From assembly GCF_000188055.2 (NCBI RefSeq), contig NZ_AEUZ02000001.1, forward strand, positions 696,001-760,000: a DNA stretch of 64,000 bases, read 5' to 3'. This stretch comes from Streptococcus urinalis 2285-97 (GTDB taxonomy: Bacteria > Bacillota > Bacilli > Lactobacillales > Streptococcaceae). The notes beneath the pieces are model-generated. The model saw nothing but the letters and a program-made list of their open reading frames with translations. It was not told where the DNA came from and did not search any database. This document shows, in pieces, positions 1 to 64,000 of this stretch (the stretch's first letter is position 1; each line of letters opens with the position of its first letter). A program made the translations under genes and the position numbers.

Positions 1-330
1 CTTAAAACTGAGGACGACATCCGTGAGTGGAATAAGGGGAATATTTCTGTTGGTCTTCTACACCCAGCAAGCGCTGGTCACGGTCTGAATCTTCAAAAGG
101 GTGGGCATCACTTGGTTTGGTTCGGTTTGACTTGGTCATTGGAGTTGTACCAACAAACCAATGCCCGTCTGTGGCGACAAGGGCAACAATCTGAGACTGT
201 AGTCATCCAACACATCGTGACCGAAGGCACCATTGACGAAGAAATTCTCAAAGCACTAGAAAACAAAGATGCTCAACAATCACGTCTAATTGAAGCTGTT
301 AAAGCACAAGTAGGAGGAATGAATGGATAA
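1..330 (+). CDS. SNF2-type helicase, C-terminal fragment (cut by window edge)
   Basis: Open from base 1 to the stop at 328-330, 109 residues visible. The frame shows helicase motif V (HPASAGHGLNLQ) and motif VI (NARLWRQGQ), the signature of the second RecA-like lobe of SNF2/DEAD-like helicases. Phage copies sit at the end of the replication module, and this one overlaps the next regulator gene by 8 bp, suggesting translational coupling. The N-terminal lobe with Walker motifs lies upstream of the window, so intactness cannot be judged. Confidence 0.85.
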   Translation, partial: LKTEDDIREWNKGNISVGLLHPASAGHGLNLQKGGHHLVWFGLTWSLELYQQTNARLWRQGQQSETVVIQHIVTEGTIDEEILKALENKDAQQSRLIEAVKAQVGGMNG

Positions 331-805
331 GGTTGATTATTACTTCCAACATTACCAAGAGGCACAAAGAGAGTTATCAATCGCAAGGAATCTTCTTGAA
401 AACTACAGACCAGTCTCAGAAGATGCCTTTCTGTACTCCCTCGCTATGCAGCAATCAACAGAAGAGAGAATCAAAATGAGTAAGACAAACCATCGCACTG
501 AAAATATGGCTCTTTCTTATCATGAGAAATTCTTAGCTGAAGAGCAGGAGTACAAACAATCGCTTTTTGAAAAGTACTGTAACTTGAAAGCTGATATTGA
601 CTTTTTTAATTTAGCGATTTATTCAGTTGACGAGGTGATTAGGGACATCATTAGTGATTTGGTTATAGTTGGATTAACTTGGGAGGAGCTACTACCAAAG
701 CATAATATTTCACGGATGACTGTCAGTCGCTATCGTCAAAAGGCTATCAAACAAGTCAAAGAGTACTATCGTTTTGCAGGTAAGTCTATGAGTATGGCGG
801 GGTGA
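323..805 (+). CDS. DUF1492/ArpU-like phage transcriptional regulator
   Basis: 160 residues, ATG at 323 inside the end of the helicase gene, with AGGAGG upstream. The N-terminal half is helical and charged. The C-terminal part (about residues 113-145, LTWEELLPKHNISRMTVSRY) is a sigma-region-4-like helix-turn-helix, as in the DUF1492 family that closes the early region of many streptococcal phages and is thought to control late genes. It is followed directly by a six-copy 11-bp repeat array next to a promoter-like sequence, a plausible binding site. That regulatory link is inference. Confidence 0.75.
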   Translation: MDKVDYYFQHYQEAQRELSIARNLLENYRPVSEDAFLYSLAMQQSTEERIKMSKTNHRTENMALSYHEKFLAEEQEYKQSLFEKYCNLKADIDFFNLAIYSVDEVIRDIISDLVIVGLTWEELLPKHNISRMTVSRYRQKAIKQVKEYYRFAGKSMSMAG

Positions 806-807
806 CA

Positions 808-873
808 TGGTACTGGGGTGTTACTAAGGTGGTACTACCCTGTTACTAAGATGTTACTAACCTGGTACTGCTT
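808..873 (+). repeat. Six tandem 11-bp iterons, consensus TGkTACTrnnn
   Basis: Units begin at 808, 819, 830, 841, 852 and 863, exactly 11 bp apart, alternating mostly TGGTACT and TGTTACT cores. One helical turn per unit places all cores on one face of the DNA. The array begins 3 bp after the regulator gene and its last copy occupies the -35 position of an extended -10 promoter at 888-896. Likely an operator or activator array. Confidence 0.8.
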
Positions 874-887
874 TTAATTCTTTGCTG

Positions 888-896
888 TGTTATACT
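888..896 (+). promoter_or_regulatory. Extended -10 promoter abutting the iterons
   Basis: TGTTATACT (TGn plus TATACT) with no good -35; the position 17 bp upstream (868-873) falls in the last iteron. This is the layout expected of an activator-dependent promoter. Transcription would enter the first small-gene cassette. Confidence 0.5.
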
Positions 897-929
897 TAAG
901 ATATCGAAAAAGATTAAAATTTTCCCAGT

Positions 930-995
930 AATGACTGGATTATACTTCTCTTTAGAGCTAATATGTACACAACAAAAGAAGAGGAGAATAATACC
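930..995 (+). promoter_or_regulatory. 66-bp conserved cassette leader, copy 1
   Basis: The 66 bases before the ATG at 996 are nearly the same as those before the ATGs at 5547 and 8011. Shared blocks are AATGACTGGAT at the start, TAGAG then TAATATGTA in the middle, and CAACAAAAGAAGAGGAGAA with the ribosome binding site at the end. The block contains a possible TATACT (941-946) and TAATAT, but no standard promoter spacing is clear. Confidence 0.75.
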
Positions 996-1166
996 ATGAA
1001 AACTCAAATGGAAAAAGACTTATTCGGAATTATCTACAAAAACTTCGGACGCTCAGACTTGGAAACAAGACACAGCGATAACGAAGACTTTCTAGACATT
1101 GCAGTTTGGACCTTGAAAACCGCTCTTGAGGAGGCTTACAAGGCAGGCCAACAATCAGTAAAATAA
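996..1166 (+). CDS. DUF6900-like small protein (cassette 1)
   Basis: 56 residues from ATG 996, chosen because GAGGAG lies 8-13 bases upstream and the conserved leader ends here; an upstream in-frame ATG at 963 lies inside the leader. The sequence (EKDLFGIIYKNF, then ETRHSDNEDFLDIAVWTLKTAL, quoted in part) resembles DUF6900 proteins of streptococcal mobile elements. Function unknown. An intrinsic terminator follows at 1172-1199, so the gene is a self-contained transcription unit inside the prophage. Confidence 0.7.
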   Translation: MKTQMEKDLFGIIYKNFGRSDLETRHSDNEDFLDIAVWTLKTALEEAYKAGQQSVK

Positions 1167-1171
1167 ACCAA

Positions 1172-1199
1172 AGCCTAGCCCATAAGGGTTGGGCTTTTT
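1172..1199 (+). terminator. Intrinsic terminator closing cassette 1
   Basis: AGCCTAGCCC, loop ATAA, GGGTTGGGCT followed by TTTTT. A ten-pair stem with two wobbles, 6 bp after the DUF6900 stop. Confidence 0.75.
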
Positions 1200-1213
1200 G
1201 CGTGGAGGAAAAC

Positions 1214-2250
1214 ATGATTTATACCAGTGAACAAGTTTCAAGCGGACACCCAGATAAGCTCTGTGACCAAATCTCAGATGCTATCGTGACGGAATGTCTC
1301 AAGTACGATAAGAACAGCCGAGTGGCAGTTGAAACACTTATCAAAGATAACCAAGTGGTTGTCGCAGGAGAAGTCTCAACCAAACACTTCTTTAACCTCG
1401 AAGGAATTGTCAAAAGGGTTCTTGAACCTTATGGTATGGAGGATATCATGGTGACTAATCTCCTTGGTGTTCAAAGCCCAGATATTGCTCAAGGGGTCGA
1501 TAGTGGTGGAGCAGGCGACCAAGGCATTATGTTTGGCTATGCGACCGATGAAACACCTGAGTTCTTGCCGCTTCCTTATGTACTTGCGACTCGAGTGCTT
1601 GAGAAACTGATGAATCTTGGACATCCTGGCTTGGGTAAGGATGCCAAGGCTCAAGTGACATACGACTTCGAAAACAAACGTATCGAGACATTCCTTGTGT
1701 CTATACAACACGATGCCGGAGTTGACCTTGCCTCAGTCAAACGCATTGTCACCCAAGCTATGATGTCGGTTGCTCAACGCTACCGTCAGAACCTTGACTT
1801 CAGGGTTCTGGTTAATCCAACTGGTCGCTTTGTTATTGGTGGCACTTACGCTGATGCTGGTGTGACTGGTCGTAAGATTGTAGCAGATACCTACGGTGGC
1901 TTTGCCCACCACGGTGGTGGAGCTTTCTCTGGGAAAGATCCAAGCAAGGTCGACCGTTCAGCCGCCTATATGGCACGGAAGATTGCAAAGGCCTTTGTCC
2001 GTGAAGGGTATGCCAAACGCTGTGAAGTCCAGTTAGCTTATGCTATGGGGTTGCGGAGCCTGCAGGTGTTTATGTGAACACCTTTGGGACAAGTGATTAT
2101 CCTCTTGAACAACTAGTAGGAGGGGTTCGTGAACGCTATGATCTTACCCCACAAGGGATTATCAAGGAGCTGAACCTCTTGGATGTGGACTACACCAAGA
2201 CCACTTGCCTTGGGCATTTCACCAAGCCTTATCTTCCTTGGGAGCAGTAA
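1214..2250 (+). pseudogene. metK: Phage S-adenosylmethionine synthetase, frameshifted
   Basis: ATG 1214 follows GGAGG at 1204-1208. The first frame reads to a TGA at 2075-2077 and carries the MetK signatures GHPDKLCDQISDAI, GGAGDQGIMFGYA and GGGAFSGKDPSKVDRSAAYM. From about 2047 the homologous continuation (VAEPAGVYVNTFG, then PLEQLVGG, ending PYLPWEQ) is in another frame and stops at 2250. One G missing from the run at 2047-2050 explains this. Restored, the protein would be about 345 residues, a little shorter than bacterial MetK. It would supply methyl donor for the methyltransferases downstream. Sequencing error in the G run is the alternative. Confidence 0.8.
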
Positions 2251-2251
2251 G

Positions 2252-2617
2252 ATGCCACGCCGACCAAGCACCCCTTGCAAGCAGCATGGTTGTCCCAACC
2301 TTGTGACCTATGGAAACAAGTACTGCGATGACCACAAAGCCAACCATACCCTTGATGCCAAGTCAACCAAAGCCAAAGGTTACAACTCTCGCTGGAACAA
2401 GGCACGGCTTCGTTACTTAAAGCTCCATCCTCTTTGTGTTTACTGTCAAAGGAAAGGACGACTAACCAAGGCAACGGTGGTTGAGCACGTCACTCCCCAC
2501 CGAGGAGATCAAGAACTCTTCTGGGCCCAAGACAATTGGTAGGCACTTTTCAAGTCTTGTCATGATAGAAAAACTAAGACGGTGGATCTGTACCAGGAGT
2601 ATACCTATCACTTTTGA
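2252..2617 (+). pseudogene. HNH endonuclease with amber codon
   Basis: Starts 1 bp after the metK stop. Shows an N-terminal zinc-binding pattern (CKQHGCPN, YCDDH) and the HNH core (CVYCQRKG, VVEHVTPHRGD). The frame stops at TAG 2540-2542, but continues in frame with the usual family ending (KSCHDRKTKTVD, YQEYTYHF) to TGA 2615-2617. The amber sits where relatives have Gln (CAG to TAG), and one zinc Cys two codons later is Phe. In this phage type the HNH protein works with the terminase at cos, so packaging is affected. Confidence 0.8.
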
Positions 2618-2648
2618 ATAAGAAAAAACCACTCGAAAGTGGTTCGAT

Positions 2649-2969
2649 CTATTTGAAAAGGTGTATCCAATTTTGTTTCTGGTAGAGGACTCTCAGAACG
2701 GCGACGGTTTGGTTGTCATAAACATAGAAGACAAGGTAGTTGCCTGCAATCATCATCTTTAACGGATGCTCCTTTGAAAATTGACGTCCGACACGTTCAG
2801 AGACATCAATGCCAAGACTAGGAACTTCCGCTATTTTTGTGATAGCTTGTTTAATGTTAGACATGGTGTTTTCCGCAGCCTGAGGTGCAAGAAAGTGAGT
2901 GAGAATGTAGTTGTAAATCCCATCCAAGTCACCTTCTGCTTCTGGTGTGATTAATAGATTAAACGCCAT
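2649..2969 (-). CDS. RelE/ParE-type toxin
   Basis: 106 residues on the minus strand, starting 10 bp inside the end of the antitoxin gene. The pattern of an N-terminal LLITPEAEGDLDGIYNYI helix, a central Arg/Lys-rich segment (KMMIAGNYLVFY) and a C-terminal VLRVLYQKQNW is typical of RelE/ParE mRNA-interferase or gyrase-toxin folds; which target applies cannot be told. The pair is inserted between HNH and the candidate cos region and may stabilise the element. Confidence 0.85.
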   Translation of the reverse strand: MAFNLLITPEAEGDLDGIYNYILTHFLAPQAAENTMSNIKQAITKIAEVPSLGIDVSERVGRQFSKEHPLKMMIAGNYLVFYVYDNQTVAVLRVLYQKQNWIHLFK

Positions 2970-3252
2970 ATTTTGCGAACACCTCGTCTAGTGACTTGCC
3001 CTTACCCTCAAGATAACTTTGGTAGCCCTTTTGAATCTCACTATAAAGTTCGTCAATGATACGCTCTTTTTTAGATTGTTCCTCATCTAAAAGGAGTGAT
3101 GGCACTTGCCCTTGTTGAACGACTTGAACTAACAAGTTGTTAAAGAGGGTTGACATGTCTATGTTTTCATAACCAACAATTTCTTTAGCTCTGGCTAGTA
3201 GTTCTTCGTTGGTTCTAAAGCTAAATTGAGAATTTTTAGTAATGGTAGCCAT
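2959..3252 (-). CDS. RelB/DinJ-like antitoxin
   Basis: 97 residues. The ATG at 3252 is chosen over a longer upstream opening because AGGAGG lies 7 bases before it. The N-terminal part (TKNSQFSFRTNEELLARAKEIV) is a ribbon-helix-helix DNA-binding element; the C-terminal part (DEEQSKKERIIDELYSEI) is the toxin-neutralising tail. It is first in the operon and overlaps the toxin gene. A perfect inverted repeat over its promoter is the probable autorepression operator. Confidence 0.85.
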   Translation of the reverse strand: MATITKNSQFSFRTNEELLARAKEIVGYENIDMSTLFNNLLVQVVQQGQVPSLLLDEEQSKKERIIDELYSEIQKGYQSYLEGKGKSLDEVFAKYGV

Positions 3253-3264
3253 TAGTTGACCTCC

Positions 3265-3311
3265 TGTATATATTGTATATACATTATAACAAAACGAAAG
3301 TGAAATCGCAA
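3265..3311 (-). promoter_or_regulatory. Promoter and operator of the toxin-antitoxin operon
   Basis: On the minus strand TTGCGA (3311-3306), 17-bp spacer, TATAAT (3288-3283). A perfect inverted repeat TGTATATA-TTG-TATATACA at 3265-3283 overlaps the -10 and start site, a typical operator for a ribbon-helix-helix antitoxin. Confidence 0.75.
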
Positions 3312-3329
3312 ACCATAATGTCCCTAGGG

Positions 3330-3420
3330 TGAGGGGGGATGCAATCTCTAAAACACGAACGTTAAAAGACCGACGCCCCCTCAAACGTGCATTTTCGCAA
3401 AATTCGTTAGGGGCATACCG
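3330..3420. other. Candidate cos region
   Basis: No gene in 3312-3573. An inverted repeat TGAGGGGG (3330-3337) and CCCCCTCA (3376-3383) encloses an A-rich stretch, followed by GC-rich and TTCG-containing sequence. In cos-type phages with HNH and P27-family small terminase, cos lies between HNH and terminase genes. Here this is the only strongly structured non-coding segment in that interval. Confidence 0.3.
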
Positions 3421-3573
3421 AAAATAGCTAAAAAGTGACGTGAACCATTATGGTGCCAATCTTTCTAGCAGGGTAAGTATCGTTTGCTAGTGTCTGTTTT
3501 AGCTTGTTTTAGAAGGGGGTAAATACATGAAAAATAGAGAAATCAACAATTTTTAGTTCTTGGAGGAAAACAA

Positions 3574-4047
3574 ATGAACGATAATCAGCGGCGAGGCATT
3601 TGGAAACTTAGGCGAGATGGATTTGGCTATGGTGCCATTGCTCAAATGTTAAACCTGTCTCTTGGTTCGGTGAAGCAATATTGCCGTAGACACCTAGAGT
3701 TAAAAGGAATGGGTCAGTTCGTCAAGTATCAGCTTGATGAAGGAGAACGTCCTTATTGTAAGAACTGCATGAAAAAGTTACACCATGCCGTCCAAGGTAG
3801 ACCTAAAAAGTTCTGCTCAAATAGCTGCCGAGCGATTTGGTGGCGAAACCATCAAAGCCAACATGATAAAACAAAAACTGCATACGATGAATTGACTTGC
3901 CAAAACTGTGGCAGGTCTTTTTTATCCTATGCCAACCCAACAAGGAAGTTCTGCGGACACCCTTGTTACGTGGAATATCGATTTAGAAAAGGAGTAACAA
4001 ATGACAACGCAACCCAAGATGGAGATTATGGAACTTTCTCTAAGTGA
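3574..4047 (+). CDS. HTH and zinc-finger phage protein
   Basis: 157 residues from ATG 3574 with GGAGG 7 bases upstream. Residues 1-40 form a sigma-like helix-turn-helix (GFGYGAIAQMLNLSLGSVKQYC). Two treble-clef-like cysteine clusters follow: CKNCMKK with CSNSC, and CQNCGRSF with CGHPC. Such proteins are common next to phage methyltransferases in streptococci and are probably DNA-binding. The 3' end overlaps the next gene by 47 bp in another frame. Confidence 0.6.
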   Translation: MNDNQRRGIWKLRRDGFGYGAIAQMLNLSLGSVKQYCRRHLELKGMGQFVKYQLDEGERPYCKNCMKKLHHAVQGRPKKFCSNSCRAIWWRNHQSQHDKTKTAYDELTCQNCGRSFLSYANPTRKFCGHPCYVEYRFRKGVTNDNATQDGDYGTFSK

Positions 4048-5257
4048 TTTAAAACCAGCCTCTTATAACCCTCGAAAGAAACTGAAGAAGGGTGATAAAG
4101 AGTACGAAAAGATTAAACAAAGCCTACTCAAGTTTGGCTATGTTGACCCTATCATTGTCAACGAGGATTTGACAGTCATTGGGGGTCACCAACGCTTGAC
4201 GGTATTGAAAGACCTCGAGTATGAAACGGCTAAGTGCGTCATTGTCTCTCTGTCTAAGGAAGATGAAAAGGCACTGAATATTGCCCTCAATAATATCACT
4301 GGTCAATGGGACGACCAGCTTCTAGCAGACTTGCTTTTGGACTTGCAAGAGTCTGATTTCAACCTTGACCTGACTGGTTTTGAACCCCCAGAGATTGATG
4401 ACATTCTCTCCAACGTCCACGACAAGGATTTGTCTGAAGACGACTTTGATATGGAAGAAGAGTTAAAGAAACCAACGGTCGCAAGACATGGAGACCTCTG
4501 GCAACTTGGAAAGCACCGAGTGATTTGTGGAGACTCAACTAAGGCAGAAACCTACGACCAATTGCTAGGGGATAAGAAAGCCAATCTCGTTGTGACGGAC
4601 CCGCCTTACAATGTTGATGTGGAAGAGACAGCTGGAAAAATCCTCAATGATAACATGTCTGACGGTGACTTCTATCAATTCCTCTACGACATGTTTACCC
4701 AAGTGGAAAGTCACATGGAAGCTGATGCGTCTATTTATGTTTTCCATGCGGATACGGAAGGTCTGAATTTCCGTAAGGCTTTTAAGGACGCTGGTTTTTA
4801 TTTGAGTGGTTGTTACATTTGGAAGAAGAACTCACTGGTTCTCGGACGTAGTCCCTACCAATGGCAACACGACCCCTGTCTCTTTGGTTGGAAACAAAAG
4901 GGAAAACACCAGTGGTTCAGTGACCGTAAGCAGACCACCATTTGGGAATATGACCGTCCTAAGTCAAGTAAAGACCACCCAACCATGAAGCTGATTCAGC
5001 TTTTGGCGTATCCTATTCAAAACTCTTCCATGCGAGGAACGTTAATCCTTGATCCCTTTCTTGGTTCAGGCTCAACCCTCATGGCAGCTGACCAAACTGG
5101 TCGAGTATGCTACGGCATTGAACTGGATGAAAAGTTTGTGGATGTGATTGTCAAACGCTTCATGGAGTCAACTGGTAATAGGGAAGTGACAGTACTCCGA
5201 AACGGTGAGACTTTGACCTATGACCAAGCACTAGAAGTAATGGAGGGATACTCATGA
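4001..5257 (+). CDS. ParB-domain DNA methyltransferase
   Basis: 418 residues. The N-terminal 110 residues are a ParB/Srx-like domain (LKPASYNPRKK, VIGGHQRLTVL). The methyltransferase domain has the catalytic DPPY (about residue 200) and the SAM-binding DPFLGSGST near the C-terminus, the order of a beta-class N6-adenine or N4-cytosine enzyme. No restriction partner is next to it, so it is an orphan enzyme, likely protecting phage DNA or regulating genes. Target sequence unknown. It appears intact, unlike many neighbours. Confidence 0.85.
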   Translation: MTTQPKMEIMELSLSDLKPASYNPRKKLKKGDKEYEKIKQSLLKFGYVDPIIVNEDLTVIGGHQRLTVLKDLEYETAKCVIVSLSKEDEKALNIALNNITGQWDDQLLADLLLDLQESDFNLDLTGFEPPEIDDILSNVHDKDLSEDDFDMEEELKKPTVARHGDLWQLGKHRVICGDSTKAETYDQLLGDKKANLVVTDPPYNVDVEETAGKILNDNMSDGDFYQFLYDMFTQVESHMEADASIYVFHADTEGLNFRKAFKDAGFYLSGCYIWKKNSLVLGRSPYQWQHDPCLFGWKQKGKHQWFSDRKQTTIWEYDRPKSSKDHPTMKLIQLLAYPIQNSSMRGTLILDPFLGSGSTLMAADQTGRVCYGIELDEKFVDVIVKRFMESTGNREVTVLRNGETLTYDQALEVMEGYS

Positions 5258-5460
5258 CCCTAACCTTTCTTGATTTTTTTGCAGGAGTGGGGTGCTTTCG
5301 TCGTGGGTTGAAGTTGGCAGGGATAACCTGCTTTGGGTACTACGTAGATGAAATCCAGACAGGTATTGATAAAGGTCAGTTCACAGATATGGAAGTGACT
5401 TATATCACCGAAGATACCAACCAGCTGTGGGAAGAAGTTGCTCCGACACTATCAAAATAA
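5254..5460 (+). pseudogene. C5-cytosine methyltransferase start fused to an unrelated end
   Basis: 68 residues. The first 28 (TFLDFFAGVGCFRRGLKLAG) are motif I of a DNA cytosine-5 methyltransferase; the enzyme should be 300 residues or more. The rest (VDEIQTGIDKGQFTDMEV, then YITEDTN) has no methyltransferase features and looks like the tail of another small phage protein. The reading frame is preserved across the join, so an internal deletion is likely. The ATG overlaps the end of the previous gene by 4 bp. Confidence 0.65.
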
Positions 5461-5480
5461 TCTGCAAAAAAATAAGTAGA

Positions 5481-5546
5481 AATGACTGGATATAAGTCTT
5501 TTCTAGAGCTAATATGTAACCAACAAAAGAAGAGGAGAACAAAACC
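5481..5546 (+). promoter_or_regulatory. 66-bp conserved cassette leader, copy 2
   Basis: Matches copies at 930-995 and 7945-8010 over its full length; it is closest to copy 3 in the last 30 bases (AACCAACAAAAGAAGAGGAG identical). Begins 20 bp after the stop of the truncated methyltransferase and ends at ATG 5547. Confidence 0.75.
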
Positions 5547-5801
5547 ATGACAACACAAACAACCCTAGAAAATGCTTACAGCCTTTACCCAGCAACCGCA
5601 AGCATTGTGCCATTCAAGAACTGGTTGATTATAGCCTACCAAAGCTACAAAGGTGTTAACCTTCACATCTTCGAAACAGTTGAAAGCCTTGACGAGTTTT
5701 CAAAGGGAGAACGACGCTTCAACCTTATCATTGATTCAGAAGAAACCTTCGAGGACCAAGGACATGCAGTTAAATGGGCATTTGAAACATTAGGAGCATA
5801 G
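5547..5801 (+). CDS. Small unknown phage protein (cassette 2)
   Basis: 84 residues, ATG at the end of the conserved leader with GAGGAG upstream. Acidic overall, with a mixed alpha/beta look (PFKNWLIIAYQSYKG, LIIDSEETFEDQG). No family recognised. It is 1 bp from the DUF4314 gene, so the two are probably co-transcribed and end at the terminator at 6011-6037. Confidence 0.6.
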   Translation: MTTQTTLENAYSLYPATASIVPFKNWLIIAYQSYKGVNLHIFETVESLDEFSKGERRFNLIIDSEETFEDQGHAVKWAFETLGA

Positions 5802-5802
5802 G

Positions 5803-6012
5803 ATGAACGACAAGATTCTAAACCGAATCAAGTCCACCTACCCAGAGGGGACAAGGGTGAGATTAGTCCAGATGGATGACCCTCGCCCAGTTCCAGTAGG
5901 GACACTTGGCACGGTTCTTGATGTGGATGACATTGGTTCACTTATTGTCTATTGGGACAATGGGCAGAGCTTAAACGTATTGTACGGTATTGATAGTGTT
6001 GAAAAAATCTAA
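5803..6012 (+). CDS. DUF4314-like small protein
   Basis: 69 residues. The motif GTRVRLVQMDDPRPVPVGTL followed by GTVLDVDDIG and a Trp/Asp beta segment is typical of DUF4314, a short beta-barrel-like protein found in phages and conjugative elements, function unknown. Second gene of cassette 2; its stop lies at the base of the terminator hairpin. Confidence 0.7.
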   Translation: MNDKILNRIKSTYPEGTRVRLVQMDDPRPVPVGTLGTVLDVDDIGSLIVYWDNGQSLNVLYGIDSVEKI

Positions 6013-6037
6013 AAGGTTTCTGTTTGAAGCCTTTTTC
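6011..6037 (+). terminator. Intrinsic terminator closing cassette 2
   Basis: AAAAGGTTTC, short loop, GAAGCCTTTTT. It lies just before the small-terminase ribosome binding site. Confidence 0.6.
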
Positions 6038-6061
6038 TTGTACCAAAAAGGGGGTGAGACC

Positions 6062-6535
6062 GTGGCAATTAGAGGGCGAAAACCAAAGCCTACCAATTTG
6101 AAAATACTTGAAGGAAACCCTGGGAAGAGACCTCTACCGACTAACGAGGTCAAACCCAAACATAAAGCCCCACGTTGCCCACAGTGGCTCGAAGACGATG
6201 CTAAGAAGGAATGGAAACGGATGGGTAAAATCCTCGAACAAATGGGCATATTAACGGAGATGGATCTGACAGCCTTCGCAGGCTATTGCCAAGCCTATGC
6301 ACGTTGGAAGGAAGCAGAGGAGTTTCTCTCTAAGCATGGTTCCATCATCAAGACCCCAAATGGATATCTCCAGCAAGTGCCACAGGTATCCATCAGTCAG
6401 ACCAACCTGAAAATCATGCTTAAGTTCTGTGAGCAGTTTGTTTTAACACCTTCAGCTCGTAATCGTTTAGCGACCATGGACGCAGAGGTTGGTACTGGTG
6501 ATGAGATGGAGGATTTGTTAGGAGGTATTCGATGA
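6062..6535 (+). CDS. Terminase small subunit, P27 family
   Basis: 157 residues from GTG 6062, chosen because GGGGGTGA lies just upstream and the family begins with an RGRKPKPTNLKILEGNPGK motif. The rest (CPQWLEDDAKKEWKRMG, then LTEMDLTAFAGYCQAYARW) matches phage terminase small subunits of the P27 type that recognise cos DNA. The stop overlaps the start of the large subunit by 4 bp. This subunit looks intact, its partner does not. Confidence 0.85.
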   Translation: MAIRGRKPKPTNLKILEGNPGKRPLPTNEVKPKHKAPRCPQWLEDDAKKEWKRMGKILEQMGILTEMDLTAFAGYCQAYARWKEAEEFLSKHGSIIKTPNGYLQQVPQVSISQTNLKIMLKFCEQFVLTPSARNRLATMDAEVGTGDEMEDLLGGIR

Positions 6536-7906
6536 CTTATCACTATGAACCGAGTCCCTTTATGCTTCCGACGTCTCATTACGACAAGGCAAAGGCTGAT
6601 AGGGCAGTGACCTTTATCAATAACCTTTCCCACACCAAAGGTAAGTGGGCAGGGAAAAAATTTGATTTGTTGCCGTGGCAGGAACAGATAGTTCGTGACC
6701 TCTTTGGGATTGTTAAGGAAGATGGTAATCGTCAGTTTCTGACAGCCTACATCGAGATTCCAAAGAAAAACGGCAAGTCAGAGCTTGCCGCAGCAATTGC
6801 CCTTTATCTTTTGTATGCTGACAATGAAGCCAGTGCGGAAGTTTATGGGGCGGCTTGTGATCGTAACCAAGCTTCCATTGTATTTGACGTTGCCAAACAA
6901 ATGGTTCTCATGAGCCGACCGCTTGAGAAACGCTCCAAGATTATGGGAGCGACAAAGCGGATAGTGAACTATTCCAACGCTGGTTTTTACCAGGTTCTCT
7001 CAGCTGAGACAGGAACCAAGCACGGACTTAACGTGTCGGGGCTTGTCTTTGATGAGATCCATGCCCAACCCAATCGCCATCTCTATGATGTCTTAACCAA
7101 GGGTTCAGGGGATGCCAGGGAACAACCTCTATTTTTCATCATCACAACAGCTGGAACTGATAAAAACTCTATCTGTTATGAACTTCATACCAAGGCACTT
7201 GATATTCTCAAAGGTCGAAAGAAAGATACGTCTTTTTATCCTGTGGTGTATGGTTTATCAGATGAAGATGATTGGAATGACGAATCCAACTGGCTAAAAG
7301 CTAATCCATCACTTGGTCATACGATTGGAATTGACCGTGTTCGTGAAGCCTACCAACAGGCTCTTGATAACCCAGCAGAGGAGAATGTCTTTAAGCAGCT
7401 CCGTCTCAATATGTGGACGAGTTCTAGTGTGGCTTGGATACCTGAACATGTGTATGCCAAAGGGAATGAATGACCCGATTGACTATGAGGCACTTAAAGG
7501 TCGTGACTGTTACGCTGGGCTTGACCTTTCTAGCACCTCAGACATCACAGCCTTTGTCTTGGTCTTTCCACCACGACACAGTGAGGAAAACCACATCATC
7601 TTGCCCTTCTTTTGGTTACCAAAAGATACTTTGGAGCTGAGGTGTCGAAGAGACCATGTCCTTTACGATGTTTGGGAAAGGCAGGGTTACATCAAGACAA
7701 CAGAAGGGAATGTCGTTCACTATGGTTTCATCGAATCCTTTATTGAACAGCTCTCTGAAACCTATCACATCAAGGAGATTGCCTATGACCGCTGGAATGC
7801 AACACAGATGGTCCAAAACCTTGAGGGCATGGGGCTTGACCGCTGCATTCGCCACCAAGGTGATGAAGCCAGTGTCTATGATGAGCGAGGGATATTGAGT
7901 TTTTAA
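6532..7906 (+). pseudogene. Terminase large subunit, frameshift plus internal deletion
   Basis: The first frame (6532-7473) has the ATPase part: IEIPKKNGKSELAAA (Walker A type), VFDEIHAQPNR (Walker B) and the ITTAGT coupling motif. It stops at 7471-7473 after a GAATGAATG tandem repeat; removing 4 bp would join it to the frame reading DPIDYEALKGRDCYAGLDLSS, the start of the nuclease domain. That frame then jumps at about 7841-7860 from GLDRC to the family's last residues (SVYDERGILSF), so roughly 100 residues of nuclease domain are missing. The motor-nuclease cannot be functional. Confidence 0.85.
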
Positions 7907-7944
7907 TTTTAAAATTGTATTAAATTCTTCAAAATTATATCAGA

Positions 7945-8010
7945 AATGACTGGATAAGTCTCCCCTGTAGAGTTAATATGTAACCAACAAAAGAAGAGGA
8001 GAACAAGACC
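7945..8010 (+). promoter_or_regulatory. 66-bp conserved cassette leader, copy 3
   Basis: Full-length match to the leaders at 930-995 and 5481-5546, ending at ATG 8011. The middle (TCTCCCCTGTAGAGTTAATATG) varies most; the first 11 and last 28 bases are almost unchanged. Confidence 0.75.
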
Positions 8011-8355
8011 ATGGCAACAAGAGCACGTATTGGATTGGTAACTAAAAATAAAACCGCAAAAACTATCGAGGTAGCTTACGAAGGTTACCCAGAATACACT
8101 GGAGAGCTTCTCAAGAAACACTTCAAATCAGAAAAAGCAATTCGAGAATTACTTCAGAAGGGCGATATTATTCAACTGGAAAAAGCTCTAGCAGACATCG
8201 AACACGATGATCTACAAGGTCAAGCCCAGCACCATCGCTTTATTGGTAGCCTTAGCCAATTGACTGAGGACACCATGGCAGAATACATTTATCTTTTCCA
8301 AGAAGGCGGCAACAAATGGTATTGCTTTGAAGAAGGTAGATTGGTAACAATGTAG
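8011..8355 (+). CDS. Small unknown phage protein (cassette 3)
   Basis: 114 residues, ATG directly after the leader, GAGGAG upstream. Basic N-terminus (MATRARIGLVTKNKTAKTIE) with a beta-rich look, a helical charged middle and an aromatic C-terminus (EGGNKWYCFEEGRLVTM). No family recognised. It sits between terminase and portal, where nothing is needed for packaging, and has its own leader and terminator. Confidence 0.6.
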   Translation: MATRARIGLVTKNKTAKTIEVAYEGYPEYTGELLKKHFKSEKAIRELLQKGDIIQLEKALADIEHDDLQGQAQHHRFIGSLSQLTEDTMAEYIYLFQEGGNKWYCFEEGRLVTM

Positions 8356-8366
8356 GAAAAGACTAA

Positions 8367-8392
8367 AGGCACTTCAAACGAGGTGCTTTTTT
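8367..8392 (+). terminator. Intrinsic terminator closing cassette 3
   Basis: AGGCACTTC, loop AAAC, GAGGTGCTTTTTT; a clean stem with a T run, 12 bp after the stop codon and 25 bp before the portal start. Confidence 0.8.
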
Positions 8393-8416
8393 CGTACCTA
8401 AAAATAAGGAGGGACT

Positions 8417-9712
8417 ATGGGATTACTTGATGTACTAGGACTAAAAAGGGCAAGGGCTGAACCTGTTGCTCGAAATAGCTATGAGGGGCAGGATTTTTCC
8501 TATCTCTTTGGACGGACCACCAGTGGTGAAACTGTAGATGAATTTAAGGCTATGCAGACGACGGCCGTTTATGCTTGTGTGCGTATCCTTGCTGAAGCAG
8601 TAGCGTCACTTCCTATTCACGTCTATGAACGGACAGAAACTGGGAAGGAGAAAAAGCTGGACCACCCACTGTACTTTCTTCTTCATGATGAGCCAAATCC
8701 AGAAATGTCATCCTTTATTTTTCGAGAAACCATGATGAGTCATTTGTTAATATGGGGAAATGCTTATGTGCAGATTATCAGAGATAAGGGTGGACGAGTG
8801 ATTAGTCTCTATCCACTCTTGCCTGATAAGATGTCTGTCCATCGTGATGATAGTGGGAGACTTTACTACAAATACCAGCGGCAGACAGAAGAAAATCCTA
8901 ATTTCGATGATAAGGGAACTGTCTTATTGAAGCAGGAAGATATTCTTCATGTGCCTGGTCTTGGGTTTGATGGCTTGATTGGTTACTCACCAATTGCGAT
9001 GGCTAAAAATGCGATTGGGATGACCCTAGCTACCGAAAACTATGGGGCATCTTTCTTTAAAAATGGCGCTAATCCAGGTGGTGTTTTGGAGCACCCAGGT
9101 ATCCTTAAAGACCCTAAACGAGTGAGAGATTCTTGGAATGCCGTTTACAATGGGGTCATAAATGCGCATAAAGTGGCTGTACTCGAAGAAGGAATGAAGT
9201 ATACTCAAGTTGGAATTCCCCCTGAAGAAGCCCAATTTTTACAGACACGGAAGTTTTAGATTAATGAAATTGCACGACTTTACCGTATCCCACCACACAT
9301 GGTTGGTGATTTGGAGAAGTCGTCTTTTTCAAATATCGAACAACAGTCACTTGAATTTGTCAAATATACCTTAGACCCTTGGGTAGTTCGTTTAGAACAA
9401 GCCTTCAAGAGGTCTCTTTTTTTACCCGAAGAGAAGAAACGCTACCTTATCAAGTTCAATGTAGACGGTTTGCTTCGTGGCGATTACCAAATCCGTATGA
9501 ATGGTTATGCCATCGCACGGCAAAATGGCTGGCTTTCGACTAATGACATTCGTGAGTTAGAAGACTTGAACTTGCTCTCTGATGAAGAAGGCGGAAACCT
9601 CTACTTGATTAACGGAAACATGACCAAATTAAAAGATGCTGGTGGTTTCATGAAGCAACCGACAGAAACGGAACCAGCTGAAGACCCACCAGAGGAGGAA
9701 AAAGATGAGTAA
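8417..9712 (+). pseudogene. Portal protein (HK97 type) with amber codon
   Basis: ATG 8417 with AGGAGG upstream. Residues 1-280 are typical phage portal (TTAVYACVRILAEAVASLP, then HPLYFLLHDEPNPEMS, and IIRDKGGRVISLYPL). The frame stops at TAG 9257-9259 and continues in the same frame with INEIARLYRIPPHMVGDLE and FSNIEQQSLEF to 9712. The expected residue is Gln, so CAG to TAG is the simplest cause. Whole length would be about 431. The product that ends at the amber lacks the clip and crown parts and could not form a portal ring. Confidence 0.85.
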
Positions 9713-10403
9713 ATTTTGGAATTTTACTGACGAAGGAGAAGTCCGCACCCTTCGGATTGAGGGACAGATTGCGGACGAGACTTGGTTTGGGGATGAAGTC
9801 ACCCCACAGCTCTTTAAGAATGATTTGTTAGCAGGAACAGGCGACATCACCCTCTGGATTAACAGTCCAGGGGGTGATGTATTTGCGGCCGCTCGAATCT
9901 ATAACATGCTTATGGATTATCAGGGCGATGTCCATGTCATCATTGATGGTCTAGCTGCGAGTGTTGCCAGTGTCATCGCCATGGCAGGGACAACAGTTTC
10001 CATGAGTCCAGTTTCCATGATGATGATTCATAACCTTTGGACGTTGGCGCAAGGTGAAGCTAAAGATATGGCCAAGGTCATTGAGATGCTTGGCGAAATT
10101 AAGGAGTCCATTATCAATGCCTATGAGCTTAGAACTGGACTTTCCAGAACCAAGATTTCTCATCTTATGGATTCGGAATCTTGGTTCAATGCCAAGAAAG
10201 CTGTGGAGCTTGGTTTTGCGGATAAGGTGCTCTTTGAGAAAGAGGAGACACCTGAGCAGGATCATCAAAATAGCTACACCTTTAGTAGAGTGACTGCTGC
10301 TCATGATTTGGTGGTGAAACTGCAAGCGAGCCTTCAACCACCCAAACCACAGAAAACGACCCCCATCAATCAGTTGGAAAAACGATTGAACCTATTGAAA
10401 TAA
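9705..10403 (+). CDS. ClpP-like prohead protease
   Basis: 232 residues, overlapping the portal end by 8 bp. ClpP fold: WINSPGGDVFAA (oxyanion region), GLAASVASVIAMAG with the nucleophilic Ser, MMMIHNLW with the catalytic His, then an acidic helix region. It would cut the scaffold part of the capsid precursor during head maturation. The C-terminal 40 residues are Pro/Gln-rich linker. Intact. Confidence 0.88.
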   Translation: MSKFWNFTDEGEVRTLRIEGQIADETWFGDEVTPQLFKNDLLAGTGDITLWINSPGGDVFAAARIYNMLMDYQGDVHVIIDGLAASVASVIAMAGTTVSMSPVSMMMIHNLWTLAQGEAKDMAKVIEMLGEIKESIINAYELRTGLSRTKISHLMDSESWFNAKKAVELGFADKVLFEKEETPEQDHQNSYTFSRVTAAHDLVVKLQASLQPPKPQKTTPINQLEKRLNLLK

Positions 10404-10416
10404 AAGGAGAATACCT

Positions 10417-11625
10417 ATGTCTAAACTACTTGAATTGAAAGAAAAACGTAACGCTGCTTGGGCTCAAGCGAAAGCCTTTCTGGATACTGTTCGCTCTGAA
10501 GACGGCTTGGTATCAGATGAAGATTCCAAACGCTATGAGGAAATGGAAGCTAAAATCGAGCTCTACAATAAAGAAATTGCTCGCTTGGAGCGCCAAGAAA
10601 AGATTGACCTTGAACTGGCGCAACCGAACTCACATGCTCTAACGACGCAGCCAACAGTCATCGTCGACAACCAAAAAGAAGATGAAAAGAAAGGTGTGGA
10701 ATCAGACATCTACACCCAGACTTTCTGGACCAGTGTCCGTAAGCGAAACTTCTATGACGTGAAGGATGTTCTTCGTGTCGGTGAAGACACAGAAGGCGGA
10801 CACCTTGTCCCTGATGAATACGAGAAGAAATTGGTACAAGGGCTTCAGGAAGAAAATTTTTTCCGTAGCTTGGCAACTGTTATCAAAACCTCTAGTGGTG
10901 AGCGTAATATTCCAGTTGTTACTGGTCATGGTTCTGCCTCTTGGATGGACGAAAATGGGCTCTATCCAGAGACAGATGAAACCTTTGGCCAAGTAACTCT
11001 TGATTCTCATAAGATTGGTACAGCAATCCGTATCTCAGAAGAATTGCTCAATGACTCTGTCTTTGACCTTGAGTCTTACATGACTTCTGAGTTTGCACGT
11101 CGTATCGGTACGGAGGAAGAAAAATCATTCTTGGTGGGTGATGGTTCTAAAAAACCAACGGGTATCTTCACGCAAGCAGATGTAGAAGGACCAACGACCG
11201 CAACCAAAGACATCACCTTTGATGACATGATTGAGCTTTACCACTCGCTTCCTGCTCCTTATCGTAAGAATGCGGTCTGGATTCTCCATGATACTACGGT
11301 TAAGGCTATCCGCAAGCTCAAGGACAATAATGGCAATTACATCTGGCAACCATCAACACAAGCTGGTCAACCTGATTTGATTCTCAACCGTCCTTACTAC
11401 ACGTCAACTTTTGCGCCACTTCCAGAAGCAGGAAACAAAGCTATTGCCTTTGGTGATTTCTCTTACTACTGGATTGCGTACCGTCAAGGGCGTACCTTCA
11501 AGCGTCTCAATGAGCTTTATGCAAACAATGGTCAGATTGGTTTTCTTGCCAGCCAACGTGTGGATGGGAAATTGGTTCTTCCCGAAGCAGTGAAAATACT
11601 CACCATTAAAGGGAAAGGTCTATGA
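10417..11625 (+). CDS. Major capsid protein, HK97 family
   Basis: 402 residues. The first 100 residues are a charged coiled-coil scaffold domain (MSKLLELKEKRNAAWAQAKA) that the protease would remove. The HK97 core follows (GGHLVPDEYEKKLVQGL, then SASWMDENGLYPETDETF and GTEEEKSFLVGDGSKKPTG), ending IGFLASQRVDGKLVLPEAV. Gene order protease-capsid is standard. Intact, and overlaps the remnant connector gene by 4 bp. Confidence 0.92.
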   Translation: MSKLLELKEKRNAAWAQAKAFLDTVRSEDGLVSDEDSKRYEEMEAKIELYNKEIARLERQEKIDLELAQPNSHALTTQPTVIVDNQKEDEKKGVESDIYTQTFWTSVRKRNFYDVKDVLRVGEDTEGGHLVPDEYEKKLVQGLQEENFFRSLATVIKTSSGERNIPVVTGHGSASWMDENGLYPETDETFGQVTLDSHKIGTAIRISEELLNDSVFDLESYMTSEFARRIGTEEEKSFLVGDGSKKPTGIFTQADVEGPTTATKDITFDDMIELYHSLPAPYRKNAVWILHDTTVKAIRKLKDNNGNYIWQPSTQAGQPDLILNRPYYTSTFAPLPEAGNKAIAFGDFSYYWIAYRQGRTFKRLNELYANNGQIGFLASQRVDGKLVLPEAVKILTIKGKGL

Positions 11626-11708
11626 TAACGCTAGAAGAAGCCAATCACAAGGAGTTAAAGGAAACTCTCTATCATTTGCTTTTGGCAGATAGAAAGGATG
11701 TGTTCTGA
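11622..11708 (+). pseudogene. Head-tail connector gene, internally deleted
   Basis: A 28-residue frame, MITLEEANHKELKETLY and so on, overlapping the capsid stop and the next start. Connectors at this position start MITLEEA and end with a HKELKETLYHLL-like helix, with about 60-70 residues between. Here the start is joined in frame to the end, suggesting deletion between GAAGAAGCC-type repeats. The product would be non-functional. Confidence 0.6.
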
Positions 11709-12046
11709 TGAAGATTGCGCCTCTAAGAGAACAGTTGGTCTTTCAAGAAAAGCGACTCAAGCAGGACGACATCGGAAACGAGTTAGCCATTTGGGATGAC
11801 CTCTTTATACGTTGGTGTTCTTGTCGTCCACTAGCTTTAACTGAAAGTGATGGGAGTGCGACAAAACTGATTCATAACAAGGTGCAGTTTACCTTGCGCT
11901 ACGATAAGGCTGTTCTTGCTCTTAATTCTTTAACGACTCGAATATACTTTCGTGACCAGTATTATGCTATCGAGTCCATTGATGGCGATACTGTGGCTCG
12001 AAGCTTGATTTACATCGTTGCGACCAAGGAGGGGCTTTATGACTAA
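11708..12046 (+). CDS. Head-tail adaptor (phage head-tail joining protein)
   Basis: 112 residues starting at the A of the previous stop. Pattern of a beta-barrel adaptor: MKIAPLREQLVFQEKR, then DLFIRWCSCRPL, and a C-terminal IESIDGDTVARSLIYIV. The gene position after the connector and before an HK97 gp10-like protein agrees with a role in closing the head-tail interface. Confidence 0.75.
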   Translation: MKIAPLREQLVFQEKRLKQDDIGNELAIWDDLFIRWCSCRPLALTESDGSATKLIHNKVQFTLRYDKAVLALNSLTTRIYFRDQYYAIESIDGDTVARSLIYIVATKEGLYD

Positions 12047-12407
12047 GATTGGACTTGATGATTTAGCTTCTGTCATCGAAAAGGAGCTGACGACTTATGC
12101 CAAAGAGACCACAGATGTCATGCGTGAGGTGGTTGAGGAAGTGACAGACGATGCCGTTGATACCTTAAAAGTTACTTCTCCAAAACGACGAGGAAAGTAT
12201 GCCAAGGGCTGGAAAAGCAAGGCAACCACTGACACCAATACCGCTTTGACGAAAACCATTCACAACCGAACGCCAGGGCTGACGCATCTGCTTGAAGATG
12301 GGCATGCTAAACAAAACGGTGGTCGGGTGGAAGGAAGAAAGCACATCGCTCCTGTCGAGAAAAAGGCGATTCAGTCGTTTGAAGTCAAATTGCGACAGAA
12401 ACTGTGA
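12039..12407 (+). CDS. HK97 gp10-like tail component
   Basis: 122 residues from ATG 12039, chosen because AGGAGGGG precedes it and it overlaps the adaptor by 8 bp. The motif TSPKRRGKYAKGWKSK, then HNRTPGLTHLLEDGHAKQNGG and a GRKHIAP segment are diagnostic of the HK97 gp10 family, which helps build the neck or tail completion complex. Intact. Confidence 0.82.
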   Translation: MTKIGLDDLASVIEKELTTYAKETTDVMREVVEEVTDDAVDTLKVTSPKRRGKYAKGWKSKATTDTNTALTKTIHNRTPGLTHLLEDGHAKQNGGRVEGRKHIAPVEKKAIQSFEVKLRQKL

Positions 12408-12415
12408 GGTGGATT

Positions 12416-12742
12416 ATGTGATTTGAGGAACTCTTTCAAGCCTTAAAAGAGACCAAACACCCAGTAGCCTATCACCATTTTGAGGAAGGGCACAGTCCAA
12501 GTCCCCCTTTTGTGGTCTATCTGGTCACGAATTCAGATAATCTTGGGGCCGATAACTGGACTTATCACAAAAGGCTCAACGTCCAGATTGAGCTTTACAC
12601 GACAATGAAAGATTTAGCAACAGAAAAAACGGTGGAATCAGTTCTTAATGCCCACCGTCTTTATTTTGACAAGGTAGAGACTTACATCACTAGTGAGAAA
12701 CTCTACCAAACCATTTATTCCATCACACTATTAGGAGGATAA
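12416..12742 (+). pseudogene. Tail-terminator-like gene with stop at codon 2
   Basis: ATG 12416 is followed at once by TGA 12419-12421, then an open frame of 106 residues (FEELFQALKETKHPVAYHHF, then NVQIELYTTMKDLATEKTVE). A ribosome binding site (GAGGTGG) fits that ATG. CGA to TGA would explain it. An internal GTG at 12512 could give a 76-residue remnant without the N-terminal helix. Position before the major tail protein suggests tail completion. Confidence 0.7.
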
Positions 12743-12744
12743 CC

Positions 12745-13314
12745 ATGGCAGAAAAAAACAAGGTCACCTTTGGCCTACAAGATGTCCACTGGGCAGAAGT
12801 CACCAGTGAGGGAGCTGACGGGGCTTTGACTTATGGCACTGTCGAGCGACTTCGTGGTGCTGCAGAACTAACCCTTGAACCCACTGGAGACAAGGGGTCT
12901 TACAAGGCAGACAACATCAACTTTTACACGACTGAGTCTAATGACGGCTATGAGGGAACACTGAAAGTTGCCCTCTTATCACAGGAGTTTCTGACTCGTG
13001 TTCTAGGTGAGAAATTGGATGCGACAACTAACACCATTTCAGAGATTGCAAATAGCGAGAAGAAAAACTTTGCACTGATGTTTCGATTTGAAGGGGACAA
13101 GAAAGAGACCCTTCATGTGCTTTATTACTGTTATGCGTCACACCCAACTGTAGGCTCTAAAACCAAGTCTGGGTCTGATATCAATGAGGTAGAGTTAACC
13201 TTTACGGCAAGTCCGCGCCCACTTGATAAGATTGTTCGCCGCAGAACGACTGAAGAAACCAATGATGAGATTCGTGAGAACTGGTTTAAGTCTGTCTTTG
13301 AACCATCTGCTTAA
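12745..13314 (+). CDS. Major tail protein, phi13 family
   Basis: 189 residues with AGGAGG before ATG. Beta-rich, with KVTFGLQDVHWAEVTSEGAD near the start and the phi13-type SPRPLDKIVRRRTTEE segment near the end. It would form the tail tube of a siphovirus. Intact, and followed by the tail-chaperone pair as in most long-tailed phages. Confidence 0.88.
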   Translation: MAEKNKVTFGLQDVHWAEVTSEGADGALTYGTVERLRGAAELTLEPTGDKGSYKADNINFYTTESNDGYEGTLKVALLSQEFLTRVLGEKLDATTNTISEIANSEKKNFALMFRFEGDKKETLHVLYYCYASHPTVGSKTKSGSDINEVELTFTASPRPLDKIVRRRTTEETNDEIRENWFKSVFEPSA

Positions 13315-13325
13315 AGGAGGAGAAC

Positions 13326-13745
13326 ATGCGACAAAATATCACGATTGCTGGGAAAACCTATCCCTTGGCAACGAATGCCTATACACCGATTGCTTATAAG
13401 GAACAATTTGGAAAAGATTATTTCCAGGATCTCTTTAACATGTTAAGTGCGGAATCCATCATGACTCAACTTGAGCAATTGGAAGAGGGGGAAGAGTTAA
13501 AGGCTAGTCAGATTGACCTATCTATCTTGTCTGATTTCGACATGACCTTTTTCCACCGTCTCTTTTGGGTCTTTGCCAAGTCAGCCAATCCTCGAATCAA
13601 ACCCTTCGAGGATTTCTTTATGTCGATGGAGGAGTTCCCACTTCAGGAAGTTGGTCCGGTCTTAATGTCCATGCTTAACCAAGGGATGACAACCAGAAAA
13701 AAGCAGAAACTTCCGAAACAGCGAGCGAGGAAATCTTCACGGTAG
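13326..13745 (+). CDS. Tail assembly chaperone, gpG-like (zero frame product)
   Basis: 139 residues, AGGAGG before ATG. Starts MRQNITIAGKTYPLATNAYT and includes SPRI-free helical middle (DFDMTFFHRLFWVFAKSANP); the position between major tail protein and tape measure is diagnostic of lambda gpG analogues. The frame ends after a basic tail at TAG 13743-13745. A slippery site at 13697-13703 lets a share of ribosomes enter the -1 frame and make the longer gpGT form. Confidence 0.82.
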   Translation: MRQNITIAGKTYPLATNAYTPIAYKEQFGKDYFQDLFNMLSAESIMTQLEQLEEGEELKASQIDLSILSDFDMTFFHRLFWVFAKSANPRIKPFEDFFMSMEEFPLQEVGPVLMSMLNQGMTTRKKQKLPKQRARKSSR

Positions 13746-13909
13746 AGAGTTACCTCTCTTGTTGTAAGGAGACTGGCCTTTCCATTGATGACTTAAAGCA
13801 CATCTCGATTGGTATGGCTCTGGATTACCAGACGGATTATGTGGAGCTAAGAAGCCGAGGTGAGACTGGTGTTCGCAAAGCTACCCAAGCAGACTTTGAC
13901 AATTTCTAG
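13326..13909 (+). CDS. Tail assembly chaperone, gpGT-like -1 frameshift product
   Basis: Same start as gpG; after -1 slippage at A AAA AAG (13697-13703) the reading continues from GCA 13703 as AETSETASEEIFTVESYLSC and ends DDLKHISIGMALDYQTDYVE ... DFDNF at TAG 13907-13909, adding 68 residues. The C-terminal T domain binds the tail tube and tape measure in lambda. Unlike the accidental frameshifts elsewhere, this one has the correct heptamer in the correct phase. Confidence 0.8.
13697..13703 (+). other. Slippery heptamer A AAA AAG for -1 frameshifting
   Basis: In the zero frame the codons are AGA AAA AAG, so the heptamer is correctly phased for tandem slippage. The -1 frame downstream is open to 13909 and encodes the expected T extension. 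Confidence 0.82.
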
Positions 13910-13927
13910 TAGGGAGGAGGAGTGACG

Positions 13928-16843
13928 ATGGCAGGAAACATTAAGGGGATCACCATTGAAATTGGTGGTGATACCCATCCCTTACAAAATGCCTTAAAGG
14001 GTGTGAATAAACAGGCTTCTGAAGCCACTAAAGAATTACGTCAGATTGACAAGGCACTCAAGTTTGATACTGGAAATGTCACTCTTTTGACCCAGAAGCA
14101 GGAAGTCTTAGCCAAACAAGTTGAGACGACGAAGGAGAAACTCGCTACTCTTCGTCAAGCTCAGTCTCAAGTCGAGGCTCAGTTCAAGTCCGGTAACATA
14201 GGTGCAGACCAATACCGTGCCTTCCAGCGTGAGGTGGAGGGTACTCAAACAGTCTTAAAGGGCTATGAATCAAAGCTAGAAAGTGTTAACAGAGCTCTCT
14301 CAGAAAACGGAGCGCAGGTTGAAACCAATCAGTCCAAGCTCAATCGTCTCCAAAATGAGCAGGCACAGTTGGTGTCAGAAAGCGAAAAACTCAATAGTTC
14401 CTTTAAGCTACAAGAATCAGCATTAGCAACTACCGCAAGTGAGGCTGATAAGTTGGCACTTGCTCAACAAAAGGTTACTTCTCATTCAGAGATCCTTGAG
14501 AAACAGATACATAATTTGGAACAACAACTCTCTTTGACAAAGAGCGAGTATGGGGAGAATTCGGTAGAAGCTAATAAGCTTGAGAAAACTCTTAATGAGA
14601 CAAAGATAGCTTACAACAATCTCCAAAATAAGATGAAAGAGTTGGCCTCTAGCTCTGCGACTTCCAAGGCTTCTTTGGAGGAGACAAACAACCTCTTAAA
14701 GGCTGACCTTCTCATGGAATTTGGTGACCAACTGGGAGAGTTGTCACAGAAGTTGATTGACTTCGGTCAACAATCCTTGGATGCTTTTCTAGAAGTTGAT
14801 GAGGGGATGGATATCATTGTCACAAAGACTGGGGCGACAGGCTCTGCCCTTGAAGAGATGACAGACATCGCCAAAACCCTAGCCACGGAACTCCCAACGG
14901 ATTTTAATACGGCAGGAAGTGCCGTAGGGGAGTTGAATACGCAATTTGGGTTAACAGGAGATGCCCTTAAATCAGCCTCTACCCAGTTGATTCAATTCTC
15001 TGAAATCAATGGGAGTGATGTGACGAGCTCAGCCATTTCAGTCAAACAAGCGATTGAGGCCTATGGACTTGAAGCGACTGATTTATCAAGCGTTTTAGAC
15101 ACGGTTACTTATACCAGCCAAGCGACAGGTGTTGGTGTCCAAGAGTTGATTGACAAGGCGGTAGCCGGCGCACCACAAATCAAAGCCCTTGGCCTTTCCT
15201 TTGATGAGGGCATCACCTTGATGGGACAGTTTGAAAAAGCAGGGGTTGATTCTTCTGCAGCACTTTCGTCACTCTCAAAGGCAGCTGGGATTGTAACACA
15301 GACCTATGAGGGGACGCTTGATCCTATTGATAAGTTTACAACCGCTCAAAATACGGCGAAGTTAGCGATGGCTGAAATGGGAGACGCTAATGCAGCAACC
15401 CTAGCTCCTATCTTGGAAATATTAGCGAGTTTGCTTCAAGCTGTTGCCACTTGGTTTTCTGGGCTATCAGAGCCAGTCAAGCAGTTTATTGTTATTGTCG
15501 GAAGTTTGGTCTCAGCCCTTGGCTTAGTCCTCCCGATTTTCATTGCCCTGCAAGCAGCTGCTACGGCTATGGGAACAACCATCATGGGGATGATAACTAC
15601 AGCAGCTCCAATCGTAGGGATTATTCTTGGTGTCATTGCCGTTGTTGCCTTACTGGTTGTTGGGATTCAGCAACTCTGGCAACATCACGAAGGGTTTAGA
15701 ACAGCTGTGACAGAAATCTGGAACGCCATATATGCCTTTTTATCTGTCATTATCCAACAGATATCAAGCTTTGTCATGTCGATATGGGGAACATTGACTA
15801 CTTGGTGGACAGAGAACCAACAGCTAATTCTTAATGCCGCAAACACTGTGTGGACAGCTATTTCAACAGTCATTCAAACCATCATGACAATTCTTGGACC
15901 TTACCTTCAAGCCAGTTGGGAGAATATCAAACTGATTATCACGACAGCTTGGGACATCATTAAAGTGGTCGTTGAAACAGCCATCAATGTTGTCTTAGGT
16001 ATTATCAAGGCAGTCATGCAACTCATCACTGGTGATTGGTCAGGTGCCTGGGAAGCCATCAAGCAGGTCGTCTCTACAGTTTGGGAAGCCATCAAGTCAC
16101 TGATTTCGATTGTTCTAAGTGCCATTGTTCAGTTCATTTCCAATTCCTGGAATGGCATTAAAGGCACCATGACAAACTTACTCAATAGTATCAAATCTGT
16201 CGTTAGTAATGTCTGGAATAGCATTAAGTCCACGATTAGTTCCATTCTATCTAGTATTGGCTCAACGGTATCTTCCGTTTGGAACGGAATGAAGGCTACT
16301 ATCTCAGGTGTCCTAAGTGGTATTTCAAACACAGTGTCCTCTGTCTGGAATGGGGTCAAATCGACCATTACAAATGCCATCAATGGGTCAAAAAAATACG
16401 GTCTCTTCAGCCATCAATGCCATTAAGAACCTCTTTAACTTCAAGATTAAGTGGCCGCATATTCCTCTGCCACACTTTAGTGTTTCTGGTTCTGCGAATC
16501 CCCTTGATTGGTTGAAGGGGGCTTACCTAAGATTTCCATTCAGAGGTATGCCAAGGGTGGGATTCTCACCAAGCCAACGGCATTTGGTATCACAGGGAAC
16601 AGCTTGATGGTTGGAGGAGAAGCAGGACGTGAAGCCGTCTTGCCCCTTAATAACCAGACTCTTGGCAGTATCGGTCGCAGCATCGCAGCTACCATGACTA
16701 ACAAGGGAACAACCATAACGGTCAATATCACAGATGTTGTGATTCGTGAAGAAGCAGATATGAAAAAACTAGTCGACTATGTAGCTGGTCAACTAGCTGA
16801 TGAAATGACTCGACAAGATTTACTGAGAGGAGGAACAGTGTGA
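13928..16843 (+). pseudogene. Tape measure protein, broken by frameshifts near the 3' end
   Basis: ATG 13928 lies 7 bp after GGAGGAGG. Residues 1-270 are coiled coil; a phage tail measure domain follows (TGATGSALEEMTDIAKTLA), then hydrophobic helices (about 515-600) and Trp-spaced repeats (VSSVWNGMKATIS). The frame fails at 16385-16396 (one G short, two A extra relative to the continuing frame) and ends at 16426. The next segment (NLFNFKIKWPHIPLPHFSV) fails again at the G run 16517-16521, and the final segment ends at 16843. Only the C-terminal sixth is lost. Confidence 0.82.
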
Positions 16844-17565
16844 TTAAACATAATGAATTGGTACTGAATGGAAAAGGCACCTCGTCTTTTCCTTTTAAAG
16901 TTCTTGTGGAAGATAGACCGAGCATTCAAGTGCCACGGTCTAAAACTCAACTCCTAGACCATCGTGGGTTGAGTGGGGCGATTGTTCAAACCAATAAACA
17001 TCGTGATGTGATTGAGAAACCTTACCGCTTGTATCTGATTGGTTCGAGTGAGAAAGAGGTCGATGAGTTCTCGGCCTTTCTGATGCAGGAAGGTTTTTGG
17101 CTAGAAAGTGAACGCCTTAAGCTCACCAGGCTTTGGTGTTACCGAACGGATAGCTTTGACATCAAGCAGGATGACCACGATGTGTATGTGATTGATGTGA
17201 CTTTTATCTGCCACCCCACTCGCTTTTTTAAGAGTGTGGATAGGCAAGTTTTGAGTGCCAACGGTGTATTAAAAACAAAAGGCTCTGCCCTTTCCTTTCC
17301 TACCATTACCATTTCTGGTCAATCCGTATCAGAGACTTCGTTTACAGTAGGTGACCAGGTGATTCACATTGAGAAATTTACAGAGCCTCTTGTTATGGTT
17401 AATCACCCAGATCGTCCTAGTTTTAAGACTCTATCAGGGAAAGCTGTCAAGTGGTCTGGAGACTTTATCACGATTGATGCTAGTCATCCAACACAATCTG
17501 TCGGAGTGATTTTAGGCAGTGGGATATTATCGCTCACTTTTGAGACGAATTGGGGGTGGGTGTGA
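16840..17565 (+). CDS. Distal tail protein (Dit)
   Basis: 241 residues from GTG 16840, overlapping the tape measure stop. Siphovirus Dit pattern: early FPFKVLVEDRPSIQVPRSKT, then DHRGLSGAIVQTNKHRD and the central VYVIDVTFICHPTRFFK. Dit forms the hub linking tail tube to baseplate. It ends on TGA overlapping the next ATG by 1 bp. Intact. Confidence 0.85.
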   Translation: MIKHNELVLNGKGTSSFPFKVLVEDRPSIQVPRSKTQLLDHRGLSGAIVQTNKHRDVIEKPYRLYLIGSSEKEVDEFSAFLMQEGFWLESERLKLTRLWCYRTDSFDIKQDDHDVYVIDVTFICHPTRFFKSVDRQVLSANGVLKTKGSALSFPTITISGQSVSETSFTVGDQVIHIEKFTEPLVMVNHPDRPSFKTLSGKAVKWSGDFITIDASHPTQSVGVILGSGILSLTFETNWGWV

Positions 17566-20476
17566 TGCTTTACCTTCTTGATGGTCAAACAAAGACAGCA
17601 AAATGGAATGGCCAACAATTATTTGAAACGGTGAGTGCAACGGTAGAAGAGGAGTTGAATGGCACCTTTCAGCTACGTTTAACTTATCCGATTACGGATT
17701 CAGGTGTTTATGAAACCCTTAGAACAGACGAGTTGGTTTTGTGTCCGACTCCTGATTTGGGAAAGCAGCTCTTTCGTGTTAAGCAGGCAAAGATTCAAGA
17801 CGATACGATAGAGCTTGAGTGCTATCACATTTCAGATGATATGATGAAGCGTCAGATTAAGCCTTTTTCAGCGACTAACACGACTTGTCAATCAGTCTTG
17901 ATGAGGCTGGTTGAGGCTTGTCCATCTGATTTAGGACTTTTTAGCTTTGACAGTGATGTGACGGAGCGTCATACCTATGTGTCTGACGAAGACTTGACAC
18001 TTTACCAAGCTCTAATGGATGGCAAGCACTCACTCCTTGGAACTTGGGAAGGTGAGCTTGTCCGTGATAATTTTCAGCTGATAGTTAAGCAGCACCGTGG
18101 CAACGATAAGGGAGTTATTCTCACAAGCCATCACAATCTGAAAGCTTTTGAGGATAAGGGTGATTCTGAGAAGGTCATTACGCGCATCTATGCGACCTCA
18201 ACCTTTCAGGCAGAAGGTAGTGATGAGGATACCGTTCTTTCTGTAGTTGTGGAAATTCCCCTCATTAACCAATACCCTTATGTCCACGAAGCATGGTATG
18301 AGAATAACACGCTTCAGACAGAGGAAGAATTGCGCCAATGGGCGATGGCTAAGTTCACGCATGAGCACATCGATAGCATCTCTAGACAGATAACCGTTGA
18401 AGCTTATCAGCTTGATGGTCAAGAAGTCCATCTGGGAGATACAGTCACTCTTAAAAGTCAAAAGCACAAGGTAGATGTTAAGAAAAAGGCAGTTAGTTAT
18501 ACCTTTGACGCTCTAGAAGAAGTGTATCTTTCGGTGACCTTTGATAATGAGGTTAGCTTTACAACCTCTGGATCATCTGGGCCCCATTCGCTAACCAGTG
18601 CGGCCAAGACCATTCTTGACGTCAATCAATCGGTTACAGAATACCGAGCGTCTAAGGAACGAGCAAACTTTAACAAGGTTTTTGACAGGCAGTTTGAGCG
18701 TCTTCAAACAGAAGTTGAAGATGGTATTGCTATGGCCAAAGCAGAAGGCGAGCGTTCTGGGAAGAAAGCTGCGCTTGATTATCTGGCAACAGATGCCCTT
18801 GAAGCACGAGTCGCAGCCTTCAAAAAGCTACGATTGATGAGTTAACCGTCTCTAGTTCATCATGGATGACAAGACTCGTTTCCCAACAGATTCTATCAGA
18901 GTATGTGAAGAGCCTAGAAATTGAAGCAGACAAGGTCGTTATTCCTGGCCAGCACACCCCAGTCTTTAGTTTGGATAGGTATGGGAGTCTTTCCATTGAT
19001 ACGCCACTCCTAAAGGTGAGAGGGGAAAGCCTAGCGACAAAAGTTGATCTTAAAGCTATCTCTTTAACCCCTGGACCAAAGGGGGATGCTGGAGCAGATG
19101 GGGTGGGCATTCAATTAAGGGAGCAGTACTACTTAGTCTCTGCACAAAAGACTAGTGTAACAGCAACAAACTCTGGTTGGAGCAAAACCATTCCCTTTCT
19201 CACCTCAACGCTTAAATATCTGTGGAACTATGAAAAAACCACTTTCACCAATGGCTCAACGACAGTAACAACACCTGTTGTCACCGGTGTATATGGGGAC
19301 AAGGGTATGGATGGAAAGGCTGGTAAGGACGGAAAGACCCTTTATACTTGGCGGATGTATGCAGATAGTGACAAGGGAGAAGGACTCTCTGCCATTCCAA
19401 CAGGCAAACGTTACCTTGGTCTAGCAGTCAATAAGGAGAGCGCAACCCCTTCAACCAATCCTGGTGACTATATCTGGTCATCCTTTTTTGAGGGAACGGA
19501 ACTTGGTGGTCGCAATTACATTGACGATTATGCCATGAAAGCGATGACTTTTTCATCTGTTACCTCTGAGTGGAAGAAGGAGGTAATTGAAGATACGAGT
19601 TCTGTTAGTGGGGTGACTATTAAGTTGACCTGTACCAAAGCAGGTACTGGAGGCTTTCATCGGAACTTCCATGATTTAAGGAGTCGAATTGGTGCGACGA
19701 TGACTTTTTCAATTGATATTAAGTGTTCAAAATCTGTCACACTCAATATGGGTTGTGAACTCGGTGGAACGAAAGCTTACGAAGTAACAACAGATTGGCA
19801 AAGGTGTGTTTCTTCATGGAAAGTAAGTAGTTATCAGTACTATTCGTATATCTTTTACTTAAAGTCAGGTTCGTGGTCAGTAGGTGATGTGGTTTATCTT
19901 AGAAATGTTCAATTGGAAGATGGCAACGTTGCTTCAGCGCCTGGGCCTTCTTTGAATGATCTTATCGCTCAGATTGATGCCAAAGCTGACAACGGGTTTA
20001 TGAAGCAGCAATTAGACCTTCTAACTGAAAAGACAGAATCTCTCCGAGTGGACCTTGAAGCGAGAGCTTTGGCAAAAGAAGTAGCTGATTGGCTCAAGTC
20101 TTATAAAGAGTTTGAGAAGAATAATGAAGCTGTCCTTGCGCAATTTAATCAAGACTTTATTGATAATACGGCTCGTATCGCAGCTATTGAAGCAGATCTT
20201 AAAGCTAACAGTCTCTTGCTTAACTTTGTCAATACCTATTTGAGAGCTGGTGATAATGGGGTGATTATTGGTAAGAAGGATAACTCTGAATATATCGAAT
20301 TAACCCCACAAGGGATGATTAAGTCAGCTGGTAATGCCGTTATGACGGTTACAGCTGGTGTCATTAAAATTCATCATGGGGTTTTTGTGGAGACCTTACA
20401 GGTTGGTTATTACCGACTAGAAGCCGCAAGGCATAATGCCAAGCATCTAGTTTGTCGTTTTATTGATGCCAAGTAG
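17565..20476 (+). pseudogene. Tail endopeptidase (Tal-like), frameshifted
   Basis: ATG 17565 overlaps the Dit stop. The first frame (431-residue opening) has the prophage endopeptidase tail domain (MLYLLDGQTKTAKWNGQ, then DDTIELECYHISDDM). It derails in the A run 18822-18826, where one more A would restore AAAKKATIDELTVSSSSW-like reading into the second frame (SQQILSEYVKSLEIEADKVV). The second part has a collagen-like GPKGDAGADG piece, a carbohydrate-binding-like domain and a coiled-coil C-terminus, ending at 20476. Full length would be about 970 residues. Confidence 0.82.
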
Positions 20477-20488
20477 AAAGGAGATCCT

Positions 20489-22346
20489 ATGGCAGATTAT
20501 GGTTCAAATAATGATAGGGGCTATACCCTACTTTTACGAGTGGAAGAAACAGGAACTTCAACGGCTAATAATACATCTACTGTCCGAGTCCAACTTTGGC
20601 TAAAGAATGGTTATACGACCTTTGGAATGTATGACTGTAGGGCAAGTGTGTCTATCAATGGTCAGACGCTTTCTTGGTCAGGGCGACCAGATATGTATAC
20701 TGCTCATAGTTCTCTTCACTTGATTGATAAGACCATCACTGTGTCACATGATTCGAATGGGTCAAAAACCATCAGTTTTTCAGCGACCTTCTCTGGGTCT
20801 GGTGGCTGGTCGCCTGGCACCTTGAATACAGGGTCACAAACGCTACGTTTAAGTGATATTCCACGGTCATCGAGTGCTACAGTTTTCTGGGAATATGATG
20901 GGGCAAGCCGTAACCATTACGATTAAGCGCGCTAGTAGTGATTTTATCCATAATATCACATGGCATTTTGGATCTCTCAGTGGCACCATTGGAACAGGCA
21001 TTGCGACCTCTGTAACTTGGACGCCATCAATATCGCAATTAGCAACTCAAATTCCAAATAGCACCTCAGGTAACGGTCATTTAACGCTAGCTACTATCTA
21101 TGGTGGTAAGACAATAGGTTCTATGACAATTCCCATTACCCTCAACCTACCGACGTCAGTTGTTCCAACCTTGGGCAGTATTTCTGTTTCAAAATCCCAT
21201 GCCACTGCAAAAACGATTTTAACTGGTACAAGTTTTGCCCAGTTGGTGTCTAACCCTAAAGTGACTTTTAATCAAGGAGCGGGTGTTTACGGATCGATCA
21301 TTCCTTCAACGGGTTATCGCGCAGAGGTCTTTAAGTTTGAGAATAATCAGTGGGTTCAACTTCCAAATGTGGTAACAAGTAATAATGGCCTTTTGGGTGG
21401 TATCAATTGGATTGGTCGTGCTAAGGTCTCTGCCTATGTGACTGATTCGAGAGGGCGACAAAGTGCTCGAAAAGAAGTGGAGATAACCCTATTAGAGTAT
21501 TTCAAACCTATCTTTTCATTCTCAGCGGTTCGTGCTGGTTCTAGTATGAATCAGGTGACGGTCAAACGAACGTTTAAGATTGCCCCTTTAACCATCAATA
21601 GTGTTCAAAAGAACAAGGCAATCTTGACATGGGAAGTGGTTGATTTGGCAAGTGGTCAAAAGTTCAGAAACGCTGGTGGTGCTGCCAACTGGATGTCAAC
21701 AACAGAACACACGAAGACAGATTTCCAAGCTACTCTAGGTGGCACCTATGATACCACGAAATCCTACACCATTATCGGAACGCTTGCAGACCTCTTTTAT
21801 GCCACGACCTTTGAATTTACCGTTGGTCCAGAAAAGGTTGTCTACGGCTTAAGTCCATCTGGTATGGGGATAGGCAAAGCGTGGACAAGAGGGGTGCTTG
21901 ATGTAGATGGGAGTTTGCCTGCTTATTTTGACGGTGAGATTTATATGAAGAATAAAAAACTTCTTGATATTTTTTACCCAGTGGGTGTCATTTATGAATC
22001 TACCTCAAACATCAGTCCAGCAACCATCATGGGTGGCAGTTGGGAGCGATATGGCAATGGTCGAGTTTTAGTTGGCGTATCTGAAACTGAAAGTGAGTTT
22101 AATGGTGTTAATAAGTCAGGTGGTAGTAAGACACATACCTTGGCCATTGATGAGATGCCATCACACTCTTACGCTCAATATGTTTCAGCTAATAATGGTA
22201 ATAAAGCTATTAGACGTGATTATGGATCAGATGGAAATTCTAATACTTATCCGCAAGGGAATAATACAGGAAATATTGGTGGCGGAAAGCCACACAATAA
22301 CTTACAACCTTACGTTACGGTTTACCGTTGGCGTAGGACAGCCTAA
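20489..22346 (+). pseudogene. DUF859 receptor-binding tail protein, frameshifted
   Basis: Starts after AAAGGAG with MADYGSNNDRGYTLLLRVEE, the start of DUF859 minor structural proteins of streptococcal phages. The frame breaks at TTTT 20883-20886; one T less would join it to GNMMGQAVTITIKRASSDF in the overlapping frame. The long second part has beta-sandwich repeats and ends in a tail-collar-like domain (YPVGVIYESTSNISPATIMG, then GGKPHNNLQPYVTVYRWRR). It would contact the host surface. Confidence 0.8.
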
Positions 22347-22363
22347 GAAAGGAAAGTGTCGTT

Positions 22364-22762
22364 ATGAAAGAATTACTGGCAACAAATAAAGTCTTCTTCT
22401 CAGCGATTGGAGGACTTATCTGTTCGATTTTTGGAGAAGTTGATGGCTTTCTCTTTGCTTTAATGGTCTTTATTTCCATCGATTACATCACAGGTCTTAT
22501 GGCAGCAGCAGTTGAGAAAAGGCTTGCTAGCAATATCGGATTCAAGGGCATCCTCAAAAAGATTGTCCTTTTGTGTTTAGTAGCAGTAGGGCAAATCATT
22601 GATGAGCATGTCTTGAAACAAGGGGGCATGGTTCGTACCGCTATCATCTTTTATTACCTCTCAAATGAAGGCTTGTCTATCATTGAGAATGCGGCAAGGA
22701 TTGGACTACCAGTTCCTGATAAGTTGAAAGACGTGTTGAAGCAATTGAAACAAGGAGATTAA
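22364..22762 (+). CDS. Phage holin, holin 4_1/TcdE-type
   Basis: 132 residues, GGAAAG before ATG. Hydrophobic segments at about 9-27, 28-48, 60-80 and 85-105, with VFISIDYITGLMAAAVEKRL, the signature of this holin family. It would form membrane lesions letting endolysin out. It lies 1 bp before the endolysin gene. Intact. Confidence 0.88.
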   Translation: MKELLATNKVFFSAIGGLICSIFGEVDGFLFALMVFISIDYITGLMAAAVEKRLASNIGFKGILKKIVLLCLVAVGQIIDEHVLKQGGMVRTAIIFYYLSNEGLSIIENAARIGLPVPDKLKDVLKQLKQGD

Positions 22763-22763
22763 G

Positions 22764-24171
22764 ATGAGTTTTTTATCAAAGATTAAAGACGGCTGTTTAG
22801 CGTCTTGGGAGAACGGCATTCTTCCGTCCGTGTCAGCAGCACAAGCTATCTTAGAGAGTGGTTGGGGTGAGTCTTTGTTAGCTCAGTACCCTAATCATAA
22901 TCTCTTTAGTATTAAAGTGAGTCCTGACTGGAAAGGAAAGCGTGTTGTCATTCCAACTCAAGAATATGTGGATGGTAAGTTTATCACGGTTGCCGCCACC
23001 TTTAGAAAGTATGACTCATGGGAGGAATCTATTAAAGACCATGCGTTATTCTTTTCAGAGAATGACTGGCGTCAGTTCCACTATCAGAATGTGATTGGTG
23101 AAGAAGACTACAAAATAGCCTGTCTGGCTCTTCAAGCAGCAGGCTATGCGACTGATCCGAATTATGGAGCTAAACTCATCAGTCTTATTGAAAGAAATCA
23201 TCTCAACACTTGGGATGAAGGTATTTTAAGTCATAAAGGAGAAAAAACTATGGGAAAACATCTTATCATTTGTGGGCATGGTCAGGGACAAACTGGATAT
23301 GATCCTGGAGCGACGAATCCAGGACTAGGTATTACTGAAGTAGGGAAGGTACGTGAGTTTGCATCGTTGATGAAACGCTACTCTGGTAATCAGATTGATT
23401 ATATTACGGAGCAAAATGTCTATGACTACCGTAGCTTAGGTAGTATCGGAAAAGGGTACGAGACCATTACAGAACTTCATTTTAATGCCTTTAATGGGCA
23501 AGCAAAAGGAGCCGAAGTACTCATTTATGCGGGTTATAATCCTGATGAGTTGGACCAGAAACTCCTTAGTATTCTTGCGCGTCGTTTTACGAATCGTGGG
23601 TTTAAGAAAGTGGACTGGCTCTATAATGCCAATGTTGCGGCAAACCGTGGGTATAACTATCGTCTCGTAGAAATAGCTTTTATCGATAACAATAGCGATA
23701 TGGCAACTTATGAAGCTAATAAAGAAGGCATGGCTCGTGAGTTTGTCCAAGCGATTACTGGTCAAGTTCAATCAGTGTCTCCCAGCACCAATACTCCTCA
23801 GTCAGGGGCTATTTCCTATCACGTTGGTGATTCTGTGGTTGTTCAAAAGCATGCGACACATTATCAAACAGGACAAGGAATCTCATCTTGGGTGAAAGGC
23901 AAGACTTTCAAAATCATTCGTGTGAAAGATGTTTACCAATCTAGCAGCAAAAAAGCGTACCTTCTTGAAGGTATTAATTCCTGGGTCTTGGAGCAAAGAT
24001 GTAACTGGGTCAACAAACGGACATAGTGAACAAACCTATACGGTACAAAAGGGTGATACACTTTATGGTATCTCTAAAAAGTTCAAGGCAAACTTACAGG
24101 ATTTGGTTCAATTGAATTTCATCAAAAATCCAAGTCTGATATCTGTAGGTCAGAAATTAAAACTAAAATAA
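22764..24171 (+). pseudogene. Endolysin: glucosaminidase, amidase, SH3-like and LysM; frameshifted
   Basis: ATG 22764. Residues 1-150 are a GH73-type glucosaminidase (SAAQAILESGWGESLLA, then NHNLFSIKVS). About 167-335 is an amidase_3-like domain (IICGHGQGQTGYDPGATNPG, TELHFNAF with the zinc His). An SH3-like segment follows. The frame stops at 24026 after the A run 23995-23997; one A less restores reading into a LysM ([18 protein letters not shown]) ending at 24171. Catalytic domains remain, the wall-binding LysM is lost, so partial activity is possible. Confidence 0.82.
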
Positions 24172-24196
24172 GCCACATTCATAGCGGCTTATATGG

Positions 24197-24202
24197 TATA
24201 AT
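24197..24202 (+). promoter_or_regulatory. Extended -10 promoter of the small toxin gene
   Basis: TGGTATAAT (TGn plus TATAAT at 24197-24202), weak -35. Gives a leader of about 95 nt before the toxin TTG. A segment of this leader (AAGACGGTGGCTC, 24220-24232) is the near-exact reverse complement of GAGCTACCGTCTT at 24455-24467. Confidence 0.6.
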
Positions 24203-24302
24203 TTAATGGTAGAAAAGTGAAGACGGTGGCTCCTAGATCCTGAAAGAAAGAGGTGATGCCTATGGGCAATTCATCAAAATCTGACGGAAAGGGGGAGCAC
24301 TT

Positions 24303-24407
24303 TTGACTGCGTTTGAAGTTGTGCAAACCATCTTTGGTTTTGGTAGCTTTACCATTTCTTTGATTGGTTTGTGCTATAAAATCTTCAGTGACAAAGGCAA
24401 AAAATAA
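24303..24407 (+). CDS. Holin-like membrane toxin of a type I toxin-antitoxin locus
   Basis: 34 residues from TTG 24303, with GGGGGAG 7 bp upstream. The sequence (AFEVVQTIFGFGSFTISLIG, then a charged KIFSDKGKK tail) is one membrane helix with a basic end and matches the putative holin-like toxin (Hol_Tox) family. It is too short for ordinary ORF calling. The stop lies in the left arm of a bidirectional terminator, and a strong promoter fires toward it from the other strand, which is the architecture of type I systems such as Fst or TxpA. It could stabilise the prophage. Toxicity not shown by sequence. Confidence 0.72.
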   Translation: MTAFEVVQTIFGFGSFTISLIGLCYKIFSDKGKK

Positions 24408-24446
24408 TCCGTCCCCACTTTTGCTCAGGTAGGACGGATTATTTTC
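24399..24446. terminator. Bidirectional terminator shared by toxin and antisense RNA
   Basis: Perfect 12-bp stem AATAATCCGTCC (24403-24414) and GGACGGATTATT (24432-24443). Rightward it is followed by TTCG, leftward by six U (24404-24399). It ends both converging transcripts. Confidence 0.8.
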
Positions 24447-24515
24447 GTTTAACAGAGCTACCGTCTTTTTAACGGTTCTGCATTGGAGTTGGTTTGCAGA
24501 CCAGCTCCTTTTTCT
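24399..24515 (-). ncRNA. Candidate antisense RNA antitoxin
   Basis: Predicted leftward transcript of about 115 nt from a promoter at 24522-24549 to the bidirectional terminator. It starts with a hairpin GGAGCTGGT/ACCAACTCC, has a short CCGT/ACGG hairpin, and overlaps the toxin mRNA 3' end including the stop codon. No ORF of interest. Inferred from promoter, terminator and toxin context. Confidence 0.6.
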
Positions 24516-24521
24516 ATGTTC

Positions 24522-24549
24522 ATTATAACATACTGGCAATAATTTTCAA
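24522..24549 (-). promoter_or_regulatory. Promoter for the antisense RNA
   Basis: Minus strand TTGAAA (24549-24544), 16-bp spacer, TATAAT (24527-24522). Confidence 0.7.
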
Positions 24550-24594
24550 CTCAGAACTCATAGTGTAGTTAGGAGACTAGCATACTAGAATCTC

Positions 24595-24625
24595 AGCGTG
24601 GTGATATCACCACGCTTTTTCTTTT
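24595..24625 (+). terminator. Intrinsic terminator between toxin locus and recombinases
   Basis: A perfect palindrome centred on GATATC with arms AGCGTGGT and ACCACGCT (24595-24616), followed by TTTTCTTTTT. It isolates the integration module from upstream transcription. Confidence 0.8.
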
Positions 24626-24703
24626 TGCTTTTTTTTCAATAACTGCGGAAAATTTGTTTCCAAATTTACTAAGTAATATGGAGGGAGTAGTTTTGCTGAA
24701 AGC

Positions 24704-24732
24704 TTGACTTATCTTCCCTTTAGAGTGATATA
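24704..24732 (+). promoter_or_regulatory. Promoter of the serine recombinase operon
   Basis: TTGACT (24704-24709), 17-bp spacer, GATATA (24727-24732), 30 bp before the ATG. The spacer contains CCCTTTAGAG, which resembles the CTTTAGAG block of the cassette leaders. Confidence 0.6.
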
Positions 24733-24761
24733 TAGTGTACCAAAAATAGAAAGGAAACTGA

Positions 24762-26003
24762 ATGGCAGTAAGGTTAATTAAGGCAAAAAGTGAACAGAAA
24801 AAGCAACGTGTCTGTGCCTACGTCAGGGTATCAACGACTAACAGCAGTCAGCTGGATTCCCTTGAAAACCAGAAGACTTATTTTGAAACCCTTTATGCCA
24901 ATAGTGAGGACGTTGACTTTCTCGGTGTCTATTACGACAAAGGGATTTCAGGGGCAAAAGAGAAGCGACCGAGTTTTCAAGCCATGCTTGAAGCTTGTAG
25001 GCAGGGTCAGATTGATTTGATACACACCAAGTCCATTTCACGGTTTTCGAGGAATACCATGACGGTACTTGAAGTCAGTCGTGAGTTGAAAGTCTTAGGT
25101 GTAGGTATCTACTTTGAAGAACAGAACATCAATACCCTATCCAATGAAGGAGAGGTCATGCTTTCGGTTTTGGCGAGTTTGTCCGAAGAAGAACTGGAGA
25201 GTATGAGTACCAACCAACGTTGGGCGTTTCAGAAGAAGTTTCAACGTGGGGAGATGGTCAGCAACACCAAGCGTTTTATGGGTTATGATGTGGATGACGA
25301 TGGCGAGTTGGTTATCAATGAAGCAGAAGCACAAATTGTGAGACGGATTTTCCATCTTTACCTTGATGGCATGGGTATGCACCGCATTGCAAAACTCTTA
25401 AATGAAGAAGGTGTACCTACAGTCTCAAATGCGAAATGGCATAATACGACAGTGGGGCATATGTTACGAAACGAGAAGTATAAAGGAGCAGCATTATTAC
25501 AGAAGACCTATCTTCATGGGGTTAATGGTAAAAGACGGTTGAATCAAGGCAAAGTAGCCCAGTACTTGATTGAAGATAACCATGAGCCTATTGTTTCAAA
25601 AGAAGTGTGGCAGGCTGTTCAAGATAAACTTGATAGCAACACTTGGAAACAGGGACCGAATAAGCACTACCGTTTTACGAGCATGCTTAGGTGTCAGTAT
25701 TGTGGTTCAACCCTCAAGCGACAGGTGTCCTACAAGAAACAGATTGTCTGGTCTTGCTCAAAGTACATCAAAGAAGGCAAGGCTTCCTGCCAAGGCATGC
25801 GTGTGCCTGAGAAAGCTATTGAAGATTGGAGACTTAAGACTCCTGTAACAGTGATAGAAAGGAACGAATATGGGCAAAAACATTACAGTTATTCCAGCCA
25901 AGAAAATGCAGTTGACAGTCACCCATCAGCAAGTCACCAAAATCAGAGTGGCCGCCTATTGTCGAGTGTCCACCGACCAAGACGAACAGCTATCAAGCTA
26001 TGA
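24762..26003 (+). CDS. Large serine recombinase 1
   Basis: 413 residues, GAAAGGAAA before ATG. N-terminal resolvase domain with catalytic Ser in CAYVRVSTTNSSQLDSLENQ and the SRFSRNT motif; then the Recombinase domain (INEAEAQIVRRIFHLYLDG) and a zinc ribbon (CQYCGSTLKRQ, CSKYIKEGKASC). It would catalyse integration between attP and the rumA site, working with the second recombinase. Its last 134 bp overlap the next gene in another frame. Appears complete. Confidence 0.88.
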   Translation: MAVRLIKAKSEQKKQRVCAYVRVSTTNSSQLDSLENQKTYFETLYANSEDVDFLGVYYDKGISGAKEKRPSFQAMLEACRQGQIDLIHTKSISRFSRNTMTVLEVSRELKVLGVGIYFEEQNINTLSNEGEVMLSVLASLSEEELESMSTNQRWAFQKKFQRGEMVSNTKRFMGYDVDDDGELVINEAEAQIVRRIFHLYLDGMGMHRIAKLLNEEGVPTVSNAKWHNTTVGHMLRNEKYKGAALLQKTYLHGVNGKRRLNQGKVAQYLIEDNHEPIVSKEVWQAVQDKLDSNTWKQGPNKHYRFTSMLRCQYCGSTLKRQVSYKKQIVWSCSKYIKEGKASCQGMRVPEKAIEDWRLKTPVTVIERNEYGQKHYSYSSQENAVDSHPSASHQNQSGRLLSSVHRPRRTAIKL

Positions 26004-26730
26004 GAACCAAGTCAATTACTACCGTGACTTTATCTCAAAGCACGAAGACTATGAGCTAGTGGACATCTATGCAGACGAGGGGATTTCTGCAACCAACACC
26101 AAAAAACGTGATGCTCTTTTACAGAAGACCTACACTGTGGATTTTCTCACCAAGAAACGAACGGAAAATGATGGGCAGGTTAACCAGTTTTATGTTGCCA
26201 ACAACCATGAAGGTATCATTGATAACGAGATGTGGGAGACGGTTCAGCTCGAGATAGCAAGGCGAAAGGCTTTTAGAGAAGAACATGGTATTCCTTTTTA
26301 CCATCTACAAAATGAGGACAATCCCTTTATGACAAAGGTCTTCTGTACCGAGTGCGGTGATGCCTTTGGTCGAAAGAACTGGACGACCAGCCGAGGAAAA
26401 AGGAAGGTCTGGCAACGTAACAACCGTTATCGGATAACTGGTGTCATGGGCTGTAGCAATAACCACATTGATGAGGAGATGCTAGAGAAGGCTTTTATGA
26501 AAGCCGTCAACATACTTCAAGACCATAAAGCTGATGTCCTTGATAAGCTAGAAAGACTGAGAAAAGGAGACAATCTTCTGCATAAGCATTATGCCAAGTT
26601 CATGAAACAGCTTCTTGACATAGACCATTTTGATTGCACCATCATGTGCCAAGTTCTCGACAACATCACCATATCAGAAAGTGGACAGATTACTGTCGCC
26701 TTTCTGGAAGGAACAGAAGTCGACCTGTAG
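25870..26730 (+). pseudogene. Serine recombinase 2, central part deleted
   Basis: 286 residues, where relatives have about 470-500. The N-terminus keeps the catalytic Ser (AAYCRVSTDQDEQLSSYENQ) up to DEGISATNTKKR, then jumps at about 26110 to DALLQKTYTVDFLTKKRTEN, which belongs to the end of the Recombinase domain. The SRF-RN catalytic helix and the dimer interface are gone. The zinc ribbon (CTECGDAFGRK) and C-terminal coiled coil remain. The frame is kept, so an in-frame deletion is indicated. Excision is probably impaired. Confidence 0.78.
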
Positions 26731-26734
26731 GATA

Positions 26735-26761
26735 CTGCGACCGAAAGGTTGCGGTTTTTTT
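26735..26761 (+). terminator. Terminator after the recombinases
   Basis: CTGCGACC, GAAA tetraloop, GGTTGCGG, then seven T. Starts 5 bp after the recombinase stop. Confidence 0.82.
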
Positions 26762-26830
26762 GTTGTTTCGTGGTATAATAGACTAAACAGATAAACGGAA
26801 TGATTTGTTGCTAGCTGTAGGAGTGTTATT

Positions 26831-27904
26831 ATGGGTAAGTGGACTTGTCAATGCGGATATCCAATGAATGACCATGCTGCTCCAGATCCGAATGCTTTTT
26901 CAGTCTATTCGGATGAGTTATGGGAAGAAATAACGGATACTGCAGATGAAAATAATAAAATTGATTACTATGATATTACTGATGCTTCGTACTATGCTTG
27001 GCAATGCCCTAATTGTCACGGTTTGATGGTGTTTGGTGAGGTCGAGAATTCTAATCGATATACTTTTTATAAGTGGATAGATTTGGATAGTGAAGAGAAT
27101 GAACCAACTAATTTAGAGACTGTTTCAAATTCATCAGACACAGTTTACAGAGTTGCTTCGGTCACTTTCTCAGAGTTCGGTGAGCAGTATACTTATATCT
27201 GTGAGGATGAATCAATCAGGGAAGACCACTTTGTGGTTGTTCCTGTCGGTATTAACAATGTCGAAAAAGTTGCTCATGTTGAAAAAGTATACCAGGCTAC
27301 GCAAGAAGGTATCTCATATCCAATTGACAAGTTGAAACATGTGATTAAGCACTATTCTGATTTTGATAAAGATAGAGCAAAGAAAATTGCAGCTGATTTA
27401 GTGACATCAGGTCGATGTCTAGAAATAGATGATTTTTCAAAATCAGTAGTAGCAGATGACTATTTCGATATTTTGCACAATAAACTTGGGCACTGGTGGT
27501 TGGAATTGAATGGCGTTCCCATTCCGATGAAGGTTACTTTGTTAAATGCCAACTATGAAAAATACCACGTTGACTGTGCTGTACATATCAAACCTTTCAA
27601 GACGAATTATAGTACTTTTCAAACTTTGAAGTTATGTACTGATTTTGATATAGATGCTGCGAGATGGGTCGATGTCATTTCTGATGAGTATGTCTGGGGA
27701 AATTCCTGGGAATTGGATGGTATCGAGTTTGGGATAACCTGTGAGGAATCGCCTGAAGAGGATGAAGTGACACTTGGCAAATACAGCCGTGTTCCATATT
27801 ATGACGATTGGCACCTAGATTGGAGCGAGAGATATGGTTTTAATGTAGTTTGGAAACCACATGAATCCGATGAAGACTTGTCGGTAGACTTTTACATTTC
27901 TTAG
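26831..27904 (+). CDS. Zinc-ribbon protein of unknown function, attR cargo gene
   Basis: 357 residues, GTAGGAG before ATG 26831, with an extended -10 (TGGTATAAT) at about 26769-26777. The N-terminus has CQCG and, 50 residues on, CPNCHG, a split zinc ribbon. The rest is very acidic, with a beta-rich middle (EDHFVVVPVGINNVEKVAHV) and aromatic C-terminal half. No family recognised. It lies between the recombinases and the attachment site, where Phi-m46.1 relatives carry accessory genes, so it is likely cargo. It is intact while phage genes decay. Confidence 0.6.
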   Translation: MGKWTCQCGYPMNDHAAPDPNAFSVYSDELWEEITDTADENNKIDYYDITDASYYAWQCPNCHGLMVFGEVENSNRYTFYKWIDLDSEENEPTNLETVSNSSDTVYRVASVTFSEFGEQYTYICEDESIREDHFVVVPVGINNVEKVAHVEKVYQATQEGISYPIDKLKHVIKHYSDFDKDRAKKIAADLVTSGRCLEIDDFSKSVVADDYFDILHNKLGHWWLELNGVPIPMKVTLLNANYEKYHVDCAVHIKPFKTNYSTFQTLKLCTDFDIDAARWVDVISDEYVWGNSWELDGIEFGITCEESPEEDEVTLGKYSRVPYYDDWHLDWSERYGFNVVWKPHESDEDLSVDFYIS

Positions 27905-27982
27905 AGTAATAAATTCGTTCAATAATATAATGATAAAGCCTAGTATATCCCTTTCGTTCTATAGTATAGGTGCTCGCTATCG

Positions 27983-28021
27983 GCACATGTGGAGTGTGTT
28001 AGCCTATTAGTAAAACAATAA
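27983..28021 (+). pseudogene. 3' fragment of rumA-type 23S rRNA uracil methyltransferase (attR side)
   Basis: GCA 27983 to TAA 28019-28021 reads AHVECVSLLVKQ, the conserved ending of RumA/RlmCD enzymes (HVE-V-LL). Codons before 27983 (RCSLS) do not fit the family, so the chromosome-element junction lies at about 27975-27985. The rest of the gene should be left of the window beyond the other prophage end. Stretch 27905-27982 holds no gene. Confidence 0.75.
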
Positions 28022-28101
28022 TAGTGAAAAGCAATTTTTATTGGTAACATGGACTGATAAAATTTTATTTTACAAAATTATTGAAAACTTTTCTAAAAAA
28101 A

Positions 28102-28136
28102 ACACAAAAAAAGCCTATTTGTAGGCTTTTTTGTGT
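28102..28136 (+). terminator. Terminator of the interrupted rumA gene
   Basis: ACACAAAAAAAGCCTA, loop TTTG, TAGGCTTTTTTGTGT: a long A/T-flanked stem usable in both directions, 80 bp after the rumA stop. Confidence 0.75.
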
Positions 28137-28178
28137 ACAATGAATGTATCTATAATAATAGTAAACCGAGGTAAAAAA

Positions 28179-28910
28179 ATGTCTAACCAATATGATAACG
28201 AACCATTTTTTAATGCTTATAGTAAAATGGATAGAAGTCGATATGGACTTGAAGCAGCAGGAGAATGGCAACAATTTAAACGTTTGTTACCACCATTAAG
28301 TCATAAAAAGGTTCTTGATTTAGGTTGTGGCTATGGCTGGCATTGTAAATATGTCGAAACACAAGGTGCAAAAGAAATCTTAGGGATTGATAGTAGTCAA
28401 AAAATGCTTGATTTTGCAAACAATAATAATTTTGGAAAAGTTATTAATTATCAACTTTGTGGTATTAAAGAATATGACTATCCAATAGAAAAGTGGGACT
28501 GTGTTATATCAAATCTAGCATTACACTATATTGATGATCTGGATTTTGTTTTTCAAAAAGTACATAATACTTTAAAAAGTAATGGGACTTTTATCTTTAA
28601 TATGGAACATCCAGTTTTCACTTCAGCTATACATCAGGATTGGATTTATGATAAAAATGGGAATCCCTTATATTGGCCAATCGATAATTATTTTGAAACT
28701 GGGAAAAAACAGACAAGATTTTTAGGTCAAAACATCCTGAAAGAACATCATACCTTAACTCAGATATTAATGGGGTTATTACAAAATGGTTTTGAGATAC
28801 AAGCAGTCATAGAAGTAGAACCACCAAAAGAAATGAGGACACTTCCTGGATTTGAACATGAATTAAGACGTCCAATGATGTTAATGGTTAAAGCACTTGT
28901 AAGAAAATAA
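28179..28910 (+). CDS. Class I SAM-dependent methyltransferase
   Basis: 243 residues from ATG 28179 (GAGGT upstream); an in-frame ATG at 28131 lies inside the terminator and is rejected. Motif I VLDLGCGYGWHCKYVE, motif II GIDSSQKMLDFA, and the post-motif CVISNLALHYIDDL place it with small-molecule methyltransferases of the Methyltransf_11 type. Substrate unknown. Probably chromosomal, just outside the prophage. Confidence 0.8.
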   Translation: MSNQYDNEPFFNAYSKMDRSRYGLEAAGEWQQFKRLLPPLSHKKVLDLGCGYGWHCKYVETQGAKEILGIDSSQKMLDFANNNNFGKVINYQLCGIKEYDYPIEKWDCVISNLALHYIDDLDFVFQKVHNTLKSNGTFIFNMEHPVFTSAIHQDWIYDKNGNPLYWPIDNYFETGKKQTRFLGQNILKEHHTLTQILMGLLQNGFEIQAVIEVEPPKEMRTLPGFEHELRRPMMLMVKALVRK

Positions 28911-29089
28911 CATATAGCTAGAATACTAAAAAGCTCTAATTAGTGTTATAATGAAATCTGTGCTATTTGTTTATTTTAAGATTAAAAAAGTAATGTAGCA
29001 AAATATTATTTAAGCAGTAATATTTTTGAAGAAAATCTTTCAAGTAAACTAAGATAGCAGCTAATTATATCAATAAGAAAAGAGAAAAA

Positions 29090-29476
29090 ATGCCTGACTT
29101 TCATTTAGACGAATTAACAATTTTTGACAACTATGAGATTGAAGAGATGTCGGATGGTGATGTCACAGTTAAAACAAAAGTTGTCCAGTCATCATTAAAT
29201 TATTATGGTAATGCGCATGGTGGTTACCTATTTGCCCTTTGTGATCAAATCAGTGGTTTAGTAGCTATTTCAACTGGTTATGACGCAGTCACATTACAAT
29301 CTAATATTAACTATTTAAAGGCTGGACATTTAAATGATGTCCTAACTATAGTTGGTCATTGTATACACAATGGAAAAACAACAAAAGTAGTTGATGTCAT
29401 TATCAAAAATCAAAATGAAATGAGCTTAGCCAAGGCTACTTTTACAATGTTTGTTACTGGTCCACGACAAAAGTAA
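29090..29476 (+). CDS. PaaI-type hotdog thioesterase
   Basis: 128 residues. The hotdog signature YYGNAHGGYLFALCDQISG contains the HGG motif of the PaaI/acyl-CoA thioesterase family, followed by the LKAGHLNDVLTIVGHCIHNG strand pair. Substrate not evident. ATG after AGAGAAAAA. Stretch 28911-29089 holds an AT-rich promoter region and no gene. Confidence 0.8.
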   Translation: MPDFHLDELTIFDNYEIEEMSDGDVTVKTKVVQSSLNYYGNAHGGYLFALCDQISGLVAISTGYDAVTLQSNINYLKAGHLNDVLTIVGHCIHNGKTTKVVDVIIKNQNEMSLAKATFTMFVTGPRQK

Positions 29477-29550
29477 GATTAAGTTTATTTTAATTGATTA
29501 AAATGTCAGATTATATTATGATGTTAACACAAAACTTAAAGAGGTAAAAT

Positions 29551-29943
29551 ATGATTACATCAATTGAACTATATCTTGTAACAGAAAATAATGGCTTAGA
29601 AGCTGTTGAATTTTACAAAGATGTCTTTAATGCTGAGCTAATTTCTTGCACAACCTTTGGTCAAGCAATTCCAGATACACCAGAAGAAAATAAAAATCTG
29701 GTACTTAATGCCGACTTACGTATAAATGGTATCAGATTACAACTATCTGACAACGGTTCTGGCAACCCATACCAACTGGGAACAAATATGACTGCTTGTA
29801 TTCAATTAGATGATGTTGACCAAGCTCAATCTCTTTTTGCTAAATTAGAAAAAGATGCCAAACGTATTGACATGCCAATGCAAGAAATCCCATGGAGTCC
29901 AGCTTATGGAATTGTTGTTGACAAATTTGGAATGACTTGGTAA
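29551..29943 (+). CDS. PhnB-like VOC family protein
   Basis: 130 residues, GAGGT before ATG. VOC fold of the PhnB/3-demethylubiquinone type (EAVEFYKDVFNAELISCTTF, ending VDKFGMTW). The usual ending has about seven more residues; here the codon after TGG is TAA, followed in frame by ATT AAT ACA GAA ATT GAA TGA, which would read QINTEIE if the TAA were CAA. The fold is almost complete, so function may persist. Confidence 0.75.
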   Translation: MITSIELYLVTENNGLEAVEFYKDVFNAELISCTTFGQAIPDTPEENKNLVLNADLRINGIRLQLSDNGSGNPYQLGTNMTACIQLDDVDQAQSLFAKLEKDAKRIDMPMQEIPWSPAYGIVVDKFGMTW

Positions 29944-30003
29944 ATTAATACAGAAATTGAATGATTTGTTTCTTCTGTGTCTTTTGATCAATAAGGAGAA
30001 AAA

Positions 30004-30375
30004 ATGTTTTCAAGACAATTAGGTGTCATGCTCTATGTTGATGATGTCAACAAAGAAAAAGCATTTTGGCAATCCATTGGTTTTACCATATTAAATGAGT
30101 GTCAAGTAATGGATTATGATCAATTTGAAATGAAACCAACTCCAGAAAGTGATGTTCTTTTTACCATCTATGATAAAGCCTTCATAAGACAGGTTTCTCC
30201 TGAAGTTGTTGATTTTATGCCAAGTATTTTATTTGAGACAGATACTATCTATGAACTGCAAGAAAAAGTAGCAAGTGTAACTTCAACAGCAAGTGCAGTC
30301 AATAAAGAACCTTTTTTAAACTTTAATTTTAGGAGTCCAAGTGGACATTTCTACGCAGTTAAAGGTAATGAATAG
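30004..30375 (+). CDS. Glyoxalase/VOC family protein
   Basis: 123 residues, AAGGAG before ATG. Two beta-alpha-beta-beta-beta modules: RQLGVMLYVDDVNKEKAFWQ and a C-terminal NFNFRSPSGHFYAVKGN. Metal ligands are not all evident. Runs in the same direction as the preceding VOC gene with 60 bp between, suggesting duplication of a stress or metabolite-binding gene, substrate unknown. Confidence 0.72.
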   Translation: MFSRQLGVMLYVDDVNKEKAFWQSIGFTILNECQVMDYDQFEMKPTPESDVLFTIYDKAFIRQVSPEVVDFMPSILFETDTIYELQEKVASVTSTASAVNKEPFLNFNFRSPSGHFYAVKGNE

Positions 30376-30385
30376 GTAACTAAAT

Positions 30386-30877
30386 ATGATAATAGATTTT
30401 AAAAATGTGACTACTCAAGGTTTGGAAACCTCACCAGTGGCTGAAAGTTTGGCTGGGTTGAGAGCTAATGAAGCAAGGTATTTTTGGAATAAATTTAAGG
30501 TTAATTTCGAAACGGTACCTGTTAGTGAAAAACCGGAACTAATGGCTGATATCAATGCACTTTTAAAAAGAGAATTGGAATTCTCTGCAAAACCACTTGA
30601 AATAGCACAACTTTATCTTGAAGATAATATTGTATGGATACATGTCTTTTATGAAGATGGACTAGCTATTAATGTCCTATATGAAATGGATAATCCTAAA
30701 AAAAGGGCAGTAGGCTTGAAATTATCTGAAGGGATGGAGATTCCGTTGGAATTGGTTGATCGTTTTAAGTTTGCTCGTCAGAAGTCCAAATTAGCAGGAA
30801 TAATACGGGGCTCATACTTCACTTTAAAAGGTGATAATCAAGCTTTAATGGAAAAATGGATTAAAAACATTGATTAA
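30386..30877 (+). CDS. Conserved streptococcal hypothetical protein
   Basis: 163 residues beginning 10 bp after the VOC gene, so probably co-transcribed. The ribosome binding site is weak (TAGGTAAC). No motif recognised; the sequence alternates helix (EARYFWNKFKVNFE) and strand (NIVWIHVFYEDGLAINVLYE) as in small cytosolic alpha/beta proteins. Function unknown. Confidence 0.6.
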   Translation: MIIDFKNVTTQGLETSPVAESLAGLRANEARYFWNKFKVNFETVPVSEKPELMADINALLKRELEFSAKPLEIAQLYLEDNIVWIHVFYEDGLAINVLYEMDNPKKRAVGLKLSEGMEIPLELVDRFKFARQKSKLAGIIRGSYFTLKGDNQALMEKWIKNID

Positions 30878-30905
30878 GTATACCTAAAAAATGTTTTATA
30901 GATAC

Positions 30906-30934
30906 TTGATTAAATAAAAAGCATTTGTTACAAT
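30906..30934 (+). promoter_or_regulatory. Promoter of the pgm leader
   Basis: TTGATT (30906-30911), 17-bp spacer, TACAAT (30929-30934). Confidence 0.65.
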
Positions 30935-30940
30935 ACAAGT

Positions 30941-31040
30941 GAACTCATTTTGGGAAATGTTTGTATTGTCATATTAATGATAACCTTGTCAATATGAACT
31001 GGAAGATATTAAAGGGATGGCCTTTAGTATCTTTTTCTTT
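30941..31040 (+). ncRNA. Structured leader RNA with intrinsic terminator before pgm
   Basis: From the predicted start at about 30941 the RNA can form a CATTT/AAATG hairpin inside an outer AATACAA/TTTGTATT pairing (30932-30967), then TCATATT/AATATGA (about 30969-30997), then a strong terminator AGATATTAAAGG (31004-31015), GATGG loop, CCTTTAGTATCT, T-rich run to 31040. The terminator ends 32 bp before the pgm ATG. Either an attenuated leader or a separate 100-nt small RNA. Confidence 0.6.
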
Positions 31041-31071
31041 CTGTCATTTTTAAAGGGATAAAGGAGGAATA

Positions 31072-32760
31072 ATGACATATATAGAAGAATATAAGAAATG
31101 GTTGAATAATCCTGAATTGGATGAGAAAATCCATAAGGAGTTATTAGAAATTGAAGGAAATGATCAAGAAATTAGAGATCGTTTCTACCAAACAATGGCA
31201 TTTGGAACCGCAGGTCTAAGAGGAAAACTAGGTGCAGGAACTAATCGTATGAACACTTATATGGTAGGAAAAGCAGCTCAAGCTTTAGCAAATACCATTA
31301 AAGATCATGGTCCTGAAGCAATTTCTAAAGGAATTGTTGTTTGTTATGATATTAGACACCAATCAAAGGAATTTGCTGAATTAACCTGTTCTATTATGGC
31401 AGCAAATGGGATTCATTCGTTTCTTTATAAAGGTGTTAGACCAACGCCAATGTGTTCTTTTGCCATTAGAGAATTAAGTTGTATCTCAGGTGTTATGGTG
31501 ACAGCTAGCCATAATCCTCAAGCTTATAATGGGTACAAAGCTTATTGGCAAGAAGGTTCACAAATTTTGAATGATATTGCTGATCAAATAGCAAATCATA
31601 TGTCAAAAATAACTGAACCACATCTTATTCAAAAAATGAACTTTTCAAAAGCCATGGCTGAAAATCTCATTACTTATGTCCCTGATGACGTTGAAAAGAG
31701 TTATTATCAAGCAGTCTTAGGCTTAACCATTAATGATGATAATATTGATAAAAACATAAAAGTTGTTTATACTCCCTTAAATGGAGTTGGAAATTTACCA
31801 GTAAGACATGTCTTGAAGGAAAGAGGCTTTAATAATATTATAGTTGTGCCAGAACAAGAACAACCTGATCCCGATTTTACGACCATTGGTTATCCTAATC
31901 CAGAAGTCCCAAAAACTTTTCATTATGCTGAGAAGTTAGGACAAGACGAAGCTGCTGATATATTAATCGCAAACGATCCTGATAGTGATCGGGTGGCTTT
32001 AGAAGTTAAACGAAAAGATGGTACTTATCAATATATAAATGGAAATCAGATTGGTGCATTATTAGCTTATTATATCTTTTCTCAAAGACAGATAAAAAAG
32101 ACCTTGCCTGACAATCCAGTATTAGTTAAATCAATTGTTACCAGTGATTTTGCAAGTAAGATAGCATCATATTTTGGAGTTGAAACAGTAGAAACCTTGA
32201 CAGGTTTTAAAAATATCTGTGGCAAAGCAAATGAGTTTGATATTTCTAAAGGTAAGTCCTATGTCTTAGGATTTGAAGAGAGCATAGGTTATTGTTATGG
32301 CACATTTGTCAGAGATAAAGATGGTGTTAGTGCTGCAATGATGGTAGTTGAGATGGCTGCTTATTTTAAAGCAAAAGGAAAAAGTTTAATAGATGTTTTA
32401 GAAGAACTTTATATGAAATTTGGCTTTTTTGGAGAAATGCAATACTCTCTAGAATTAGAAGGCTCAGAAGGTCAAGAAAAAATTGGGAAAATAATGAGCC
32501 AATTTAGGAAAGACCCTATTACAAAAATGGGTAATATTTCACTCTTAAAAGTTATTGATTTTGAAAAAGGTTATTTGGATTTACCAAAACAAAATTGTTT
32601 GAAATTTTACTTTATTGACGGTTCTTGGTTTGCCATGAGACCTTCAGGTACAGAACCTAAATTAAAATTTTATTTTTATAGTTTGGCAAAAAGTCACAAA
32701 GAAAGTCAAGAAAAATTGGAATTGATGAAAGCGATTTGTCTTTCAAAAATGGATTTTTGA
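31072..32760 (+). CDS. pgm: Alpha-phosphoglucomutase (phosphohexomutase)
   Basis: 562 residues, AAAGGAGG before ATG. Interconverts glucose-1-phosphate and glucose-6-phosphate, feeding UDP-glucose, capsule and glycolipid synthesis. Active-site phosphoserine loop TASHNPQAYNGYK, metal loop NDPDSDRVALE, sugar loop GFEESIGYCYGTF and phosphate loop RPSGTEPKLKFY are all present in order. Length agrees with streptococcal PgmA. Its leader carries an intrinsic terminator, so expression may be attenuated. Confidence 0.92.
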   Translation: MTYIEEYKKWLNNPELDEKIHKELLEIEGNDQEIRDRFYQTMAFGTAGLRGKLGAGTNRMNTYMVGKAAQALANTIKDHGPEAISKGIVVCYDIRHQSKEFAELTCSIMAANGIHSFLYKGVRPTPMCSFAIRELSCISGVMVTASHNPQAYNGYKAYWQEGSQILNDIADQIANHMSKITEPHLIQKMNFSKAMAENLITYVPDDVEKSYYQAVLGLTINDDNIDKNIKVVYTPLNGVGNLPVRHVLKERGFNNIIVVPEQEQPDPDFTTIGYPNPEVPKTFHYAEKLGQDEAADILIANDPDSDRVALEVKRKDGTYQYINGNQIGALLAYYIFSQRQIKKTLPDNPVLVKSIVTSDFASKIASYFGVETVETLTGFKNICGKANEFDISKGKSYVLGFEESIGYCYGTFVRDKDGVSAAMMVVEMAAYFKAKGKSLIDVLEELYMKFGFFGEMQYSLELEGSEGQEKIGKIMSQFRKDPITKMGNISLLKVIDFEKGYLDLPKQNCLKFYFIDGSWFAMRPSGTEPKLKFYFYSLAKSHKESQEKLELMKAICLSKMDF

Positions 32761-32885
32761 TAATCGACACATTTAGAAACGCCTAATATTAGCTAATAGA
32801 TTTTCTTTTTTTTGAAAACTTAAGAATTGCATTTGAAAAAAACTTGTATCGTAATAGTAGTCAAGGTTTTAAGAAAGAGAGAATT

Positions 32886-33605
32886 ATGCCCAAGAAGAAA
32901 ACCATATTGATTACATTTTTAGCTATTATTTTAGGCTTGGTTGGTTTAAAAGAATTAATTAGTTACCAAGTTATGTATCCGAAAGTTTTGACAAAAAAAT
33001 CTGGTCCGATAAAAATTGCAGCAGTAGGTGATAGTATTACTTTTGGTTCAGGTGTTTTAGGTCATCGTGATTCAGAATCTTATCCTGCACTACTAGCTAG
33101 TGAACTTGGAAAAAAATATCAAGTTTCAAACTATGGACTAAGAAGTCGAACCATGTCGAGTGAGGGAAATTTACCCTATTTTAGAGAAAAAAATGCCAAA
33201 CTTTCTTTGGAAAGTAATGCTGATATTGTCATTATCATGCTAGGAACAAATGACTCTAAACCAAGAAATTGGAATGAAGCTACTTATAAAAAAGATTATA
33301 TTGCAGCTATAAAAAGGTATCAAAATATGCCAAGTCATTCTAAAGTTTATATCATGATACCACCTAGGGTTTTCGTCACCCATAAGTCTGATAATGCCCC
33401 TAGAAATAGTATTGTAAATGGCATCTTACGACAATTAACCCCTCAAATTGCTAAAGAAACTGGTGTTACTTATATCGACCAGTATAGTGTTACTAAATCT
33501 CATCCAGAATGGTTTGCTGATAACCTACATCCCGATGTCAGAGGAAATAAAGCAATGGTGGCTCAAATTCTTAAAAAATGGAAAGAAGTTGGTCAAATAA
33601 AATAA
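32886..33605 (+). CDS. Membrane-anchored SGNH/GDSL hydrolase
   Basis: 239 residues from ATG 32886 (AAGAAAGAGA upstream). One N-terminal membrane helix (residues 6-24) then block I VGDSITFGSG with the nucleophilic Ser, block III MLGTNDSKPRN and block V ADNLHPDVRGN with the Asp-His pair. Likely an extracytoplasmic esterase or acetyl hydrolase acting on cell-wall or host glycans. It stands alone with a terminator at 33607. Confidence 0.82.
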   Translation: MPKKKTILITFLAIILGLVGLKELISYQVMYPKVLTKKSGPIKIAAVGDSITFGSGVLGHRDSESYPALLASELGKKYQVSNYGLRSRTMSSEGNLPYFREKNAKLSLESNADIVIIMLGTNDSKPRNWNEATYKKDYIAAIKRYQNMPSHSKVYIMIPPRVFVTHKSDNAPRNSIVNGILRQLTPQIAKETGVTYIDQYSVTKSHPEWFADNLHPDVRGNKAMVAQILKKWKEVGQIK

Positions 33606-33606
33606 A

Positions 33607-33632
33607 AATAAGCACTTAAGTGCTTATTTTTT
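33607..33632. terminator. Bidirectional terminator between convergent genes
   Basis: AATAAGCAC, TTAA, GTGCTTATT with A and T runs on the two sides. It overlaps the last codons of the leftward esterase gene. Confidence 0.78.
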
Positions 33633-34442
33633 ATTTTCATAGAAATCTAGAAAATCTCTAAAGTGTCGTGCCCAATACTTTTCATGATGAGTTTCATGAG
33701 ATTGAATCATTAGTTTGATATTGTTAATAGGGTGCCCTTGTTTTAGTAATAATTGATAGTAGTTTAGGCTGTTATCAATATAGTGTTGACTATCATTGAT
33801 AATAGCTTTTAATTCTCGTTTTTGACCATTAATATCGCCTTCGTTGGTTCCCACTTGGATGAAGACTTTTGTTGTTGGTAATAAAGGATGATTTTGACAA
33901 AAAGTCAAAAAAGGTGGTTCATTAAACCAAGATGCCAATGAAAAAATTCCCAAAGTTGAAAAAATATTAGGATAAGATGCACCAATATAAGCAGTGATTA
34001 ATCCACCCATGGAAGAGCCAAGGAGTAACGTATGGTCTTTATCAGATTTTGTTTGGAATCTTGCATCTATTGAAGGTTTTAAAGTATTTACTAACCATTC
34101 CGCATAGGCTTGTCCATCACCACCAACACTCCCGTATTTGGACCGGAAAGTTTGATCCATTTGCCAAGGACTGTATTCATCTAATCGATGTTCATCATTA
34201 TTGTCGATAGCGACAACAAGATATTCTTTAAACTTATGATTTGAAAGCGTATCAATGACACCCCATGACACTCCTGCAAAAGATTCGTAATCATAAAAAC
34301 AATTTTGACCGTCATGCATATAGACTACCGGGAAGCGTTCGTTCTTGCTTTGGTTGTATGATTTTGGTAATAAAATGCGTACTCGCCTTTTTTCATTATA
34401 ATAGGGAATATAAAAGTGTTCTTCAATAATCATTTCTGACAT
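33624..34442 (-). CDS. Putative esterase (FrmB/esterase D-like alpha/beta hydrolase)
   Basis: 272 residues on the minus strand. PF00756-type sequence: FPVVYMHDGQNCFYDYESFA, nucleophile elbow LLLGSSMGGLITAYIGA, Asp region VFIQVGTNEGD and a His in the SHETHHEKYW segment. Cytosolic, no signal peptide. It lies 24 bp after the dehydrogenase gene, so the two form an operon transcribed leftward. Substrate unknown. Confidence 0.8.
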   Translation of the reverse strand: MSEMIIEEHFYIPYYNEKRRVRILLPKSYNQSKNERFPVVYMHDGQNCFYDYESFAGVSWGVIDTLSNHKFKEYLVVAIDNNDEHRLDEYSPWQMDQTFRSKYGSVGGDGQAYAEWLVNTLKPSIDARFQTKSDKDHTLLLGSSMGGLITAYIGASYPNIFSTLGIFSLASWFNEPPFLTFCQNHPLLPTTKVFIQVGTNEGDINGQKRELKAIINDSQHYIDNSLNYYQLLLKQGHPINNIKLMIQSHETHHEKYWARHFRDFLDFYENKK

Positions 34443-34466
34443 TTTCTTTTCCTTTATCTTTTTTTG

Positions 34467-35432
34467 TTATTGATATTGGTAAAACCCATAGCCAGATGCT
34501 TTACCAGTGCGATTTTGATCAATAAATGTTTCTTTTAACATTTTAGCAAGATGTGCATGTAAACTATTTGGATCATTGTTAGTATCAGCGTAATTTTTCA
34601 TAATATTATAAACAGTATCAATTCCAATAATATCAAGAATTTCAAATGGTCCCATTGGAGCGCCAGTTCCAAGTTTCCATGTTTTATCTATCGTTTGAAC
34701 ATCTGCTACTTCATTATAATATAATGCAAGGGCATTTTCTAAAAATGGGACTAAAATACTATTTAAAATGTAACCATGTTGTTCTTTTTGTATTGGAAGT
34801 GCAACCATACCAATTGATTTTGAAAATTCAAGAGCTTGATCAATGACTGCTTTGTCTGTTTTTTCATGTCCCATCACTTCTACGATATTGTTTTGCCAAA
34901 TATTATTTGCAAAATGCATGGCTAGAAATTTTTCAGGACGTCCAGTCAAAGATGCAAACTGACTAGGAACAAGAGTAGAAGAATTAGTAGCAAATATAGT
35001 ATTTTTAGGGGCAACTTTTGATAACTCTTTATAAAAATCTTCTTTAATACTAATTGTTTCTGGAACAGCTTCAATGACCAAATCAGCCTTTGAAACGGCT
35101 TCTTTCAAAGATTTGGAAAATGTTATTTTTCCAGGTATTTTGTTGATAAAATTGATTGAATCTGTTACTTCTGACAGAAAGATATGATCTAAACTTGGTA
35201 ATAGATTTTGATTATATTTGATATTATTAGCCTCTCTATTATAGGATTCTTTTGCTTTTTCAATTTCATTTTTATAAATTTCAGCTAATGTTTCAATGCG
35301 CTCTTTACCTTTTGTTAGAGCTTGTTCATTAATATCATAAATAGTCACATTTATATCTTTAAATGCGGATTGAAAAGCAATTTGGCTTCCTAAAACGCCA
35401 CTACCCGCAACTGTTAACTCTTTTATCGTCAT
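34467..35432 (-). CDS. 3-hydroxyacyl-CoA dehydrogenase family protein
   Basis: 321 residues with AGGAGG before ATG. Rossmann start TVAGSGVLGSQIAFQSAFKD, central DLVIEAVPETISIKEDFYKE and NTIFATNSSTLVPSQFA, and the C-terminal GTGAPMGPFEILDIIGIDT helix bundle typical of HCDH. It reduces or oxidises 3-hydroxyacyl or 3-hydroxybutyryl-CoA with NAD; no beta-oxidation genes are nearby. A candidate cre box lies 24 bp upstream of the ATG. Confidence 0.85.
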   Translation of the reverse strand: MTIKELTVAGSGVLGSQIAFQSAFKDINVTIYDINEQALTKGKERIETLAEIYKNEIEKAKESYNREANNIKYNQNLLPSLDHIFLSEVTDSINFINKIPGKITFSKSLKEAVSKADLVIEAVPETISIKEDFYKELSKVAPKNTIFATNSSTLVPSQFASLTGRPEKFLAMHFANNIWQNNIVEVMGHEKTDKAVIDQALEFSKSIGMVALPIQKEQHGYILNSILVPFLENALALYYNEVADVQTIDKTWKLGTGAPMGPFEILDIIGIDTVYNIMKNYADTNNDPNSLHAHLAKMLKETFIDQNRTGKASGYGFYQYQ

Positions 35433-35454
35433 TAGATAACCTCCTCAATGATTT

Positions 35455-35468
35455 AGAAAACGTTTTCA
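35455..35468. promoter_or_regulatory. Candidate cre site (CcpA)
   Basis: AGAAAACGTTTTCA contains the perfect palindrome GAAAACGTTTTC and fits the cre consensus at all but one of the conserved positions. Placed between the dehydrogenase start and dinG, it would repress the leftward operon when sugar is plentiful. Confidence 0.6.
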
Positions 35469-35669
35469 AAATGAAGTGTAGCAGATAAAAAAAGCAAAAT
35501 CAATTAATAAAAATCTTAGTTGACAAAATACAGTATAGTGTGCAATAAAAAATGATCAATAAACGAATAACTGAGAATTTAATGATAAAGAATGTATACT
35601 GGTATTTTTGAGAGATTGTTTATTCAAAAATTACGGGATAGTTTAGAAATATGATATAATTTTCATATT

Positions 35670-38126
35670 ATGACAGAAAGAAAATCACAAAAATATGCTG
35701 TAGTGGATTTAGAAGCCACAGATGCTTCTATTACAGCATCTATTATACAAGTTGGAATTGTTATTATTTGTGATGGAAAAGTAATAGATCACTTTGAAAC
35801 TGATGTAAATCCTCATATGGCTTTGAGTGATCATATTATACAATTAACAGGAATTACAGATAAGCAATTAAAAAAAGCACCGGATTTTTCACAAGTTGCT
35901 TCAAAGATTTATGAAATGATAAAAGATTGTGTTTTTGTGGCACACAATGTTAAATTTGATGCTAATTTATTAGCAGAACACCTTTTTTTGGAAGGTTATG
36001 AATTAAGAACACCAAGAATTGATACAGTGGAGCTTTCACAAATTGTTTTTCCCACTTTAGAAAAATATTCACTAGGCTCATTAGCACACTATCTTGATAT
36101 TGATTTACAAAATGCACATACTGCAATTGCTGATGCGATGGCTACTGCTGAATTATTTATTAGCTTGTATCAGAAATTATCTTCTTTTCCCAAAGAGACC
36201 CTTACGGACCTTTTAAGCTTATCAGATAATTTACTTTATGAATCTTATCTTTTGATTGAAGAAGCGTATAAACAAGCTAAACCATATTCAAAGGGAAAAT
36301 TCAACAAAGTTAATCACATCATTGTTCAAAAGCCATCTAAGACTAAAAAACCGTTGAAATTATCTCAAGATTTTGAGGTCAATTTAGCTTTACTAGATTT
36401 AGAACGACGAGAAAGGCAGTTGGAGTTTGTCCAAATCATTGAAGACGAATTTGAAACACCCTTTCCAATTTTTGTCGAAGCTCAGTCAGGATTAGGGAAA
36501 ACCTATGGTTATCTACTACCGATATTAGCACGTACTTCTTCACAAATCATCGTTACCGTACCAACAAAAGTGATACAGGATCAAATGCTTTTAAAAGAAT
36601 TGAAGCAACTTAAAGAGACGTTTAATATTAGAAGTTATAGTTTAAAAGGTCCACAAAATTATATAAAACTTGATTTATTTGCTGAATCTTTAAATCAAAT
36701 TGACAGTAATAGGATGTTAAACCGTTTTAAAATGCAGATATTAGTCTGGTTACTTGAAACGGAAACTGGTGATTTAGATGAAATTAAGCAACAGCAACGT
36801 TTTGCGAGCTTTTTTGATACGATTAAACATGACGGTAACATAAGTCAAAAATCTCCTTATAAGGAGATTGATTTTTGGGTAAAAAATGATTTTGAAGCTA
36901 AAAAAAGTCACATTTTAGTCACAAATCATGCCTATTTTTTAACCAGAGTTCAAGATGATAAAGACTTTGTTAAAAATAAGATTTTAGTTGTGGATGAAGC
37001 ACAAAGAATGCTATTAGCACTAGAACAATTTGCTCGCCAATCACTTGATTTAAGTAATATTATTGTAGAGCTTAGTTCTCTATCACAAGATACGAGTCAC
37101 CTAACACAAAAAAGAATTGCTGAACTGTTAATGTTTGAATTGAGTCACATGATAGAAGAATATTATCAACATTCAACCCCTGAAATACCTAAACAGCAAT
37201 TACAAATAATAGAACAATCCTTATCAGAATTAGATCATGTTGATTTTGGCGATTTATTAAGTTTGTGTCAGAATTTCACTAGTTTTTGGTTATCGCATAA
37301 AGAAGATGATGGCAAACGGAAAACATATCTAAATGGTGCCTCTGAAAATCTCCTTGATTTTGAAGCCTTTTTACCACCAGTAGAGAAATTATTCTTAATT
37401 TCAGCAACTTTACAATTTGATGAAAAGACGATTTTACCGCAATTATTAGGATTTAAACAGTTTACATTTTCTAAGGTTGCTAAACGAAAAAATGAGCAAC
37501 AATTACTGATTATTGATAAGAGTATGCCATCTATTCAATCTGTGAGTGAAGATTGCTATGTTTCTGAGATTGGAAAGCGTCTATTAGCTTTAGTTAAACT
37601 GGAAAAACCAATTCTTGTCCTGTTTCATTCACAAAAAATGCTCATTCAGACTTCTGATTATTTAAATCAGTTAAATGTTCCACATTTAGCACAAGATAGA
37701 AATGGAAATGCTAGTAATGTGAAGCGACGATTTGAACGAGGCGATGCTCAAATACTACTTGGGATGGGAGCCTTTTGGGAGGGCGTCGACTTTATTCAAA
37801 ATGATCGTATGATTGAAGTGATCACGCGTCTTCCTTTTGACAATCCTGAGGATCCCTTTTATCAGAAAGTTTTAAGACATATGTCACAGTCAAATCAAAA
37901 TACTTTTTACACTTATAGTTTACCAATGATGTTCTTAAAGTTAAAACAAGCTATCGGAAGAACAATAAGAAGAGAAAATCAAAAGTCGGTAGTTCTTATT
38001 CTAGATAATCGAATCGAAACAAAAAGTTATAGTTCAATCATTTTGCACCTTTTAAAAAATGAATACGTAACTTATTCACAAAAAGTTAAAGACTACCTAG
38101 CGACAATATCAGATTTTTTGCTATAA
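35670..38126 (+). CDS. dinG: DinG-like exonuclease-helicase
   Basis: 818 residues. N-terminal DEDDh 3'-5' exonuclease (VVDLEATDASI, FVAHNVKFDANLLA, ALADAMATAE-like end HTAIADAMATAE), then the XPD-like helicase with Walker A VEAQSGLGKTYGYLLP, DEAQ box VVDEAQRM and motif VI QAIGRTIRRENQ. Exonuclease-fused DinG is typical of Firmicutes. It lacks an obvious iron-sulfur cysteine set. Probably acts in DNA repair. A TATAAT lies just before the start. Confidence 0.9.
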   Translation: MTERKSQKYAVVDLEATDASITASIIQVGIVIICDGKVIDHFETDVNPHMALSDHIIQLTGITDKQLKKAPDFSQVASKIYEMIKDCVFVAHNVKFDANLLAEHLFLEGYELRTPRIDTVELSQIVFPTLEKYSLGSLAHYLDIDLQNAHTAIADAMATAELFISLYQKLSSFPKETLTDLLSLSDNLLYESYLLIEEAYKQAKPYSKGKFNKVNHIIVQKPSKTKKPLKLSQDFEVNLALLDLERRERQLEFVQIIEDEFETPFPIFVEAQSGLGKTYGYLLPILARTSSQIIVTVPTKVIQDQMLLKELKQLKETFNIRSYSLKGPQNYIKLDLFAESLNQIDSNRMLNRFKMQILVWLLETETGDLDEIKQQQRFASFFDTIKHDGNISQKSPYKEIDFWVKNDFEAKKSHILVTNHAYFLTRVQDDKDFVKNKILVVDEAQRMLLALEQFARQSLDLSNIIVELSSLSQDTSHLTQKRIAELLMFELSHMIEEYYQHSTPEIPKQQLQIIEQSLSELDHVDFGDLLSLCQNFTSFWLSHKEDDGKRKTYLNGASENLLDFEAFLPPVEKLFLISATLQFDEKTILPQLLGFKQFTFSKVAKRKNEQQLLIIDKSMPSIQSVSEDCYVSEIGKRLLALVKLEKPILVLFHSQKMLIQTSDYLNQLNVPHLAQDRNGNASNVKRRFERGDAQILLGMGAFWEGVDFIQNDRMIEVITRLPFDNPEDPFYQKVLRHMSQSNQNTFYTYSLPMMFLKLKQAIGRTIRRENQKSVVLILDNRIETKSYSSIILHLLKNEYVTYSQKVKDYLATISDFLL

Positions 38127-38171
38127 TAAGTAAGACAACCTTATTATAAAAAGGTCAGTAAAGGAGAACTC

Positions 38172-39350
38172 ATGCCAAAAATATCAAATAGGGTTCTAGA
38201 GATGAATGAAAGTGTTACTCTAGCGGCAAGTGCAAAAGCAAAGCAACTTAAAGAAGCTGGAAAAGATATTATTAGTTTAACTTTAGGGGAACCTGATTTT
38301 TCAACTCCAAAAAATATCCAAGAAAAAGCAATCACAGCTATTCAAAATGGATCAGCAAGTTACTATACAGTCGCAAGTGGCATGACTGAACTTAAACTTG
38401 CTATTCAAACTTATATGCATCAATATTATGGTTATTCCGTAGATTTATCTGAAATTGTAGCCGGAACAGGTGCTAAGTATATTCTTTTTGCTTTTTTTAT
38501 GTCAGTCTTAAATCCGGATGATGAAGTCATTATACCAACACCTTACTGGGTTTCTTATGCCGATCAAGTTAAGATGGCTCAAGGAAAGGTTGTTTTTGTA
38601 GATGCATTAGAGTCAAATCATTTTAAGATTACTACTGATCAATTAGATAAAGTATTAACAACAAAAACAAAAGTCTTGCTTTTAAACTCACCATCTAATC
38701 CAACCGGTGTTATTTACACTAAAGAAGAATTAGAAGCAATTGGAAATTGGGCTGTTGAACATGATATTATTATTTTAGCAGATGATATTTATGGTCGGTT
38801 GGTTTATAATGGTAATCAATTTGTTCCCAGTTCAACTATTTCAGAAAAAATTAGAAAACAGACAATGGTCATTAATGGTGTTTCAAAAACTTATGCCATG
38901 ACCGGTTGGAGGCTTGGCTTTGCGGTTGGTAATAGTACTATAATTTCAGCAATGTCTAAAATTATTAGTCAAACGACATCAAGTTTAACAACTGTGTCAC
39001 AGTTTGCTGCTATTGAAGCTTTGATTGGTGATCAATCTGAAGTGGAAAAAATGCGTTTAGCATTTGAAAAACGATTAAATTTGATTTATCCTCTATTGTC
39101 AGAAGTTCCTGGTTTCAAAGTTGTCAAACCACAGGGTGCCTTTTATCTTTTTCCAAATGTTAAAGAAGCAATGGAAAAAAAGGGGTATTCTAATGTTACA
39201 GCATTTACAAATGCTATCTTAGATCAAGTTGGTCTCGCTTTGGTAACTGGAGAGGGATTTGGTTCTAATGAAAATTTGAGACTCAGTTATGCAACTGATG
39301 AAGAAACGTTATTAGAAGCTATTCGTCGCTTAAATCAATTTATGAAATAA
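38172..39350 (+). CDS. Pyridoxal-phosphate aminotransferase, aspartate type
   Basis: 392 residues, AAAGGAG before ATG. Class I/II fold: [33 protein letters not shown], the PLP lysine in [19 protein letters not shown] and the substrate Arg in NENLRLSYA. Annotated as aspartate or aromatic aminotransferase in streptococci; exact amino donor not decidable. Followed 24 bp later by asnS, a conserved pair that probably shares a transcript. Confidence 0.9.
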
Positions 39351-39373
39351 AAAATAAGAGAGAAAGAAGAGTC

Positions 39374-40720
39374 ATGTCAAGAAAATTAATATCAATTGCA
39401 TCTGTTAAAGATTATGTAGGTCAAGAAGTTACTATAGGTGCTTGGGTCGCCAATAAGTCTGGAAAAGGGAAAATCGCCTTTTTACAGCTTCGGGATGGCT
39501 CAGCCTTTTTCCAAGGGGTTGCTTTTAAACCAAATTTTATTGAAAAATTTGGTGAAGAAGATGGACTTGAAAAGTTTGATTTAATTAAGCATCTTAGTCA
39601 AGAAACTTCAGTTTATGTTACTGGTATTGTCAAAGAAGATGATCGCTCAAAATTTGGTTATGAATTGGATATTACAAATATTGAAGTCATTGGTCAATCT
39701 AATGATTATCCAATAACACCAAAAGAACATGGGACTGATTTCCTAATGGATAATCGTCATTTATGGTTGCGTTCCCGTAGACAAACAGCTATCATGCAAA
39801 TCAGAAATGCTATCATCTATGCTTCTTATGAATTCTTTGATAAAAACGGATTTGTTAAATTTGATAGTCCAATCTTATCAGGAAATGCTGCAGAAAACAC
39901 AACAGAGTTATTTGAGACTGATTATTTTGGAAATCCAGCATTTTTAAGCCAATCTGGTCAATTATATCTTGAAGCTGGAATGATGGCACTTGGTCGTGTC
40001 TTTGACTTTGGTCCTGTTTTTCGTGCAGAGAAATCAAAGACACGTCGTCACTTAACAGAATTTTGGATGATGGATGCTGAGTATCCATTCTTAAGTCATG
40101 AAGAATCATTAGATTTACAAGAAGCTTATGTAAAAGCTTTGATTCAAGGTGTTCTAGATAGAGCACCACAAGCATTAGAATTACTTGAACGTGATACGGA
40201 CTTGCTTAAAAAATACATTGCAGAACCATTTAAACGCGTTTCTTATGATGATGCTATTTCATTGCTTCAAGAACATGAAGCAGATGAAGATACAGATTAT
40301 GAACATGTTGAACACGGTGATGATTTTGGTTCACCGCATGAAACTTGGATTTCAAATTATTTTGGAGTACCAACATTTGTAGTTAATTATCCAGCAAGTT
40401 TCAAAGCATTTTATATGAAACCAGTACCTGGCAATCCAGAACGCGTTCTTTGTGCGGACTTACTAGCTCCAGAAGGCTATGGTGAAATCATTGGGGGTTC
40501 TGAACGTGAGACAGATTATGATGTGTTAATGGAGAAAATCAAAGCAAATGGTTTAGATCCAAAAGACTATGAATTTTATCTAAATCTTCGTCAATATGGC
40601 TCAGTTCCTCATTGTGGCTTTGGTTTAGGATTGGAACGTATGGTTACTTTTGTTTCTGGAACAAAACACATTCGTGAAGCAATTCCATTTCCACGAATGC
40701 TTCATCGTATTAAACCTTAA
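39374..40720 (+). CDS. asnS: Asparaginyl-tRNA synthetase
   Basis: 448 residues, AGAGAGAAAGAAG before ATG. OB-fold anticodon domain ([20 protein letters not shown]), then class II core with motif 2 [20 protein letters not shown] and motif 3 [15 protein letters not shown]. Charges tRNA-Asn. Closed by an intrinsic terminator at 40721-40748. Confidence 0.95.
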
Positions 40721-40748
40721 AAAAGTTAGCTTTTGGCTAGCTTTTTTT
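40721..40748 (+). terminator. Terminator after asnS
   Basis: AAAAGTTAGC, TTTTG, GCTAGCTTTTTTT, directly after the stop. Confidence 0.78.
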
Positions 40749-40854
40749 ATGTCTAAAAATATCGTAATATATTAAAGTTTCTTGATAGGATATTCTATTT
40801 CTTTTCATTTTTGTACACTCTATAATAAATGTATCAAAAAAAAAGGAGATAAAA

Positions 40855-41580
40855 ATGGATTTTTCAATTCTATTTAGTTCCACTGTCTTTATTGCCGGTA
40901 TATTATCATTTTTTTCCCCTTGTATTTTTCCAGTATTGCCAGTTTATTTAGGCTTACTACTTGATCAGGATGAATCACATCAGGTTAAACTTTTTGGAAA
41001 AAACTTTAATTGGCTAGGCATTTTAAAAACATTTTGTTTTATTCTGAGATTGTCAACTGTATTCATTATATTAGGATATGGTGCAGGATTCTTAGGGAAT
41101 ATCATCAATGCGAGTTGGTTTCGTGTCATAATGGGTGTTTTAATTATTGTTTTAGGAATTCATCAGATGGAAATCATAACCCTCAAGCGTTTATTAAGAC
41201 AAAAACAAATTACCTTTAAGCAGAAATCTAGTAGAAGTGATTTTCTAAATGCCTTTGTTCTTGGTTTGACTTTCTCATTTGGTTGGACGCCTTGTGTTGG
41301 TCCTGTATTAAGTTCAGTATTAGGCTTAGCAGCAACTGGAGGTTCTGGAGCAGTTTCTGGCGGTCTTTACATGGTCAATTATGCAATAGGTTTATCATTA
41401 CCATTTTTATTAATTGCACTAACATCGAGTGCCATTTTAAATTATTTCAATCGCCTAAAACCTTATATGGGATTAATGAAAAAAATGGGTGGTTTTCTGA
41501 TTATCATAATGGGAATTCTCATTATGACTGATAGTGTCAATAACATCATCTCATTTTTTGAAACTTTTCTAAAACATTGA
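40855..41580 (+). CDS. ccdA: CcdA-type thiol-disulfide membrane transporter
   Basis: 241 residues with six hydrophobic segments and the two conserved Cys-Pro pairs: FFSPCIFPVLPVYLG and FGWTPCVGPVLSSVLG. It passes reducing power from cytosolic thioredoxin to surface redox lipoproteins. The genes downstream encode its thioredoxin-like partner and a surface MsrAB, the same order as the ccdA2-etrx2-msrAB2 locus of S. pneumoniae. A TATAAT at 40821-40826 gives a likely promoter; AAGGAGA precedes ATG. Confidence 0.9.
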   Translation: MDFSILFSSTVFIAGILSFFSPCIFPVLPVYLGLLLDQDESHQVKLFGKNFNWLGILKTFCFILRLSTVFIILGYGAGFLGNIINASWFRVIMGVLIIVLGIHQMEIITLKRLLRQKQITFKQKSSRSDFLNAFVLGLTFSFGWTPCVGPVLSSVLGLAATGGSGAVSGGLYMVNYAIGLSLPFLLIALTSSAILNYFNRLKPYMGLMKKMGGFLIIIMGILIMTDSVNNIISFFETFLKH

Positions 41581-41596
41581 TAAAGGAGTGAATTAT

Positions 41597-42226
41597 ATGA
41601 AAAAAACAAAACTATTAACAATTGGCTTAAGCAGTTTATTGCTCTTAACAGCTTGTAGCACACAAACAAATCATTCAAAGATGACTAAAGAGACGATGAC
41701 AAAATCTGAAAAAGCGATGACTAAAAAAATGAAGGAAAAAGACATGATGACTTCAGAACAAAAGATGAAGAATCAAGACATGTCAAAAGAGAATTCTTCT
41801 CACTTAAAGGCTGCACCACAGTTTAGCCTTCAAGGTGTAGATGGAAAAAAATATACTTTATCTGATTTTAAAGGAAAAAAAGTTTATGTGAAATTTTGGG
41901 CTTCTTGGTGCTCAATTTGTCTTTCAACTTTACCAGATACAACTAAATTAGCCAAAAATGCAACTTCTGATCTAGTTGTCTTATCAGTTGTGTCTCCTAA
42001 TCATAATGGTGAAAAATCTGAGTCAGATTTTAAAAAGTGGTTTAAGACACTTGACTATAAAGCTTTACCAGTAGTTTTAGATAAGACTGGTAAAGTTCTC
42101 TCAGAATATGGCGTTAGATCCTATCCAACTCAAGTCTTTATTGATAAAGAAGGAAATCTCGTTAAAAAACATGTTGGTTATATGTCTGAAAAAGAGGTGA
42201 AAGAGACCTTAAATAAAATAAAATAG
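41597..42226 (+). CDS. Surface thioredoxin-like lipoprotein
   Basis: 209 residues from ATG 41597, with AAAGGAG 9 bp upstream; a GTG at 41588 overlaps that site and is rejected. Lipobox LLLLTACST sets Cys at about residue 19. A Lys/Met-rich linker (about 25-70) follows, unusually methionine-rich, then a thioredoxin fold with WASWCSICLSTLP as active site. It would carry electrons from CcdA to MsrAB. The Met-rich linker might be a sacrificial oxidant or metal-binding stretch, which is inference. Confidence 0.85.
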   Translation: MKKTKLLTIGLSSLLLLTACSTQTNHSKMTKETMTKSEKAMTKKMKEKDMMTSEQKMKNQDMSKENSSHLKAAPQFSLQGVDGKKYTLSDFKGKKVYVKFWASWCSICLSTLPDTTKLAKNATSDLVVLSVVSPNHNGEKSESDFKKWFKTLDYKALPVVLDKTGKVLSEYGVRSYPTQVFIDKEGNLVKKHVGYMSEKEVKETLNKIK

Positions 42227-42243
42227 AAAGCTGGTAGAAGCTT

Positions 42244-43368
42244 ATGGAAAATAAACATATTTTCTATGTCCTCATAGGAATTCTAATTGTTATTTGTGGT
42301 ACCTTTGCTTTAGTTAAATGGTATCCTAAAAGCAATATGGAGCAATCACAGATAAATCAGATAAAAACTGCATCCATTTCCAAAGCACCCCCAAAAAGAA
42401 GTGAATCAAAGAGAATGATTCATCAAAAAGAAAACCTTAGAGAAATCTATCTAGCAGGAGGTTGTTTCTGGGGCGTTGAAGATTATTTTTCGCGTGTAAA
42501 AGGTGTTACTAATGCTGTATCGGTTTATGCAAATGGTAAAGAAGGAACGACAAATTATCAATTAATTAGTCAGACAGGACATGCCGAAACCGTAAAAGTG
42601 ACCTATGATAAAAGTATTATTTCTTTAAAAGAAATATTGTTGCATTATTTTAGAATTATTGATCCAACCAGTAAAAATAAGCAAGGAAATGATGTTGGAA
42701 GTCAATACCGTACAGGTATTTATGTAACTAATAAAGAAGACTTAGAAGTTGTTAGCCAGCTTTTTAAAGAGAAAGCTCATAATTATGATAAACCAATCGT
42801 GGTGGAGAAAAGTTATTTAAAAAACTTCATTAAGGCAGAAGAGTACCATCAAGATTATTTAAAGAAACATCCTAATGGCTATTGTCATATCAATGTGAAT
42901 CAAGCTAAATATCCTGTTATTGATGCCTCAAAGTACCCCAAACCAAGTCAATCAGAAATTAAAAAGAAATTAAGCAAAGAAGAATACCAAGTAACACAAA
43001 ATGCTGAAACGGAAAAAGCATTTTCAAATCGTTATTGGGATCAGTTCAAAAGAGGTATTTATGTTGATGTTGTAATAGGTGAGCCATTATTCTCGTCAAA
43101 AGATAAATTTGAATCCGGTTGTGGATGGCCAAGCTTTTCAAGACCAATTAGTCCTGATGTAACAACTTATAAAGAAGATAATAGTTTTAATATGAAGCGA
43201 ACTGAAGTAAGAAGTCGTAGTGGGAACAGTCATCTTGGACATGTCTTTACGGATGGTCCCAAAAATAAAGGAGGATTGCGTTACTGTATCAATAGTCTTT
43301 CTATTAAATTTATTCCAGAGAACCAAATGAAAGAAAAAGGCTACGGCTATTTATTAGATTATTTATAA
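42244..43368 (+). CDS. msrAB: Peptide methionine sulfoxide reductase MsrAB, membrane-anchored
   Basis: 374 residues. One N-terminal membrane helix (7-25), then MsrA with active Cys in [18 protein letters not shown], then MsrB with zinc-free [26 protein letters not shown] and catalytic Cys in [12 protein letters not shown]. Repairs both S and R methionine sulfoxides on surface proteins, recycled by the lipoprotein encoded 17 bp upstream. End of the redox operon. Confidence 0.93.
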
Positions 43369-43418
43369 AAAATTAGAAATAAATTTGGTATAATAAAAAG
43401 AAAATGAAAGGAGCACCT

Positions 43419-44144
43419 ATGTTTTCACTACTAATTGTTGAAGATGAATATCTCGTTAGAGAGGGCTTGAAACATCTGATTGATTATCAACATTTCAATA
43501 TTTCAATAGTTAGAGAAGCTGAAAATGGTTTTGTAGCTTGGCAACTGATTCAAGAACAAGCTCCTGATATTCTTTTGACAGATATTAATATGCCTAAAAT
43601 AGATGGTATCACATTAGCTAAACTGACTAAAACATCTTTTCCTCATTGTCATATTGTTTTTCTAACTGGTTATGATGAATTTGATTATGCTCTTTCCGCT
43701 TTAAAATTAGGGGCTGATGATTTTCTATTAAAGCCTTTTTCAAAGAAAGATGTTTCAGAAATGTTATCTCATTTAAGTCAGAAATTATTTGTTAAGAAAC
43801 AAGAAGAAAGATTACAAGCTCTTGCCAATGATAATCAAGATTCTCAACTAAAAAAAGCCATTCAAAACAGAATAAGTGATCCACAATTAACTTTAGTAAG
43901 TTTAGCTGAAGAGTTAGGATTTAGCCCAAATTATTTAAGTTTACTGATCAAAAAAGAGATTGGAATCAATTTTCAAGACTATCTTATCCAAGAAAGACTA
44001 AACAGAGCAAAGTTATTATTGCAAACCAGTCAATTAAAAATTTATGAGGTTGCTGAACAAGTGGGATTTTCAGATATGAATTATTTTTCGCATCGCTTTA
44101 AACAAGTTGTTGGACAAACGCCGAGTGAATTCAGGAAGGGATAA
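43419..44144 (+). CDS. Response regulator, AraC type (TCS09/ZmpR-like)
   Basis: 241 residues from ATG 43419 (AAAGGAG 7 bp upstream; an earlier ATG at 43404 overlaps that site). Receiver domain with EDEYLVREGL, phospho-Asp in PDILLTDINMPKIDG and the Lys in DDFLLKPFSKKD. C-terminal AraC HTH (LAEELGFSPNYLSLLIKKEI, VAEQVGFSDMNYFSHRFKQV). Position after msrAB matches pneumococcal rr09 (recalled). Extended -10 TGGTATAAT at 43387-43394. Its kinase partner is broken. Confidence 0.88.
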   Translation: MFSLLIVEDEYLVREGLKHLIDYQHFNISIVREAENGFVAWQLIQEQAPDILLTDINMPKIDGITLAKLTKTSFPHCHIVFLTGYDEFDYALSALKLGADDFLLKPFSKKDVSEMLSHLSQKLFVKKQEERLQALANDNQDSQLKKAIQNRISDPQLTLVSLAEELGFSPNYLSLLIKKEIGINFQDYLIQERLNRAKLLLQTSQLKIYEVAEQVGFSDMNYFSHRFKQVVGQTPSEFRKG

Positions 44145-44146
44145 AA

Positions 44147-45861
44147 TTGCAATTACCAAATAAATCTTTAAAAACACGTTTATTAATGGTTATTTCACTT
44201 TTGATCATTCTAATAATTGGTTTGATTTGTTTTAGCAATTATCAAATAAGTTCTATTACCATTAAACATCAGACCGAACAAAAAACAAACCAATCACTTG
44301 AACAAAGTAGTCAATTTATCACTTCTTATATTCAAAAATTAGAAGAGACAAGTTCTAGTTTAGTTAGTCATCAGTTAGTCATAAACTATGGTCAAGATAA
44401 AGCAAAAAAGCAGGATCAAAATGTAAAGCAATTTTTAATGGCTATCCTAAAAACCAATTCTGATTTAGTGTCTGCAACTATTATTACGAAAGATGGTCGT
44501 TATTTATCAACAGAAAAAAATATGACCATGAAGACATCTTCAGATATGATGAAAGAATCGTGGTATCAAAAAGCCATTTCAAATAAAGGAATTCCAGTAT
44601 TAACACCTGCACATCCAAGTACATCTAAAACCAAAGAAAACCAATGGGTTATTTCAGTGATCAAGAAATAACGTCAAAGACAGGTAATCATTTGGGTGTT
44701 CTAAAACTTGATATTAATTATACAACTTTGGAAAACTATTTGAATCATCTTAAATTGGGTAAAAGTGGTTTTGCTTTTATCATTAATGAAAAACACCAAT
44801 TTGTTTATCACCCTAGGAAAACAGTATACACATCAAAGGGAGATATGGAGAGTATGAAGCCATATATTAAGCTTAAAAATGGCTATTTGAAGAATAAAGT
44901 CTATGTTTCTCAAGTTGGTATTCCAAATAGTGATTGGCATTTAATTGCTGTCTCTTCATTAGATGAGTTGAAAATCATTCAAAAACGATTAGCATTAACT
45001 TTTACAGGAATTGCTTTTTTGTCTCTATTATTTTCGTCTATTTCATTAGCACTACTACTTAAATTTTGGTTAAAACCATTGAAAAATTTACAAATGCTAA
45101 TGCTTGAAATTAGTCATGGCCATTCCCAATTGAGAGCAGAAGAAGTCGGCTCAAAAGAATTGATTGACTTAGCCCATCAATTTAATAGCATGTTAGATCA
45201 AATTGACCAATTAGTATTAGAAGTTACACAAAAAGAACAAAAAATTCGTCAAGGTGAATTAAGAGCATTAACCAGTCAAATTAACCCACATTTTCTTTAC
45301 AATACTCTGGATACTATTATTTGGATGGTAGAATTTGGAGATAGTCTAAAAGTAGTTGACTTAACAAAATCATTGGCGACCTTTTTTAGACTGTCGCTTA
45401 ATAAAGGCAATGAATTAATTTCATTAAAAGATGAAATCAATCATGTTAGACAATATCTTTCTATTCAGTCCTATCGATATGGAGACAAACTCACCTATGA
45501 CATTAAAGAGTTGAAATCATTTGACAATTATCTTTTGCCAAAACTCATTTTACAACCTTTAGTTGAAAATGCCATTTATCATGGTATTAAAGAATTGGAC
45601 CACAGAGGTCAAATAAAAATTGAAGTTAGTTCTAAAGCTCATTATTTATATTTAACAGTAACTGATAATGGTCCAGGATTTGGAAAGTCTAAAAAACAAG
45701 TCTATAAACAAACATTGAATCAGGGAATTGGACTTTCAAATGTCAATCAACGTTTGAAGTTACATTTTGGAGAAGGGTATAAGATGCGCATCGAATCAAT
45801 ACCATTTAAAGAAACCTCAGTCACTTTAAGACTTCCATTGCATTTAGATGGACCTAGATAA
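44147..45861 (+). pseudogene. Sensor histidine kinase of the YesM/LytS type, frameshifted
   Basis: TTG 44147 follows GGAAGGG. First part: membrane helix (13-33) and start of a dCache-like sensor domain, stopping at 44671. The second frame (from about 44655, QEITSKTGNHLGVLKLDINY) contains the rest of the sensor, second helix, HAMP, His_kinase with INPHFLYNTLDTIIWM (phospho-His) and the HATPase DNGPGFGKS. One base is missing near 44656-44662. Intact length would be about 571. The response regulator upstream is whole, so signalling is probably lost or rewired. Confidence 0.8.
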
Positions 45862-45887
45862 TAAAACCTGCTTTAGCAGGTTTTATT
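45860..45887. terminator. Terminator after the kinase gene
   Basis: AATAAAACCTGC, TTTA, GCAGGTTTTATT, a perfect 12-bp stem directly at the stop codon. Confidence 0.8.
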
Positions 45888-45888
45888 G

Positions 45889-45897
45889 TGTTATAAT
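45889..45897 (+). promoter_or_regulatory. Extended -10 promoter of rapZ-yvcK-whiA
   Basis: TGTTATAAT (TGn plus TATAAT at 45892-45897), 35 bp before the rapZ ATG, just downstream of the terminator stem. Confidence 0.6.
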
Positions 45898-45931
45898 GAT
45901 AGTGATAATCATGATAGAAGGGACAAGACAA

Positions 45932-46822
45932 ATGACAGATAAAGCAATAAAGTTAGTCATCGTAACTGGACTGAGTGGTGCTGGTAAAACTGTGGCAATT
46001 CAATCTTTTGAAGATTTGGGGTATTTCACAATAGATAATATGCCACCAGCTTTGTTACCTAAATTTATTGACTTGATACAACAGACAAATGATAATAATA
46101 AATTAGCCGTAGTCGTCGATATGCGTAGTCGTCTGTTTTTCAATGAAGTTAATGCGATTTTGGATCAATTAGAAACTAACCAAGCAATCCAATTTAATAT
46201 TTTGTTTTTAGATGCTACTGACAATGAATTAGTATCACGTTATAAAGAAACAAGGCGCAGTCACCCTTTGGCAGTTGATGGCAGAGTGTTAGATGGTATT
46301 ACTAAAGAAAGAGAATTGTTAGCTCCACTTAAAAATATGAGTCAAAATGTAGTGGATACCAGTAACTTAACACCAAGACAACTTCGGAAAACGATTTCAC
46401 AACAATTTTCAGAAGATCACAATAGTGATCGATTTAGAATTGAAGTGATGAGTTTTGGGTTCAAATATGGTTTACCTTTAGATGCCGACTTAGTTTTTGA
46501 TGTTCGTTTTTTACCAAACCCTTATTACTTACCAGAATTGCGACAACAGACTGGACTAGATCAAGCAGTCTACCAGTATGTTATGGGTCAACCAGAATCA
46601 GAAAATTTTTACCAACATTTAATAGAACTATTAAAACCTATTTTACCTGCTTATAGAAAAGAAGGAAAATCAATACTGACAATAGCTATAGGCTGTACAG
46701 GTGGCCAACATCGAAGTGTCGCATTTACCCATAGATTAGCAGAGGATTTAAAAACAAATTGGACTATCAATGAAAGTCATCGTGATAAAAACAGACGGAA
46801 GGAAACTGTAAATCGTTCATGA
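45932..46822 (+). CDS. rapZ: RNase adapter / nucleotide-binding protein RapZ
   Basis: 296 residues from ATG 45932 (GAAGGGAC upstream); the frame is open further up but runs into the terminator. Walker [21 protein letters not shown], Walker B-like VVDMRSR, and the C-terminal [20 protein letters not shown] phosphate-binding region. In Firmicutes it is always with yvcK and whiA, and overlaps yvcK by 4 bp here. Confidence 0.95.
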
Positions 46823-47796
46823 AAAAACCAAAAATGACTGTTATTGGCGGAGGAACGGGTATACCTGTTATTTTAAATAGCTTAAGAACAGAAGAAGTTG
46901 ATATTACAGCAGTTGTCACAGTTGCTGACGATGGAGGATCTTCCGGTGAATTGAGAAGTGCTATGCAATTAACACCTCCAGGGGACTTGAGAAATGTCCT
47001 TTTAGCGATGAGTGATATGCCAAGATTTTATGAAAAGGTATTTCAATATCGCTTTAATGAATCTGATGGTGCTTTAGCAGGTCACCCACTGGGAAATTTA
47101 ATCATTGCAGGAATTTCTGAAATGCAAGGATCAACCTATAACGCCATCCAAATTCTAACAAAATTTTTTCATATTACTGGTAAAATCTATCCTTCAAGTG
47201 AACACCCACTGACATTACATGCTGTTTTTAATGACGGACATCAAGTTACCGGTGAAAGTCATATCGCCGAATACAAAGGTATGATTGATCATGTTTATGT
47301 TACAAATACCTATAATGATGATGAGCCAAAAGCAAGTCGAAAAGTTGTGGATGCTATTTTAGAGAGTGATATGATTGTACTTGGACCGGGTTCCTTATTT
47401 ACGTCAATATTACCTAATCTCGTTATTCCAGAAATAAAAGAAGCGCTTAAACAAACAAAAGCTGAGATTGTCTATATTTGTAATATTATGACTCAATACG
47501 GGGAAACGGAACACTTCACAGATGCTGATCACGTTAGAGTGCTGAATAAACATCTGGGAAGAGATGTGATTGATACGGTTTTAGTAAACGTGGAAACAGT
47601 ACCACAAGATTACATGGACCATAATAAATTTGATGAGTACCTTATTCAAGTTGAACATGATTTTAATGCTCTCCAAAAAGAAGCTAATAAAATTATTTCA
47701 TCTAATTTTTTACGACTCGAAAAAGGTGGTGCATTTCATCAAGGCGATTTTGTTGTTGAAGAGTTAATGAATTTAGTTAGAGTGAGTCGAAAATGA
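46819..47796 (+). CDS. yvcK: YvcK/GlmR gluconeogenesis and cell-wall regulator
   Basis: 325 residues, ATG overlapping the rapZ stop. CofD-like fold: [17 protein letters not shown] (UDP-sugar binding start), [20 protein letters not shown] and [16 protein letters not shown]. In Bacillus it binds UDP-GlcNAc and steers carbon into cell-wall precursors. Overlaps whiA by 4 bp; three genes form one operon. Confidence 0.95.
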
Positions 47797-48704
47797 GTTT
47801 TACAGTAAAAGTAAAAGAAGATATATTACAGTCGTCCAAAAGTAGCCAGTCAGAACTTTCAGCAATTATCAAAATGTCTGGTAATCTAGGAATAACTTCT
47901 AAAGGATTGACTTTAGCAATTGCAAGTGAAAATGCTAAAATTGCCAGACATATTTATTCGATCATAGAAACTTTTGCAGGATTACAACCTGAAATAAAAT
48001 ATCATTACAAAACAAACCTCAAAAAAAATAGAGTATATACAGTATTTCTTGATGACCAAGTTGATCAGTTATTATCAGACTTAAAATTAGCAGATTCCTT
48101 CTTCGGAATTGAGACTGGAATAGAAGCGTGTATTTTAGCTAATGACGAAAGTGGTAGACAATACTTAAGAGGTGCATTTTTGGCAACTGGTACTATAAGA
48201 GATCCTGAAACTGGGAAATACCAATTGGAAATTTTTTCAGTTTATCAAGATCATGCAGAAGATTTAGCCAACTTAATGCGAAAATTTATGCTAGATGCAA
48301 AAGTGATTCAGCATAAAAATGGTGCCATAACTTACCTTCAAAAAGCAGAGGATATCATCGACTTTCTCATCATTGTGGGTGCGATGACTTCAAAAGAAGC
48401 CTTTGAAGAAGTTAAAATCTTGAGAGAAACGAGAAATGATATCAATAGAGCAAATAATGCAGAGACTGCAAATATTGCAAAGACAATCAAAGCTAGTATG
48501 AAAACCATCAATAATATTATTAAAATTAAAGAAACAGTTGGAATAGAAAGTTTACCAATTGAACTACAGCAAGTAGCACAAATGAGAATTGAAAATCCTG
48601 ATTATTCTATTCAGCAAATGGCAGATCAGTTGCCATTTGAAATTTCAAAAAGTGGTGTGAACCATCGGCTTAGAAAACTCAATAAAATAGCAGAGGATAT
48701 TTAA
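47793..48704 (+). CDS. whiA: WhiA sporulation/division regulator family
   Basis: 303 residues. N-terminal LAGLIDADG-like homing-endonuclease-derived domain ([20 protein letters not shown]) and C-terminal WhiA helix-turn-helix ([20 protein letters not shown]). Affects division and chromosome segregation in Firmicutes. Last gene of the rapZ operon. Confidence 0.94.
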
Positions 48705-48789
48705 TGAGTGTAAAATAACTTGCTTAATATATAGAAAAGAGGAAAAAATATTAAAACTATTGTATTATAAATGAAGTGAGGAAATAATT

Positions 48790-50208
48790 ATGAGAAACAA
48801 TAAAATACAGGATTCATGTACAACGATACTAGTAGGAAAGAAAGCTTCTTATGATGGATCAACCTTAGTTGCAAGAACAGAAGATTCACAGAGTGGCGAT
48901 TTTACTCCTAAACACTTTTTAGTAATCAAACCAGAAGATCAACCGCGACATTATAAATCTATTTTGTCATCATTTGAAATTGACTTACCCGACAATCCAA
49001 TGACCTATACAGCTATACCTGATGCTTTAAGAAAAGATGGTATCTGGGGAGAAGCTGGCATTAATGAAGCTAATGTAGCCATGAGTGAGACAGAAACCTT
49101 AACAACTAATAGCAGAGTATTAGGTGCAGATCCTTTTGTTGAATCTGGTATTGGAGAAGAAGATATGTTGACTTTGGTTCTACCATATATCAAAAGTGCG
49201 CGTGAAGGGGTTTTACGACTTGGTGAACTTTTAGAAAAATATGGAACATATGAGCCTAATGGTGTAGCTTTTTCTGATGTTGATGAAATCTGGTGGTTAG
49301 AAACAGTAGGTGGACATCATTGGATTGCAAGACGTGTTCCAGATGATGCTTATGTTGTGAATCCTAATCAGCTTGGAATTGATTATTTTGAATTTAATAA
49401 TTCAGATGATTACTTGTATTCATCTGATTTGCGTGATTTTATCTCAGAGAATCACTTGGATCTAACTTATTCACATGAACATTTTAGTCCTCGCTATGCT
49501 TTTGGTAGTCAAAAGGATAAAGATAAACACTACAATACACCTAGAGCTTGGATTGCCCAAAAAGTTTTAAATCCTGAATTAGAACAAGATCCAGAAAGTT
49601 TCTTTTTACCTTGGCAATTAAAGCCATACCGTAAAGTCACAATAGAAGATATCAAATATATTTTAAGCAATCATTATCAAGATACCCCTTATGATCCATA
49701 TGGAAATAAGGGTAATCTAGTAAGTCAAAGAACGTACAGAACGATTGGAATCAATAGAACAAGTCAAACAGCAATTCTTCAAATGCGTCCTGATCAATCA
49801 TATGAAACAACAGGTATTCAATGGATCGCCTATGGTTCAATGCCTTTTAATACTATTGTTCCTTTCTTTACTAAAATTACAGAGACGCCAACTTATTTTA
49901 ATAACACAAGTGAAAATGTTTCAACAGATAATTTTTATTGGATGAATCGTCTGATTGGGGCATTGGCAGATGCTCATTTTGCTGCACATCAAGATAAAAT
50001 TGAAAGTTATCAAGAAAGAACAATAGCTAAAGGACATCAGCACATAAAAGCAATTGAAAAAGCACTTCAAAATGGTCAAACAATTGATTTTAATCAAGCA
50101 AACCAAACAATGAGTAATTATATCCAAAGAGAAACTCAAATGTTATTGAATGAAATTTTATTTGATTCAAGTAACTTAATGACAAATCGTTTTTCATTGA
50201 GTGATTAG
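48790..50208 (+). CDS. C69-family dipeptidase
   Basis: 472 residues. The mature N-terminal nucleophile is Cys10 in [20 protein letters not shown], with the conserved ARTEDSQSG and [16 protein letters not shown] segments of PepD/peptidase U34 enzymes. It splits dipeptides from imported or recycled peptides. Residues before the Cys would be removed autocatalytically. Ends at a strong terminator. Confidence 0.9.
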
Positions 50209-50210
50209 AA

Positions 50211-50246
50211 AAAAAGCCTTAAAAAGCAATAGCTTTAAGGCTTTTT
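50211..50246 (+). terminator. Terminator after the dipeptidase
   Basis: AAAAAGCCTTAAA, loop, TTTAAGGCTTTTT, directly after the stop. Confidence 0.82.
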
Positions 50247-50266
50247 CTATTTAAAATTATAAATCC

Positions 50267-50320
50267 TTGCAAAAAACTTAAAATGTGTTATACTTAACCA
50301 GTAAAACTTTAACTAGTTAA
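50267..50320 (+). promoter_or_regulatory. adcA promoter with AdcR boxes
   Basis: TTGCAA (50267-50272), 16-bp spacer, TATACT (50289-50294) with TGn. The perfect AdcR box TTAACTAGTTAA lies at 50309-50320 and a weaker copy, TTAACCAGTAAA, at 50294-50305. Both sit at or after the start site, so Zn-AdcR would block transcription. Confidence 0.8.
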
Positions 50321-50335
50321 TGAGAAGGAGGAATC

Positions 50336-51865
50336 ATGAAAAAGAAATTTCTTTTAATGATCAGTTTAGTTGGCTTAGTTTTTTCTTGGCAACTGATGCA
50401 AATTAAGCAGGTCATGGCAGACAGTAAGGTTAAGGTTGTGACAACCTTTTATCCTGTTTACGAATTTACAAAAGGAGTAGTGGGAAAAGATGGCAATGTT
50501 TCAATGTTGATTAAAGCAGGTATTGAACCACATGATTATGAACCATCTACAAAAGATGTTGAAAAAATACAAGACGCTGATGCTTTTGTTTATATGGATG
50601 ACAATATGGAAACTTGGGCAAAAGATGTTAAAAAATCAATTAAAAATGATAAACCTGCAATCGTAAAAGCAACAGGAAATATGCTTCTACAAGCAGGTAC
50701 CGAAGAGCATGAACATGAAGAAGGTGAAGAAAAGTCAGGACATGAAGGTCATCATCACGAATTTGATCCACATGTTTGGTTATCACCTTATCGTGCAATT
50801 TCTGTCGTTGAAAATATTCGTGATGGATTGTCAAAAGCTTATCCCGACAAAGCTAGCACATTTAAATCAAATGCAGCAGCTTATATTGAAAAATTAAAAG
50901 AATTAGATGCTGAATACACTGCAGAACTTTCAAATGCTAAGCAAAAAAGCTTTGTAACACAACACGCAGCCTTTGGTTATTTAGCACTTGATTATGGTTT
51001 AAATCAAGTTCCAATTAATGGTTTAACTCCAGAAGAAGAACCCTCACCAAAACGCATTGCTTCATTGACAAAATACGTTAAAAATAATGATATTAAATAC
51101 ATTTATTTTGAAGAAAATGCATCAAGTAAAGTTGCTGAAACTTTAGCTAAAGAAACTGGGGCAAAATCAAAAGTATTGAGTCCTTTAGAAGGCTTAACAG
51201 AAAAAGATATGAAAGCAGGCAAATCATACTTTACTGTTATGCGAGAAAATTTAAAAGCTCTTAAATTAACGACAGATGTTGCTGGTAAAGATATTAAACC
51301 AGAAGAAGAAACCAATAAAACAGTCTATAATGGTTATTTCAAAGATAAAGATGTTGAAAAACGTTCATTGTCAAACTGGAGCGGCAAATGGCAATCTGTT
51401 TATCCATATTTAGAAGATGGTACTTTAGATGGTGTTTGGGATTTCAAAGCTAAAAAATCTAAAGGTGAAATGTCAGCAGCTCAATATAAAGAATATTATA
51501 CAACTGGATATAAAACAGATGTTAGCAAGATCACGATTGATGGCAAAAAGAAAACAATGACTTTTGTTAAAAATGGTAAAAAAATGACATTTACCTATAA
51601 ATATGATGGTTATAAAATTTTAAAATATAAAAAAGGTAACCGTGGAGTACGTTACATGTTCAAAACAGAAGATAAAAATGCTGATGAATTCAAATACGTT
51701 CAATTCAGCGACCATGCCATTAAGAATGAAAAAGCAGAACATTTCCATCTCTATTGGGGTGGAGAAAGCCAAGCAAAACTTCTTGAAGAGTTAGAACATT
51801 GGCCAACTTACTATCCTGCTAAATTAACAGGACATGAAATTGCACAAGAAATTGTAGCTCATTAA
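50336..51865 (+). CDS. adcA: Zinc-binding protein AdcA with C-terminal ZinT-like domain
   Basis: 509 residues, GAAGGAGG before ATG. N-terminal ZnuA-like domain (KVVTTFYPVYEFTKGVVG, FDPHVWLSPYRA, FVTQHAAFGYLALDYG) with a His/Glu-rich loop (about 125-142) and a C-terminal ZinT domain from about 330 (YNGYFKDKDVEKRSLSNWSG, SDHAIKNEKAEHFHLYWGG). Zinc capture for the AdcBC transporter, whose genes are not here. The signal peptide has no lipobox Cys but a VMADS signal-peptidase-I-like site, as I recall for S. pyogenes AdcA. Confidence 0.93.
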   Translation: MKKKFLLMISLVGLVFSWQLMQIKQVMADSKVKVVTTFYPVYEFTKGVVGKDGNVSMLIKAGIEPHDYEPSTKDVEKIQDADAFVYMDDNMETWAKDVKKSIKNDKPAIVKATGNMLLQAGTEEHEHEEGEEKSGHEGHHHEFDPHVWLSPYRAISVVENIRDGLSKAYPDKASTFKSNAAAYIEKLKELDAEYTAELSNAKQKSFVTQHAAFGYLALDYGLNQVPINGLTPEEEPSPKRIASLTKYVKNNDIKYIYFEENASSKVAETLAKETGAKSKVLSPLEGLTEKDMKAGKSYFTVMRENLKALKLTTDVAGKDIKPEEETNKTVYNGYFKDKDVEKRSLSNWSGKWQSVYPYLEDGTLDGVWDFKAKKSKGEMSAAQYKEYYTTGYKTDVSKITIDGKKKTMTFVKNGKKMTFTYKYDGYKILKYKKGNRGVRYMFKTEDKNADEFKYVQFSDHAIKNEKAEHFHLYWGGESQAKLLEELEHWPTYYPAKLTGHEIAQEIVAH

Positions 51866-51871
51866 AAAAAG

Positions 51872-51896
51872 ACAGCAGGTTTTCCTGCTGTTTTTA
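51872..51896 (+). terminator. adcA terminator
   Basis: ACAGCAGG, TTTT, CCTGCTGT followed by TTTT. Confidence 0.8.
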
Positions 51897-51910
51897 TGTT
51901 AAATCATAAA

Positions 51911-51938
51911 TAAAAAGCTAAGTAAAACTTAGCTTTTT
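51911..51938. terminator. Terminator of rpmE2 (bidirectional)
   Basis: AAAAAGCTAAGT, AAA, ACTTAGCTTTTT; serves the leftward L31 gene 12 bp beyond its stop. Confidence 0.8.
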
Positions 51939-51949
51939 CAAAGTAATGC

Positions 51950-52192
51950 TTATTTGAGACCGTATTTTTTGTTGAAACGATCCACACGTCCATCTGCTTG
52001 CGTGAATTTTTGACGTCCAGTATAGAATGGATGTGAGTCTGATGAAATTTCAACACGGATTAATGGGTAAGTTTCACCTTCAAATTCAACAGTTTCTTTA
52101 GTTGGTTTAGTTGAACCACTAAGGAATTGGTAACCAGTTGTTGTATCTAAAAATACAACTTGACGATAGTCAGGATGAATGTCTTTTCTCAT
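51950..52192 (-). CDS. rpmE2: Ribosomal protein L31, type B (cysteine-free)
   Basis: 80 residues, AAGGAAAT before ATG. Starts [20 protein letters not shown] and has [20 protein letters not shown], the type B ending. There are no Cys residues, so this is the zinc-independent form. It is convergent with zinc-uptake adcA; the pairing of zinc-sparing L31 with zinc uptake fits zinc economy but no AdcR box is visible before it. Confidence 0.95.
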
Positions 52193-52296
52193 CTTTTAAA
52201 AATTTCCTTTCTGCCATAACACTTTTGTGTCATAGTTATTAACTATTCTAGTTTATCAGAACTTATGTCTTTTGACAAGACTTTTCTATTAAAACA

Positions 52297-53241
52297 TTAT
52301 GATTTATGATTTTTCACAAGTTCTTTAAGTTCATTGTAAATTTGATCATTCTCTTTAGGACCACTTGAATTAGCACCACTAGCTAAAGGATGGCCTCCAC
52401 CATCATGTTTTTTTGCCAAATCATTAATGACAACAGTTTTACTTCTTAAACGAACCCTATAAGTACCATCTTCTTGTTCGACAAAGACAATCCAGGATTC
52501 AACAATATCGATCTTTCCAGGACTACTTACGATTGCAGAAGATTCTGCCGGAGACACTTGATAAAAGTCTAATATTTCCTTTGTCAAAGTAACCCTAGCA
52601 GCACCATTTTCATCAACTTCTAAATGATCAAAAATGTAACCCTGTAATTTTGCGATTTTATAAGGGAAAGAATCCATTTGACGAGCCATAGCTGAAAAAT
52701 CAAACTGATATAGCCTTAACTCGCCAGCAATACGAAACGTCTTACTTGTAGTAGCTGGGTATAAAAAGCGACCTGTATCACCTACAATCCCACAATAAAG
52801 TAGCCTTGCAGCTTCATCAGAAAATCTTAAACCACATTGTAAAGCAAAGTCAGCTATTATTTCGCTAGCACTTGATGCATTTGTTTGTACATAACTTAAA
52901 TCACCATATGGATCATCATTGGGATGATGATCAAGTTTAATGAGATATTGACCATTTTGATATCGTTGATCGTCGATTCTAGGTCTATTCGCAGAGTCTG
53001 TCACAATGACTAAGGCATTTTCATAATCTTCATCGTTTACCTTATCCATTAATGCTAACCATGATAAACTAGGTTCATCAAAACCAGTCATTAATATTTT
53101 TTTAGTAGGATAGTTAACGCATAATAACTCTTTTAAACCAGCTTGACTACCAATAGCGTCAGGATCAGGATTTTGATGTCGGTGTATAATAATTGTATTA
53201 TATGCTTCTATTTTATGTAGTAATTCTGTATAGTCTATCAT
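52297..53241 (-). CDS. DHH-family phosphoesterase (NrnA-like)
   Basis: 314 residues. DHH signature region IIIHRHQNPDPDAIGSQAGL, LVIVTDSANRPRIDD, LDHHPNDDPYGD and the C-terminal DHHA1 GGGHPLASGANSSG. Such enzymes degrade nanoRNA, pApA or pAp. The start overlaps the GNAT gene stop by 4 bp, so the two are translated from one message. Confidence 0.88.
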   Translation of the reverse strand: MIDYTELLHKIEAYNTIIIHRHQNPDPDAIGSQAGLKELLCVNYPTKKILMTGFDEPSLSWLALMDKVNDEDYENALVIVTDSANRPRIDDQRYQNGQYLIKLDHHPNDDPYGDLSYVQTNASSASEIIADFALQCGLRFSDEAARLLYCGIVGDTGRFLYPATTSKTFRIAGELRLYQFDFSAMARQMDSFPYKIAKLQGYIFDHLEVDENGAARVTLTKEILDFYQVSPAESSAIVSSPGKIDIVESWIVFVEQEDGTYRVRLRSKTVVINDLAKKHDGGGHPLASGANSSGPKENDQIYNELKELVKNHKS

Positions 53242-53678
53242 GTTTTTCCTTTATTAATTATCATATCAAGATGTGGTATGTTATCTTCTAAATAGATGTC
53301 TGAAATAGCTTTAAATCCAAATGTTTGATAAAAACTTTGCAAATATTCTTGCGCTTGGATATAAACAGTTTGATCTGGGAACTGTTTATTACAACATGCA
53401 AGTGCTCTTTTCAAAAGTTCTTTAGCTAGGCCATGCTCTCTATATTCTTTAGGAACTAAGACACGACCTATTTTGATTTCATTTTGAGTTTCAATGATGC
53501 GACAATAAGCATATAAAGTGTTATTTTCCATTTTAAAAAGATGAATGGCATTTAAATCCTCATAATCGATTTCAGTATAGGGACATTCTTGTTCAACTAC
53601 AAAAATATCTACTCTATTTTTAAAAATTTGAAAAATTTCTCTTGGGGCTAATTCATCAAATTCTTTTGCAAACCACAT
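53238..53678 (-). CDS. GNAT acetyltransferase, ElaA-like
   Basis: 146 residues, AAGGAGAG before ATG. ElaA-type pattern: ELAPREIFQIFKNRVDIFVVE near the start (in part), then IGRVLVPKEYREHGLAKELL, the acetyl-CoA loop, and YQTFGFKAISDIYLEDNIPH at the end. Acceptor unknown. First gene of a two-gene leftward operon with the DHH phosphoesterase. Confidence 0.85.
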   Translation of the reverse strand: MWFAKEFDELAPREIFQIFKNRVDIFVVEQECPYTEIDYEDLNAIHLFKMENNTLYAYCRIIETQNEIKIGRVLVPKEYREHGLAKELLKRALACCNKQFPDQTVYIQAQEYLQSFYQTFGFKAISDIYLEDNIPHLDMIINKGKT

Positions 53679-53761
53679 ACTCTCTCCTTAACAGTATATC
53701 ATAAGTATTATGTTAGCATTTAAAAATATTAGGAAGAGTAATCACTACTCATTTAAAAATC

Positions 53762-54550
53762 TTATTTTATAGCTTTATATTCAACTTCTAGACCACGCTT
53801 AACTGCAGGACGATCTGCAATATTCTTAGCCCATTTTTGTAAATGTTTATATGATGTAACATCTAAAAATGTACTAGCATTATCCCAGACTTTATCTAAA
53901 GCCAATCTTCCATACCATGACCAAATGGCAATATCTGCAATAGTGTAGTCATTACCTACGATGTAATCTTTATCCTTCAATTCTTTATCTAAAAGGTCCA
54001 GTTGTCTTTTAGCTTCCATTGCAAAACGGTTAATAGCATATTCGATTTTTTCAGGAGCATAGTGGAAGAAATGTCCAAAACCACCTCCTAAGAAGGGAGC
54101 TGCACCTGTTTGCCAAAAGAGCCAGTTTAAGACTTCTGTCTTGCCTAGAGTATCTTTTGGAATTAATCTGTCATATTTTTCTGCAAGATAAAGAAGAATT
54201 GAAGCTGATTCAAAGACACGAATATCATTTTCTTCTGATTGATCAAGCATAGCAGGTATTTTTGAATTAGGATTGATAGCAACAAAGTCAGATCCGAACT
54301 GATCACCTTCACCGATATTGATCTTAAATAAATCATAGTCTGCTTGTAAGCCCAATTCTTTAAGTTCTTCAAGCATTATAGTTGCTTTAATGCCATTTGG
54401 GGTTCCGGTTGAGTAGACTTGAAATGGTTTCTTACCTTTTGGTAATTTTTGTTCAAAACGTGAACCAGCTGTTGGTTGGTTTAAACTTCCCCATTGTCCA
54501 CCCATTTCTTTTGGTGCTTCCCATTTTGTTGGTAATTGATATTGACTCAT
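53762..54550 (-). CDS. Glutathione S-transferase, YghU-like
   Basis: 262 residues from ATG 54550, chosen because TTGGAG lies 9 bases before it; the frame opens 11 codons earlier without a ribosome binding site. Thioredoxin-like N-terminal domain (PFQVYSTGTPNGIKATIMLE, AINPNSKIPAMLDQSEEND) and all-helical C-terminal domain (NDYTIADIAIWSWYGRLALD). Probably acts on glutathione or disulfide-bond substrates as YghU does. Confidence 0.87.
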   Translation of the reverse strand: MSQYQLPTKWEAPKEMGGQWGSLNQPTAGSRFEQKLPKGKKPFQVYSTGTPNGIKATIMLEELKELGLQADYDLFKINIGEGDQFGSDFVAINPNSKIPAMLDQSEENDIRVFESASILLYLAEKYDRLIPKDTLGKTEVLNWLFWQTGAAPFLGGGFGHFFHYAPEKIEYAINRFAMEAKRQLDLLDKELKDKDYIVGNDYTIADIAIWSWYGRLALDKVWDNASTFLDVTSYKHLQKWAKNIADRPAVKRGLEVEYKAIK

Positions 54551-54731
54551 ATGAATAGTCTCCAATCTATTATTTTTCTTCATACTATCAAATTTTTAGA
54601 TTTACTTCAAAAATTGGGAATAAAATTCGATAAATATAAATCGTACTATTCTTAATGAGCTATTTGTCCTGATGATTTAACAAGAAAATTATGATAGAAT
54701 AGGGTAAATTGAATTATTTTTGGAGGATAAT

Positions 54732-55175
54732 ATGGCATTAGCTAAAATCGTTTATGCCAGTATGACAGGAAATACTGAAGAAATTGCAGATATAGTTGCA
54801 AGTAAATTGGAAGAACTAGGGCATAATGTTGAAGTTGATGAGTGTACTACTGTAGATGCTACAGACTTTGAAGATGTTGATATTGCTATTGTTGCTAGCT
54901 ATACTTATGGTGATGGTGATTTGCCAGATGAAATCGTTGATTTTTACGAAGATCTTCAAGATGTTGATTTATCTGGAAAAATATTTGGTGTCATAGGTTC
55001 TGGTGATACTTTTTACGATTATTTTTGTAAATCTGTTGATGATTTTGAAGAGCAATTTGCTTTAACAGGTGCACAAAAAGGTGCGGATTCTGTAAAAGTT
55101 GATCTTTCAGCAGAAGATGAGGATATTGAAAATCTTGAAGCTTTTGCGGAGAAAATTTCAAGTCATTTTAACTAG
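54732..55175 (+). CDS. Flavodoxin
   Basis: 147 residues from ATG 54732; GGAGG sits 7 bp upstream, and an in-frame TTG at 54720 overlaps that site. FMN phosphate loop YASMTGNTEEIADIVASKL, isoalloxazine loops SYTYGDGDLPDE and GSGDTFYDYFCKSVDDFEEQ. An acidic low-potential electron carrier in the cytosol. Start of a stretch leading to chorismate mutase. Confidence 0.92.
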   Translation: MALAKIVYASMTGNTEEIADIVASKLEELGHNVEVDECTTVDATDFEDVDIAIVASYTYGDGDLPDEIVDFYEDLQDVDLSGKIFGVIGSGDTFYDYFCKSVDDFEEQFALTGAQKGADSVKVDLSAEDEDIENLEAFAEKISSHFN

Positions 55176-55246
55176 AGTAAATAAAAGTTAAGGTTCATCT
55201 TAACTTTTTTGACTTCTTGTTGTTATTTGGAAGGAAACTATCAATA

Positions 55247-55561
55247 ATGAAAAAAGAATCATGGGAGCAAGACTTGAGTGCTATTAGAGATGATATCGAT
55301 CTTCTTGATGATAAGTTATTGAGTCTTATTGAAGAAAGAATGTCATTAGTTACAAAAATAGGCTTAATAAAAAAACAGCATCATTTGACAAGTCTAGATC
55401 AAACAAGAGAAATTAAGATAAAACAACATTTAGAAGAAATGATTGAAGATAAGTCAAAAAGTAATTATATTATACCTATTTTTGAAACAATAATGGCAAC
55501 TTCAAAAGCTTTTCAATCAAATGAAATAATAAGGGATGATAGAAAAAATGATTCCAATTAG
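55247..55561 (+). CDS. Chorismate mutase (AroQ class, small)
   Basis: 104 residues from ATG 55247, GGAAGGAAA upstream. Helical AroQ fold: LSAIRDDIDLLDDKLLSLIE, RMSLVTKIGLIKKQH and a C-terminal helix. Converts chorismate to prephenate for Phe and Tyr synthesis. The 3' end overlaps the ClC gene by 14 bp or more. Confidence 0.88.
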   Translation: MKKESWEQDLSAIRDDIDLLDDKLLSLIEERMSLVTKIGLIKKQHHLTSLDQTREIKIKQHLEEMIEDKSKSNYIIPIFETIMATSKAFQSNEIIRDDRKNDSN

Positions 55562-56762
55562 AGATTTAAAAGCTATAAAAATTAAAGTTTTAGTACAGCT
55601 ATTCATTGTTGCTTTACTTATTGGTATTGTTGTAGGTGTTATTGATACTGTTTTTGGAAGAGTATTATTAGTATTAACAAGTACACGAGATCATAATCCG
55701 CTTGTCTTTCTTCCATTTTTACCGATTATTGGTTTGTTGATTGTCTACTCATATCAGCACTATGGCGGTCTTGCCAGTAAAGGGATGGGATTACTTTTTC
55801 AAGTTAGTCAAAACAAAGAGAAGACTATACCTAAAAGATTGATACCATTAGTGATGTTATCAACCTGGGCCACTCATTTATTTGGTGGTAGTGCCGGACG
55901 TGAAGGCGTTGCTGTTCAATTGGGTGCAACAATCGGAAGTTGGTTTCATCAGAAATGGCCTAATCAAGTTTCTTCAAAAGTTCTACTAGTAACGGGAATG
56001 GCAGCAGGTTTTGCTGGTTTATTTCAAACGCCAATAGCAGCTGTTTTCTTTGCTTGTGAAGTTTTTATTCTTGGGCAAATCGAAATACAAGCATTATTTC
56101 CTGCAATTATTGCCTCTTTTACATCCAGCTTCGTTTCACATCAATTAGGTTTAGAAAAGTTTTCCGTATTTGTTTCAAAATCTGTCAACCTCTCACCAAT
56201 TATATTCGTAAAACTAATTATTTTAGGATTTATTTTTGGTTTAGTTGGAAATTTATTTGCCTTTTCATTGGCTCGATTAAAAAAATTTTGGTCAACTCAA
56301 TTGGTAAATCCTTATAAGAGAATTTTTATTGGTGCCCTTTTTTTAACGGCTTTACTAATTATCTTGTATCAAGGAAGATATGCTGGATTAGGAACCAATC
56401 TAATTTCTCAGTCTTTTAGTCATTCTCATATTAATCCATACGATTGGTGTCTAAAACTTTTTTTAACTGTTCTAACAATCTCCATTGGTTATCAAGGCGG
56501 TGAAGTGACGCCATTGTTTGCAATAGGTGCCACATTAGGTGTGACACTTGCACCAATTTTTGGTCTTCCAGTTGAAGTAGTAGCATCGCTTGGCTATATT
56601 GCAGTTTTTAGTAGTGCCACAAATACTTTTTTAGCACCTATTTTTATCGGAGTAGAAGTTTTTGGGAATTCTAATATTTTAGCTTATTTCTTAGTTGTTT
56701 CATTTGCCTATTTAACAAATAGAAACTATTCTATATATGCAGATCAAGAAAGTTTGCTGTGA
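55548..56762 (+). CDS. ClC-type chloride/proton or fluoride channel family protein
   Basis: 404 residues from ATG 55548; ATG 55536 four codons earlier is possible but lies directly against AAGGG. About ten membrane segments. Ion-pathway motifs: GGSAGREGVAVQLGATIGSW, GLFQTPIAAVFFACEVF and GYQGGEVTPLFAIGATLG. In streptococci these genes follow a chorismate mutase and precede rplS. Transported anion not determined. Confidence 0.88.
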   Translation: MIPIRDLKAIKIKVLVQLFIVALLIGIVVGVIDTVFGRVLLVLTSTRDHNPLVFLPFLPIIGLLIVYSYQHYGGLASKGMGLLFQVSQNKEKTIPKRLIPLVMLSTWATHLFGGSAGREGVAVQLGATIGSWFHQKWPNQVSSKVLLVTGMAAGFAGLFQTPIAAVFFACEVFILGQIEIQALFPAIIASFTSSFVSHQLGLEKFSVFVSKSVNLSPIIFVKLIILGFIFGLVGNLFAFSLARLKKFWSTQLVNPYKRIFIGALFLTALLIILYQGRYAGLGTNLISQSFSHSHINPYDWCLKLFLTVLTISIGYQGGEVTPLFAIGATLGVTLAPIFGLPVEVVASLGYIAVFSSATNTFLAPIFIGVEVFGNSNILAYFLVVSFAYLTNRNYSIYADQESLL

Positions 56763-56769
56763 ATTTCTC

Positions 56770-56798
56770 TAGACATTTTAGTATATTTATGATATTAT
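56770..56798 (+). promoter_or_regulatory. rplS promoter
   Basis: TAGACA (56770-56775), 17-bp spacer, TATTAT (56793-56798). Confidence 0.6.
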
Positions 56799-56804
56799 TA
56801 ACTT

Positions 56805-56881
56805 CGTGTGTAATGGACGCACAGAATTAGGCTAATCCGCTGGGACAAGCACCTATGATTGGTAAGATAGGAGAATAAAAA
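56805..56881 (+). ncRNA. L19 ribosomal protein leader candidate
   Basis: A 77-nt leader before rplS with a GTGTGTAATGGACGCAC hairpin followed by a GCTAATCCGCTGGGACAAGC segment. Firmicute rplS genes have a known autoregulatory L19 leader of this size and place; identity of the fold was not computed. Confidence 0.55.
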
Positions 56882-57229
56882 ATGAATCCATTAATTCAAA
56901 GTTTGACTGAAAGTCAACTACGTTCTGATATCCCTGAGTTCCGCGCTGGTGACACTGTTCGCGTACATGCGAAAGTTGTTGAAGGTAACCGTGAACGTAT
57001 CCAAATTTTCGAGGGTGTTGTTATCTCTCGTAAAGGTCATGGCATTTCAGAAATGTATACAGTACGTAAAATTTCTAGTGGTATTGGTGTAGAACGTACA
57101 TTCCCAATCCACACACCACGTGTTGCAAAAATTGAAGTTGTTCGTTACGGTAAAGTCCGTCGTGCTAAACTTTATTATTTACGTGCTTTACAAGGTAAAG
57201 CTGCACGTATCCAAGAAATCCGCCGTTAA
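56882..57229 (+). CDS. rplS: Ribosomal protein L19
   Basis: 115 residues, AGGAGAA before ATG. Starts [20 protein letters not shown] and includes [20 protein letters not shown] and [19 protein letters not shown], the complete L19 fold. Codon use is strongly biased as in highly expressed genes. Terminator at 57240-57268. Confidence 0.97.
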
Positions 57230-57239
57230 TCTGCAGATT

Positions 57240-57268
57240 GGAAAACTCTTTCTTAGGAAAGGGTTTTT
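57240..57268 (+). terminator. rplS terminator
   Basis: AAAACTCTTTC, TTAG, GAAAGGGTTTTTT. Confidence 0.8.
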
Positions 57269-57338
57269 TAGTTTATCTCTTAAAATGAATATGTTAAGAT
57301 AATTTTAATAAAATAGATCAATTTTAGAGGTTATGATA

Positions 57339-58013
57339 ATGTCAGATTTTCCTTCAGTAATGTCTAATTTACGTAAAGAAATAGTAAGAGTACCAGAGGC
57401 AATTAAACAATGTACTGGAATTTCGATTTATGGTCGTTTAATTCGCTCAGTTATCTTTTCGACAGATGTTTCTATAATTGCAAATAATAATGCGGATGCA
57501 GTTTTGGCAGTTTACCCATTTACACCAAATCCAGCTATATTAAAAAGTATCATGTTAGTTTCTTCGGTACCCGTTTTTGCAGGAGTTGGAGGTGGTCTGA
57601 CAAAAGGTTTTCGTTCTGCAAATATGAGCCTTTTTTCAGAATCAGAAGGTGCATTTGCTGTTGTTTTGAATAGTCCAACAGATGTTAAAACAATAAAACA
57701 AGTCAATCAACTCATTGATATTCCTATTATTTATACAGTTACTTCAGCTGATGTGGATTTAAAAAGTAGAATAGAAGCTGGTGTAGATATCTTTAATGTT
57801 AGTGGTGGATCTGAAACAGTTGCTTTTGTATCTAAAATAAGAACTGAATTTCCAGATTTTCCCATCTTAGCTACTGGCGGACCAAGTGAGTCAAGTATAG
57901 AGGCAACTATAGCTGCTGGAGCAAATGCGATTTCGTACACACCTCCTACAAATAGTGAATTATTTAAAAAGAAAATGGAAAGTTATCGTAAGCAACTTTC
58001 TAAGAAAAAATAA
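57339..58013 (+). CDS. TIM-barrel-like hypothetical protein (hydrolase family in streptococci)
   Basis: 224 residues; ATG 57339 is 9 bp after GAGG, and ATG 57333 two codons earlier is possible. Repeating beta-alpha units with VPVFAGVGGGLTKG, VDIFNVSGGSETV and PILATGGPSESSIEATIAAG, a phosphate-binding-loop style seen in NanE and KDPG-aldolase barrels. No catalytic residues can be assigned. It is the last host gene before the tRNA. Confidence 0.6.
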   Translation: MSDFPSVMSNLRKEIVRVPEAIKQCTGISIYGRLIRSVIFSTDVSIIANNNADAVLAVYPFTPNPAILKSIMLVSSVPVFAGVGGGLTKGFRSANMSLFSESEGAFAVVLNSPTDVKTIKQVNQLIDIPIIYTVTSADVDLKSRIEAGVDIFNVSGGSETVAFVSKIRTEFPDFPILATGGPSESSIEATIAAGANAISYTPPTNSELFKKKMESYRKQLSKKK

Positions 58014-58057
58014 ACTTGCAAAGCCTCTCTATCTAATGTAAAATAGAATAGCTGAGT

Positions 58058-58129
58058 GTCCCCTTAGTTCAATGGATATAACACCTCCCTCCTAAGGAGT
58101 AGTTGCTGGTTCGATTCCGGCAGGGGACA
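58058..58129 (+). tRNA. tRNA-Arg (anticodon CCT)
   Basis: 72 nt without encoded CCA. Acceptor stem GTCCCCT/AGGGGAC with discriminator A, D arm GTT/AAC, anticodon loop CTCCTAA reading CCT, T arm GCTGG-TTCGATT-CCGGC. Base 27 (C) faces base 43 (T), so the anticodon stem has four pairs and a mismatch. The tyrosine integrase of the second prophage lies 43 bp downstream in the opposite direction, so the 3' half is the likely attachment site. Confidence 0.93.
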
Positions 58130-58171
58130 TATAAATAATGTTAAAAGCCTTTATTTAAAAGGCTTTTTGTT

Positions 58172-59251
58172 TTATTCAATTAAATTTAGGGGCACAAAAG
58201 GGGCAGTTTGATTATTTATCAATTCTTTCATATTAACAGTAGTGTGACTGTAAATAGATAATGTTGTCTTAGGGTCTGAGTGTCCTACTCTATCCATAAT
58301 TGCGTTTAGAGGTATACCTTTTTCTGCCAAAAACGAAATGTGCGAATGCCTGAATAAATGTGTGTGGTAATCACCGTAAATTTTTAGGCGCTTATTGATA
58401 TACGCATTTAAAATTGGCAAACCTTTTGAGTTTGGGAAAACAAATTCACTCATTTTATTTTGTCGATTAATGATTTCTATAATGTTATCAGATACCGAAA
58501 TTTTCCGAGTTGATTTTTTGGTCTTTGTTGTCGTGATTTCTCTAGTGTGGAAATCGTAAGTCGCATTAATCAAAATTTCTTTATTTTCAAAATCAATCTT
58601 GTCATAAGTCAAGCAAGCTAATTCACCGTACCTCATTCCAGTCAAAAACATTAATAAAACGATATCTGAGAGTTTTTGTTCATCATTGGCTATCATTCTA
58701 CCGCAGAGGTCGTAAACCTCGTTAGAAGTTAAATAAAGTACCTTTTCAGGCATATATTCTTCTTTTGGTTTAGGGACTAAAACATTGTCGGTTGGATTGC
58801 TTGTCAAGTAGTCCATTTGTATAGCATAAGCAAAGATAGCATGTAGTCTTTTTCTGCATTTGTGCGTAACATGATAAGAATTGTTTTTTAATAGTTTTTC
58901 AATAAGCAGTCTGACATCACGTTTAGTTAGCTTGCTAATAATCGTTTCATCTGGCAACACGGTTGCTATATGACTGTCAGACACTAAATAACCACGTTTT
59001 GTGGAATCTTTGACCGTCGGAATCCATTGATTTAAATACTCACGCTTTAATTCACCATATGTCATTTCGGAATGATCTCGTGTAGCAAGCTTATCTTCAA
59101 TTTTTTCTTGCAAGATAAGATTAGCTTTTTTCTGCGCTTGGCTCGAATTTTTATCTAATGTGACAGACACTTTTTTGTATTTTTTGGTCAATGGGTCAGT
59201 ATAACGTTCAATATATTTAAACTTTCCATTTGATAATTCTTCAATCCACAT
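58172..59251 (-). CDS. int: Tyrosine integrase
   Basis: 359 residues, GAAAGG before ATG. N-terminal Arm-binding domain (ERYTDPLTKKYKKVSVTLDK), core-binding SAM-like domain, and catalytic domain with Arg in FLTGMRYGELACLTYDKIDF (in part), HLFRHSHISFLAE, GHSDPKTTLSIYSHT containing His/Arg/His and the Tyr nucleophile. It would insert the element in the tRNA-Arg gene. No excisionase is evident in the region seen. Confidence 0.93.
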   Translation of the reverse strand: MWIEELSNGKFKYIERYTDPLTKKYKKVSVTLDKNSSQAQKKANLILQEKIEDKLATRDHSEMTYGELKREYLNQWIPTVKDSTKRGYLVSDSHIATVLPDETIISKLTKRDVRLLIEKLLKNNSYHVTHKCRKRLHAIFAYAIQMDYLTSNPTDNVLVPKPKEEYMPEKVLYLTSNEVYDLCGRMIANDEQKLSDIVLLMFLTGMRYGELACLTYDKIDFENKEILINATYDFHTREITTTKTKKSTRKISVSDNIIEIINRQNKMSEFVFPNSKGLPILNAYINKRLKIYGDYHTHLFRHSHISFLAEKGIPLNAIMDRVGHSDPKTTLSIYSHTTVNMKELINNQTAPFVPLNLIE

Positions 59252-59279
59252 TGATAAAACCTTTCATTTTTGCTAAAAT
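59251..59279 (+). promoter_or_regulatory. Rightward promoter inside the integrase start region
   Basis: TTGATA (59251-59256), 17-bp spacer, TAAAAT (59274-59279) with TGn. It points away from the integrase into non-coding DNA. Confidence 0.6.
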
Positions 59280-59285
59280 AGAGTA

Positions 59286-59393
59286 CAAGAAAAGCATCTA
59301 AACTAGTCGAATTCGACCGGTTTAAACATCTTTTCTAAACGTAATTGCCTTACACTCAAAGATTGCCGTCTGGAGAGTGTAGGGTGTTTTTTG
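59286..59393 (+). ncRNA. Candidate small RNA with long hairpin
   Basis: From the promoter above to a terminator CCTTACACTC (59348-59357) with GAGTGTAGGG (59375-59384) and TGTTTTTT. The middle has a long imperfect inverted repeat, 59288-59336, centred on GTCGAATTCGAC. No start codon and no ORF. The pair of exact-spacing promoter and terminator supports a transcript of about 108 nt. Confidence 0.5.
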
Positions 59394-59402
59394 TTATAAA
59401 TA

Positions 59403-59487
59403 TAAAAAATAAAAGCCACACTCTTTTGAGTATGGCTTACTGTCTGCTAGAGACAACGTCTTCTTTACTGCTCGCTAGGAGCTATGT
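59403..59487 (-). ncRNA. Candidate small RNA with two CUAGC-loop hairpins
   Basis: Minus-strand promoter TTGACT (59522-59517), 17-bp spacer, TATACT (59499-59494). The RNA would carry GCTC-CTAGC-GAGC (59482-59470) and GTCT-CTAGC-AGAC (59454-59442), two hairpins with the same five-base loop, then a terminator stem with AAAA loop (59437-59413) and a U-rich tail. No ORF. About 85 nt. Confidence 0.55.
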
Positions 59488-59530
59488 AATTGTAGTATAA
59501 GCCATTATTTTTAAAAAGTCAATAAAAGCC

Positions 59531-60307
59531 TTATTTTCCTAAGTTAACTTGCAATTGTTGCTTATCTGAAAAATTAAGGACCTCGATATTATATTCTTTC
59601 AAAGCAATTAAATGATCGTCTTTAATATTTTGATATCCTTCATCGCTTACAATAATGTAAAGTTGTTCTTTATCACCATATTCATTTTTTCTAAACTCTG
59701 ATGTATCGAGCCAACTTGAAAGAATTGTATCTACTTGTTGTTTTGTTATATTATTATGAACCCTAGCAATTTTTGATATCCCTTTACTCATGAATACAAA
59801 ATTAAATCTATGTTCTAATCTAGACTTTCCAGCTATAGAGAAAGCAGGAAAAACATTATAGGAATCATTTTTCATAAAGTAATTTTTTACGTCATCTAAA
59901 AATTGAGATTTTACGTTATTTGGGTGTAGTTGTATAAAATCATAAACATTGATTAAAAGTTGAGTCATATCATGGATAGTTTGTCCAAGGTTTTTTTTAC
60001 TAGTGTTTCTTTCGATAGATTCTCCGACAAGTTCAAAACCATTGTACTGTAGAAGAGAAGAAAATAAGTCTTTTCTTCTACCTTTGTTTGACATATCTAT
60101 ACCGTTGATAGAAAGGTTCCATAAAGTATAAGAATTATCTGTAATCGTTAGTATTCTTCCGTTTGTTTTAACTGAAAAGCTAATAGATTCTCCAAAAGGA
60201 TCAACGAAAGGAGTAATAACTTCTGTATGGTCAGCCGAGATTTCGTTAAAAACAGCATTTTCATACACGAAATCCAAATATTCTTTTTTTATTTCATTTG
60301 CATTCAT
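59531..60307 (-). CDS. DUF1828/DUF1829-like protein of lysogeny region
   Basis: 258 residues, GGAGTC before ATG. The N-terminal half (TPFVDPFGESISFSVKTNGR, ITDNSYTLWNLSINGID) resembles DUF1828, the C-terminal half (FVFMSKGISKIARVHNN, QLYIIVSDEGYQNIKDDH) DUF1829. It follows the DUF6978-like gene by 24 bp. Such pairs between repressor and integrase are lysogen-expressed; a role in superinfection immunity is inference. Confidence 0.6.
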   Translation of the reverse strand: MNANEIKKEYLDFVYENAVFNEISADHTEVITPFVDPFGESISFSVKTNGRILTITDNSYTLWNLSINGIDMSNKGRRKDLFSSLLQYNGFELVGESIERNTSKKNLGQTIHDMTQLLINVYDFIQLHPNNVKSQFLDDVKNYFMKNDSYNVFPAFSIAGKSRLEHRFNFVFMSKGISKIARVHNNITKQQVDTILSSWLDTSEFRKNEYGDKEQLYIIVSDEGYQNIKDDHLIALKEYNIEVLNFSDKQQLQVNLGK

Positions 60308-60331
60308 TACAGACTCCTTTCTTTTTATTGA

Positions 60332-60802
60332 TTATAACAAATCTTGTTGAATTTTGATAGAAGCAGATTCTGGATTGTTTACATTCGTAAACTCTAAGAG
60401 GTTTGACAAATTTTCTAAAAAGTCATCACTGTTTTTTATGGATTCATATGGTAAGGGGTAAGTTTTATAGTGAGTAGTTTCATCACCTTTCAAGTAATAC
60501 TCTTTTTCAGAAAAAATATTAATTCTATTCCCCCAGACCCGTTCTCCGTTTGCGTTCTTATGAAATTTATTGTTTAAATTAATTCTTAAAAGAGTATAAT
60601 TGTGTTCTGTTTCTCTCAAATGAAAAACTTTACTATTATCACTATAGAAATAGTTTAAAATAAATCTGGTATTATTTATACCGACAATATCTATTTCTCC
60701 TTTACTATTATTAGTAATAACAACATTATGATTTTTTGCTATTGTTTTTATCATCTTGATTAGTTGGTAGGCTTGATCATCATTAATCAAAAGTTCCTTC
60801 AT
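60332..60802 (-). CDS. DUF6978-like protein
   Basis: 156 residues, TAGGAGAA before ATG. Helical start (DDQAYQLIKMIKTIAKNH) and beta-rich core with LRETEHNYTLLRINLNNKFH and HYKTYPLPYESI, a pattern I associate with DUF6978. First gene of a leftward pair with the DUF1828-like gene. Function unknown; small paired proteins in this site often block other phages or form toxin-antitoxin units. Confidence 0.55.
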   Translation of the reverse strand: MKELLINDDQAYQLIKMIKTIAKNHNVVITNNSKGEIDIVGINNTRFILNYFYSDNSKVFHLRETEHNYTLLRINLNNKFHKNANGERVWGNRINIFSEKEYYLKGDETTHYKTYPLPYESIKNSDDFLENLSNLLEFTNVNNPESASIKIQQDLL

Positions 60803-60837
60803 TTTTTCTCCTAAATTAAATTCCTAAATTCTTCAAC

Positions 60838-60863
60838 AACCATCTGCTCATCACAGATGGTTT
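60838..60863. repeat. Inverted repeat after the repressor gene
   Basis: AACCATCTG, CTCATCA, CAGATGGTT followed by TTT on the plus strand. The T run favours rightward termination, although the gene ending here runs leftward. Possibly a barrier against transcription from the integrase side. Confidence 0.5.
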
Positions 60864-61646
60864 TTAAACTGGGTATTTCCCAGTAACTCTACCAATAATC
60901 CTAAAGTCGCTATTAGCATCAATCGGAATATCCTCGTACTTGCTGTTTAGACTATGTAGAAACGCTCCGTTTTCGTTAATAAGCAACTGTTTAATATAAG
61001 CATCTCCATAGTATTCAAATACACCAATATTGCTATCTGAAAGTTCCACAGATAATTTTACAAATACGTAGTCACCAGAATAATACTCTGGTTCCATAGA
61101 ATCGCCATAAACCGGTATGACAAAATCAGCGTCATAATCGACTGGCAATTCAATCTGTTCAACTTGTACATCATTTAGATACTGCCCTGTACCAGCAGAA
61201 ACGGGGTGGTCGTAATAATTATAGGTATAGTATATAATTTGAGGTTCGTTTACTGTATTCTTACTGTTTTCTACTGTATTTTGTTCAGATAAAAGATTTT
61301 CACCGTAACTTATCCAATCACTATGACGAGGTTCTTTGAGCTCTTCATCTAGTAGAGCGACTTTGTTGTTGATATTAGGAGCAGTAGAAGTTTTGCTTGA
61401 TTTAAAACGAGGGTCGATATCTGATTTTAATACTCCGAAAAAATCAGCTATTTTTTGAACGTTACCAGGTATTGGCAAGGATGTTCCTTTTATATATCCT
61501 GTCAAGGTGCTAGGCGGAATGCCCGTTCCTCTAGACACATCAATCTGCTTCCTGTTTTGAGTAATCAAGAAGTGATTTATGTTGTTAGAAATTATTTTCA
61601 TATACTCTAAATCTTGAGGAGTTAACTTTCCTCTGCCTCTAGCCAT
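60864..61646 (-). CDS. CI-like repressor with S24 autoprotease domain
   Basis: 260 residues, AGGAGGAT before ATG. N-terminal XRE helix-turn-helix (QNRKQIDVSRGTGIPPSTLT) and C-terminal LexA/CI peptidase: cleavage-type dipeptide in SAGTGQY, catalytic Ser in VYGDSMEPEYYSGDYVFVK and Lys in DAYIKQLLI. It should hold the lysogenic state and be cut after RecA activation. Divergent from the early genes. Confidence 0.9.
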   Translation of the reverse strand: MARGRGKLTPQDLEYMKIISNNINHFLITQNRKQIDVSRGTGIPPSTLTGYIKGTSLPIPGNVQKIADFFGVLKSDIDPRFKSSKTSTAPNINNKVALLDEELKEPRHSDWISYGENLLSEQNTVENSKNTVNEPQIIYYTYNYYDHPVSAGTGQYLNDVQVEQIELPVDYDADFVIPVYGDSMEPEYYSGDYVFVKLSVELSDSNIGVFEYYGDAYIKQLLINENGAFLHSLNSKYEDIPIDANSDFRIIGRVTGKYPV

Positions 61647-61677
61647 TAATTTATCCTCCTGTTGAACATCTACCTTA

Positions 61678-61706
61678 ATTATAGCGTATTAAATCGTATT
61701 TTGAAA
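61678..61706 (-). promoter_or_regulatory. Repressor promoter with operator half-sites
   Basis: Minus strand TTTCAA (61706-61701), 17-bp spacer, TATAAT (61683-61678). Half-site CGTATT occurs at 61685-61690 and 61695-61700 within the spacer, 10 bp apart. Confidence 0.7.
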
Positions 61707-61746
61707 TAAAAAAATATAAAAAATTACGATTTTTTTCGAAAAACAG

Positions 61747-61775
61747 TTGACTTTCGAATTAATTCGTATTATAAT
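61747..61775 (+). promoter_or_regulatory. Early rightward promoter with palindromic operator
   Basis: TTGACT (61747-61752), 17-bp spacer, TATAAT (61770-61775), near consensus. The spacer contains the palindrome CGAATTAATTCG (61755-61766), which runs into a third CGTATT half-site (61765-61770). Confidence 0.8.
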
Positions 61776-61821
61776 TAAATCAAGCTTAAGGAATTAAGCA
61801 AAACGAAAGGAGGTACAGCTA

Positions 61822-61923
61822 ATGAAATCTAGGCTAAACAAAAAGCCTAAACACAAAGAACTAGAAGTCGAAATCAAGATTCTTTGGTTTAAGCTTAGGA
61901 TTCACTACTCAATAGAGTGGTGA
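61822..61923 (+). CDS. Small basic early protein
   Basis: 33 residues, AAAGGAGG 7 bp before ATG 61822. Highly basic start (MKSRLNKKPKHKELE) and hydrophobic end (ILWFKLRIHYSIEW). First gene after the early promoter; the position often holds Cro-like or antirepressor proteins, but this is too short for a helix-turn-helix domain. Function unknown. Confidence 0.6.
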   Translation: MKSRLNKKPKHKELEVEIKILWFKLRIHYSIEW

Positions 61924-61931
61924 CAATACCA

Positions 61932-61963
61932 AGAGGGCTAAGAAGCCCTCTCCCCTAACGGGG
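61932..61963 (+). repeat. Two abutting GC-rich hairpins
   Basis: AGAGGGCT-AAGA-AGCCCTCT (61932-61951) followed without a gap by CCCC-TAAC-GGGG (61952-61963). No T run follows, so they are not a standard terminator. They lie in the leader of the next early gene. Confidence 0.6.
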
Positions 61964-62016
61964 TAAGTTTAGTTTAGCACATTGGCTGTATCTCCGCAAG
62001 AATGAAAGGAGAGTAA

Positions 62017-62310
62017 ATGGATTTATTGAAAGTAGGTGGCATGACCTATAACGTTGTTATTCAGGAGCATTTCAAAGCTTATGATGATGATAGAAATCTC
62101 TGGGGGTATTGTGATTACGAACAACAAATCATATATATTCGTGAGTCATTATCAGAGCAAAAGAAAAAGCAAGTGCTAGTCCACGAACTAACACATGCTA
62201 TTCTACATGAAGTTGGCTACAAAGAACAAGATGAAGAACTTGTTAGTCGTTTTTCAATCGGTCTACATCAGGTTCTTAAAGATAATCCAACGCTTACTTT
62301 TCAGTCCTAA
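62017..62310 (+). CDS. ImmA/IrrE-like metallopeptidase, small
   Basis: 97 residues, AAAGGAGA before ATG. Zinc site LVHELTHAILHEVGY (HExxH), preceded by QQIIYIRESLSEQKKKQ. Related proteins cleave phage or ICE repressors of the ImmR type. Unusually it is the rightward early gene and lacks a long C-terminal domain. It could act on the CI-like repressor across the divide, which is inference. Confidence 0.75.
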   Translation: MDLLKVGGMTYNVVIQEHFKAYDDDRNLWGYCDYEQQIIYIRESLSEQKKKQVLVHELTHAILHEVGYKEQDEELVSRFSIGLHQVLKDNPTLTFQS

Positions 62311-62464
62311 CACCTTTGAACTTTCCACCAGTAGTTTTCGTGTCCATAAACTTGCCAGTAGATGTGTCACGCTTGGTATAAAGTCCAGTTTTAGGGTTAT
62401 GAGACTGAGAGCGACCTTTGACGGCTCCGATACGACCGCCGCCTTTAGGGCCATTTTTCGCCAT
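62294..62464 (-). CDS. Small Gly/Lys-rich conserved phage protein (antiparallel)
   Basis: 56 residues, ATG at 62464 with AAAGGAGG 8 bp before it on the minus strand. Sequence (MAKNGPKGGGRIGAVKGRSQ, then KTGLYTKRDTSTGKFMD) has the look of a recurrent small streptococcal/phage protein. Its end overlaps the ImmA-like gene by 17 bp. Leftward in a rightward early region, so it has its own promoter or belongs to lysogen transcripts. Confidence 0.65.
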   Translation of the reverse strand: MAKNGPKGGGRIGAVKGRSQSHNPKTGLYTKRDTSTGKFMDTKTTGGKFKGVRTEK

Positions 62465-62521
62465 GACTTATCCTCCTTTCCACTAGGATAAGTTGATTAT
62501 AACATTTTTAGGAGGTACAAA

Positions 62522-62680
62522 ATGAATTGGAAAAAACTAATGTTTGGCGATCTAGAACACACGTTTACTAGTCGTGATGGTAAGGAAAAAACAAGTATTG
62601 AATTTGAAGGCGGCGTATTGCCAGCACTGTTAGTGTTAGGCGGTATCGCTTGGCTGATTGCTTGGTTTATTACAAAATAA
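62522..62680 (+). CDS. Small membrane protein
   Basis: 52 residues, TAGGAGG 7 bp before ATG 62522. Charged N-terminus (MNWKKLMFGDLEHTFTSRDG) and one C-terminal membrane helix (LPALLVLGGIAWLIAWFI). No family recognised. Followed by a short GCCC-GGGC hairpin and the next gene's ribosome binding site. Confidence 0.6.
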   Translation: MNWKKLMFGDLEHTFTSRDGKEKTSIEFEGGVLPALLVLGGIAWLIAWFITK

Positions 62681-62711
62681 AAAGCCCGTTAGGGCGGAAA
62701 GGAGGGAGGAT

Positions 62712-62954
62712 ATGACAGTTGTTGATAAAATTTTTCGTGGTGATAAATGGTTTATACCTAAACCTAAAATTAGCTATACAAAACCTATGAATATTATAGT
62801 TTTTAGTAAACAAGAAAGATTTGATTTGTTTTTATTTGAAGCTCATAACTTTGATGAGGTATTTAAACAATTTGAAGAAGAGAAATTCAAGCCTTATAAA
62901 TACACAGCTTGGGCATCAATAGACGAAACAATAATAAAGCTATTTAATTTTTAA
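62712..62954 (+). CDS. Small early phage protein
   Basis: 80 residues from ATG 62712, with GGAGGGAGG upstream; the same frame is open earlier without a usable site. Sequence (TVVDKIFRGDKWFIPKPKIS, then FEAHNFDEVFKQFEEEKFKP) is charged and aromatic. No family recognised. Ends 15 bp inside the next antiparallel gene. Confidence 0.6.
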   Translation: MTVVDKIFRGDKWFIPKPKISYTKPMNIIVFSKQERFDLFLFEAHNFDEVFKQFEEEKFKPYKYTAWASIDETIIKLFNF

Positions 62955-63506
62955 ATAATCAATTAATTTATAAATTTTATTTATTTGATTTCTGAAATTA
63001 TCTTGTTTCCAAAATGTATTTTCTTCTCTAACTCGCCCATTGATTTCTCTGTAACAGTTAGTTGTTACGTGTGGTGAGGGATTGAATGGAAAAACATAGA
63101 ACTTTTTAGAAGTTTGCACCTCTAAAAAATAATTTGACTTTACAGTATTAGGGAATCTAAACACAAAATTATTAGCGTAAGTCGAATATGGGGGAATGAT
63201 AAAAGGTACATAGCCATATTTGAAATTTGATGACTTTACCTCGTGACTTTTTAATAATTCTCCATAATTTGATGCTTCGAATTGAAGTTTTTTCTCAGTG
63301 ATAGTTAACCCTTCAATTGTAATTGGGCTGGAAGATTCATTAATAAATGTGATTTTAACAATCATTTCCAATTCTTCAAGATTGAATTCCGCTTTCTGAT
63401 TTGAAACTCCGAGTCTGAATGTAGATTTATATAATGGAACAATAAATGAAAAAAACGAAATCAAAATCGATATTAAAGATATTACTAACGCCAACAATCG
63501 CTTCAC
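62940..63506 (-). CDS. Membrane-anchored unknown protein, lysogenic-conversion candidate
   Basis: 188 residues, GAGGTGAAGC before ATG. N-terminal membrane helix (LLALVISLISILISFFSFIV) followed by a beta-rich extracytoplasmic-like domain (EEMIVKITF style strands, FIIPPYSTYANNFVFRFPNT). No family recognised. It runs against the early operon, so it is likely expressed in the lysogen; a surface or exclusion role is possible but unproven. Confidence 0.6.
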   Translation of the reverse strand: MKRLLALVISLISILISFFSFIVPLYKSTFRLGVSNQKAEFNLEELEMIVKITFINESSSPITIEGLTITEKKLQFEASNYGELLKSHEVKSSNFKYGYVPFIIPPYSTYANNFVFRFPNTVKSNYFLEVQTSKKFYVFPFNPSPHVTTNCYREINGRVREENTFWKQDNFRNQINKIYKLIDYLKIK

Positions 63507-63551
63507 CTCGACATTTTTATTTCAATTATACCACAGAAAGGAGGTGGGGGA

Positions 63552-63767
63552 ATGCAACAAATTTCGCTAAGAGCACTACGAGTAAATTATAATTTATCAG
63601 CTAAAGAAGTTGCCAAAACTTTAGAAATTCATTATCAAACTTTGTTGAAATATGAAAATGATAGCAGTAAAATTCCTCATGATTTGTTAAAAAAATTAGC
63701 TGATTTTTATAACGTTGATACGAATTATATTTTTTTAGGCAAAAAATACGAATTAATTCAAAACTAA
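63552..63767 (+). CDS. Cro/XRE-type helix-turn-helix protein
   Basis: 71 residues, AAAGGAGG 8 bp or so before ATG. XRE fold: LRALRVNYNLSAKEVAKTLE, HYQTLLKYENDSSKIPHDLL, LADFYNVDTNYIFLGKK. Likely a Cro-like or secondary phage regulator. Next gene begins 21 bp downstream. Confidence 0.8.
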   Translation: MQQISLRALRVNYNLSAKEVAKTLEIHYQTLLKYENDSSKIPHDLLKKLADFYNVDTNYIFLGKKYELIQN

Positions 63768-63788
63768 CACAACACTAGAAAGGACAAT

Positions 63789-64000
63789 ATGAATGAAGTA
63801 ACTTTATCAAACAACTTGCAACAAATTGAATTAGAGATCAACCACCATAAAAACATCGCTGGTCAGTCCATTTGGGAAATTGGTCGCAGGTTGAAACATG
63901 TTAAAGAGAACGACTTAGCGCATGGGCAATTTATGGAATGGCTTGGAAAACTCGGAATAAATCAACCCGAAGCTAATCGCATGATGAAAGTGGCGAATGA
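63789..64000 (+). CDS. DUF3102-like protein, N-terminal part (cut by window edge)
   Basis: At least 70 residues open to the window end from ATG 63789 (GAAAGGAC upstream). HHKNIAGQSIWEIGRRLKHV and FMEWLGKLGINQPEANRMMK match DUF3102, a phage protein family common in early regions of streptococcal and lactococcal phages, with a predicted DNA-binding role. Confidence 0.75.
   Translation, partial: MNEVTLSNNLQQIELEINHHKNIAGQSIWEIGRRLKHVKENDLAHGQFMEWLGKLGINQPEANRMMKVAN

What the first reader, a model, noticed from the sequence alone, without database searches (positions are those of the whole stretch)
930..8355. Three scattered small genes share one 66-bp leader and each has its own terminator
Leaders at 930-995, 5481-5546 and 7945-8010 are the same length to the base and nearly identical, while the genes they precede are unrelated (DUF6900-like, an 84-residue protein plus DUF4314, a 114-residue protein). 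Each unit ends in an intrinsic terminator. They look like portable cassettes under one control signal, placed in three different modules of the phage. Anti-restriction, anti-defence or takeover functions are plausible.
Basis: partly seen in the sequence, partly recalled or inferred. Interest (0 to 1): 0.75.

Follow-up and report, generated by a model that had tools for sequence, protein, structure and literature searches.

The report
Shared phage promoter driving scattered cassettes
Three small phage genes that lie far apart each sit behind what looks like the same two-part promoter, a signal that related phages of streptococci and gut bacteria place in front of many unrelated small genes and, in a variant form, in front of the enzyme that integrates the phage.

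Summary
Three 66-bp leaders (54-56 of 66 identical pairwise) precede unrelated genes (DUF6900; Nmad4 + DUF4314; a 114-aa family), and each unit ends in a terminator-like hairpin. The leader is best read as a promoter: box 1 (TRACTGGATA), fixed spacing, box 2 (AGAGNTAATATG), with -35-like and -10-like hexamers 17 nt apart. It is no local duplication: the core occurs in IMG/VR contigs and GTDB genomes of Streptococcus, Syntrophomonas and two Bacillota MAGs, before roughly 30 protein clusters. In streptococcal phages each slot mostly keeps its own gene family, so 'portable' fits the signal better than these genes. A variant box lies just before the prophage's own serine recombinase (24704) and recurs between zinc-finger/HTH genes and recombinases elsewhere in Bacillota. 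Two phage-encoded proteins could read it: a region-4-like 'transcriptional regulator' (323-805) and the zinc-finger/HTH protein (3574-4047). My data do not separate them, nor exclude plain host sigma-A use; tests on strictly new loci are positive but weaker than the first ones. The neighbours (metK, methyltransferases, Nmad4) make a DNA-modification or anti-restriction role plausible but untested. The prophage resembles Ca. Heliusviridae and is decayed.

The parts
930..995 (+). Leader 1: box 1 at 932-941 with -35-like TGGATT 936-941; AGAG 954-957; -10-like TAATAT 959-964; RBS; ATG at 996
996..1166 (+). Cassette 1 gene, 56 aa, DUF6900
   Evidence: PF21841 5.6e-20
1170..1197 (+). Terminator-like hairpin of cassette 1, followed by T-run
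   Evidence: -19.4 kcal/mol, z -3.7;
5481..5546 (+). Leader 2: -35-like TGGATA 5487-5492, -10-like TAATAT 5510-5515
5547..5801 (+). Cassette 2 first gene, 84 aa, Nmad4 (nucleotide modification associated domain 4)
   Evidence: PF18756 2.3e-29
5803..6012 (+). Cassette 2 second gene, 69 aa, DUF4314
   Evidence: PF14192 4.3e-27
6011..6035 (+). Terminator-like hairpin of cassette 2
   Evidence: -10.9 kcal/mol, z -4.2; not listed
7945..8010 (+). Leader 3: -35-like TGGATA 7951-7956, -10-like TAATAT 7974-7979
8011..8355 (+). Cassette 3 gene, 114 aa, phrog_1987, no Pfam match
8365..8390 (+). Terminator-like hairpin of cassette 3
   Evidence: -14.0 kcal/mol, z -4.6; not listed
323..805 (+). 160-aa regulator with sigma region-4-like C-terminal HTH (phrog_36, 'transcriptional regulator'); first candidate for reading the promoter
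   Evidence: (weak Sigma70_r4, E 0.083)
3574..4047 (+). 157-aa HTH + zinc-finger protein (phrog_2308, unknown function); second candidate for reading the promoter
   Evidence: (weak Sigma70_r4_2, E 0.0018)
24704..24732 (+). Variant box TTGACT-17-GATATA with TTTAGAGT, 58 nt before the serine recombinase start
   Evidence: 4 matches in the window, mean 0.44 in 50 Markov shuffles
24762..26003 (+). Large serine recombinase (integrase, phrog_95)

Best explanation
The leader is a promoter plus ribosome-binding site of a mobile-element-specific class: RCTKGMTA as an extended -35, 17 nt to a -10-like [TG]A.NAT, with AGAG just before it. Phages of the Ca. Heliusviridae type put it in front of short, terminator-ended accessory cassettes in a DNA-modification island between the replication genes and the structural genes, and use a variant of it for the integrase operon. 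Host RNA polymerase probably reads it with help from a phage-encoded factor: either the region-4-like regulator encoded just before slot 1 or the zinc-finger/HTH protein. The cassettes would then be expressed together, separately from the structural operon. Shown: the repeated element, its register, its partners, the hairpins and the linkage to both regulator genes. Inferred: that it is a promoter, that a phage factor reads it, and what the cassettes do.
For: Oriented, start codons mostly 60-80 nt (range 54-139) downstream. 34 clusters behind it. Streptococcus: 20 of 147 genomes have the regulator at E<1e-40 (23 at 1e-5); 18 of these 20 have the promoter with at most 1 mismatch (reversed control 0), the other 2 have 17/19 sites nearby; Fisher p 1e-16. 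Zinc-finger gene ends 154-164 nt upstream of 34 of 39 recombinase-type sites. Selecting on the zinc-finger protein in 398 Bacillota genomes (20 of its 23 places outside the own genome fetched), 16 of 20 loci carry the generalised box 148-164 nt downstream, against 2 of 5434 control windows. On 45 loci sharing no exact 60-mer with earlier loci: generalised box 20, canonical form 12, either 28, reversed control 0; after removing near-identical loci 16, 9 and 21 of 37. 34 of 36 such boxes are followed by a recombinase-like frame.
Against: No transcript data. Both regulator genes are linked to the promoter by shared ancestry, so co-occurrence is not proof of control. My first 'held-out' set (23 and 19 of 56) was not clean: 12 of the 56 share sequence with earlier loci. 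In the strictly new set 17 of 45 loci have neither box, and the regulator predicts the canonical form only modestly: 5 of 9 with it, 7 of 36 without; 2 of 6 and 7 of 31 after removing near-identical loci. The regulator's HTH differs much between phages sharing an almost identical leader. The zinc-finger gene is absent from the held stretch at 15 of 22 leader sites with at least 5 kb on both sides, e.g. L047. The regex was drawn from those same loci. Clostridial sites scoring 15-16 of 19 are near background: 27 hits at or above 15 in 1.84 Mb of Markov sequence. 0 of 43 genomes in one class-level sample matched.
Confidence: 0.55

Rival explanations
1. It is an ordinary host sigma-A promoter inherited with the cassettes; no dedicated phage factor is needed and the conservation reflects descent within related phages.
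For: 17-nt spacing fits sigma-A geometry; the recombinase variant has TTGACT and TTGATA forms; UTRs are alike within a lineage.
Against: Conservation extends beyond the hexamers (TRAC, AGAG) and persists between streptococcal and other elements whose UTRs differ. The hexamers are poor sigma-A matches (3-4 of 6 and 4 of 6, by inspection), and the sigma-70 scan of 700-8600 listed none of the three at this register.
Confidence: 0.28
2. The boxes are operators for a phage repressor that silences cassettes and integrase in the lysogen, promoter activity being secondary.
For: Repeated oriented sites at gene starts resemble ESAS sites, for which promoter and operator roles were both proposed (PMC3203893, passages).
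Against: No dyad symmetry seen in the boxes by eye; strict promoter-like spacing; a repressor linked to the sites was not searched for.
Confidence: 0.1
3. The leader is kept mainly as a short homology that lets phages swap cassettes by recombination.
For: Homology starts just before box 1 and ends about codon 3 (by inspection). One slot-1 spacer group differs by 1 nt from the slot-3 type, and the window's slot-1 spacer is also close to it (by eye).
Against: Spacers are otherwise slot-specific and genes mostly stay in their slot among streptococcal phages.
Confidence: 0.05

Closest known systems
Start-associated and extended start-associated sequences (SAS/ESAS) of cluster K mycobacteriophages (PMC3203893; passages seen)
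   Same: A repeated element before the starts of many unrelated small phage genes, kept with particular gene families; promoter or operator role proposed.
   Different: ESAS is an imperfect 17-bp inverted repeat beside an SAS. Here there are two different boxes at fixed spacing, no dyad seen, and a variant serves the integrase.
Late-gene activators of Gram-positive phages (RinA/ArpU type; recalled, no call)
   Same: A small regulator with a region-4-like HTH (phrog_36, 'transcriptional regulator') encoded at the end of the replication genes, directly upstream of the candidate target.
   Different: The linked promoter here is repeated and drives terminator-ended accessory cassettes.
Ca. Heliusviridae phages (PMC9226167; passages seen)
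   Same: Streptococcus phages form Ca. alphaheliusvirinae; gut records labelled Ca. Heliusvirales carry homologous regulator and zinc-finger genes in a similar order.
   Different: The word 'promoter' occurs 0 times in that paper's text.
Prophages Phi1207.3 and Phim46.1 of S. pyogenes (PMC4260502, passages seen; L089)
   Same: Same kinds of genes in order: metK, HNH, DNA methylase, C5-methylase, terminase; two leaders in the Phim46.1 stretch.
   Different: 'promoter' and 'regulator' occur 0 times in the Phi1207.3 paper's text.

Membership tests
Ca. Heliusviridae-type temperate phage | Shared gene set with the described streptococcal and gut members | tested here: inconclusive
   Similar order and homologous regulator and zinc-finger proteins in records labelled Ca. 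Heliusvirales; the nine shared genes mentioned in the paper were not tested one by one.
Sigma-A (sigma-70) promoter | TTGACA / TATAAT-like hexamers at 16-18 nt | tested here: inconclusive
   Spacing 17; hexamers 3-4 of 6 and 4 of 6 by inspection; sites not listed at this register by the scan.
Sigma-A (sigma-70) promoter | Transcription start 7-10 nt downstream of the -10 box | not testable with these tools
   No RNA data.
ESAS of cluster K mycobacteriophages | Imperfect 17-bp inverted repeat next to an SAS | tested here: not met
   No shared inverted repeat among the three leaders: their folds differ, and those of leaders 2 and 3 are no better than shuffles; otherwise by inspection.
RNA leader / riboswitch | Conserved secondary structure or Rfam family | tested here: not met
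   No Rfam match at gathering score at the leaders; z -2.6, +0.4, +0.2. Leader 1 alone folds better than most shuffles.
Known anti-defence gene | Match to a described anti-restriction or anti-CRISPR family | tested here: not met
   Pfam, PHROGs, NCBIfam and PADLOC give DUFs, Nmad4, phrogs of unknown function, and weak matches (REase_II E 0.0048; biotin-protein ligase E 0.0077). No dedicated anti-CRISPR library was searched.

The most novel reading that the evidence does not exclude
A mobile-element-wide promoter class with its own element-encoded reader (zinc-finger/HTH protein or region-4-like regulator) acts as a plug-in expression signal across Bacillota phages and integrase modules, so that any small gene landing behind it joins one regulon with DNA-modification, anti-restriction and integration genes.
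Probability: 0.35. Interest if true: 0.75.

Novelty: new variant of a known kind. Interest (0 to 1): 0.56.

Why it matters
A single recognisable signal gives a handle for listing accessory genes of a common gut and streptococcal phage group, many of unknown function, by searching for the signal instead of the gene. If a phage factor reads it, timing and regulator can be tested at once with a reporter, and the shared variant before the integrase suggests when in the life cycle the cassettes act.

Tried and rejected
Riboswitch or structured leader: rejected. Recent local duplication: rejected by partners and distribution. Patterns with a miscounted spacer gave zero hits; redone with the right count. 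Class-level genome samples were small (43, 13 and 63 genomes). The regulator alignment could not be used for a scan; a single clostridial copy gave 4 loci, each with promoter and zinc-finger gene. The pooled figure (promoter in 42 of 46 loci with the regulator, 11 of 40 without) is biased because it includes loci of contigs first found by promoter pattern; one search gives the clean, weaker figure. Helix/box covariation was not tested formally; L349 and L351 have nearly the same recognition helix but different -10 boxes. The zinc-finger model (mean pLDDT 81.8, pTM 0.47) has a well-predicted three-helix N-terminus, but its fold search never ran. The model of the 114-aa protein was not finished.

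Papers. Searches without any paper holding the terms; one search gave one unrelated paper. Searches listed 12 of 184 and 8 of 123 papers; none was opened. One search listed 6, of which one was looked into; one search listed one, not opened; one search listed 19, of which one was looked into; one search listed 6, of which one was looked into.

Counts are places, not independent events: many loci are near-identical phages, and loci of the DNA search were chosen by the pattern, which biases the spacing table. In one search, 22 of 365 places had no frame. In one search, short pieces of two broken zinc-finger copies (L355, L364) were left out, and L355 had only 101 nt downstream; it counts as a miss. 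In one search, 26 of 82 loci were dropped by contig name from a list that held no metagenome contigs; redid this by sequence. One search's output was cut and was used only for its hit list.
Full report
What is there. The core pattern matches three times with none expected. Pairwise identity over 66 nt is 54, 55 and 56: the boxes and the ribosome-binding stretch are alike, and a 12-nt spacer is not. The genes behind them are unrelated: DUF6900; Nmad4 followed by DUF4314; and a 114-aa protein without a Pfam match. Hairpins with T-runs close all three units. The strict pattern occurs only at these three places in the genome. Relaxed forms show two more, at 1490619-1490652 and 1496495-1496528, in a second, related prophage of the same genome.

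How far it spreads. The core was found in 64 IMG/VR stretches and 20 GTDB stretches, mainly Streptococcus but also Syntrophomonas zehnderi OL-4 and two Bacillota MAGs. In 147 Streptococcus genomes, own genome included, a first relaxed pattern matches 18 and a broader one 23, of which 17 carry two or more copies; the reversed control matches none. In 398 Bacillota genomes the first relaxed pattern matched 2, one being the own genome, and a broader one matched 0 of 43 in one class-level sample, so the streptococcal form is rare outside the genus. In phage records a distant BLAST of leader 1 at E up to 10 listed 278 records, 82 of them Streptococcus; many of the others are likely chance.

What lies behind it. 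In the held loci 365 places have the two hexamers 17 nt apart; other spacings gave one place, but the loci had mostly been chosen by fixed-spacing patterns. Their downstream frames give 234 distinct proteins in 34 BLAST clusters, 22 places having no frame. Named ones include DUF6900, Nmad4, DUF4314, amidoligase, DUF7678 and DUF7698 and large serine recombinases (24 of the 25 proteins of that cluster match the window's recombinase). A few clusters are probably chance. In L047 four copies stand between methyltransferases and terminase, among genes resembling amidoligase, DUF4314, DUF7698 and Nmad4 (by eye).

Slots. Javan638 and Javan558 carry the same occupants in the same places: behind the regulator and before metK, behind the C5-methyltransferase, and behind the large terminase gene. 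In 48 of 52 DUF6900 places the regulator lies within 450 nt upstream. Spacers are mostly slot-specific. Slot 3 can hold other things: prophage 2 has a two-gene pair resembling a toxin-antitoxin system there (by eye), and Phim46.1 a gene annotated as a killer protein.

Who might read it. Candidate one is the 160-aa protein at 323-805 (phrog_36, transcriptional regulator), found by tblastn in 110 phage records, 90 of them streptococcal, 16 named for clostridial hosts and 4 unnamed. Of 147 Streptococcus genomes 20 have it at E<1e-40 and 18 of these have the promoter; the other two have 17/19 sites close by. Five genomes have the promoter pattern without it: G005 and G120 exact, G043, G115 and G142 with one mismatch and doubtful. 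Candidate two is the zinc-finger/HTH protein at 3574-4047 (phrog_2308). It ends 154-164 nt upstream of the promoter in 34 of 39 recombinase-type places, has a similar recognition helix across elements, and is present in G120's stretch, which lacks candidate one.

Reverse tests. Selecting on the zinc-finger protein in 398 Bacillota genomes gave 18 genomes, own included. In 16 of 20 fetched loci a generalised box lies 148-164 nt downstream, against 2 of 5434 control windows and 0 of 397 windows behind long frames. The regex was drawn from these loci, so I repeated it. A first set of 56 loci gave 23 canonical and 19 generalised, 39 with either, but 12 of the 56 share sequence with earlier loci. 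On 45 loci that share no exact 60-mer with them the figures are 12, 20 and 28, with 17 having neither and the reversed control 0; with one locus per near-identical group 9, 16 and 21 of 37. 34 of 36 boxes behind zinc-finger genes are followed by a recombinase-like frame. In 34 distinct boxes a C stands before the -35 in 94 per cent although the regex did not ask for it, as it does in the leaders. Between the zinc-finger gene and the box is a short gene; the copy in prophage 2 is SHOCT_2. The window's own recombinase has such a box at 24704, one of four matches in the window against 0.44 expected.

Which candidate. In the strictly new set the canonical form occurs in 5 of 9 loci with candidate one and 7 of 36 without (2 of 6 and 7 of 31 after removing near-identical loci), while the recombinase-type box occurs in 0 of 9 and 20 of 36. 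That would fit candidate one reading the leader form and the zinc-finger protein reading the recombinase form, but the numbers are small and shared descent explains much. Against candidate one, its HTH varies widely between phages with near-identical leaders. Against candidate two, only 7 of 22 well-covered leader sites show it within the held stretch. I therefore do not choose.

What the cassettes do. The island contains metK, an N6-methyltransferase and a C5-methyltransferase (truncated here), next to Nmad4. That fits DNA modification or protection against restriction. No anti-defence match was found beyond one weak REase_II hit. Function remains inferred.

Known or new. The phage group is described as Ca. 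Heliusviridae (PMC9226167, passages; the word promoter does not occur). The Phi1207.3 paper does not use the words promoter or regulator (PMC4260502, passages). The nearest analogue I saw described is SAS/ESAS in mycobacteriophages (PMC3203893, passages). I found no paper on this promoter, mostly from listings; subscription papers are not held, so this is not proof of absence.

Noticed in passing
window 1202-2250, 5254-5460, 6532-7906, 8417-9712: The prophage is decayed: metK is in two pieces, the C5-methyltransferase is cut short, and the terminase large subunit and portal frames are interrupted, while the cassette genes are open. Javan638 (S. urinalis 2285-97) is annotated with metK, terminase and portal likewise in two pieces.
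   Followed up: partly
G000 1464000-1499000 (L195, L470): A second, related prophage in the same genome with an uninterrupted terminase large subunit frame, two zinc-finger/HTH paralogues and two adjacent serine recombinases.
   Followed up: partly
window 24187-24373 (+) and 24436-24525 (-): Rfam matches rli28 (76.7 bits) and RatA (49.5 bits, just over the threshold of 49) between the lysin and the recombinase: possibly a type I toxin-antitoxin pair.
   Followed up: no
window 2649-3255 (-): A two-gene pair resembling a RelB/RelE-type toxin-antitoxin system on the opposite strand inside the modification island; named by eye.
   Followed up: no
L195 7086-7710 (-): Slot 3 of the second prophage holds a different two-gene toxin-antitoxin-like pair (by eye) instead of the 114-aa cassette.
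   Followed up: no
window 58058-59251: A tRNA gene next to a tyrosine-integrase-like gene and, further on, a repressor-like gene (both by eye): perhaps the start of another integrated element.
   Followed up: no
L083, L108: The leader is intact but the Nmad4 gene behind it has lost its start codon, so the cassette looks dead behind a conserved promoter.
   Followed up: no
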